This document shows, piece after piece, positions 1 to 28,624 of a DNA stretch of 28,624 nt. The notes under the pieces are model-generated. The model searched no databases and was not told the DNA's origin. It worked only from the letters and a program-made list of their open reading frames with translations. The position numbers and the translations under genes were made by a program. Position 1 is the stretch's first letter, and each line of letters starts with the position of its first letter. The stretch lies in the IMG/VR virus record IMGVR_UViG_3300046011_001225, positions 1 through 28,624 of that record; one strand, 5' to 3'. The stretch is from a virus.

Positions 1-7
1 CGTTCAG

Positions 8-244
8 ATGCCTTTAAAATGCCCAGAGGTACAAATACCACCGACGCGTCAAGAAATACGCTACAAATACAGAATAAAGCGAGATTCAATAGAAACAATT
101 AGATACGTTACTAAGTGGAAAACAAAAGAGGTTGTAAAGGTGGCAAAAGTTTACAAGCGTAAAACTTTTAATTGGTTCTGGATAGGTTTGGGAATAGGTT
201 TAATTATTCCGATTTTAACTAAATTTGTAATAAATAAATTATGA
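8..244 (+). CDS. Small membrane-anchored protein, lysis region (possible 3' part of a longer ORF)
   Basis: A protein of 78 residues if it starts at ATG 8. The first two thirds are very basic and probably extended or helical (residues 12-52). A hydrophobic segment, WFWIGLGIGLIIPIL at about residues 56-70, looks like one C-terminal transmembrane helix. It overlaps the next gene by ATGA (241-244), so the two are probably translationally coupled. Its place between holin and putative cell-wall enzyme, and its size, fit a spanin- or Rz-like or accessory lysis protein, but I recognise no diagnostic motif. The frame is open to base 2 of the window and joins in frame to the open ORF at the window end (28509-28624), which would give a 119-residue protein if the molecule is circular. 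The start is therefore uncertain. Confidence 0.6.
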   Translation: MPLKCPEVQIPPTRQEIRYKYRIKRDSIETIRYVTKWKTKEVVKVAKVYKRKTFNWFWIGLGIGLIIPILTKFVINKL

Positions 245-453
245 CACCGAAAGAAAAAGCAAAAGAGTTAGTAAGTAAATTTAACTTTGAACATACTGGA
301 CAAACTTATATATTACATCAAACAGTTGATGAAAGTAAAAGATGCGCTTTAATTGCAGTTGATGAATTAATAAAAGAAGAACGCAAAACAGATGATTATT
401 ACGAAATAGGAAGTTATTGGCAAGAAGTTAAACAAGAAATACAAGAATTATGA
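241..453 (+). CDS. Small conserved protein, paralogue of 28285-28506
   Basis: A 70-residue hypothetical protein beginning MTPKEKAKELV. Its C-terminal half, LIAVDELIKEER through EIGSYW, is identical to that of the protein at 28285-28506, and the two genes share an exact 72-bp block (349-420). The N-terminal half differs except for the MTPKEKA start. Short proteins of this kind (MTPKEKA..LV..., CALIAVDE..., YW..VK.EI) are, from memory, common in Bacteroidetes phages and have no assigned function. It overlaps both neighbours by four bases (ATGA at 241 and at 450), so it belongs to the lysis-region operon. No membrane segment or catalytic motif is visible. Confidence 0.8.
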   Translation: MTPKEKAKELVSKFNFEHTGQTYILHQTVDESKRCALIAVDELIKEERKTDDYYEIGSYWQEVKQEIQEL

Positions 454-1019
454 AACCAACAATTGACCAAATTATTAAAGGAATGGAAAAAATTGGAGCG
501 GTTGTATTTAAAGAACCGTTTAGTATTAACCTTTTCGGAGTGCGAACAAACGAAAATACAGCGGACACTTTCAATGATTGGGGAGGGGCTTTCTATTGGG
601 ACGACAAAGGAAAACGTCACGAACTAATTATTCCAATTACAACCGATGCTGGAGTTTATTACAGGTTGAAACCTATAAACAAATTAGGAACGGCGATTCT
701 GGTACACGATAAACAATATCGCGGTTGTTACCATTTACTCGATAACGGACATATGAAACAAAAAGCGTTCCGACAAATTAAACCAATGGACTATTGGCGC
801 GATAACGACAAAGATGCTGAATTGGATATGCAAGGTAAAATTTACAGCGAAATAGCTTTTACTAATTTTCACTATATGGGCAAAGGTAACATAGTTGGTA
901 ATTGGAGCGCAGGTTGTCAAGGCGCTTCGGTTGCAAATATGAATAAATTATATTCGTTTGTTGAGGTGCAAAAATCGAGGGTTTACAGTTACACTTTACT
1001 TCACGAAACGACACTATAA
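450..1019 (+). CDS. Putative lysis-associated cell-wall enzyme with a YkuD-like H...SAGC motif
   Basis: A 189-residue soluble protein without a signal peptide. It resembles a conserved protein of Bacteroidetes phages with the pattern NLFGVRTNENTADTFND, GTAILV, QYRGCY and MDYWRDN. Near the C-terminus His141 is followed by S153-A-G-C156-Q, spaced like the His...(S/T)xGC active site of L,D-transpeptidase (YkuD) folds, which act on peptidoglycan peptides. That and the location next to small membrane genes, with the holin just beyond the window junction, suggest an endolysin or other cell-wall-modifying role. This is inference: the flanking sequence is not a textbook YkuD domain. It starts inside the stop of the upstream gene (ATGA), is the last gene of its operon, and is followed directly by a terminator at 1046. 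Alternative: a virion-associated wall enzyme. Confidence 0.6.
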   Translation: MKPTIDQIIKGMEKIGAVVFKEPFSINLFGVRTNENTADTFNDWGGAFYWDDKGKRHELIIPITTDAGVYYRLKPINKLGTAILVHDKQYRGCYHLLDNGHMKQKAFRQIKPMDYWRDNDKDAELDMQGKIYSEIAFTNFHYMGKGNIVGNWSAGCQGASVANMNKLYSFVEVQKSRVYSYTLLHETTL

Positions 1020-1045
1020 ATTCGGAGTTGAACGCCTGAATTTTG

Positions 1046-1071
1046 ACCGATTAGAAATAGTCGGTTTTTTT
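1046..1071 (+). terminator. Rho-independent terminator with GAAA tetraloop, after the lysis genes
   Basis: Stem CCGATTA (1047-1053) pairs with TAGTCGG (1058-1064) with one G-U pair, around a GAAA (GNRA) tetraloop at 1054-1057. It is extended by A1046-T1065 and followed by seven Ts (1065-1071). It lies 27 bases after the stop codon at 1019 and should end the lysis transcript. Confidence 0.8.
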
Positions 1072-1072
1072 G

Positions 1073-1226
1073 TATCTTTGCTATAACAGTACCTGTTACG
1101 GTTCTCGTTGGAACACCGCACCCGAATAGGTCATTTTACGTAAAGGAAAGCGGAAACGTATAACTTATGACGAACCCCCTTGTAAGACTATTGACGAATA
1201 GAAACTGCAAGGGTTTTTTTATGCCC
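1073..1226 (+). ncRNA. Candidate structured non-coding RNA ending in its own terminator
   Basis: No gene covers 1020-1314. After the lysis terminator the sequence holds a chain of hairpins: AACAG-TAC-CTGTT (1085-1097); GTTC...GAAC (1101-1114); a two-part stem with GTCAT and TACGT (1130-1140) pairing with ACGTA and ATGAC (1156-1172); and a last hairpin, CCCTTG (1177-1182) with CAAGGG (1208-1213), that encloses CTATT-GACG-AATAG (1188-1201) and is followed by seven Ts. CCGC (1116-1119) can pair with GCGG (1150-1153) in a loop, a possible pseudoknot. A -7-like box TATCTTTG (1073-1080) sits just upstream but has no TTG at the usual distance. No convincing ORF is present. It could be an independent small RNA, read-through 3' RNA or a processed leader. 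Confidence 0.4.
1177..1220 (+). terminator. Second terminator, end of the structured RNA element
   Basis: CCCTTG/CAAGGG stem (1177-1182 with 1208-1213) with a 25-base loop that itself contains a perfect 5-bp hairpin, followed by seven Ts (1214-1220) and ATGC. The same tail TTTTTTTATGC follows the terminators at 4321 and 27939. Confidence 0.65.
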
Positions 1227-1261
1227 TAAAATTTATTTTCAATTATTTTTTAAAAAAAGTA

Positions 1262-1291
1262 TTGTTAATTAATTATTTGTACTTATATTTG
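1262..1291 (+). promoter_or_regulatory. Bacteroidetes-type promoter for the early operon
   Basis: TTG (1262-1264), 19 bases, then TATATTTG (1284-1291) match the Bacteroidetes primary-sigma consensus TTG-N19/20-TAnnTTTG. Transcription would begin shortly after 1295, before the ATG at 1315. The region closely resembles the one at 28021-28079, sharing TACTTATATTTGT and GACACT plus a terminator with the same tail upstream. Confidence 0.75.
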
Positions 1292-1314
1292 TTGACACTT
1301 TAAAACTAAACACA

Positions 1315-1395
1315 ATGGAAGGAAAAATCGTTTACTTATTAATTCTTTATTCAATAGTAGCAACTATTAAAATTTTAACACTTAAAACAAAATGA
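1315..1395 (+). CDS. 26-residue hydrophobic peptide, first ORF of the early operon
   Basis: A very short ORF, MEGKIVYLLILYSIVATIK... followed by a basic end, which would form a single membrane helix over residues 5-22. It is the first ATG after the early promoter, has an A-rich leader (AACACA before ATG), and its stop overlaps the start of the next ORF as ATGA (1392-1395). Those three facts support translation. It may be a small membrane peptide acting on the host or only a leader peptide that couples translation of the next gene. No family was recognised. Confidence 0.5.
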   Translation: MEGKIVYLLILYSIVATIKILTLKTK

Positions 1396-1520
1396 AAAAC
1401 ACTAGAAACGCAGGTCGTAAAAAAGTAACCGACGGAACGAAGCTAATTGTTACAGTTCCTAAGTTCAACAAAGCAAAAATAATCGAGTTAATTAAACCTT
1501 TAATAGTTTACGACAAATGA
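1392..1520 (+). CDS. 42-residue ribbon-helix-helix-like regulator candidate
   Basis: The protein begins MKNTRNAGRKK, has a short strand-like segment KLIVTVPK (about residues 17-24), and ends in a predicted helix (KAKIIELIKPL). This order (basic GRxK start, a beta segment ending in VPK, then a helix) resembles short ribbon-helix-helix or Arc-like proteins of Bacteroidetes phages and plasmids that bind DNA as dimers. It is shorter than usual for the fold, so function is inferred. ATGA overlaps at both ends (1392-1395 and 1517-1520) couple it to its neighbours. A place at the head of the early operon would suit an autoregulator of the 1262 promoter. Confidence 0.55.
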   Translation: MKNTRNAGRKKVTDGTKLIVTVPKFNKAKIIELIKPLIVYDK

Positions 1521-1885
1521 AAGCAAATGAATTAAGAATTGGTAATTTGTTAAATTACCAAACAGCCGAGGGAGATATTTTAACGGCTACAATTGATTGG
1601 CAAGATTTAAAATGGTTAAGCGAAGATGAAAAAGGATTTAATTTAGTTCACAATCCAATTCTATTAACTGAAGATTGGTTGTTAAAATTTGGTTTTAAAT
1701 ATTCTTTAACATTAGACGATTTTATGTTTAAAGATAAAAATGATATTTTTGAAATGCAACCATATAAAAAAGGGTTTTTAAATTCAGTTACTTGGTGCGA
1801 TAATGAAATATTACAAGAGCTTAAATACGTTCACCAACTTCAAAACCTTTATTTTGCACTAACAGGAGAGGAGTTGAGCTTATGA
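1517..1885 (+). CDS. Conserved Bacteroidetes phage protein (ELRIGN ... VHQLQNLYFALTGEEL family)
   Basis: 122 residues. The start MKANELRIGN, the middle LTEDWLLKFGF and the end YVHQLQNLYFALTGEEL make up a pattern I recognise from many Bacteroidetes phages and integrated elements, where it lies in early or replication-linked clusters. Its biochemical role is unknown to me. There is no signal peptide or membrane segment, and the protein is acidic and soluble. The upstream stop overlaps its ATG, and its last four bases overlap the next start (1882), so it sits inside the early operon. Confidence 0.8.
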   Translation: MKANELRIGNLLNYQTAEGDILTATIDWQDLKWLSEDEKGFNLVHNPILLTEDWLLKFGFKYSLTLDDFMFKDKNDIFEMQPYKKGFLNSVTWCDNEILQELKYVHQLQNLYFALTGEELSL

Positions 1886-2118
1886 CAAATGAACAGAAAT
1901 TAATCGCAGTTGTGGCAATTTTACCGGTAATGGCTGATTTGTTGGAAGATGTAAAGATTTTCAGAATGGTAAAAATACACGGTAACAAATTTATTAACGA
2001 AGTTAGAAAGGTCGATAACACGATAATTAAAGACGCAGAACTCGAAGCGCAAAGTCAACAAGTAAACATACAACGTGCGTTTATTCAGTGGCTTAAAACG
2101 GAATTTGTAGCGCAATAA
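1882..2118 (+). CDS. Small helical hypothetical protein
   Basis: 78 residues, predicted mostly helical, with an N-terminal moderately hydrophobic stretch (KLIAVVAILPVMADLL, about residues 6-21) and a C-terminal charged helix (QRAFIQWLKTEF). The hydrophobic stretch contains a proline and an acidic end, so it may be a buried amphipathic helix rather than a membrane segment. It overlaps the upstream gene by ATGA. No family was recognised. Confidence 0.7.
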   Translation: MTNEQKLIAVVAILPVMADLLEDVKIFRMVKIHGNKFINEVRKVDNTIIKDAELEAQSQQVNIQRAFIQWLKTEFVAQ

Positions 2119-2143
2119 TTAGTAATCAATAAAACAAAATAAA

Positions 2144-2347
2144 ATGAGTTCAATAAGTTTTGAATGCGATGTTACGCAATTTAACGTAATTCCACCAAAA
2201 GAAAATAATGAAAATATCTTTGTTTTAAATCCAAAATGTTTAATAATCAACTTAATGGATAATCAAAAGATAATGTTTCAATCCGAAATCGAAAAACAAG
2301 ACGCTATCAAATTAGCGCAATTAATTTTATTAAGGTATAATCAATAA
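2144..2347 (+). CDS. Hypothetical protein, 67 residues
   Basis: A small acidic protein starting MSSISFECDVTQF, with alternating hydrophobic residues suggesting beta strands in the first two thirds and a helix (KQDAIKLAQLILLRY) at the end. The A-rich leader AAAACAAAATAAA before ATG 2144 is typical of Bacteroidetes starts. It lies 10 bases upstream of the SSB-like gene and is probably co-transcribed with it. No function can be assigned. Confidence 0.7.
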   Translation: MSSISFECDVTQFNVIPPKENNENIFVLNPKCLIINLMDNQKIMFQSEIEKQDAIKLAQLILLRYNQ

Positions 2348-2357
2348 AAACAAATAT

Positions 2358-2723
2358 ATGTTTAAATTAACAGGAACGCTCAAAGTAGCGAACGAAACAC
2401 AAGTAATCAACGAAAAATTCTCAAAGAGGGAATTTGTAATTGAAACAAAAGACCAATATCCGCAGTTAGTAATGTTTCAACTAACGCAGGACAAATGTGA
2501 GTTATTAAACGCTTTTAAAGTAGGTAATGAAATCGAAGTTAGTTTTAATCTTCGTGGTCGAGAATGGACGTCCCCAGCAGGCGAAGTTAAATATTTCAAT
2601 ACGTTAGAAGCGTGGAGACTTGAAAGATTAGACGGTAACGGTGAAAGTATTCAGGACAAAGCACGTGTTGACCAAATGAAAGCGCACGCACCAAATGAAG
2701 AAGAAGATGATTTGCCATTTTAA
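2358..2723 (+). CDS. SSB-like protein, DUF3127 family
   Basis: 121 residues. The N-terminal 95 or so residues fit the DUF3127 OB-fold-like domain of Bacteroidetes: GTLKVANETQVI, then FSKREFVIET, then a segment around NEIEVSFNLRGREW. The C-terminus ends in EEEDDLPF, the acidic, phenylalanine-tipped tail typical of single-stranded DNA-binding proteins, where it docks partner proteins. The position two genes before the ERF annealing protein supports a role in coating ssDNA during recombination and replication. The last codons overlap the next ORF. Confidence in the family is high. DNA binding itself is inferred from the family and the SSB-like tail. Confidence 0.85.
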   Translation: MFKLTGTLKVANETQVINEKFSKREFVIETKDQYPQLVMFQLTQDKCELLNAFKVGNEIEVSFNLRGREWTSPAGEVKYFNTLEAWRLERLDGNGESIQDKARVDQMKAHAPNEEEDDLPF

Positions 2724-2910
2724 AATAGGACAAAAAATAAAAGCAGTTGACCCGTGTACGATGTACGATAGCGGTGAAGATGCTTTGATAGTTGGTAAAA
2801 TTTATAAAATAGTTGATGTTACTTTGCACACAATTAAGGTCAAAACTGAAATTGATGAAAGTCACACGTTCGACAAAATAGATTTTAATGAATTCTTTGA
2901 AACCGTTTAA
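2707..2910 (+). CDS. Small SH3-like hypothetical protein
   Basis: 67 residues from ATG 2707 (71 if the upstream ATG 2695 is used). I prefer 2707 because the conserved-looking part begins at FKIGQKIKAVDP and because it halves the overlap with the SSB-like gene. The pattern (FKIGQKIKAVD, VGKIYKIVDV, IKVKTEID) predicts a small barrel of beta strands as found in short SH3- or KOW-like phage proteins. It lies between the ssDNA-binding and ERF genes, so a link to recombination is possible but not shown. Confidence 0.65.
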   Translation: MICHFKIGQKIKAVDPCTMYDSGEDALIVGKIYKIVDVTLHTIKVKTEIDESHTFDKIDFNEFFETV

Positions 2911-2920
2911 ATAGTAATAC

Positions 2921-2971
2921 AACCGTTCATCACATAACTAAGTTTTGGACGGTTCTTTAAACTTAAATTTG
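2921..2971 (+). promoter_or_regulatory. Weak hairpin followed by possible internal promoter before the ERF gene
   Basis: AACCGT (2921-2926) can pair with ACGGTT (2949-2954) across a 22-base loop, followed by a short T-rich stretch, so this may be a weak terminator. TTTG (2944-2947), 16 bases, TAAATTTG (2964-2971) resembles the Bacteroidetes promoter but with a short spacer. If used, the transcript would begin only a few bases before ATG 2986. Confidence 0.35.
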
Positions 2972-2985
2972 TAAAAAATACAATT

Positions 2986-3501
2986 ATGGAAACAAAAAAC
3001 ATTTATCAAAAGCTTTACGAAGCAAAACAAGAAATTGGGAAAGTAGCGAAGAACGCTAAGAACCCGCATTTTAAAAACACTTATGCCGATTTAAACGCAT
3101 TAATCGATGCGGTTGAACCAATACTACTCGAAAAGGGTTTATTACTGTTACAACCAATTAAAGACGGTAAGGTATTCACGGTAATAACAAACGTTGAAGA
3201 TGCAACATTTGTAGAAAGTGGAATTGATTTACCTAACGGAATAAGCCCGCAACAAATGGGTTCGGCTATTACTTACTATCGAAGATATACTTTAAGTAGT
3301 TTAATGACCTTGCAAGCTATTGACGATGACGGGCAACACGCTTCGCAACCTATCAAAGTACAAAAGATTGAATGCGATGCACCAACGTTTGAAACTATTA
3401 AACAAGCGATTATTGACGGTAAACGTACAATCGAACAAGCGAAAGAGAAATTCATATTTACAGGAACACAATCAATTGACCTTTTAAACCTTAAGAAATG
3501 A
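2986..3501 (+). CDS. erf: ERF-family single-strand annealing protein
   Basis: 171 residues. Characteristic ERF features are visible: N-terminal YQKLYEAKQEIGKVAKNAKNPHFKNTYADLNALIDAVEP region (residues 7-45), the core IDLPNGISPQQMGSAITYYRRYTLSSLMTL (about 85-115), and the acidic DDDGQHA just after it. ERF proteins anneal complementary single strands and circularise or recombine phage genomes, usually with a phage SSB. The SSB-like gene at 2358 is the natural partner. Length is at the short end of the family. The start ATG has an A-rich leader. The stop overlaps the next small ORF (ATGA at 3498). Confidence 0.9.
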   Translation: METKNIYQKLYEAKQEIGKVAKNAKNPHFKNTYADLNALIDAVEPILLEKGLLLLQPIKDGKVFTVITNVEDATFVESGIDLPNGISPQQMGSAITYYRRYTLSSLMTLQAIDDDGQHASQPIKVQKIECDAPTFETIKQAIIDGKRTIEQAKEKFIFTGTQSIDLLNLKK

Positions 3502-3593
3502 ATTTAGCAGACATCGAAAGTTACTGGAATAATCGAGGACACTTTAACATTGAATTATATTTGAATTATTTACGAGCAAAAAACAAATTATGA
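3498..3593 (+). CDS. 31-residue micro-ORF between ERF gene and next gene
   Basis: A short ORF MNLADIESYWNNRGHF... ending in a basic helix (YLRAKNKL). It is linked by ATGA overlaps on both sides (3498-3501 and 3590-3593), which is the best evidence that it is translated: with it, the genes from 2986 to 3811 form an unbroken coupled chain. Nothing in the sequence suggests a function. It may serve mainly to carry ribosomes to the next start. Confidence 0.5.
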   Translation: MNLADIESYWNNRGHFNIELYLNYLRAKNKL

Positions 3594-3811
3594 CACGAGC
3601 TGAAGCATTAAAAAAAACACGTGAAAGGTTCACGAATTTACTAGACGGAAAAGTTTTACCTTACGTTGGAATTACAGAAATTATCCTATATTACGAAACG
3701 TTGGTTGCTAAAAATGTAGCGCCAACAGTTAGCCGAAGTTCTGGAATATTAGATAACTTTCGAGAAGCACAATTTAAAGAATACGAACAAGAAAACGAAT
3801 ACGGATTTTAA
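3590..3811 (+). CDS. Hypothetical protein, 73 residues
   Basis: A small charged protein beginning MTRAEALKKTRERF, predicted helical at both ends, with a central more hydrophobic part (VGITEIILYYETL). It starts in the ATGA overlap with the 31-residue micro-ORF and ends 19 bases before the next gene. It lies in the ERF recombination cluster. I recognise no family. It lacks cysteine motifs and membrane segments. Confidence 0.7.
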   Translation: MTRAEALKKTRERFTNLLDGKVLPYVGITEIILYYETLVAKNVAPTVSRSSGILDNFREAQFKEYEQENEYGF

Positions 3812-3830
3812 CCCCTAAAAACAAATAAAT

Positions 3831-4301
3831 ATGGAACACTTAGAGCAGGTCGATATTGACCAACAAGCAAAACAACACGATTACGAAACAGCGCAACCGA
3901 ACGTAATCGAAAAAACAACGCAAGGAATTAACGCAATAATTGAAGCCGTTGAAAATGGAGTAGTAAACCCCTTAGACGCGTTTGCAAGTTTTAATAAGTT
4001 GGAAAAACTATTCAAAGAGGCAAAAGTAAAGATTGACGAACTTGCCCGGGACGAAGCTGAAAAATACACCGCTAAAACTTTTACTTTCGGTAACGTGGAA
4101 TTTACACGCAAGGACGGAGCGAAGAAACTAAATTATTCAGAGGATTTGGTTTACAGTAACCTACAAACACAATTAAAAGCACGTGAGGAACTTTTAAAGG
4201 TTGCCCAGAAACAAACAATGCTATTCGATAACGAGGGTGTTGAAGTTCCGAAAGTGTCAATTAGTTATAATAAAGACTCGTTAATGGTGAAATTCAAGTA
4301 A
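3831..4301 (+). CDS. Helical recombination-cluster protein of unknown function
   Basis: 156 residues, charged, mostly helical. A long predicted coiled-coil (about residues 25-80, with LEKLFKEAKVKIDELARDEAEKY) precedes a short beta region (TAKTFTFGNVEFTRKDGAKKLNYS) and a second helix (about 112-135). Proteins of this architecture accompany ERF and SSB genes in many phages, and the coiled-coil part is loosely like Gp157-type nuclease-inhibitor proteins, but I see no diagnostic motif. It is the last gene of the early operon and is followed by a terminator 19 bases after its stop. An A-rich leader (AAAAACAAATAAAT) precedes the ATG. Confidence 0.7.
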   Translation: MEHLEQVDIDQQAKQHDYETAQPNVIEKTTQGINAIIEAVENGVVNPLDAFASFNKLEKLFKEAKVKIDELARDEAEKYTAKTFTFGNVEFTRKDGAKKLNYSEDLVYSNLQTQLKAREELLKVAQKQTMLFDNEGVEVPKVSISYNKDSLMVKFK

Positions 4302-4320
4302 CACGATCTAAATTAATTGA

Positions 4321-4349
4321 CCCCTGCATTTAATTGTAGGGGTTTTTTT
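4321..4349 (+). terminator. Terminator of the early operon
   Basis: Perfect-length 8-bp stem CCCCTGCA (4321-4328) with TGTAGGGG (4335-4342), one G-U pair, loop TTTAAT, then seven Ts (4343-4349) and ATGC. It separates the early operon from the origin-like region. It shares its exact 11-base tail with terminators at 1177 and 27939. Confidence 0.9.
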
Positions 4350-4380
4350 ATGCGTTATTTTCGCAATATTCAACTAAAAA

Positions 4381-4696
4381 AGTAAAAGTGTAAAAGTTTA
4401 GAAAAGTTTTTGAGAGCAAACTTTTACTATATTTAGTATTGATGTTCAATAAGTTACGGCAAAAAGTAAAAGTTTTGAGTGAAAACCCAACTCCTTATAA
4501 TATAGGGAATGACTCAGCAAAATATTTTTTTAAAATTCGATGCAAACTTTTACTTTTTGTAGTTAAGTAATTGATTAACAATATTTTAGATAGTAAAAGT
4601 TTGTAAAATGAAGTTTTCCTATTGGTTTGTAAGTTGTTAAATATCAAATAGTTAAGTAGTAAAACTTTTTTATTAAAACTTTTCTAAACTTTTACT
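4381..4696 (+). repeat. AT-rich iteron region, probable replication origin
   Basis: In this non-coding stretch a motif AGTAAAAGTT or its reverse complement recurs: direct copies at 4381 (AGTAAAAGTG), 4390 (GTAAAAGTTT), 4465 and 4592, inverted copies at 4419, 4545 and 4687, and a partial one near 4658. A 20-base inverted repeat, TAAAAGTTTAGAAAAGTTTT (4391-4410) with its complement at 4675-4694, brackets the block. The DNA between is very AT-rich. Iterons beside an AT-rich unwinding zone, between ERF and helicase genes, fit a phage replication origin. The iteron-binding initiator is unknown; the products of 4833 and 5126 are candidates. No ORF over about 30 codons with coding character is present. 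Confidence 0.6.
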
Positions 4697-4718
4697 GTAT
4701 TTATATTAGAATAATATT

Positions 4719-4726
4719 TATATTTG
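4719..4726 (+). promoter_or_regulatory. Putative -7 box of the replication-operon promoter
   Basis: TATATTTG matches the Bacteroidetes -7 element TAnnTTTG exactly and is followed by GTACCC, where the leader RNA begins. There is no clear TTG about 19-20 bases upstream (GTATTT instead). The promoter at 28045 also lacks a TTG there. It lies at the edge of the iteron block, so an iteron-bound protein could repress or activate it. Confidence 0.5.
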
Positions 4727-4728
4727 TA

Positions 4729-4826
4729 CCCGTTCGGGCATGAACATTCAAGAAATTATTTAGAAACCCTTTGAATGAGTAGCGATGCCCCGCAAAAGTT
4801 CAAAGGGTTTTATTATTTAAGGGCAT
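4729..4826 (+). promoter_or_regulatory. Leader RNA with attenuator-like hairpin and complementary loops
   Basis: Hairpin GTTC (4732-4735) with GAAC (4742-4745) displays the loop GGGCAT (4736-4741). A 12-bp perfect stem AAACCCTTTGAA (4764-4775) with TTCAAAGGGTTT (4799-4810) displays a 23-base loop containing ATGCCC (4785-4790), exactly complementary to GGGCAT. The stem is followed by TTTTATTATTT, as in an attenuator. A second GGGCAT (4821-4826) lies seven bases before the start codon of the next gene (4833). CCC (4729-4731) can also pair with GGG (4736-4738). These competing pairings suggest a loop-loop (pseudoknot) switch controlling transcription or translation of the replication genes. Confidence 0.5.
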
Positions 4827-4832
4827 TTAATT

Positions 4833-5141
4833 ATGATTAAAATTACATTAAAAACAATTGAAGTAAATAAAGAAGAGTTTATTGAAGAAATTGTAAAATT
4901 AGCATTTGATTTACAAAACTATACACCTATAAAATTTATAGATAGGAAAGTTTTTAATCAACATTTTAAAACGAAACTTTCAGAATTAGAGTTTTCTAAA
5001 TTAATTAATGATTTAAACGAAGATGGTTTGTTTTGTAGTAATATTCATTATTCTAAAGATTACAAAACTGAAATAATTACTAAAGAAGTTTGCTTATATG
5101 TTTATTCAATCCTAAATTCAAATTTATGTCACAACAAATAG
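4833..5141 (+). CDS. Hypothetical protein at the head of the replication operon
   Basis: 102 residues, basic and helix-rich, starting MIKITLKTIEVNKEEF. The middle (FIDRKVFNQHFKTKLSELEFSKLINDLNEDGLF) reads like a helix-turn-helix or winged-helix unit, followed by a possible wing (SNIHYSKDYKTEIITKEVCLYVYSI). That and the position immediately after the iterons and leader RNA would suit an origin-binding or autoregulatory protein, but no family is recognised. Its start is seven bases after the GGGCAT element. Its end overlaps the helicase gene by 16 bases. Confidence 0.65.
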   Translation: MIKITLKTIEVNKEEFIEEIVKLAFDLQNYTPIKFIDRKVFNQHFKTKLSELEFSKLINDLNEDGLFCSNIHYSKDYKTEIITKEVCLYVYSILNSNLCHNK

Positions 5142-6553
5142 AGTTCTGGAGTTTTACTGAAAAGGGAGTTCCTTCGTTAAACAATAAGTTATTCAAACAT
5201 TTTCTTTCAGACAATAATTTTTATAAATATAAACCAACAAAAGATGCTTCAAGTTCATTTGTTATAATTCAAAAGAACGGTATATTTTTAGAAATTATAA
5301 ACGAAATTGATGTAAAGGATTTTGTTTTAGATTACATTGAAAATAATAATATTGAAGATAGGGTTTTTAATCTTATGTCTGGTAACTTAAAGTTTTTTAA
5401 ACGTGAGTTTCTTTCAATGATAAACAGTATTGATATTGAAATATTTAAAGACGACCGAGATACAAGCTATTTATTTTATAAAAATTGTATTGTTAAAACA
5501 ACTAAGGATAAACGTGAACTAATTCAGTATAATGATGTAAGTATTTCAATCTGGAAAGACCAAATTATTAAACGTGATTACACCGAATGCGACCACCATA
5601 CTTCGCAATACCGTGAATTTATTTGGAAAATTAGCGGTGAAGATGTAAACAGATATAACACGTTTCAATCTATTATAGGTTACTTAATTCACTCATATAA
5701 ATCAAAAACAGATAATTTTGCAATAGTTCTAAACGATGAAATGATAAGCGACGAACCAAACGGCAGGAGCGGAAAAGGTTTGTTCTGGAATGCTTTAAAA
5801 AACCTTAAAAAAGTTCAATCAATTGACGGAAAAACGTTTAGTTTTGGAAAATCTTTTCCTTATCAAAGTGTTTCAACGGATTGCCAGGTTTTAGTGTTTG
5901 ACGATATTATTAGAAACTTTCCATTTGAAAAACTATTTAGCGTAATTACAGAGGGTTTAACAATTGAATACAAAGGTAAAGATGCAATTCATTTACCTAT
6001 TGAAGAAAGCCCAAAGATTTTAATAACTACAAATTACACCGTTAAAGGTGATTCAGGTTCACACGAAGCGAGAAAGTTTGAAGTTGAACTAAGTACTTTC
6101 TTTAATGCAAATAACACACCTAAAGACTATTTTAAGAATGAATTATTTAATGATTGGGACGCTGAAGAGTGGGCAAGATTTGATAATTATATGATTGAAT
6201 GCGTAAAGAAATATTTAACAAGTGGATTGGTGAAATCAGCACCTAAAAATTTAGGAATAAGAAAGCTAAAAGATAAAATTGGAAATGAATTATTTACATT
6301 TATAGAAACTATTACCAAAAACGATTGGGTTTCGATTAAAGATATTTATGATAAATTTATGCTTTCTTATCCAGAATTAAAAAAGTTTGGATATACTCAA
6401 AACAAATTAACTATTAATTTAAAAGCTTATTGGAAATTTTATAATATTCCATTTGAAGAAAGAACGTCAAGTGGAGTTTTGAAATTCTTTATTGTAGAAA
6501 AAACAAAGAAAGTTGAAATTTGGGACGAACTAAATAAAAAAGCAGGATTATGA
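5126..6553 (+). CDS. SF3-like replicative helicase (DUF5906 / primase-helicase C-terminal type)
   Basis: 475 residues from ATG 5126. An in-frame ATG at 5090 would add 12 residues but lies deep in the upstream gene. The ATPase core is clear: Walker A-like G213-R-S-G-K-G-L219, Walker B QVLVFDDI with Asp259 and Asp260, and motif C ILITTNY with Asn303, then a conserved SHEARKFEVELS arginine-rich segment. This order is that of superfamily 3 helicases in phage primase-helicases, which unwind DNA at the origin. The N-terminal 190 residues show no zinc finger or primase motif that I can identify, so a primase function is unproven. The C-terminus (about 365-475) looks like a winged-helix DNA-binding part. 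Unusually, the Walker A lysine is followed by glycine and leucine rather than serine or threonine. Confidence 0.8.
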   Translation: MSQQIEFWSFTEKGVPSLNNKLFKHFLSDNNFYKYKPTKDASSSFVIIQKNGIFLEIINEIDVKDFVLDYIENNNIEDRVFNLMSGNLKFFKREFLSMINSIDIEIFKDDRDTSYLFYKNCIVKTTKDKRELIQYNDVSISIWKDQIIKRDYTECDHHTSQYREFIWKISGEDVNRYNTFQSIIGYLIHSYKSKTDNFAIVLNDEMISDEPNGRSGKGLFWNALKNLKKVQSIDGKTFSFGKSFPYQSVSTDCQVLVFDDIIRNFPFEKLFSVITEGLTIEYKGKDAIHLPIEESPKILITTNYTVKGDSGSHEARKFEVELSTFFNANNTPKDYFKNELFNDWDAEEWARFDNYMIECVKKYLTSGLVKSAPKNLGIRKLKDKIGNELFTFIETITKNDWVSIKDIYDKFMLSYPELKKFGYTQNKLTINLKAYWKFYNIPFEERTSSGVLKFFIVEKTKKVEIWDELNKKAGL

Positions 6554-6879
6554 GTTCAATAAAAGAAATACTAAAAGAAACAAGCGAAATCGAGAAAGCG
6601 TGGAAAAAACTCGATATGTCGTGGATTATGGAAACGCAATACAAACACTCGGGTTATTTCCTAAACGATATTATTATTGAAGTTGAGCGTAACTTGATCG
6701 CGAAGCAAAAAGAGGATTTACCAAATGTTAAAGTAATTCAGAAATTTGAGAAAACATTAAATCGTTTACTTTTGATTCAAGAATACTTTAATAAGTCGCA
6801 AAGTTATATTCGTGATTTGGAGTTACAAAATGAGCAAATGAAACAAAAGTTTGAAGCATATAAAATAAATATAAAATGA
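6550..6879 (+). CDS. Coiled-coil hypothetical protein
   Basis: 109 residues, highly charged and predicted helical throughout, with a C-terminal coiled-coil (LELQNEQMKQKFEAYKINIK). It starts in the ATGA overlap with the helicase stop and ends in an ATGA overlap with the next small ORF, so it is translated as part of the replication operon. A helicase accessory role is possible from position alone. No motif supports a specific function. Confidence 0.7.
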   Translation: MSSIKEILKETSEIEKAWKKLDMSWIMETQYKHSGYFLNDIIIEVERNLIAKQKEDLPNVKVIQKFEKTLNRLLLIQEYFNKSQSYIRDLELQNEQMKQKFEAYKINIK

Positions 6880-7007
6880 CCTATAAACTAATTTACGCTA
6901 ACTTTCAGGTATGGTATTTTCCGAGCCGTCAGTTAGCACTTTGGAAGAAAAAACAGCTTATTGCAACGGGTAATTTTTCACGTGAATTTAAAATTGAAAT
7001 AGTTTGA
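6876..7007 (+). CDS. 43-residue basic protein
   Basis: A short ORF MTYKLIYANFQVWYFPSRQLALWKKKQLIATG... ending FKIEIV. It begins at the ATGA overlap with the coiled-coil gene and its stop overlaps the TTG start of the nuclease gene, filling what would otherwise be a 124-base gap. Aromatic and basic residues (three W/F/Y-rich patches, KKK at about residues 24-26) could suit nucleic acid contact. No family was recognised. Translation coupling is the main evidence that it is real. Confidence 0.55.
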   Translation: MTYKLIYANFQVWYFPSRQLALWKKKQLIATGNFSREFKIEIV

Positions 7008-7537
7008 TTTACACACTAAAACAATTTATTGATTACGTTTATATGGTTGATTGTTTAAATTCAACTATGCCTGCGCATACAATTACGAAAAAGAAATACA
7101 GTTTAACGAAACGCAAAGCAACTCAAAAACGAATTACAGAACTTCAAACGGACGAACGTGGCGTACCTTTCGAGGTTACGAAACAGCCGTTAGTTACCAA
7201 ATCCGTTCACGATACCAACGGAATAACTAAATTAATTCTCGATTATTTACGTTACGTTTACGGCTCAAGTTCAATACGCAGGATTTCAAGTGAGGGAAAA
7301 TATCGCAAAGGAATTGGATTTATACCAAGTTCAAATAAAGGAATGTCAGATATTGAAGGCATTGTAAACGGAAAGTTTTTATCTTTGGAAGTAAAAATAG
7401 GAAAAGATACTATTCGAGATTCACAATTGAAACGTAAAGCTGAAATAGAAAAGGACGGCGGAATTTATTACCTTTGCAAATGGATTGACTTTGAGCACTT
7501 TCAAAGAGAAATTCAGGAATTAATACCAATACAATAA
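7004..7537 (+). CDS. PD-(D/E)XK nuclease, VRR-NUC / Holliday-resolvase-like
   Basis: 177 residues with a TTG start at 7004 (alternative ATG 7040). The C-terminal half carries the nuclease fold signature: GMSDIEG with Asp116, LSLEVKIG with Glu129-x-Lys131, and SQLK with Gln141, then GGIYYLCKW. This matches VRR-NUC-like or small resolvase-like PD-(D/E)XK enzymes, which cut branched or flap DNA during phage replication and packaging. The N-terminus is basic and may bind DNA. It lies downstream of the helicase and just before the sigma-like gene. The upstream stop overlaps the TTG, so initiation is probably coupled. Confidence 0.75.
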   Translation: MIYTLKQFIDYVYMVDCLNSTMPAHTITKKKYSLTKRKATQKRITELQTDERGVPFEVTKQPLVTKSVHDTNGITKLILDYLRYVYGSSSIRRISSEGKYRKGIGFIPSSNKGMSDIEGIVNGKFLSLEVKIGKDTIRDSQLKRKAEIEKDGGIYYLCKWIDFEHFQREIQELIPIQ

Positions 7538-7538
7538 A

Positions 7539-8069
7539 TTGAAAGAGTTAAACCAAGTTGCACAGCACCATAAGGAATGGGTTAATACCATTAAAACATT
7601 TGGTGAGCGTAACTTTGCAGAAGATTTGGTGCAAGAAACTTATTTGATGCTTTACAAATGGTCAAGCCCAGAGAAATACTTAACCAACGGCAAAGTAAAT
7701 AAAGGTTATATTTGGCTTTGTTTACGAAATTCTTTTCTATTATACCAACGTGAAAAAAAGAAAGCGATTAAAGTAGATTTGGAAGCTATTCAGGAACTAA
7801 GCGCAAACGAAACAAACATTGATTTTTTTGAAGCTAAGGAAAAAATATATACTTTTATAACTCAAGAGGTTAAAACGTGGAATTATTACGACCAGAACCT
7901 TTACAATTTACACATAGAAAAGAAAATACCAATGCGTAAAATTTCAAGAGGTGCGGATATTTCACTAACTTCGATTTATGAAAGTTTAAAGAGCTGTAAG
8001 GAACGATTGAAAATTGCAGTTGGCGAAAATTACGAGGATTTTATAAACCAAGAATACGAACAAATATGA
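7539..8069 (+). CDS. Sigma-70-like regulator, phage-encoded
   Basis: 176 residues from TTG 7539. No ATG lies upstream of the conserved part. Residues 26-41 (FAEDLVQETYLMLYKW) match sigma-70 region 2, the core-binding helix with the DLVQE motif, followed by an expected aromatic segment (YIWLCLRNSFLLYQREKKK). The C-terminal part from about residue 125 (YNLHIEKKIPMRKISRGADISLTSIYESLKSCKERLK) reads as a region-4-like helix-turn-helix. A phage sigma or sigma-like factor here could switch host polymerase to late promoters. Such proteins in Bacteroidetes phages are often listed only as hypothetical, and activity is not proven. The stop overlaps the next ATG. Confidence 0.65.
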   Translation: MKELNQVAQHHKEWVNTIKTFGERNFAEDLVQETYLMLYKWSSPEKYLTNGKVNKGYIWLCLRNSFLLYQREKKKAIKVDLEAIQELSANETNIDFFEAKEKIYTFITQEVKTWNYYDQNLYNLHIEKKIPMRKISRGADISLTSIYESLKSCKERLKIAVGENYEDFINQEYEQI

Positions 8070-8290
8070 GTTGTGAAATAACAGAACAAATTATTTTTAA
8101 TATAGGAGATATAATAAAAGATATTGAAGATGGCGACTGTTATTTTATTGGAAAAGTTACCGAAGTTAAAAACAAAGTAGTAACTAAATATAAATTGATT
8201 AGTATTATTTGGAACGGCGAAGAAGATACAGAATGTAAATATTTAAACACAGAAATAGAACCACGTTGGTGGTATATAAATAAACAATAA
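8066..8290 (+). CDS. Hypothetical protein, 74 residues
   Basis: A small acidic protein (MSCEITEQIIFNIGDIIKD...) predicted to be mainly beta, rich in tryptophan near its end (EIEPRWWYINKQ). It begins in an ATGA overlap with the sigma-like gene and ends one base before ATG 8292. It could be a small SH3-like barrel, like many short phage proteins with NIGDII starts. No function can be assigned. Confidence 0.7.
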   Translation: MSCEITEQIIFNIGDIIKDIEDGDCYFIGKVTEVKNKVVTKYKLISIIWNGEEDTECKYLNTEIEPRWWYINKQ

Positions 8291-8291
8291 T

Positions 8292-8669
8292 ATGACAACA
8301 ACACGAAAACCAAGAACTAAAAAACCGAAAGGATTAGGAGATACAATTGAAGCAGGATTACAAGCGGTCGGAATTGATAAAGTAGCAAAATGGATATTAG
8401 GCGAAGATTGTAATTGCGACAAACGTAAAGAGAAACTAAACAAATTATTTCCTTACAAAAAAGCTAATTGCTTAACTGAAAATCATTACGAATATTTAAC
8501 TGATTTTTTCGAGCGTAAACCAAATTCAATTTTACCAATTGAGCAGGAAGTAATTTTAAAGATTTACAACAGAACGTTTAATACAAATGTAGGGGCAACA
8601 CAATGTTCTACCTGTTGGATTGATATGATTGAAGAGTTAAAGAAAGTATTTAATTCATACGAACAATAA
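8292..8669 (+). CDS. Conserved Cys-containing protein upstream of parB and terminase
   Basis: 125 residues. The basic start TRKPRTKKPKGLGDTIEAGLQAVGIDKVAKWILGEDCNCDKRKEKLNKLFPY is a pattern I recognise from Bacteroidetes phages, where it precedes terminase genes. Two cysteine pairs (CNC near residue 40, CSTC near 105) could bind a metal ion. The GDTI..I....GI.K..KWI helix looks amphipathic. The function is unknown. A role in packaging or DNA modification is suggested only by its neighbours. It abuts the ParB-like gene, with its stop overlapping the next ATG by one base. Confidence 0.7.
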   Translation: MTTTRKPRTKKPKGLGDTIEAGLQAVGIDKVAKWILGEDCNCDKRKEKLNKLFPYKKANCLTENHYEYLTDFFERKPNSILPIEQEVILKIYNRTFNTNVGATQCSTCWIDMIEELKKVFNSYEQ

Positions 8670-9241
8670 TGCAGTCAATCAAAACGAAAATAAGTGAGGT
8701 TAAATTAAACCCGAACAACCCACGTTTAATTAAAGACGACAACTTTAAGAAGTTAGTTCAGTCGATTAAAGATTTTCCAGAAATGCTCGATATTCGACCT
8801 ATTGTCGTAAACGCTGATATGGTTATTTTGGGCGGAAATATGCGATTTAAAGCGTGCAAAGAAGCTGGATTGAAAGAAGTTCCGATTATTATTGCTGATA
8901 ACCTTACGGAAGAACAACAACGAGAGTTTTTGATTAAAGATAATGTTTCAGGTGGCGAATGGGATTGGAGTTTGTTAGCTGAATGGGACACGGATCAGTT
9001 GGAAGATTGGGGTTTGGAAGTGCCTAATTGGTCAAAAGGATTAGAAGTTAATAATATGACTGAAGATGATATTGATTTAACAGAAGAATTTGACCCAATA
9101 GGTAAATCAAGTGGTATTCAAAAAGTAGTATTTATATTTGATGGAAAAGATGAAGCAAAAAGTTATATTGAATCATTAAATCTTGAAGTAAAAATCATTG
9201 CAGAATTATGGAAAGTAGATTTAAGTACCCAATTTATATAA
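8669..9241 (+). CDS. ParB-like nuclease-domain protein
   Basis: 190 residues. Residues 6-75 fit the ParB/Srx fold: ISEVKLNPNNPRLIKDDNFKKLVQSIKDF, then IVVNADMVILGGNMRFKACKEAGLKEVPIIIAD, with the GGNMRFKA equivalent of the GxxRxxA box. There is no downstream centromere-binding domain, so it is not a plasmid partition ParB. Single-domain ParB proteins in phages are nucleases, CTPases or partners in DNA base modification (proposed by Iyer and colleagues). The C-terminus is acidic. The gene overlaps the glycosyltransferase gene by 34 bases. Base composition changes inside the gene near 9045: the 3' part is CpG-poor like the glycosyltransferase, hinting at exchange of the module. Confidence 0.85.
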   Translation: MQSIKTKISEVKLNPNNPRLIKDDNFKKLVQSIKDFPEMLDIRPIVVNADMVILGGNMRFKACKEAGLKEVPIIIADNLTEEQQREFLIKDNVSGGEWDWSLLAEWDTDQLEDWGLEVPNWSKGLEVNNMTEDDIDLTEEFDPIGKSSGIQKVVFIFDGKDEAKSYIESLNLEVKIIAELWKVDLSTQFI

Positions 9242-9978
9242 TTAGTAAAGGTAGGTTTGAAAATCCAATAACTGCAAATGAATTTGAAAAAGCAGGAATT
9301 GATTATTTAATAGCAGTTGAACCACAGGAGCAAGACCAATATATAAAAGCATTGGGAAAAAATCGTGTTTTAGTTTTACCGTTTTCAAATTTAGGATTAG
9401 GAAGTTTTCCAGCAAGAAACTTTTGTTGGGAACACGCAAAATTAAATGGTTATAAATATCACTGGTTATTTGATGATAATATTCGTGGATTTGATAAATG
9501 GATAAATGGTAAAAGACAAAAGATTGAAAATGTAAATTCAGCATTAATGTTTGTTGAAAAAATGACTGATAATAAACAAATAGATATAAGCGGATTTGAA
9601 TACGATGCTTTTGTAAGAACAATACCAAATAAACCATTTAAATTTAATTGCCACGTATATTCAGCAATGTTAATTAAAAACGAATTGCCTTATCGTTGGA
9701 GATTAAAATATAATGAAGATGTTGATTTATGTTTACAAGTTTTGCATAACGGAGGAAGTACAGCAAGTTGCTTGTATTATATGACTAATAAAGTTTCAAC
9801 TACTTCTAAAATGAAAGGCGGAAATCAAACAGAATTATATAAGGGTAATGCAACTGAAAAAAAAATATTAAAAGCAAAAATGTTAGAAGCTGTTTGGCCT
9901 CAATATGCAAAGACAGTAATTAGATTTAATAGACCACACCACTTAATAGACTGGAAACAATTTAAAAATAAATCATAA
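9208..9978 (+). CDS. Glycosyltransferase of the TET-associated (TAGT) type
   Basis: 256 residues, GT-A-like. The order YPIYIISKGRF (residues 7-17), DYLIAVEPQEQDQY, LGLGSFPARNFCWEHA, YHWLFDDNIRGF with the Asp89-Asp90-Asn91 metal/nucleotide motif, and YNEDVDLCLQVL (Glu170, Asp171, Asp173) matches the glycosyltransferase family linked to TET-type base oxygenases in phages. Family members are thought to glycosylate 5-hydroxymethylpyrimidines in DNA. No oxygenase, hydroxymethylase or DNA methyltransferase is visible here, so the acceptor is uncertain: host-oxidised bases, a protein or a cell-surface sugar remain possible. It begins inside the ParB gene, and its composition is CpG-poor. Confidence 0.75.
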   Translation: MESRFKYPIYIISKGRFENPITANEFEKAGIDYLIAVEPQEQDQYIKALGKNRVLVLPFSNLGLGSFPARNFCWEHAKLNGYKYHWLFDDNIRGFDKWINGKRQKIENVNSALMFVEKMTDNKQIDISGFEYDAFVRTIPNKPFKFNCHVYSAMLIKNELPYRWRLKYNEDVDLCLQVLHNGGSTASCLYYMTNKVSTTSKMKGGNQTELYKGNATEKKILKAKMLEAVWPQYAKTVIRFNRPHHLIDWKQFKNKS

Positions 9979-10352
9979 TGGCATACGACAAACAAAAGAT
10001 ATTTGACCAAGCAAAGGAAATGATAGTTAAACACAAGTTGTTTTTTATCGAGGATATTATTGCTTTTTTACCTATTGCAAAGAGTACTTTTTACGAATGG
10101 AAAATGGAACAATCGGACGAGCTAAAAGGATTACTAGAAACCAACCGCACCGAATTAAAAGTTTCAATGCGTTCAAAGTGGTATAAATCAAACGCACCTG
10201 CTTTGCAAATGGCATTAATGAAATTAATCGCAACACCCGAAGAACTTAAGAAACTTTCAATGCAATTTGTGGAAAGCGAAAACACAAATAAAAACACTAA
10301 CTTTAACGTTAAAGAACTAGTTAGTTTTGATACACCTGAATCCGAAGTTTAA
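9978..10352 (+). CDS. terS: Terminase small subunit
   Basis: 124 residues. An N-terminal helix-turn-helix (residues about 3-45: KIFDQAKEMIVKHKLFFIEDIIAFLPIAKSTFYEWKM) is followed by a helical region (RTELKVSMRSKWYKSNAPALQMALMKLI) typical of small terminase subunits of Flavobacteriia phages. It recognises phage DNA and recruits the large subunit to start packaging. It lies directly upstream of the large subunit and overlaps it by 26 bases. Its ATG overlaps the last base of the glycosyltransferase stop. Confidence 0.8.
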   Translation: MAYDKQKIFDQAKEMIVKHKLFFIEDIIAFLPIAKSTFYEWKMEQSDELKGLLETNRTELKVSMRSKWYKSNAPALQMALMKLIATPEELKKLSMQFVESENTNKNTNFNVKELVSFDTPESEV

Positions 10353-11526
10353 GCAGTTATTTACTGAAAGTAGATATTTCATTTGTACGGGTGGACGTGG
10401 GAGCAGTAAATCGTTTAGTATTAATACGTTTCTGTTACTCTTAACCTACGAACAAGGGCATATAATTTTATTCACGAGATACACCTTAGTTTCAGCGCAT
10501 ATTTCTATTATTCCAGAGTTTATTGAAAAGATTGAATTATTAGGAAAAGAACACGAGTTCCATATTACAAAAGATGAAATTACCAATTTGGTAACTGGCT
10601 CTAAAATAATCTTTAAAGGAATCAAAACAAGTTCAGGAACGCAAACGGCAAATCTTAAATCGTTGGCAGGGGTAACTTGTTGGATTTTAGACGAAGCCGA
10701 AGAACTTACCGACGAAGATGTTTTCGATAAAATAGATTTATCAATCCGGCATAAAACAAAACAAAACCGAGTTATTTTAATCCTAAATCCTGCAACAAAA
10801 GAACACTTCATTTATAATAAATTCTTTGAGCAAAAAGGAGTTAACGAAGCGAGTAACTTAACGAAAAACGATGTAACGTATATTCACACAACCTACGAAG
10901 ATAACGCCGTAAATCTATCGGAATCGTTTTTAAATCAAATCAATTATATAAAAGAAAACCAACCGAATAAATATAAACACGTTATTTTGGGCGGTTGGTT
11001 GGATAAAGCCGAAGGGGTAATTTATTCTAATTGGAAAATAGGAGAATTTGTGCAAACTGACTTGAATTGTTACGGTCAGGATTTCGGGTTTTCAGTTGAT
11101 CCAACTACTTTAATTCACGTTTCAATTGATAAAAAACACAAACTAATTTACGCAAAAGAATTGCTATTTAAAGCAGGTTTAACAACGTCCGATATATTCA
11201 CACTTAATTCTAAATTGGTTGCGTTAAACGGCTTAATTGTAGCGGATAGCGCAGAACCTCGATTGATTACGGAATTAAAACAAAAAGGATTGAATATTAA
11301 AGGAATTGAAAAGCCAAAAATTACGGATAGAATTGCACTTGTTCAGGATTACGAATTGATAATCGAAGCAAATAGCACTAATCTAATCAAAGAATTAAAC
11401 AACTATTCGTGGCACGATAAGAAAAGCGAAACACCTATTGACAACTTCAACCACTTACTCGATGCTTTGGGTTACGCGGTTTGGGATATGCTTGTAAAGA
11501 AAAAAGGAGTGTACGGAATTTTCTAG
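10327..11526 (+). CDS. terL: Terminase large subunit
   Basis: 399 residues, the DNA-packaging motor and nuclease. Walker A is GGRGSSKS (22-29), Walker B CWILDEAEE (Asp122, Glu123), and the coupling motif follows at ILNPATKEHF. The nuclease domain shows the acidic triad pattern: DFGFSVDPT (Asp252), VADSAEP (Asp307) and LLDALGYAVWD (Asp379). It fits the Terminase_3/PBSX-like group and full length. No ATG exists before the conserved start, so TTG 10327 within terS is the most likely start codon. A tail chaperone follows after 33 bases. Confidence 0.95.
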   Translation: MIHLNPKFKQLFTESRYFICTGGRGSSKSFSINTFLLLLTYEQGHIILFTRYTLVSAHISIIPEFIEKIELLGKEHEFHITKDEITNLVTGSKIIFKGIKTSSGTQTANLKSLAGVTCWILDEAEELTDEDVFDKIDLSIRHKTKQNRVILILNPATKEHFIYNKFFEQKGVNEASNLTKNDVTYIHTTYEDNAVNLSESFLNQINYIKENQPNKYKHVILGGWLDKAEGVIYSNWKIGEFVQTDLNCYGQDFGFSVDPTTLIHVSIDKKHKLIYAKELLFKAGLTTSDIFTLNSKLVALNGLIVADSAEPRLITELKQKGLNIKGIEKPKITDRIALVQDYELIIEANSTNLIKELNNYSWHDKKSETPIDNFNHLLDALGYAVWDMLVKKKGVYGIF

Positions 11527-11544
11527 TGGTACAAAAAACAAAAA

Positions 11545-11562
11545 TTTAATTATATAAATATG
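11545..11562 (+). promoter_or_regulatory. Recurrent leader motif TTTAATTATATAAATATG
   Basis: The motif TTTAATTATATAA directly precedes the start codon. Near copies stand before ATG 19232 (19216-19234), 20202 (20188-20204) and 22420 (22405-22422), always after an ACAAAA-rich stretch. It is either an unstructured Bacteroidetes ribosome-loading leader or part of a late promoter. Confidence 0.5.
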
Positions 11563-12249
11563 AAACTTGAATTAATCGTTCCAACGAGTTTAAAAGATAT
11601 TCCATTAAAGGCATACCAAGAATTTGTAAAGATGCGCGAAGCTTCAACAGATGAAGATTTTGTCGCTCAAAAAATGATTGAAATATTTTGTGGTATTGAG
11701 CTGAAAGACGTTGTTAAAATGCGTTTAACAGATGTTAATGAATTACTTGTTAGCTTCAATCAAATCTTTAACGAGAAACCTAAATTTCAGAACCGTTTTA
11801 ATTTACACGGAATTGAATACGGATTTATTCCAAAGTTAGAAGATTTAACGCTCGAAGAATTTACGAACCTTGAGCAACTTATGAAATCTTGGGACACTTT
11901 TCACATGGCAATGGCAGTAATGTACCGACCTGTTAAATTAGAGGTTAAAGGAACTTACGAAATTCACGATTATTTTTACAGCGAAGATATGGGGGAAATA
12001 TTCAAACTTTGCCCTTTAGATATAGCACTTTCCGCAAGGGTTTTTTTTTGGAATTTAGCGAGCGAATTGTTAAACGCTATTCCGTCTTATTTGGAGAAGG
12101 AACTGGCGAAGAATCCGAGTTTGATGAACGAAGTCAATTCGGCAAACAGTGGGGGTGGTATTCGTTCTATTATGCACTTGCTGACGGAAAATTTAAAGAC
12201 ATTGGATTTGTCGGAAAACGAAAACTTACTGAAGCTCTCACGTTTTTAA
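11560..12249 (+). CDS. Tail assembly chaperone, short (0-frame, gpG-like) product
   Basis: 229 residues. It begins MKLELIVPTSLKDIPLKAYQEFVKM and is mainly helical, as is usual for tail assembly chaperones that coat the tape measure protein before tube polymerisation. At 12041-12049 nine Ts follow GG: the 0-frame codons GTT TTT TTT TGG contain the slippery heptamer T-TTT-TTT (12042-12048). Ribosomes that stay in frame make this form, ending in NENLLKLSRF. Ribosomes that slip by -1 make the longer form (see 12009-12317). The C-terminal part (FFWNLASELLNAIPSYLEKEL...) looks like real protein, so about 200 bases are read in two frames. This is more overlap than in the lambda G/GT pair. Confidence 0.75.
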   Translation: MKLELIVPTSLKDIPLKAYQEFVKMREASTDEDFVAQKMIEIFCGIELKDVVKMRLTDVNELLVSFNQIFNEKPKFQNRFNLHGIEYGFIPKLEDLTLEEFTNLEQLMKSWDTFHMAMAVMYRPVKLEVKGTYEIHDYFYSEDMGEIFKLCPLDIALSARVFFWNLASELLNAIPSYLEKELAKNPSLMNEVNSANSGGGIRSIMHLLTENLKTLDLSENENLLKLSRF

Positions 12250-12317
12250 CATTTGAGAAACAAAAACAACAGATTGAAGAAATAGAACTTAATAGAATGA
12301 AATTTAGGAATCAATGA
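12009..12317 (+). CDS. Frameshift (T) domain of the tail assembly chaperone, reached by -1 slippage
   Basis: This open frame is -1 relative to 11560-12249 and is probably not started at its own ATG. Slippage on T-TTT-TTT at 12042-12048 would join residues 1-163 of the chaperone to 89 residues read here, giving a 252-residue protein. The sequence WGWYSFYYALADGKF..., then LTEALTFLTFEKQKQQIEEIE, is the typical T-domain pattern of phage tail chaperones (WGWY.....LA.G, L.EAL.FL.FEK.K). The ORF ends in an ATGA overlap with the next tail gene. An alternative is an indel error in the nine-T run that would merge both into one gene, but both frames look coding downstream. Confidence 0.7.
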   Translation: MPFRYSTFRKGFFLEFSERIVKRYSVLFGEGTGEESEFDERSQFGKQWGWYSFYYALADGKFKDIGFVGKRKLTEALTFLTFEKQKQQIEEIELNRMKFRNQ

Positions 12318-12757
12318 CAAAGTACTACGAACTACTAAATATACTTAAAACAGAACTTGAAGCGACTGGATTAGTTAATACAATTACGCAAGGCGATATT
12401 TCTGGCGTTGATGTAAATAAACAAAACCTTTACCCTTTGGCGCACGTTGTTATTAATTCAGCTTCATTTGTTTCAGCAACGATAAATTTCAACGTTACTA
12501 TTTTATGTATGGATATTTTGGACGTTTCAAAGTCAAAAACAACCGACCAATTTAGAGGTAATGATAACGAAATAGATATTTTAAACGCTTGTTTAACGAC
12601 ACTTAATAGAGTATTCGAAAGGTTTAGACGTGATTACACAATTCTTGAAATTGGTGATGCTAATAACACCCCGTTTGTGATGCGATTTGAAAATGGTTTA
12701 GCAGGTTGGGAAATGACTTTTGATGTTACTATTCCTGCAAATATGACGATATGTTAA
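12314..12757 (+). CDS. Probable tail terminator / tail completion protein
   Basis: 147 residues with the pattern of small tail terminator proteins: N-terminal helices (YYELLNILKTELEATGLVNTITQGD), a DVNKQNLYPLAHVVI segment, and alternating beta strands ending in GWEMTFDVTIPANMTIC. Tail terminator proteins form a ring that stops tail tube growth and joins the head. It lies between chaperone and another tail completion gene in an ATGA-linked series (12314; 12751). Assignment rests on size, fold impression and context. Confidence 0.5.
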   Translation: MTKYYELLNILKTELEATGLVNTITQGDISGVDVNKQNLYPLAHVVINSASFVSATINFNVTILCMDILDVSKSKTTDQFRGNDNEIDILNACLTTLNRVFERFRRDYTILEIGDANNTPFVMRFENGLAGWEMTFDVTIPANMTIC

Positions 12758-13284
12758 CACCAACCGCAACGGCATTACAGCGCTTTCAACAGCACGTTGT
12801 TAGTCAATCGAAACGAAACCTTACAACTAAGAACAAAAACGTTTCTAAGGGGCTTTATAACTCGATTAAGGGCGATGTAAAAGAAAGCGCAAATAGTATT
12901 CAGATATTGTTCACGATGTTGGATTACGGATTTTATCAAGATCGTGGAGTTAAGGGGGTAAAATCGGGACGTTCGTTAAGTGGTTTTAAGTTTGGAACTG
13001 GAAGCGGAAAACAAGGCGGTTTAAGTGAAGGTATTTATAAGTGGGTAAAAGCTAGAAAAATTCAATTTAAAGATAGGAAAACGGGACGCTTTTTGTCAAG
13101 TCAACAAACAGCTAATTTAATAACACGTTCAATCTGGAACAAAGGAATTAAACCTACTGAATTTTTTAGTAAACCATTTGAAGCCGCATATAAGAATTTA
13201 CCTAGTAAATTAGTTGAAACTTACGGATTAGAAGCTGAAAGATTATTCGACCAAATAATGATACAAAATTTTAAAAGAAAATGA
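12751..13284 (+). CDS. HK97 gp10-like neck/tail completion protein
   Basis: 177 residues, strongly basic. N-terminal helices (ALQRFQQHVVSQSKRNL) precede LYNSIKGDVKESANSIQILFTMLDYGFYQDRGVKG, and a G/S-rich loop (SGRSLSGFKFGTGSGKQGG) follows. The arrangement (small helical start, the DYGxYxDxGVKG signature, basic middle, amphipathic end) matches HK97 gp10-like proteins and their Bacteroidetes relatives, which sit in the head-tail neck. It overlaps the upstream gene by seven bases and the next by four. Confidence 0.6.
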   Translation: MLTPTATALQRFQQHVVSQSKRNLTTKNKNVSKGLYNSIKGDVKESANSIQILFTMLDYGFYQDRGVKGVKSGRSLSGFKFGTGSGKQGGLSEGIYKWVKARKIQFKDRKTGRFLSSQQTANLITRSIWNKGIKPTEFFSKPFEAAYKNLPSKLVETYGLEAERLFDQIMIQNFKRK

Positions 13285-14609
13285 TATTTGTAAACCGACC
13301 TTATTTATTTACAGTTGACCGAGCGGGACAATTAGGCAGTAAAATTGAACTGTTTATTTGGAACGGCGACACACCGCCAACAAACCCAAATTATACTTTC
13401 ACTAAACAAATAGCAAGTGCAACCGATACCGCTAATTATTATAATATTAGCCCGTTTTTAGCTGAATTTATTCAGTTTGGAGTTACCGATACCGATTCAG
13501 CAACTTTATTAGAAGATAATTACTTTGTAAATTACAGAATTAAGAATTATTACTTAGATGAATTTGGAGATTATCAACCTTTATTCATAGGAACACCGCC
13601 AACAAATCAAGCGATGTATGGCGATTTCGGTAACGTTTTCTATGGTGGACTTTTAAAAGAAGATACTTATTACACTTTGGGCGGTTGCGATTTAAATAGT
13701 TGCGATACAATTAGTGTTACTTACACCTTAGAAGGTGGAGAGCCTGTAACGGTGGAGGTGGAGAGTAGCACCACTTCAGGAGGTAAAAATCAATACTACA
13801 TAACTATTGAAGAATTAGTATTTACTATTTATTGGGGTTCTAATAATTTAGGCAATTTATCTTGGATATTTATTTATGACTTAGACGGAGGAACAGAAGA
13901 AGTTGCGTATTTAACAGAAGACACACAATGTCCTTTTGGTACGTATAATGTTGTAAATTTAGGTTCAAGTGGTTTAATCTTTGAAGCGTTTGAGGTTGCA
14001 CCAAGTGGAGTAACAAACAAGTTTTTATTTCCATTGATTACGAACGCCACAAATAAAACAATTCGTTGGACTGATTTATATAACAACACAACAGAAACGG
14101 AAGTTTTAACAGCAAATAAACTTTATTCAATCAATGGAGCAAAGTATGCCAACGGAACAAAAGTAGAGTTCTTAAATAATTTTAGTGGAGTTGTTAATAC
14201 GTGGATATTTTTACCAAAATGCGAATGTACTTACGAACCTATCAAAGTTCAATACTTAAATACTTACGGCGCACTTATAACAACGTGGTTTTATAAAGCT
14301 AATAAGAAAGAATTCAGTATGGAAAATAGCGAATTTAAACGCTTTCAAACTGTTGATTCAAACTTTTACGTTGGCAAACAGCGACAAACGTTTAACACTT
14401 CAGCACGTGAAAAAATTACTGTTAATTCCGATTGGGTTTTAGAAAGCTACTCGCAAGTAATTAAAGACATTATTACAAGTGAATATACTTTAGTAAACGA
14501 CCAATTTGCAAACGTTGACACGAAGTCTATTGAAATACAACAAAATATAAACAACGGCTTAATTAATTATCAATTGACGTTCACGTATTCAAACGATTAT
14601 AGACGATGA
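13281..14609 (+). CDS. Large tail/baseplate structural protein
   Basis: 442 residues, beta-rich, beginning MIFVNRPYLFTVDRAGQLGSKIELFIWNGDTPPTNPNYTF and containing YNISPFLAEFI near residues 54-64, a pattern seen in baseplate or distal tail proteins of Bacteroidetes phages. A cysteine pattern (GGCDLNSC and later LPKCECTYEP) may form metal or disulphide crosslinks. Position between tail completion genes and a 773-residue tail protein supports a tail tip role. The exact equivalent of distal tail protein is not established. It overlaps both neighbours by ATGA (13281, 14606). Confidence 0.6.
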   Translation: MIFVNRPYLFTVDRAGQLGSKIELFIWNGDTPPTNPNYTFTKQIASATDTANYYNISPFLAEFIQFGVTDTDSATLLEDNYFVNYRIKNYYLDEFGDYQPLFIGTPPTNQAMYGDFGNVFYGGLLKEDTYYTLGGCDLNSCDTISVTYTLEGGEPVTVEVESSTTSGGKNQYYITIEELVFTIYWGSNNLGNLSWIFIYDLDGGTEEVAYLTEDTQCPFGTYNVVNLGSSGLIFEAFEVAPSGVTNKFLFPLITNATNKTIRWTDLYNNTTETEVLTANKLYSINGAKYANGTKVEFLNNFSGVVNTWIFLPKCECTYEPIKVQYLNTYGALITTWFYKANKKEFSMENSEFKRFQTVDSNFYVGKQRQTFNTSAREKITVNSDWVLESYSQVIKDIITSEYTLVNDQFANVDTKSIEIQQNINNGLINYQLTFTYSNDYRR

Positions 14610-16927
14610 GAGAAGTAGGACTATTTGTAAAAGTTGGCGAAGCTTATAAACGACTTGAATTGTTTACCGATGAGAATATAGAACTTTCATCTAGTATTCA
14701 AAACGTTCAGGATATTAGCAAAGTATTTAGCGATTTCACGCAAGGATTTACAATTCCTGCAACAACTTACAACGCTTCAATAATTCACTATTTTCAAGAA
14801 AGTTCTATTAATCAAATTTACGATTACCAAGTAATGTTTGATGCTTATATCGAAATTGACACGATACCTTTTAAGCGTGGAAAATTACAAGTTGATAAAA
14901 GCCAAATTAAAGACGGAAATCCTTATTGTTATAACGTTCAATTTTTTGGACATCTTACAAGTTTAAAAGATACGTTTGGTGAATTGAAATTGAGCGATTT
15001 GGATTTAACACCTTATTCGTTTGAGTATAGCGGAGCAAATGTTAAAGACAGAATTATAAATCCGTCTTTGGATTACGATGTTAGATTTCCTTTGATTTCA
15101 AGTGAAAGAAAATGGGTTTATGGTGGTGGAAGTGCTGACGACATAAGCGGATTAATTGGTGCTTTATCAATGGGCGAATTATTACCTGCAATTAAAGTAA
15201 ACGCAATTATTGAAGCTATTGAAACACGTTTTGGAATTACTTTTAATTCTGTATTTTTTCAATCAAAAGCTTTTAATAGATTATTTCTATATTTAAAAAA
15301 TACAAGTAACGATGCAATAAGTTTTAATTTTGATAACCTTATATTTGATAGTTTTAGTGGTTCGTCAGAATACAGAACAGTTGATTTAATAACAAGTTCT
15401 TTAAATTATGTTTTTGGCGAAGTTTTATTGTTTGGTAGTTTAGTTTCAACTTACCAATATCAAACAAGCATTAAAGTTACGGCGGTAACGTCACCAACTT
15501 TTAATTGGAGCGTTCAATGTTTAAGAAATAATATTTTAGTAAATACAATAAGCGGTCAAGGGACTGGGGAGTTTGTAATTTTTACAGAACAAAATGTAAA
15601 CGGATTAGATGCTAATTTAACTTTTAGAGTAAATTCGGAAAGTGGAAATACAATTGATATAGAAGTTATAAATTATATTTTAGTTCCTATTTTTGGACAA
15701 GCAACGCAGTTAGATCCTTTAACAATTGTTTGCGATTCAATTACACCAAATTTAGATATAAACCTAAACGCAATTTGCCCGAACATAAAAATTTCCGATT
15801 TCTTTAGTGGAATTTTAAATATGTTTAACTTAACTATAAATCCAATTTCAGCAACTGAATTTGAAGTTGAAACTTTAGAGTCGTGGTATTCAAAAGGAGT
15901 AATAAAAAACATTACACTAAATACAAATGACACTTACGAAGTTGGTAGGGTAAAATTATATAAGCAAATAGATTTCAGATATCAACAAAGTGAAACGATT
16001 TTAAATAGAAAGTTTTTTGGATTCAACCAAATGGAATATGGTAACCTTAGAAACGTATTCCAAAATGACGGAAGCGATTTTAAAATAGAATTACCATTTG
16101 AGAATTTATTACAACAAAAGTTTACAGATATAAACATACAAGTTGGTTATTCAGTTGACATAAACGGGCAACCGATTACACCAAAACCGATGTTGTTGTA
16201 TATGAATGACGGGCAAAATATAAGTGCAAACCCTATTGAGTTTTTTGCAGGTGAATTAGGTTTTGTTACATTAAACGCTTATATGCCGTTTGGTCAGGAT
16301 TTACAATATAATCAAAATCTTTTCTCTTTAAATTGGGGTGCTGAAATTTCAAGCTTCTATTTGAATACAATTTCAAATTCTTTATTTGCTACTTATTGGC
16401 AAACTTATTTAGCAGGTTTATACGATTTAAGACAACGTTTATATACCTTCCAAACAATGTTACCACTATCAAAATTAAACAGCTTAAAACTAAACGATAG
16501 GATAGTAATTGAAGATAAGCGTTACTTAATAAACGACTACAAAACGAACTTAACAACGGGTATGGTAAACCTTACTTTGTTGGAAGATTTTAGAACGATA
16601 TTGCAACCGCTTATTTTCAATATGCCAGAAAGCGCGATTTGTTTTGAGGCGATGATTTTTATACCAAACGATGCAAATTCTTTTGAGTTAACAACGGAAA
16701 CGGCAGGAGTAACGATAACACCCGACACCGCAACAGTTGATAGCTTAATTAATATCTGTATTCCAACAAGTGGAGAAACAACGATAACAACAGAAGACGA
16801 AATTGATATAACAACCGAAGATGACGAAGTTTTAATTACCGAAGATTCTGGAGCTTCAACAATTACCATTTTGGTAACCTTTGACAATGGAACAACAAAC
16901 GAAATAATAATAACTAGAAATGCTTAG
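14606..16927 (+). CDS. Large tail tip / baseplate hub-like protein
   Basis: 773 residues. The N-terminal 250 residues (VGLFVKVGEAYKRLELFTDENIELSSSIQNVQDISKVFSDFTQGFTIPAT...) match a Bacteroidetes phage tail protein that stands next to the tape measure. The middle and end are beta-rich, with a long region of repeated short strands. The extreme C-terminus (about 700-773) is rich in threonine and acidic residues with repeats of TTEDEIDITTEDDE, perhaps a flexible linker or surface-exposed module. Likely role: tail tip complex that contacts the tape measure and triggers DNA ejection. No enzyme motif is visible. The C-terminal acidic repeats are a candidate for lateral change. Confidence 0.6.
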   Translation: MREVGLFVKVGEAYKRLELFTDENIELSSSIQNVQDISKVFSDFTQGFTIPATTYNASIIHYFQESSINQIYDYQVMFDAYIEIDTIPFKRGKLQVDKSQIKDGNPYCYNVQFFGHLTSLKDTFGELKLSDLDLTPYSFEYSGANVKDRIINPSLDYDVRFPLISSERKWVYGGGSADDISGLIGALSMGELLPAIKVNAIIEAIETRFGITFNSVFFQSKAFNRLFLYLKNTSNDAISFNFDNLIFDSFSGSSEYRTVDLITSSLNYVFGEVLLFGSLVSTYQYQTSIKVTAVTSPTFNWSVQCLRNNILVNTISGQGTGEFVIFTEQNVNGLDANLTFRVNSESGNTIDIEVINYILVPIFGQATQLDPLTIVCDSITPNLDINLNAICPNIKISDFFSGILNMFNLTINPISATEFEVETLESWYSKGVIKNITLNTNDTYEVGRVKLYKQIDFRYQQSETILNRKFFGFNQMEYGNLRNVFQNDGSDFKIELPFENLLQQKFTDINIQVGYSVDINGQPITPKPMLLYMNDGQNISANPIEFFAGELGFVTLNAYMPFGQDLQYNQNLFSLNWGAEISSFYLNTISNSLFATYWQTYLAGLYDLRQRLYTFQTMLPLSKLNSLKLNDRIVIEDKRYLINDYKTNLTTGMVNLTLLEDFRTILQPLIFNMPESAICFEAMIFIPNDANSFELTTETAGVTITPDTATVDSLINICIPTSGETTITTEDEIDITTEDDEVLITEDSGASTITILVTFDNGTTNEIIITRNA

Positions 16928-17096
16928 ACTATTAATTGAATTACTAAGGGTAGATGAATTTACCGGAATAAGTGAAAACATTGATATTGCAAAAGGTCAA
17001 TACAAATTAAACACTTCGGTAAAAGAAAGTTGGAAACAAGCAAAAAGAAAATACATAGCTAATAATACTTATAATGGCAGAAAAGAAAGTAATTGA
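16920..17096 (+). CDS. 58-residue protein before the tape measure gene
   Basis: A short ORF MLRLLIELLRVDEFTGISENIDIAKGQYKLNTSVKESWKQAKRKY..., with an N-terminal amphipathic helix and a basic C-terminal half. It starts before the stop of the 773-residue gene (16925-16927) and runs 23 bases into the tape measure start (17074). It fills a 146-base gap, and no other ORF covers it. It might be a small tail component or only a coupling peptide. No family was recognised. Confidence 0.5.
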   Translation: MLRLLIELLRVDEFTGISENIDIAKGQYKLNTSVKESWKQAKRKYIANNTYNGRKESN

Positions 17097-19221
17097 AATC
17101 GATATCGAGTCTAATTTAGGTTCGTTAAAATCGCAACTTAGAGAGGCACAAAGCGAAGTTGCTTCGTTAAGTGATAAGTTCGGAGCAACTTCAAAAGAAG
17201 CGGCAGAAGCGGCAAAAAGAGCGGCGGATTTAAAAGATAGAATTGGAGATGCGAAAGCGTTAACAGATGCGTTTAATCCAGATGCGAAATTTAATGCTTT
17301 GAGTTCGTCAATTGGTGGGGTTTTAAACGGATTTCAAGCTTACGAGGGTGCGTTGGGTTTAATTGGAGTTGAAAACGAGGACTTACAAAAAACGTTATTG
17401 AAAGTTCAAAGTGCAATGGCTTTATCTCAAGGAATACAAGGTTTAGCGGAAGCAAAAGATAGCTTTGTTCAGTTGGGAGCGGTTGTTAAAAATACAACGT
17501 TGTTTACTTCGGCTTACAACTTTGTTATGGGTATTTCCAACAAAGAAACAGCGACAAATGTAGTAGTTACCGAAGCTGATTCAGCAGCAAAAGTTGGTTT
17601 GGCAGCGTCAAGTTCAACGGCTGCAGGAGCAATTGGAACGGCGACAACAGCAACAAAATTATTTAGATTAGCTTTAATTGCAACTGGAATTGGAGTTTTT
17701 ATTGTTTTATTAGGTGCATTAATAGCGAATTTTGATTACGTTACAAAAGCAGTTAGAAAAGTTTCAGATTACATTATAAAAGCTTACGATTACTTCGACA
17801 ATTTAGGAACGGGAATTAAGGTTTTAGTAGGAATATTTTTTCCGTTTATTGGGGTTGTTTACGGCGCTATCAAAGCACTTGAATACTTCAATATTATTGA
17901 CACGAAAAACGAGCGTGATATGTCTGCAAGGCACGTGGCAAATATAAAACGTATTGATAAAGAACTAGCTAAACGCGAAGAAGCAAAAAAAGCACGTAAA
18001 AAAGCATACGACGAAGAAACGGGAAATATTGACCGACAAATTAAGCTATTAGAGGCGCAAGGAAAATCAACGGAGGCACTCGAAAAGTTACAGCTTAAAA
18101 GGTCGTTAACAAACCAACGTGAATTAATAAAAGAGGCACGATTAAACCTACAAATTTTAAGAGCTACAAATATCGGTGGAGTAAACGACCAAATGATTGA
18201 GGAAACGTTAACCGCAATTGCTCAAATGAAACAAGGTATTTTAAACACTGAAACAGATATAAAAATTGCTCGAATTAATAATGCAAAAGAAACTAAAGAA
18301 AAAATAAAAGAAAGCGACAAAGAACTTGATTTAACAAAAGATGAATTATATCAATTAGAGCAAAAAAGATTAGCGGAATTAAACAAAGCGGAACTTGATT
18401 CATTAAACGTAATTGATGCGGCTAAAAAAGCAAATGCGGATATGCTTTTAACAGAACAAGAACTTGCAATCCAAAAAGAAAATGAAGCATATCAAATAAA
18501 ACTTGATAACGCAATTAAATTTGGGCAGGACACCGAAGCGTTAGAAATTGAACACTTAAATAATTTAAACAATATTAACCTTACAGCGCAGGAAAAACAA
18601 TACGCAAATGACAAAGAGGCTAAGGAAAAACAAATAGCACTTGATAAAGAAACAGCGGAAAAGAAACTTGAAATTGAAAAGGTACTTAACGAACAAAAAG
18701 CAACTATTCAACAACAAGGATTAGACGTTGCGTTACAAGGTATTGAAGTTATAAAATCTGTTTTTGAGAAATCTAAGGGAGTACAGAAAGCGGCGGTTAT
18801 TGCTGAAAGTGCAATCGGTATTGCAAAAATGATTATTTCTACTAAAACAGGAAATGCAGCGGCAAGGGCAGCAGGTTTAGCGTTATCTATTCCTTCGGGT
18901 GGTGCGTCGGTAGTAGCGGCAGAAACACAAATTGCTTTGAATAATATTTCAACTGGTTTAGGTATTGCAGCTAACGTTGCAGCAACAGCAAAGGCGTTAA
19001 GTGCTTTGGGTGGTGGTGGCGCACCTAGTGGAAGTTTAGGTAACGACGGCGGTGGCGGTGGTGGTGGTGGATTCAACCCCTCTTTTAACGTCGTTGGAAA
19101 TAGTGGAATTAATCAATTAGCAGGAATACAACAGCAACCCGTAAAAGCTTATATTACGACTGGCGAAGTGTCAACAGCTTTGAGTTTAGAACGAAATACA
19201 CTACAAAAAACAACTTTTTAA
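17074..19221 (+). CDS. Tape measure protein
   Basis: 715 residues, the longest helical protein of the window, and it shows tape measure character: an N-terminal coiled-coil (LKSQLREAQSEVASLSDKFGATSKEAAEAAKRAADLKDRI, 15-55), two hydrophobic segments (about 197-219, LALIATGIGVFIVLLGALIA, and about 248-266, IKVLVGIFFPFIGVVYGAI), a long charged coiled-coil (about 285-560), and a Gly/Ala-rich end with a polyglycine stretch around 648-672. Such proteins set tail length and help DNA cross the cell envelope. By the usual 0.15 nm per residue the tail would be near 100 nm, an estimate only. The short polyglycine linker is unusual but may be a hinge. Confidence 0.9.
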   Translation: MAEKKVIEIDIESNLGSLKSQLREAQSEVASLSDKFGATSKEAAEAAKRAADLKDRIGDAKALTDAFNPDAKFNALSSSIGGVLNGFQAYEGALGLIGVENEDLQKTLLKVQSAMALSQGIQGLAEAKDSFVQLGAVVKNTTLFTSAYNFVMGISNKETATNVVVTEADSAAKVGLAASSSTAAGAIGTATTATKLFRLALIATGIGVFIVLLGALIANFDYVTKAVRKVSDYIIKAYDYFDNLGTGIKVLVGIFFPFIGVVYGAIKALEYFNIIDTKNERDMSARHVANIKRIDKELAKREEAKKARKKAYDEETGNIDRQIKLLEAQGKSTEALEKLQLKRSLTNQRELIKEARLNLQILRATNIGGVNDQMIEETLTAIAQMKQGILNTETDIKIARINNAKETKEKIKESDKELDLTKDELYQLEQKRLAELNKAELDSLNVIDAAKKANADMLLTEQELAIQKENEAYQIKLDNAIKFGQDTEALEIEHLNNLNNINLTAQEKQYANDKEAKEKQIALDKETAEKKLEIEKVLNEQKATIQQQGLDVALQGIEVIKSVFEKSKGVQKAAVIAESAIGIAKMIISTKTGNAAARAAGLALSIPSGGASVVAAETQIALNNISTGLGIAANVAATAKALSALGGGGAPSGSLGNDGGGGGGGGFNPSFNVVGNSGINQLAGIQQQPVKAYITTGEVSTALSLERNTLQKTTF

Positions 19222-19234
19222 TTATAAGATTATG
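19216..19234 (+). promoter_or_regulatory. Leader motif copy before the protease gene
   Basis: TTTTAATTATAAGATTATG resembles the leader at 11545 and follows ACAAAAAACAAC. It marks the first gene of the head module. Confidence 0.45.
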
Positions 19235-19798
19235 GAAAGAAAAGTAATTGAAATGCTTATTAACGATTTGGAAGACGAAGTTTTTGCGATTTCAGTTGTT
19301 ACAAAACCTGCAATCGAAGAAAACTTTATTGCACTTTCAGAACACGAAATCGAGTTGAAAACAATTGATGAAGATAAGCGCATTTTAATAGGTGCGGTTT
19401 TAGTTCCTGAAAAGGAAATATTAAGAGTCGACGCAAAAAACAACCCTTACTATATTAAATTTTCAGCGGAAACAATTAAGGTTTCAAGTGAATTGTTTTT
19501 AATGCGTTCAAAACAAAACAACGTGACGTTACAACACGCTAAAAAGCTAGAAGATATGTCGGTTGTTGAAAGTTGGATAGTTGAAGATAGCAAGGTTGAT
19601 AAAAGCGCTTTGTATGGCTTTGAATATCCCAAAGGAACGTGGGTTGCAATGATGAAAGTTAACAACGATGATGTTTGGGAACAAGTTAAAAGCGGTGCGA
19701 TTAAAGGATTTTCAATTGAGGGAAAATTTAGCGATAATACGAACCTTTCGGAATTGGATTTATTAGAACAAATTAAGCAATTATTAAAACAAATATAA
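19232..19798 (+). CDS. Prohead protease, XkdF-like
   Basis: 188 residues. The sequence follows the XkdF-like prohead protease pattern: FAISVVTKPAIEENFIAL, ILIGAVLVPEKEILRVD, YYIKFSAETIKVSSELF, NNVTLQHAKKLEDMSVVESWIVEDSKVDKS, and GTWVAMMKVNNDDVWEQVKSGAIKGFSIEGKFS. His110 of TLQHA and the serine in KGFSIEG are the candidate catalytic residues of this serine-protease family, which removes the scaffold before DNA packaging. It precedes scaffold-like and major capsid genes, the normal order. The leader motif precedes the ATG. Confidence 0.8.
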   Translation: MERKVIEMLINDLEDEVFAISVVTKPAIEENFIALSEHEIELKTIDEDKRILIGAVLVPEKEILRVDAKNNPYYIKFSAETIKVSSELFLMRSKQNNVTLQHAKKLEDMSVVESWIVEDSKVDKSALYGFEYPKGTWVAMMKVNNDDVWEQVKSGAIKGFSIEGKFSDNTNLSELDLLEQIKQLLKQI

Positions 19799-19799
19799 A

Positions 19800-20165
19800 A
19801 TGAACAAAAATTTAATTATCGCTTTGAACGCGATTGAAGGAAAACACGATGTTGAGTTAGGATTATTGCAAGATGCAATGAAAATGACTACAAGTGCGGA
19901 TAATTCTTTAAAATCAGCAAATGGAAAAGTAAACATAATTGTAGCTAAACAAAAAGAAGCTATTGATGCTTTGCAACTTGCAAATACTGATAATCAAAAA
20001 GCATTGAATTTAGTTAATACTTTAATTAGAAACACAAAAGATTTGGGTTTACCCGCAAGTCCTGAAAGTGTTAAAATGTTTGACAAATTAACAGCAAGAA
20101 CAAAAGAAATAAATGCAGGGATTGCAACGCTTCAATCGGTTAAAGTAGTTCAAGTTAGAGGATAA
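19800..20165 (+). CDS. Helical head-module protein
   Basis: 121 residues, almost entirely predicted helix, with A-L-rich heptads (AIEGKHDVELGLLQDAMKMTT... KQKEAIDALQLANTDNQKALNLVNTLIRN). Its place between protease and scaffold-like genes suggests a head assembly factor or part of the scaffold. It starts one base after the protease stop. No family was recognised and no catalytic motif was seen. Confidence 0.65.
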   Translation: MNKNLIIALNAIEGKHDVELGLLQDAMKMTTSADNSLKSANGKVNIIVAKQKEAIDALQLANTDNQKALNLVNTLIRNTKDLGLPASPESVKMFDKLTARTKEINAGIATLQSVKVVQVRG

Positions 20166-20187
20166 AAACACAACAAAAAATAAATTC

Positions 20188-20204
20188 TTAATTATCTAAA
20201 TATG
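20188..20204 (+). promoter_or_regulatory. Leader motif copy before the scaffold-like gene
   Basis: TTAATTATCTAAATATG closely matches 11545-11562, with an ACAACAAAAAATAAAT stretch upstream. Confidence 0.45.
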
Positions 20205-20768
20205 AAAGAAAAAACAATTTTAAATAAGCTCAAAGTACTTTTAGGAATGGAAGTAAAATTAGAGCAAATGAAATTAGCGGACGGAATTACAGTTATTCAA
20301 GCGGATTCTTTTGAACCTGAAATGGAAGTAATGATTGTTACAACTGACGAACAAATGATTCCTTTGCCAGTTGGCGAATACGAATTGGAAGACGGTCGTA
20401 AACTTACAGTTGTAACCGAAGGAGTTATTGCAAGCGTTGAAATGGTTGAAGAAGAAGAAGAAGAAGTTGTTGTTGAAGAAGTACCTGTTGAAGCGAGTAA
20501 CGAACCAACAGCGCCAACACCAACAGCGAAGAAAGTAATTGAAACGTCGACTAAGGAAATGCACTTTTCAGCGGTTGATTTTGAAAACTTACAAACTGAA
20601 AACGAAGAGTTAAAAACTAAGGTTGCGGAATTGGAAGTTAAACTTTCAGAAACGCAAATTAAACCGATAACGTTTAATCCTGAAACACAAAACAAAACAC
20701 AAATTGATTTGTCGAAAACGGATTCAAAAACAAGAATTACAAACGAGTTAAACAACTTAATTAAATAA
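20202..20768 (+). CDS. Putative capsid scaffolding protein
   Basis: 188 residues, acidic. A small globular start (KTILNKLKVLLGMEVKLEQMKLADGITVI..., 5-75) precedes a run of seven glutamates (EEEEEEVVVEEVP near residue 85), a Pro/Thr-rich linker and a classical coiled-coil (FENLQTENEELKTKVAELEVKLSE, about 125-150). This size, acidity, coiled-coil and location right before the major capsid gene suit a scaffold that is later removed by the protease at 19232. The function is inferred from context and architecture. Confidence 0.65.
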   Translation: MKEKTILNKLKVLLGMEVKLEQMKLADGITVIQADSFEPEMEVMIVTTDEQMIPLPVGEYELEDGRKLTVVTEGVIASVEMVEEEEEEVVVEEVPVEASNEPTAPTPTAKKVIETSTKEMHFSAVDFENLQTENEELKTKVAELEVKLSETQIKPITFNPETQNKTQIDLSKTDSKTRITNELNNLIK

Positions 20769-20780
20769 TAAAATAAAAAA

Positions 20781-21716
20781 ATGGCTACAACATTAAATGT
20801 ATCGTCAAACTACGCAGGACAAGTAGCAGGCGAAATTATCGGTAAAGCTTTCAAGGAAAGTGATACTATCAAAAGAGGATTAATAAATGTTATTCCTAAT
20901 GTGGATTTTCAAATTTCAATTAGAAAAATCGAATTTACAAATGGATTGAAAAATTACGCTTGTGGTTTTGCACCTGTTGGAACGGTTACTCTTTCTGAAA
21001 AATTATTGACTCCAAAAAAATTGGATTTACCACTTGAAATCTGTAAAGAAAATTTAAGACAAACGTGGTCAAGTGCTTCAATGGGATTTTCAGCGCATAA
21101 CGATGTAATGCCGAAAGACATTGAAACAGCATTGATTGCAGAGGTTTTAGGAGACGTTTCCGAAGTAACAGAAAGCGACATTTGGAACGGTGACGGTTCA
21201 GCAAACGGACACTTTGGAGGTTTCACACCTTTATTTGATGACGATGCGGATGTAATTAAAGCAAACAACGGAATTGTTCCTTTAGCAGCTGCAATTACAA
21301 AATCAAACGTTATTTCTGAAATCGAGAAAGTTTTAAATGCTATTCCTGTTGCAATTCGTAAAAGCCCAAATTTAATTATCGGAGTTTCTGATAACGTTGC
21401 TTTGGCATATACGCAAGCTTTGGTTACAGCAGGAATAAACAACGGTTTAGGTTCTAACGATTACCAATTGAAATACGGTCGTTACACTTTGGAAATAATC
21501 GGAGGTTTAGCAGATAATACTTTCGTTGCTTACGAACGTAAAAACTTGAATTTCGGTACTGGTTTGCTTTCAGACCATAACGAAATCCGTATTAAAGATA
21601 TGGACGAAGTTGATTTGAGCGGTTTTGTTCGTTTTAGAATGGTTTACACCGCTGGAGTTCAATACGCAAATTCTAACGAAATTGTTTGGTATTTATCAAC
21701 AACAGCAGTTGACTAA
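20781..21716 (+). CDS. Major capsid protein, HK97 fold type
   Basis: 311 residues. It begins MATTLNVSSNYAGQVAGEIIGKAFKESDTI, typical of Bacteroidetes phage capsid proteins, and carries the middle region GFTPLFDDDADVI and the later segments LIIGVSDNVALAYTQAL and YTLEIIGGLADNTFVAYERKNLNFGTGLLSDHNEI. Its position after protease and scaffold, and its highly expressed look (A-rich leader AATAAAATAAAAAA before ATG), support the assignment. A strong terminator at 21739 follows, so this gene may be transcribed at a distinct level. Confidence 0.85.
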   Translation: MATTLNVSSNYAGQVAGEIIGKAFKESDTIKRGLINVIPNVDFQISIRKIEFTNGLKNYACGFAPVGTVTLSEKLLTPKKLDLPLEICKENLRQTWSSASMGFSAHNDVMPKDIETALIAEVLGDVSEVTESDIWNGDGSANGHFGGFTPLFDDDADVIKANNGIVPLAAAITKSNVISEIEKVLNAIPVAIRKSPNLIIGVSDNVALAYTQALVTAGINNGLGSNDYQLKYGRYTLEIIGGLADNTFVAYERKNLNFGTGLLSDHNEIRIKDMDEVDLSGFVRFRMVYTAGVQYANSNEIVWYLSTTAVD

Positions 21717-21738
21717 GAAATTAATTTAATTATAAATC

Positions 21739-21771
21739 AAAAGGGTGGTGCAATAAACACCGCCCTTTTTT
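21739..21771 (+). terminator. Terminator after the major capsid gene
   Basis: Twelve-pair stem: AAAAGGGTGGTG (21739-21750) with CACCGCCCTTTT (21758-21769), one T-G pair, seven-base loop CAATAAA, then T-run to 21771. It ends the capsid transcript partly or fully. Confidence 0.9.
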
Positions 21772-21783
21772 AATACAAAAAAT

Positions 21784-22332
21784 ATGAGTTGTTTAGTTTT
21801 AAATGGTCGCAACGAGTCTTGTTACGATTCAGTAGGTGGAATTGATGCTATCTATTTCGTTAATAGAGGTACGTACGTTTACCCAACAGATGTTGCATTT
21901 GAAGTTGGTACGGATACAATTACTGGAATTACGGGAATTACAGAAATTTTTAAATATGAATTACGTGGAGTTAATTCATTTGACCAAACGCAAACGCCAA
22001 GTTCTGATAACGGAACTAATTTCGTTGCTCAAGCGTTAACGGTTCAATTGAAACAATTAACACCAACGATGCATAAAAACTTTAAGTTGATTGCATACGG
22101 AAGACCTAGCGTAATTGTTAAAAATAGAATGGATCAATTCTTTTTTATGGGAATTGAATACGGAGCTACAATGACGGCAGGTTCAATTGTTACAGGTGCG
22201 CAAATGGGCGATATGAGTGGTTATAATATCACTTTGACAGCTAACGAGCGTATCCCTGCAAATTTCTTGAATTGTACAACTGAAGCGGGGTTGGTTGCTT
22301 TACTTGACGATGCAACAGTAGTTACAGATTAA
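21784..22332 (+). CDS. Probable major tail tube protein
   Basis: 182 residues, beta-rich. Motifs: CYDSVGGIDAIYFVNRGTY near the start, KYELRGVNSFDQT, MHKNFKLIAYGRPSVIVKNRMDQFFFMGIEYGATMTAG, and TGAQMGDMSGYNITLTANERIPANFL. This corresponds to a highly conserved structural protein of Bacteroidetes siphoviruses most often taken as the tail tube. Being framed by two strong terminators (21739 and 22355), as expected for high-copy structural genes, fits. A minor capsid or decoration role cannot be excluded. Confidence 0.6.
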   Translation: MSCLVLNGRNESCYDSVGGIDAIYFVNRGTYVYPTDVAFEVGTDTITGITGITEIFKYELRGVNSFDQTQTPSSDNGTNFVAQALTVQLKQLTPTMHKNFKLIAYGRPSVIVKNRMDQFFFMGIEYGATMTAGSIVTGAQMGDMSGYNITLTANERIPANFLNCTTEAGLVALLDDATVVTD

Positions 22333-22354
22333 TATTACTTTTTATTGGTTTTAG

Positions 22355-22381
22355 AAAGGGAGTTTAGCGGCTCCCTTTTTT
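22355..22381 (+). terminator. Terminator after the tail tube gene
   Basis: AAAGGGAG (22355-22362) pairs with CTCCCTTT (22371-22378), eight pairs, loop TTTAGCGG, T-run to 22381. Confidence 0.85.
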
Positions 22382-22404
22382 CATTTTAAAACAAAATAGA
22401 AACT

Positions 22405-22422
22405 TTTAATTATATAAGTATG
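22405..22422 (+). promoter_or_regulatory. Leader motif copy before the 22420 gene
   Basis: TTTAATTATATAAGTATG matches the 11545 leader at all but one base. It directly follows the terminator at 22355, so a new transcript probably begins close by. Confidence 0.5.
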
Positions 22423-22722
22423 CAAATAGTAACAGTAACACAACCGCAGATTTTAAGATTGATGCTAATTAGCGGAATTGATGAAATTGTGTTGACTGAC
22501 GAAGCGGAAAACGTTCCTACAATTTATACTGAATTTACAACGGTCGATAAAGGTTATTATTACGAAATTACAATTGATTTGGATTTAATAAACAATAGGT
22601 TTTATAAAATCGAAGCTAAATTTGAAGATACTTTAATTTGTTACGATAAACTTTATTGCACCGACGGAACGGATAACAGATATACGCAAAGAGTTACACA
22701 AAACACGTTTATAACATTATGA
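22420..22722 (+). CDS. Hypothetical structural-region protein, 100 residues
   Basis: A beta-rich acidic protein (MQIVTVTQPQILRLMLISGIDEIVLTDE..., DLDLINNRFYKIEAKFEDTLICYDKLYCTDGTDN). Small proteins of this type accompany the tail tube and portal genes in Bacteroidetes phages. I know no function. It lies after a terminator and leader motif and overlaps the portal gene by ATGA at 22719, so it probably heads the portal operon. Confidence 0.65.
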   Translation: MQIVTVTQPQILRLMLISGIDEIVLTDEAENVPTIYTEFTTVDKGYYYEITIDLDLINNRFYKIEAKFEDTLICYDKLYCTDGTDNRYTQRVTQNTFITL

Positions 22723-24476
22723 GTAATAATAATAATACTTTCGTTTTAAATTTAGCGGAATACGAAGCGCCAAAAATTATCGAGTCGAAACAAAAAGATT
22801 GGGTAACATTTGGAGAAAACAATTCGTACTTTCAATATATTATAGACCGTTATCGAAATTCGACTACCAACAACGCCGTTATTAACGCGATAACACACTT
22901 AGTTTACGGACGTGGTTTAAGTGCTTTAGACGCTTCTAAAAAGCCAAACGAGTACGCTCAATTGATGGCGATGTTATCAAAGAACGACGTTCGACAAATA
23001 GCAACTGATTTCTATATGTTTGGGCAGTGCGCTATTCAAGTTCACTACAATGATAAACACGATTCTATTGTTAAGGGTTTTCATATTGCAGTTAATTTAT
23101 TAGCACCTCAAAAATGCGATGCGGACGGAAATATTAATAACTATTTTTATTCTGACAATTGGGGAAACACACGCGAGTTTATACCAAAATTAATTCCTGC
23201 TTTTGGAACGTCAAAAGAAAAAATCGAAATACTTTACATACGTCCTTATATGGTTGGAATGAAGTATTTTGCAATGCCGTCTTATATCGGTGGAATTGGT
23301 TACGCACTACTCGAAGAAGAAATACAAAACTATTTAATCAACGACACACAAAACGGTTTTAGCGGAACTAAGGTTGTTAATATTATCGGAGAATTTACCG
23401 AAGAACAACAGAGAACACGAAGCAACCAAATTCAACAAAAGTTAACAGGTGCGCAGGGTAAAAAAGTAATTGTTTCTTTTAGTGGTTCTAAGGAACTACA
23501 AACGGAGGTTACTGATATACCTTTGAACGATGCGCCAGAACATTATCAATACCTTTCAACTGAATGTACTGAAAAGATTTTATTAGCGCATAAGGTTGTA
23601 AGTGGTTTAATTTTTGGAGTTGCAAAGAGTAGCGGTTTTAGCTCAAATGCAGACGAATTAAAGACGGCAACAGTATTGTTTGACAATATGGTTATCCGAC
23701 CGATTCAAGACCGTTTAATCGAAGCTTTTGACACGATGTTAAGCTTTAACAAAGTTAGTTTAAAGTTGTATTTCAAAACGTTGCAACCTTTGGAGTTTGT
23801 GGACTTAGAAAATGCACAAACAGCGGAACAAGTAGCCGAAGAAACAGGGACGGAATTAAGTGAACAAGTTGATTTAAGTTCTTTTGGCGAAAACGTAAAC
23901 CCTGATTGGTTGCTAATTGATGAATTCGAAGTTGACTACGATACCGACGAACAAGAAAACGAGTTATTAAGCAAAGAACCTGCAACGGAATTAAGCGTTT
24001 TAAAGCAAATAATCAATTTAATTTCAACAGGTGATGCAAGACCAAATATAAGAAGTAAACAAGACGAAGTAATCGACGGAATTAAATTTATTACACGTTA
24101 CGTTTACGCAGGTCAAGACGGTGGAAAGAGTGGAAAAGTAAGACCATTTTGCGAACAAATGCAAAAGTTTGGTAAAGTATATCGTAAAGAAGATATTCAG
24201 TTAATGAGTTCACAAGCGGTTAATCCGGGTTTTGGCCCGAAAGGAACAAACACTTACGATATTTGGTTATACAAAGGAGGAGCGAATTGCCACCATAGAT
24301 GGAATAAACAAGTTTATGCAACTTTTGAGGGTAAAGCACTTGATATTAAAGACAAAAAAACTACGAAACAAATAGCAGTTAAGAAAGCCGAAAAGTTAGG
24401 TTACGTTGTTAAGAATGATGCTTTAGTAAGTACTCGAATGATTGACACGCCAACACGTGGATTTTTACCTAAATAA
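22719..24476 (+). CDS. Portal protein with C-terminal MuF-like extension
   Basis: 585 residues. The first 420 or so residues fit portal proteins: NSYFQYIIDRYRNSTTNNAVINAITHLVYGRGLS (35-68), FYMFGQCAIQV, LAPQKCDADGNI, SYIGGIGYALLEEEIQNY, and the long alpha-helical stem before KSSGFSSNADELKTATVLFDNMVIRPIQDRLIEAFDTM. The last 130 residues (about 455-585) contain FCEQMQKFGKVYRKEDIQL, NPGFGPKGTNTYDIWLYKGGANCHHRW, resembling the C-terminal end of Mu F-like head morphogenesis proteins. Portals form the 12-subunit DNA entry ring. A separate MuF gene is absent, so the fusion may carry both roles. Confidence 0.8.
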   Translation: MSNNNNTFVLNLAEYEAPKIIESKQKDWVTFGENNSYFQYIIDRYRNSTTNNAVINAITHLVYGRGLSALDASKKPNEYAQLMAMLSKNDVRQIATDFYMFGQCAIQVHYNDKHDSIVKGFHIAVNLLAPQKCDADGNINNYFYSDNWGNTREFIPKLIPAFGTSKEKIEILYIRPYMVGMKYFAMPSYIGGIGYALLEEEIQNYLINDTQNGFSGTKVVNIIGEFTEEQQRTRSNQIQQKLTGAQGKKVIVSFSGSKELQTEVTDIPLNDAPEHYQYLSTECTEKILLAHKVVSGLIFGVAKSSGFSSNADELKTATVLFDNMVIRPIQDRLIEAFDTMLSFNKVSLKLYFKTLQPLEFVDLENAQTAEQVAEETGTELSEQVDLSSFGENVNPDWLLIDEFEVDYDTDEQENELLSKEPATELSVLKQIINLISTGDARPNIRSKQDEVIDGIKFITRYVYAGQDGGKSGKVRPFCEQMQKFGKVYRKEDIQLMSSQAVNPGFGPKGTNTYDIWLYKGGANCHHRWNKQVYATFEGKALDIKDKKTTKQIAVKKAEKLGYVVKNDALVSTRMIDTPTRGFLPK

Positions 24477-24483
24477 TTAAAAG

Positions 24484-25029
24484 ATGCCAACAGTACTATT
24501 AATATCAACAGATGACGTAACCAAATTTACCACGATGTCGGGAAATATGGACGTTGATAAATTTATTCAATATATAGATATTGCTCAATCGCTTCGTTTA
24601 GAAGAATATTTAGGAAGCGAATTATTGGAAGCGTTACAAACGAAAATCGAAAACGAAGATTTAACCGACCAATACGCGCACTTAGTTAATAAGTATTGCA
24701 AACCGATTTTGATTCATTACGCAATGGTTGAATACTTGCCGTTTGGAGCGTTTCAAATTGCTAACAAAGGAATATTCAAACACACCGCAGAAAACAGCGA
24801 AAGCGTAAATAAAAACGATGTTGATTTTCTTATTCAAAAAGAACTTTTAATTGCGCAGGGGTTTGTTAAAAGAATGATTAGATATTTATGTTTAAATTCA
24901 ACTTTATTTCCTGAATACACTTTTAACAGCAATAACGATGTAAACCCAATGAGACAAACTAATATTGGTGGATTTTATTTAAACGAGGGAAATGAAAAAG
25001 ACTACAGCTGTAGAGGTTGGTACTTGTAA
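24484..25029 (+). CDS. Head-tail connector-like protein (DUF6712 type)
   Basis: 181 residues, mainly helical. The pattern LLISTDDVTKFTTMSGNMDVDKFIQYIDIAQSLRLEEYLGSELLEALQTKI (residues 4-55) followed by YCKPILIHYAMVEYLPFGAFQIANKGIFKHTAENSESVN matches the small adaptor or connector proteins following the portal in Bacteroidetes phages (DUF6712, by recall). It would plug between portal and tail. It lies 7 bases after the portal. Its 3' end overlaps a 40-residue ORF. Confidence 0.65.
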   Translation: MPTVLLISTDDVTKFTTMSGNMDVDKFIQYIDIAQSLRLEEYLGSELLEALQTKIENEDLTDQYAHLVNKYCKPILIHYAMVEYLPFGAFQIANKGIFKHTAENSESVNKNDVDFLIQKELLIAQGFVKRMIRYLCLNSTLFPEYTFNSNNDVNPMRQTNIGGFYLNEGNEKDYSCRGWYL

Positions 25030-25114
25030 AAGATACAAACCAAAGAAAGAAAACGTTAAGAAATTAGAATTGTTCTTAAAGAAAATAGAAGAAAATGAGT
25101 ATAAAAATAAGTGA
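24992..25114 (+). CDS. 40-residue basic peptide overlapping connector and fibre genes
   Basis: ORF MKKTTAVEVGTCKRYKPKKENVKKLELFLKKIEENEYKNK, highly basic, probable C-terminal helix. It starts 38 bases before the end of the connector gene and stops 20 bases into the fibre gene, filling the 65-base gap with coding sequence. It is too short for homology judgement. Continuity of reading is the main support. Confidence 0.45.
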   Translation: MKKTTAVEVGTCKRYKPKKENVKKLELFLKKIEENEYKNK

Positions 25115-26450
25115 GTTACCTGCAGGTAGTGCGTTAAGCGGAACGGAAGAAATTCCAATTGTTCAAAGTGCGACTACAAAGAAAATTACAGCGCAGGACG
25201 TTGCGGATTTAACTGTTTGGGGTGGAATTGGTGGAGATATTACAGACCAAACGGATTTAATAACAGCGTTTAATCTTAAAGTTGATAAAGTACCCGGAAA
25301 AGGTTTAAGTGCAAACGATTTTACTGATATACTTAAAACTAAACTAGATGGAATTGAAGACGGCGCACAAGTTAACGTAAACGCGGATTGGAACGCTGTA
25401 AGTGGTGACGCTGAAATACTTAACAAACCTACAATTCCAAGCGCGGTAACAAATACAAGCGATTTAATTAACGACGGTGAAGACGGCGTAAATCCATTTA
25501 TAACCGCCTTAGATATTCCAACGGCAGGTCAAGCAGGTACTTTGGTTCGTGAGGTTAAAAATATGACTGGCGCAACTTTAACAAAAGGAACTGTTGTATT
25601 TATTTCGGGCGCAAATGGAAATAAACCAATTGTTAGTAAAGCGTTGGCGGTAAGTGATGCGCTTAGTTCAAGAACGTTCGGATTATTGCAGTCGAATATA
25701 CTTAATAATGGCGTTGGATATTGTGTTGTAATTGGTGATTTAAGCGGTTTAGATACTTCAGCATTTACTGAGGGCGCACAATTATACCTTAGTGGAACAG
25801 TTGCAGGAACTTATACGGACACGAAAACTTTAGCACCTACGCATTTGGTTTACGTTGGAAAAGTAACACGTTCACACCCGACGCAAGGTCAAATTGAAGT
25901 GCAAATACAAAACGGTTACGAACTTAATGAAATTCACGACGTTGCTATTTCAAGCGTTGCAAATAATCAAACTTTGGTTTATGAAAGCGCAACAACACTT
26001 TGGAAAAATAAAGCGTTAACAACAGATGAAGTTGCTGATTCAACAAATAAACGATATGTAACGGACGCAAATTTAACCGTAATTGGAAATACAAGTGGAA
26101 CAAATACAGGTGACCAAACGTTTTTAAATCCACGAGTTCAGACAGTAACATCTAGTGCTACAGTTACACCAACAAGCACCAATGACTTAGTGACTATCAC
26201 AGCTCAAGCAGCTCCATTAACTTTAGCAGCACCAACAGGAACTCTAGTTCAAGGTCAAGCATTAATGATAAGAATCAAAGATGATGGAACAGCAAGAGGT
26301 ATTACTTGGACATCAGGAGCAGGAGGTTATAGAGCAATAGGAATAACTTTACCTACTACAACTGTAATAAGTAAAACAACTTACGTTGGATTAATATATA
26401 ACTCAACAGACTCCCGTTGGGATGCAATTGGTGTAACAACAGAAGCTTAA
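25095..26450 (+). CDS. Tail fibre / receptor-binding structural protein
   Basis: 451 residues. The N-terminus (MSIKISELPAGSALSGTEEIPIVQSATTKKITAQDVADLT, residues 1-40) is the common attachment domain of Bacteroidetes tail fibres. It is followed by fibre-stalk features KTKLDGIEDGAQVNVNADWNAVSGDAEILNKPTIPS, and GNTSGTNTGDQT near 331-342, typical of trimeric fibres. Residues about 352-451 form a beta-rich terminal domain with different composition (few CpG after base 26150). It attaches the phage to the host surface together with the next gene. Confidence 0.75.
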   Translation: MSIKISELPAGSALSGTEEIPIVQSATTKKITAQDVADLTVWGGIGGDITDQTDLITAFNLKVDKVPGKGLSANDFTDILKTKLDGIEDGAQVNVNADWNAVSGDAEILNKPTIPSAVTNTSDLINDGEDGVNPFITALDIPTAGQAGTLVREVKNMTGATLTKGTVVFISGANGNKPIVSKALAVSDALSSRTFGLLQSNILNNGVGYCVVIGDLSGLDTSAFTEGAQLYLSGTVAGTYTDTKTLAPTHLVYVGKVTRSHPTQGQIEVQIQNGYELNEIHDVAISSVANNQTLVYESATTLWKNKALTTDEVADSTNKRYVTDANLTVIGNTSGTNTGDQTFLNPRVQTVTSSATVTPTSTNDLVTITAQAAPLTLAAPTGTLVQGQALMIRIKDDGTARGITWTSGAGGYRAIGITLPTTTVISKTTYVGLIYNSTDSRWDAIGVTTEA

Positions 26451-26451
26451 T

Positions 26452-27276
26452 ATGAATTACTATTCTTTAATATCTATAATGCCTAAAATTAGTGGAACAC
26501 TATTATTAGACTTATATCCAAGTGCATCGGTAGCTTATTCATTGCGTAAACTTAGAACAGCTTATGCAGGTAGTGCAATAAGAGTTAGAAGAACAGATTT
26601 AACAGAACAAGACATAGGGTTTGTTGGTGATGTTTTAGACACAGCTAGTTTGTTAGCGTTTGTTGGAACTGGAGCTTTAGATAATGGATTTATAACAACT
26701 TGGTACGACCAAAGTGGTAATTCTAAAAATGCAACACAAGCAACTGCGATTAACCAACCGAGAATAGTAAATGCTGGAGTTATAGATGTAGTCAATGGAA
26801 AACCAGCAGTGTTAGGTGACGGAGTAAACGACACTTTAAGAAATACTACATTATCATTGACTAACCCTGCTTCTATTTTTACAGTAGTTGACAAAGTTGG
26901 TACAAGTGGTAATTTTGGGTTATTTACTAATGCAGCTTTAGCAGGTGCTTTTATTTTAACAGCAACAGGTCATACATTTTACCAAGCTGGAGCTTCTTTT
27001 AGTCCAGCTTATGTTAATAACAACCAATCTTTACTTGTTGCTAAAACATCAACAACTGGAACAAATTGGGAGTTGTATGGAAATAATACAACAGTTTTAA
27101 ATAGCGGTCAAAATATAGGTACTTTAATAGGTACAAATGTATGTTTGTTTGATAGAAACGGTTCATCATCACGAGCTAATATGTATATGCAAGAATTCAT
27201 AGTGTGGAATAGCAATCAAATGAGTGATAGGATAAATATTCAAAATAATATAAATTCATTTTATACAATATACTAA
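26452..27276 (+). CDS. Lectin-like receptor-binding protein (arabinofuranosidase-B catalytic-like domain)
   Basis: 274 residues. The central part (YSLRKLRTAYAGSAIRVRRTDLTEQDIGFVGDVLDTASLLAFVG..., FITTWYDQSGNSKNATQATAINQPRIVNAGVIDVVNGKPAVLGDG) matches the concanavalin-A-like jelly-roll of alpha-L-arabinofuranosidase B-type domains, often found in phage tail tips and bacterial surface proteins. It probably binds or cleaves host surface polysaccharide. It lies at the end of the fibre region, and its DNA is CpG-poor compared with the tail genes, as if exchanged. Catalytic residues cannot be confirmed by eye. Confidence 0.75.
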   Translation: MNYYSLISIMPKISGTLLLDLYPSASVAYSLRKLRTAYAGSAIRVRRTDLTEQDIGFVGDVLDTASLLAFVGTGALDNGFITTWYDQSGNSKNATQATAINQPRIVNAGVIDVVNGKPAVLGDGVNDTLRNTTLSLTNPASIFTVVDKVGTSGNFGLFTNAALAGAFILTATGHTFYQAGASFSPAYVNNNQSLLVAKTSTTGTNWELYGNNTTVLNSGQNIGTLIGTNVCLFDRNGSSSRANMYMQEFIVWNSNQMSDRINIQNNINSFYTIY

Positions 27277-27479
27277 TGCTAGGTTATCAATATTTTACAG
27301 AACAAGAAGCCATTGATGCACGTAAACAATGCGCTGATTATTATGGACTACCAAAGTCGCCTGAAGATGAGACTATCTATTGGGTAAATTATGACTATTC
27401 AGAACTAAACTTTTGGTATATTGTTTTTGATGAAAGTATTGAGGCTATATTAGGAAAACCTATTAACTTTGAAATATGA
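27276..27479 (+). CDS. Small protein linked to the fibre module
   Basis: 67 residues, rich in tyrosine and acidic residues (MLGYQYFTEQEAIDARKQCADYYGLPKSPEDETIYWVNYDYSELNFWYIVFDESIEAILGKPINFEI). Comparable small acidic proteins follow fibre genes in several phages and may help fibre folding, but that is speculation. It overlaps the lectin gene by one base and the holin gene by four. Confidence 0.65.
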   Translation: MLGYQYFTEQEAIDARKQCADYYGLPKSPEDETIYWVNYDYSELNFWYIVFDESIEAILGKPINFEI

Positions 27480-27898
27480 AAACTAAAATTACTCTTTTGC
27501 TATTATCTTTTTTCTCGATATTAACACCAATAAAACCACTTGTATTAATCGCGGTTATTACAATCATTTTAGATACTTGCTTTGGAATTTGGCGAAGTTA
27601 TAAGAAAGGTCAAAAGATACGTTCGCGTAGACTTTCACACACGATTTCTAAGAGCCTTTTATATAGTGGTGCAATAGTATTTATATTCTTACTTGAAAAG
27701 TTTGTTATAAGCGATATTTTAGGGCATTTTATAGCTATTGATTTGGTATTAACAAAAATGTTTACTTTCTTTTGCGTGGTAACTGAATTAAAGTCGGTTA
27801 ATGAAAGTTACGAAAGTGTAACGGGCAAAGATGTTTGGAAAGCATTTGTAAATTTTGCGAAAAGAAGTAAAGAACAAATTGAAGATTTAAAAGATTAA
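27476..27898 (+). CDS. Holin
   Basis: 140 residues. Hydrophobic segments at about 5-33 (ITLLLLSFFSILTPIKPLVLIAVITIILD) and 60-80 (SLLYSGAIVFIFLLEKFVI), and a weaker one at about 88-102, with an IWRSYKKGQKIRSRRLSHT segment between, match the family of phage holins (toxin secretion/phage lysis type). It forms lesions in the inner membrane at the end of infection so that the lytic enzyme can reach the wall. ATG 27476 overlaps the upstream stop (ATGA). The C-terminal charged tail is standard. Confidence 0.85.
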   Translation: MKTKITLLLLSFFSILTPIKPLVLIAVITIILDTCFGIWRSYKKGQKIRSRRLSHTISKSLLYSGAIVFIFLLEKFVISDILGHFIAIDLVLTKMFTFFCVVTELKSVNESYESVTGKDVWKAFVNFAKRSKEQIEDLKD

Positions 27899-27909
27899 TC
27901 GTATATTTG
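27879..27909 (+). promoter_or_regulatory. Promoter-like element at the end of the holin gene
   Basis: TTG (27879-27881), 20 bases, TATATTTG (27902-27909): a full Bacteroidetes-type promoter. It is only about 30 bases before a strong terminator (27939), so a transcript from it would be a short RNA of roughly 55 bases unless read-through occurs. Confidence 0.5.
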
Positions 27910-27938
27910 AATTCCATATTGTGTTTTTAGGTTAATTG

Positions 27939-27968
27939 AGCCGTTTGTTAATTCAAACGGCTTTTTTT
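27939..27968 (+). terminator. Terminator after the holin gene
   Basis: Nine-pair perfect stem AGCCGTTTG (27939-27947) with CAAACGGCT (27954-27962), loop TTAATT, followed by Ts to 27968 and ATGC. The stem is the most regular in the window. Confidence 0.95.
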
Positions 27969-28020
27969 ATGCTTGATTTTCAATGAGTTATAAAATAAAT
28001 TAAAAATAATTTAATAAAAG

Positions 28021-28052
28021 TGTATTTAATTAATAAATAGTACTTATATTTG
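28021..28052 (+). promoter_or_regulatory. Promoter of the lysis-accessory operon
   Basis: TATATTTG (28045-28052) with an upstream AT-rich region. The -33 TTG is not clear. The sequence ACTTATATTTG...GACACT is shared with the early promoter at 1262-1297, and AAAACAAATGG before the next gene parallels AACACAATGG at 1310. Confidence 0.65.
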
Positions 28053-28075
28053 TAGACACTAAAACGGTAAAACAA

Positions 28076-28282
28076 ATGGAAACTTTATTATCTAAATCAA
28101 TCGAAGAAAGAGCAATCAACTTAATGATTAACGGAATGGACGCAATAGAAGCAGTTAAACAAGCTATAATTGAAGAACAAAAGTTTATTGAAGAAATGAT
28201 AGCTCAACAAACTGAAAGAAGCGTAAAAGCTAAAAATCAAATTTGTAAAAACGTTTATGGATTAATTCACTTAATAAATTAA
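28076..28282 (+). CDS. Small helical hypothetical protein, 68 residues
   Basis: METLLSKSIEERAINLMINGMDAIEAVKQAIIEEQKFIEEMIAQQ... is predicted to be helical with an amphipathic N-terminus and charged coiled-coil-like middle. It is the first gene after the promoter at 28045, its ATG preceded by AAAACAA. It ends two bases before the paralogous small gene. No family was recognised. Confidence 0.7.
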   Translation: METLLSKSIEERAINLMINGMDAIEAVKQAIIEEQKFIEEMIAQQTERSVKAKNQICKNVYGLIHLIN

Positions 28283-28284
28283 TT

Positions 28285-28506
28285 ATGACACCAAAAGAGA
28301 AAGCAATTAGCTTAGTAGATAGCTACCGAATGATTTTAATGAATGAAGACACTGAATGTGGTGAGGAGATACTATGTACTGTGATAGCCAAGCAATGTGC
28401 ATTAATTGCAGTTGATGAATTAATAAAAGAAGAACGCAAAACAGATGATTATTACGAAATAGGAAGTTATTGGAGACAAGTTAAAAAAGAAATAAAAAAA
28501 TTATAA
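28285..28506 (+). CDS. Small conserved protein, paralogue of 241-453
   Basis: 73 residues. It shares the MTPKEKA start and the C-terminal LIAVDELIKEERKTDDYYEIGSYW (24 residues, also exact at the DNA level, 28402-28473) with 241-453. The middle differs and contains two more cysteines (CGEEILC). Such pairs arise by local duplication followed by recombination or divergence. The function is unknown. Confidence 0.8.
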   Translation: MTPKEKAISLVDSYRMILMNEDTECGEEILCTVIAKQCALIAVDELIKEERKTDDYYEIGSYWRQVKKEIKKL

Positions 28507-28508
28507 TT

Positions 28509-28624
28509 ATGGGTTTCACGCATCATATTTGGGAGTGTAAAGAATGTGAAAAAAAAATACTTTACACAAGCCGTCAACAGCACCCTAGTAAAACGCATAT
28601 TTGTTTTGAAGGTAAATTAAATAA
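28509..28624 (+). CDS. Partial ORF at window end, Cys-rich (C-x2-C), open at 3' end
   Basis: MGFTHHIWECKECEKKILYTS... contains two cysteines two residues apart (CKEC), then HPSKTHIC, a candidate zinc-ribbon or zinc-finger arrangement. The frame has no stop before the window end. The last two bases plus base 1 of the window form AAC, after which bases 2-7 continue in frame to the ATG of the ORF at 8-244. If the molecule is circular this is one gene of 119 codons with an N-terminal metal-binding part and C-terminal membrane anchor. The start follows TTATAATT after the paralogue's stop. Confidence 0.55.
   Translation, partial: MGFTHHIWECKECEKKILYTSRQQHPSKTHICFEGKLN

What the first reader, a model, noticed from the sequence alone, without database searches (positions are those of the whole stretch)
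4729..4841. Possible RNA switch with loop-loop complementarity before the replication genes
The loop GGGCAT (4736-4741) of a small hairpin is exactly complementary to ATGCCC (4785-4790) in the loop of a perfect 12-bp attenuator-like hairpin, and a second GGGCAT (4821-4826) lies seven bases before the start codon. ATGCCC can therefore choose between an upstream and a downstream partner. This recalls pseudoknot-controlled replication initiator leaders of IncB/IncI-type plasmids, though no homology is claimed. Such a device next to an iteron origin would be new for Bacteroidetes phages as far as I know.
Basis: partly seen in the sequence, partly recalled or inferred. Interest (0 to 1): 0.8.

Follow-up and report, generated by a model that had tools for sequence, protein, structure and literature searches.

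The report
Self-pairing RNA leader controlling phage replication
Many viruses of Bacteroidetes bacteria begin their replication operon with a short RNA whose two hairpin loops always match each other but differ from virus to virus, like interchangeable lock-and-key pairs, which suggests an RNA-based immunity or self-limiting control not previously described for these viruses.

Summary
On its own the window's match would be weak evidence: a GGGCAT/ATGCCC/GGGCAT triple arises in about 0.8% of shuffled leaders. Related phages make it strong. The window's leader belongs to an RNA family absent from Rfam: a TAnnTTTG promoter, a 5' hairpin with loop A, a terminator-like hairpin whose apical loop B is complementary to A, then the replication operon. 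About 30 different A/B pairs were found. In 41 aligned leaders all 328 A-B pairs are Watson-Crick with no G-U, every change in A is matched in B, and specificity switched at least 14 times on the backbone tree. The third copy, C, at the start codon covaries with A and B in five leader types including the window's; most other leaders lack it. Leaders move as cassettes between nearly identical flanks. Cultured phages carry it: elemoA-D and elemoE/F, infecting one Flavobacterium strain, have identical promoters but different A/B pairs.

Best reading (about 50%): a self-antisense control RNA working like phage P4 CI RNA (seqA-seqB-seqC), not shown to be homologous. A purely cis-acting kissing attenuator is the main rival. 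No RNA data exist.

The parts
4719..4726 (+). Bacteroidetes-type -7 promoter element TATATTTG; transcription would start near 4732, at the foot of hairpin A
   Evidence: Sequence; a TAnnTTTG lies just upstream of A in most relatives. Start site inferred.
4732..4745 (+). 5' hairpin A, GTTC-GGGCAT-GAAC; element A = 4736-4741
   Evidence: hairpin present in the other leader types with different sequences; stem covaries in alignment A2.
4763..4818 (+). Terminator-like hairpin (perfect 12-bp core 4764-4775/4799-4810) followed by a U-rich tail
   Evidence: the corresponding stem covaries in A2; found by model R1 (window 29.1 bits, E 0.006).
4782..4793 (+). Inner stem GCG/CGC closing apical loop B = ATGCCC (4785-4790), beside an internal loop of AGUA/GAA type (window reads AGUA/AAA)
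   Evidence: inner stem GCG/CGC here is GTG/CAC in L002, GAG/CTC in Harreka_1 and elemoE, GCC/GGC in L010.
4821..4826 (+). Element C, GGGCAT, 6 nt before the first start codon; same sequence as A, complementary to B
   Evidence: Present and covarying in five leader types, absent in the A2 family.
4833..5141 (+). First gene of the operon, 102 aa, unknown function; replaced by an HNH endonuclease or missing in relatives
5126..6553 (+). Replicative helicase/primase-type gene (475 aa), the conserved cargo of the operon
   Evidence: phrog_28855 E 4e-95, weak DNA primase match phrog_6088; close relatives in L002-L010 are 91-97% identical.
4377..4705 (+). Iteron-like direct and inverted repeats of (A)GTAAAAGTTT upstream of the leader, presumed origin
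   Evidence: conserved at 85-94% in relatives, also where the leader is replaced.

Best explanation
The leader is a self-antisense control RNA of the early replication operon. Transcription starts at hairpin A; many transcripts end at the B hairpin and give a roughly 80-90 nt small RNA with a protected 5' hairpin. Loop B of this RNA pairs with loop A of new leader transcripts (from the same genome, sister genomes or a superinfecting phage of the same type). In lineages with C it also pairs with the start-codon region, reducing read-through and translation of the replication genes. Shown: the A-B (and in five types A-B-C) pairing by covariation, the position before replication genes, and exchange as a cassette. 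Inferred: start site, termination, action in trans, direction of the effect and immunity.
For: 41 leaders: 328 of 328 A-B cells Watson-Crick, no G-U although the stems use G-U, 57 cells changed on both sides, covariation score reached by 0/500 shuffles. 74 of 74 complete hits of a loop-blind pattern keep an exact 8-nt or longer A (the 77 hits also held two truncated leaders and one non-leader match). In a second family the 18 real leaders match while the chance pattern hits do not. Finder: about 105 leaders, 0 in 1.2 Mb shuffled. Specificity switched at least 14 times on the backbone tree; A/B 3.25 changes per site against 1.24 in stems. Leader is an island: L002 94% / 41% / 94% (origin, leader, rep), while L004 shares the leader at 94% with flanks of 85-86%. 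Same-host phages elemoA-D and elemoE differ from just past an identical promoter and carry TGAGAGC or GTGGAGG. Genomes with two leaders have two different pairs. In A2 the invariant loop positions read Y-U-N-A, matching the YUNR U-turn of antisense RNAs. P4 CI RNA has the same A-B-C order before replication genes (PMC4825925).
Against: No transcript data. No tyrosine integrase in 27 and no serine recombinase in 20 phage records, so classic lysogenic immunity is unlikely. C is missing from most leaders. The AGUAGAG..CUCGAAAC family shows little diversity: 11 of 18 leaders share GTGGTGG. Covariation alone cannot separate pairing in cis from pairing in trans. Different pairs in two-leader genomes are expected anyway when the leaders come from different subfamilies.
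Confidence: 0.5

Rival explanations
1. Cis-acting kissing-loop attenuator: A and B of the same transcript pair as the RNA is made and set the strength of the terminator (and, with C, of the first start codon). No action between molecules and no immunity.
For: A and B lie 40-60 nt apart in one transcript with a flexible linker; B sits on a terminator-like hairpin; predicted pairing energies of -7 to -17 kcal/mol; leaders also precede HNH and methyltransferase-like genes, which suits a generic early-gene attenuator.
Against: Gives no reason for frequent switching of specificity between nearly identical backbones or for cassette exchange of specificity; no G-U intermediates at all. The one candidate antiterminator helix tested shows no covariation.
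Confidence: 0.3
2. Plasmid-type translational switch (IncB/IncI-like): B pairs with C to form a pseudoknot next to the start codon that activates or blocks translation, with A as competitor, and an antisense RNA from the other strand as regulator.
For: C covaries with B in five leader types and lies 0-6 nt before the first start codon.
Against: C is absent in most of the family, where A-B is kept. C precedes different first genes (102-aa ORF, HNH gene, or a short space before rep). No antisense promoter or leader peptide was demonstrated.
Confidence: 0.1
3. Structural role only: the kissing complex is a compact 5' structure for RNA stability or for binding a phage or host protein; its sequence drifts freely as long as it pairs.
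For: Conserved spacer AAAGA(A/C)GTTATTAA and an AGUA/GAA-like internal loop that could bind protein; inner stem invariant in A2, though part of it was fixed by the search pattern.
Against: Neutral drift through single changes should leave G-U or one-sided intermediates; none among 328 cells, and loops change faster than stems.
Confidence: 0.08

Closest known systems
Phage P4 CI RNA immunity (seqA - CI RNA with seqB - seqC)
   Same: One untranslated leader before replication genes with an internal RNA segment complementary to a sequence upstream (seqA) and one downstream (seqC), acting by premature termination (PMC4825925). The window has the same A-B-C order.
   Different: No sequence or Rfam match; B lies in an intrinsic-terminator-like hairpin (P4 CI RNA is processed from a longer transcript); most relatives lack C; no integrase found; host phylum differs. 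Trans action not shown.
C4 antisense RNA of phages P1 and P7
   Same: Phage-encoded short structured RNA with variable specificity loops pairing with sites near a ribosome-binding site; controls superinfection (PMC5320573).
   Different: C4 has three stem-loops, two different target loops and RNase P processing (PMC5320573). Rfam holds C4, and no match was found.
IncI/IncB plasmid rep leader pseudoknots
   Same: Loop of a leader hairpin complementary to a site next to the rep start codon; replication control (own knowledge).
   Different: There the antisense RNA is from the opposite strand and a leader peptide is involved (own knowledge). Here the A-B pair is the conserved core and C is optional.
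Plasmid copy-control antisense RNAs with kissing loops and YUNR U-turns (RNAI, CopA and the like)
   Same: Hairpin loops that set incompatibility and diversify in matched pairs (own knowledge); YUNR-like positions in the A2 loops.
   Different: Sense and antisense come from opposite strands there; here both partners are on one transcript.

Membership tests
P4 CI RNA | Complementary sites upstream (seqA) and downstream (seqC) of the antisense segment in one leader | tested here: met
   Met in the window and four other leader types; only the upstream site in the rest.
P4 CI RNA | Leader of the operon encoding the phage replication protein | tested here: met
   Helicase/primase-type gene in the window; annotated replication proteins in elemoE, elemoA-D and Harreka_1.
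P4 CI RNA | Sequence or structure homology to the known RNA | tested here: inconclusive
   No Rfam match at gathering scores in the window or in L125, L185, L018, L053; it was not checked that Rfam holds a P4 CI model, and no direct comparison was made.
P4 CI RNA | Stable processed small RNA acting in trans to terminate transcription | not testable with these tools
   Needs RNA from infected cells.
P4 CI RNA | Carried by an element able to form lysogens or plasmids | tested here: inconclusive
   No tyrosine integrase in 27 and no serine recombinase in 20 records; plasmid maintenance not tested; records may be incomplete.
C4 antisense RNA (P1/P7) | Match to the C4 family model | tested here: not met
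   no match to any of 4227 families at gathering score.
IncI/IncB rep leader | Leader loop complementary to a site just before the replication gene's start codon | tested here: inconclusive
   C precedes the first gene of the operon, only sometimes rep itself (L005, L008, L009), and is missing in most relatives.
IncI/IncB rep leader | Antisense RNA from the opposite strand and coupled leader peptide | not tested
   No antisense promoter or leader peptide search was completed.
New leader family defined here (model R1 and A-B rule) | Promoter, 5' hairpin A, terminator-like hairpin with exactly complementary apical loop B | tested here: met
   Window scored by R1 at 29.1 bits, E 0.006; A-B exact.

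The most novel reading that the evidence does not exclude
A widespread RNA-only immunity system of Bacteroidetes phages that lack a detectable integrase: each phage's early leader RNA silences the replication operon of any co-infecting phage with the same loop code. Phages escape by switching to a new orthogonal loop pair or by exchanging the leader cassette, possibly helped by the HNH endonuclease genes that often travel with it.
Probability: 0.3. Interest if true: 0.92.

Novelty: new variant of a known kind. Interest (0 to 1): 0.77.

Why it matters
It would be a new, widespread phage RNA family with a readable specificity code (about 30 matched loop pairs found) at the control point of replication, in a phylum whose phages are poorly understood. 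Self-antisense immunity is described for P4 and P1/P7. A variant in phages without a detectable integrase would suggest RNA-based competition between lytic phages. Cultured phages on one host strain with two different codes make it directly testable, and the orthogonal pairs could serve as regulatory parts for Bacteroidetes.

Tried and rejected
Known RNA family: none at gathering score; weak hits in the sensitive scan look like chance matches of hairpins. Chance: window alone is only moderately significant, rejected by the comparative data. Classical attenuator with antiterminator (UUAUUAA/UUAAUGA in A2; a CATTCAA/TTGAATG candidate seen in the window only): no covariation in A2, 0 double changes. 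Host-encoded element: model R1 found 1 of 299 Flavobacteriaceae genomes (a 1.9-kb stretch with a replication-type gene) and 0 of 395 Bacteroidota genomes, so mainly phage-borne at that sensitivity, which is low for distant subfamilies. Blast of leaders against phages and plasmids gave only short chance matches; protein-guided searches found the cultured examples. Phages Leef_1, BT-TP2, Panino, Larrie and MW202828 showed no such leader in the stretches read. Further targets of A elsewhere in nine genomes: no consistent site. A MAFFT alignment of the C-bearing leaders was too divergent to count pairs on.

Full report
Observation. The three hexamers and both hairpins are in the sequence as described. 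C lies 6 nt before the ATG, and B is the apical loop of an inner 3-bp stem inside the long hairpin. In isolation the evidence is modest: A-B complementarity occurs in 6% and the triple in 0.8% of shuffled flanks, although the 90-nt leader folds better than any of 200 shuffles (z -4.05). Rfam has no match at gathering score.

Close relatives. Eleven IMG/VR loci carry the helicase/primase-type gene. The leaders of the nine closest fall into different sequence types with one architecture. L004-L009 share the window's GGGCAT type. L002, whose rep protein is 97% identical, has GTTCGG / CCGAAC / GTTCGG. L003 and L010 have AAGTGG / CCACTT / AAGTGG. With more relatives, L023 and L057 (AGTACAG) and L034 (CATCCAC) were added. 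In all five types C lies 0-6 nt before the first start codon.

The wider family. A scan for promoter plus terminator-like hairpin showed more leaders with perfect A-B pairs but without C. A pattern fixing only the hairpin flanks and leaving the loop free returned 77 loci; every one with a complete leader upstream (74) has an exact 8-nt or longer A. In the alignment of 41 distinct leaders all 328 A-B cells are Watson-Crick with no G-U, 57 are changed on both sides, and sliding or shuffling destroys this. The stems around them do contain G-U pairs. Model R1 from this set recovers the window (E 0.006), L004, L002, L034, L018, L022, L026, L048 and L104; the ones inspected each have their own A-B pair. 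A scanner found about 105 leaders in 3.6 Mb and none in 1.2 Mb of shuffled sequence. A second pattern for leaders with an AGUA/GAA-type internal loop gave 29 hits; the 18 true leaders have matching A, while the chance hits do not. About 30 distinct A/B pairs were seen in total.

Diversification and exchange. On a tree of the backbone the specificity switched at least 14 times; A/B positions changed 3.25 times per site against 1.24 in stems, and each A change is mirrored in B. Window and L002 agree at 94% before and after the leader but only 41% within it, whereas L004 shares the leader at 94% with flanks of 85-86%: the leader moves as a cassette. In A2 the invariant loop positions spell Y-U-N-A, like the YUNR U-turn of antisense recognition loops (link inferred). 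Some genomes hold two leaders with different pairs. A caution: in the AGUAGAG family 11 of 18 share one pair, so rapid switching is not universal.

Cultured phages. Flavobacterium phages elemoE/F carry GTGGAGG/CCTCCAC, elemoA-D carry TGAGAGC/GCTCTCA, and Olleya phage Harreka_1 carries GTGGTGG/CCACCAC, each upstream of an annotated replication protein. The elemo phages all infect Flavobacterium sp. BAL314. ElemoE and elemoD are 96-100% identical up to and including the promoter and then differ through leader and replication genes.

Mechanism. Shown: pairing, position and exchange. Inferred: an RNA that starts at hairpin A and largely stops at hairpin B, so that B of one molecule can engage A (and C) of another. 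P4 CI RNA works in this way: it pairs with seqA upstream and seqC downstream in its own leader and shuts off replication genes by premature termination (PMC4825925). The parallel is functional; no homology was found. No tyrosine integrase was found in 27 records and no serine recombinase in 20, so any immunity would act during lytic or plasmid-like carriage, or the RNA may simply limit replication over time. A purely cis-acting attenuator fits the pairing data equally well but explains the frequent switching less well.

Verdict. A real, structured and widespread phage RNA element, not matched by Rfam and not found in the papers searched. Pairing is close to certain (my estimate 0.97); the trans-acting control reading is about even odds.

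Noticed in passing
L003:3411-4001, L023:1253-1738, L057:2568-3065, L154, L120, L150, L140: NUMOD4/HNH endonuclease genes often sit directly behind such a leader or within the same operon (Pfam for the first three; others by sequence resemblance); they may move the leader cassettes.
   Followed up: partly
L018, L053, L185/L211, L154/L212, L120, L150: Genomes with two leaders of different A/B type in front of different genes (replication, methyltransferase-like, HNH-like).
   Followed up: partly
window:27902-27970: A second promoter-terminator unit without A-B loops (TATATTTG ... GAGCCGTTTG-TTAATT-CAAACGGCTTTTTTT); a similar unit lies in L035 (616-683) and looser ones in L004 and L009. Possible other small RNA.
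   Followed up: no
window:241-453 and 28285-28506: Two short ORFs sharing a nearly identical stretch (CALIAVDELIKEERKTDDYYEIGSYW), a duplicated gene near both ends of the contig.
   Followed up: no
window:7539-8069: Weak sigma-factor-like protein (phrog_1740, E 9e-4) downstream of the replication genes; a phage sigma factor might drive later genes.
   Followed up: no
L005, L008, L009: Leader joined almost directly to the helicase gene with the 102-aa ORF missing, leaving a 4-codon ORF overlapping the rep start; possible translational coupling.
   Followed up: no
L234:5438-5511: In elemo phages a tRNA-Met gene lies just upstream of the leader promoter.
   Followed up: no
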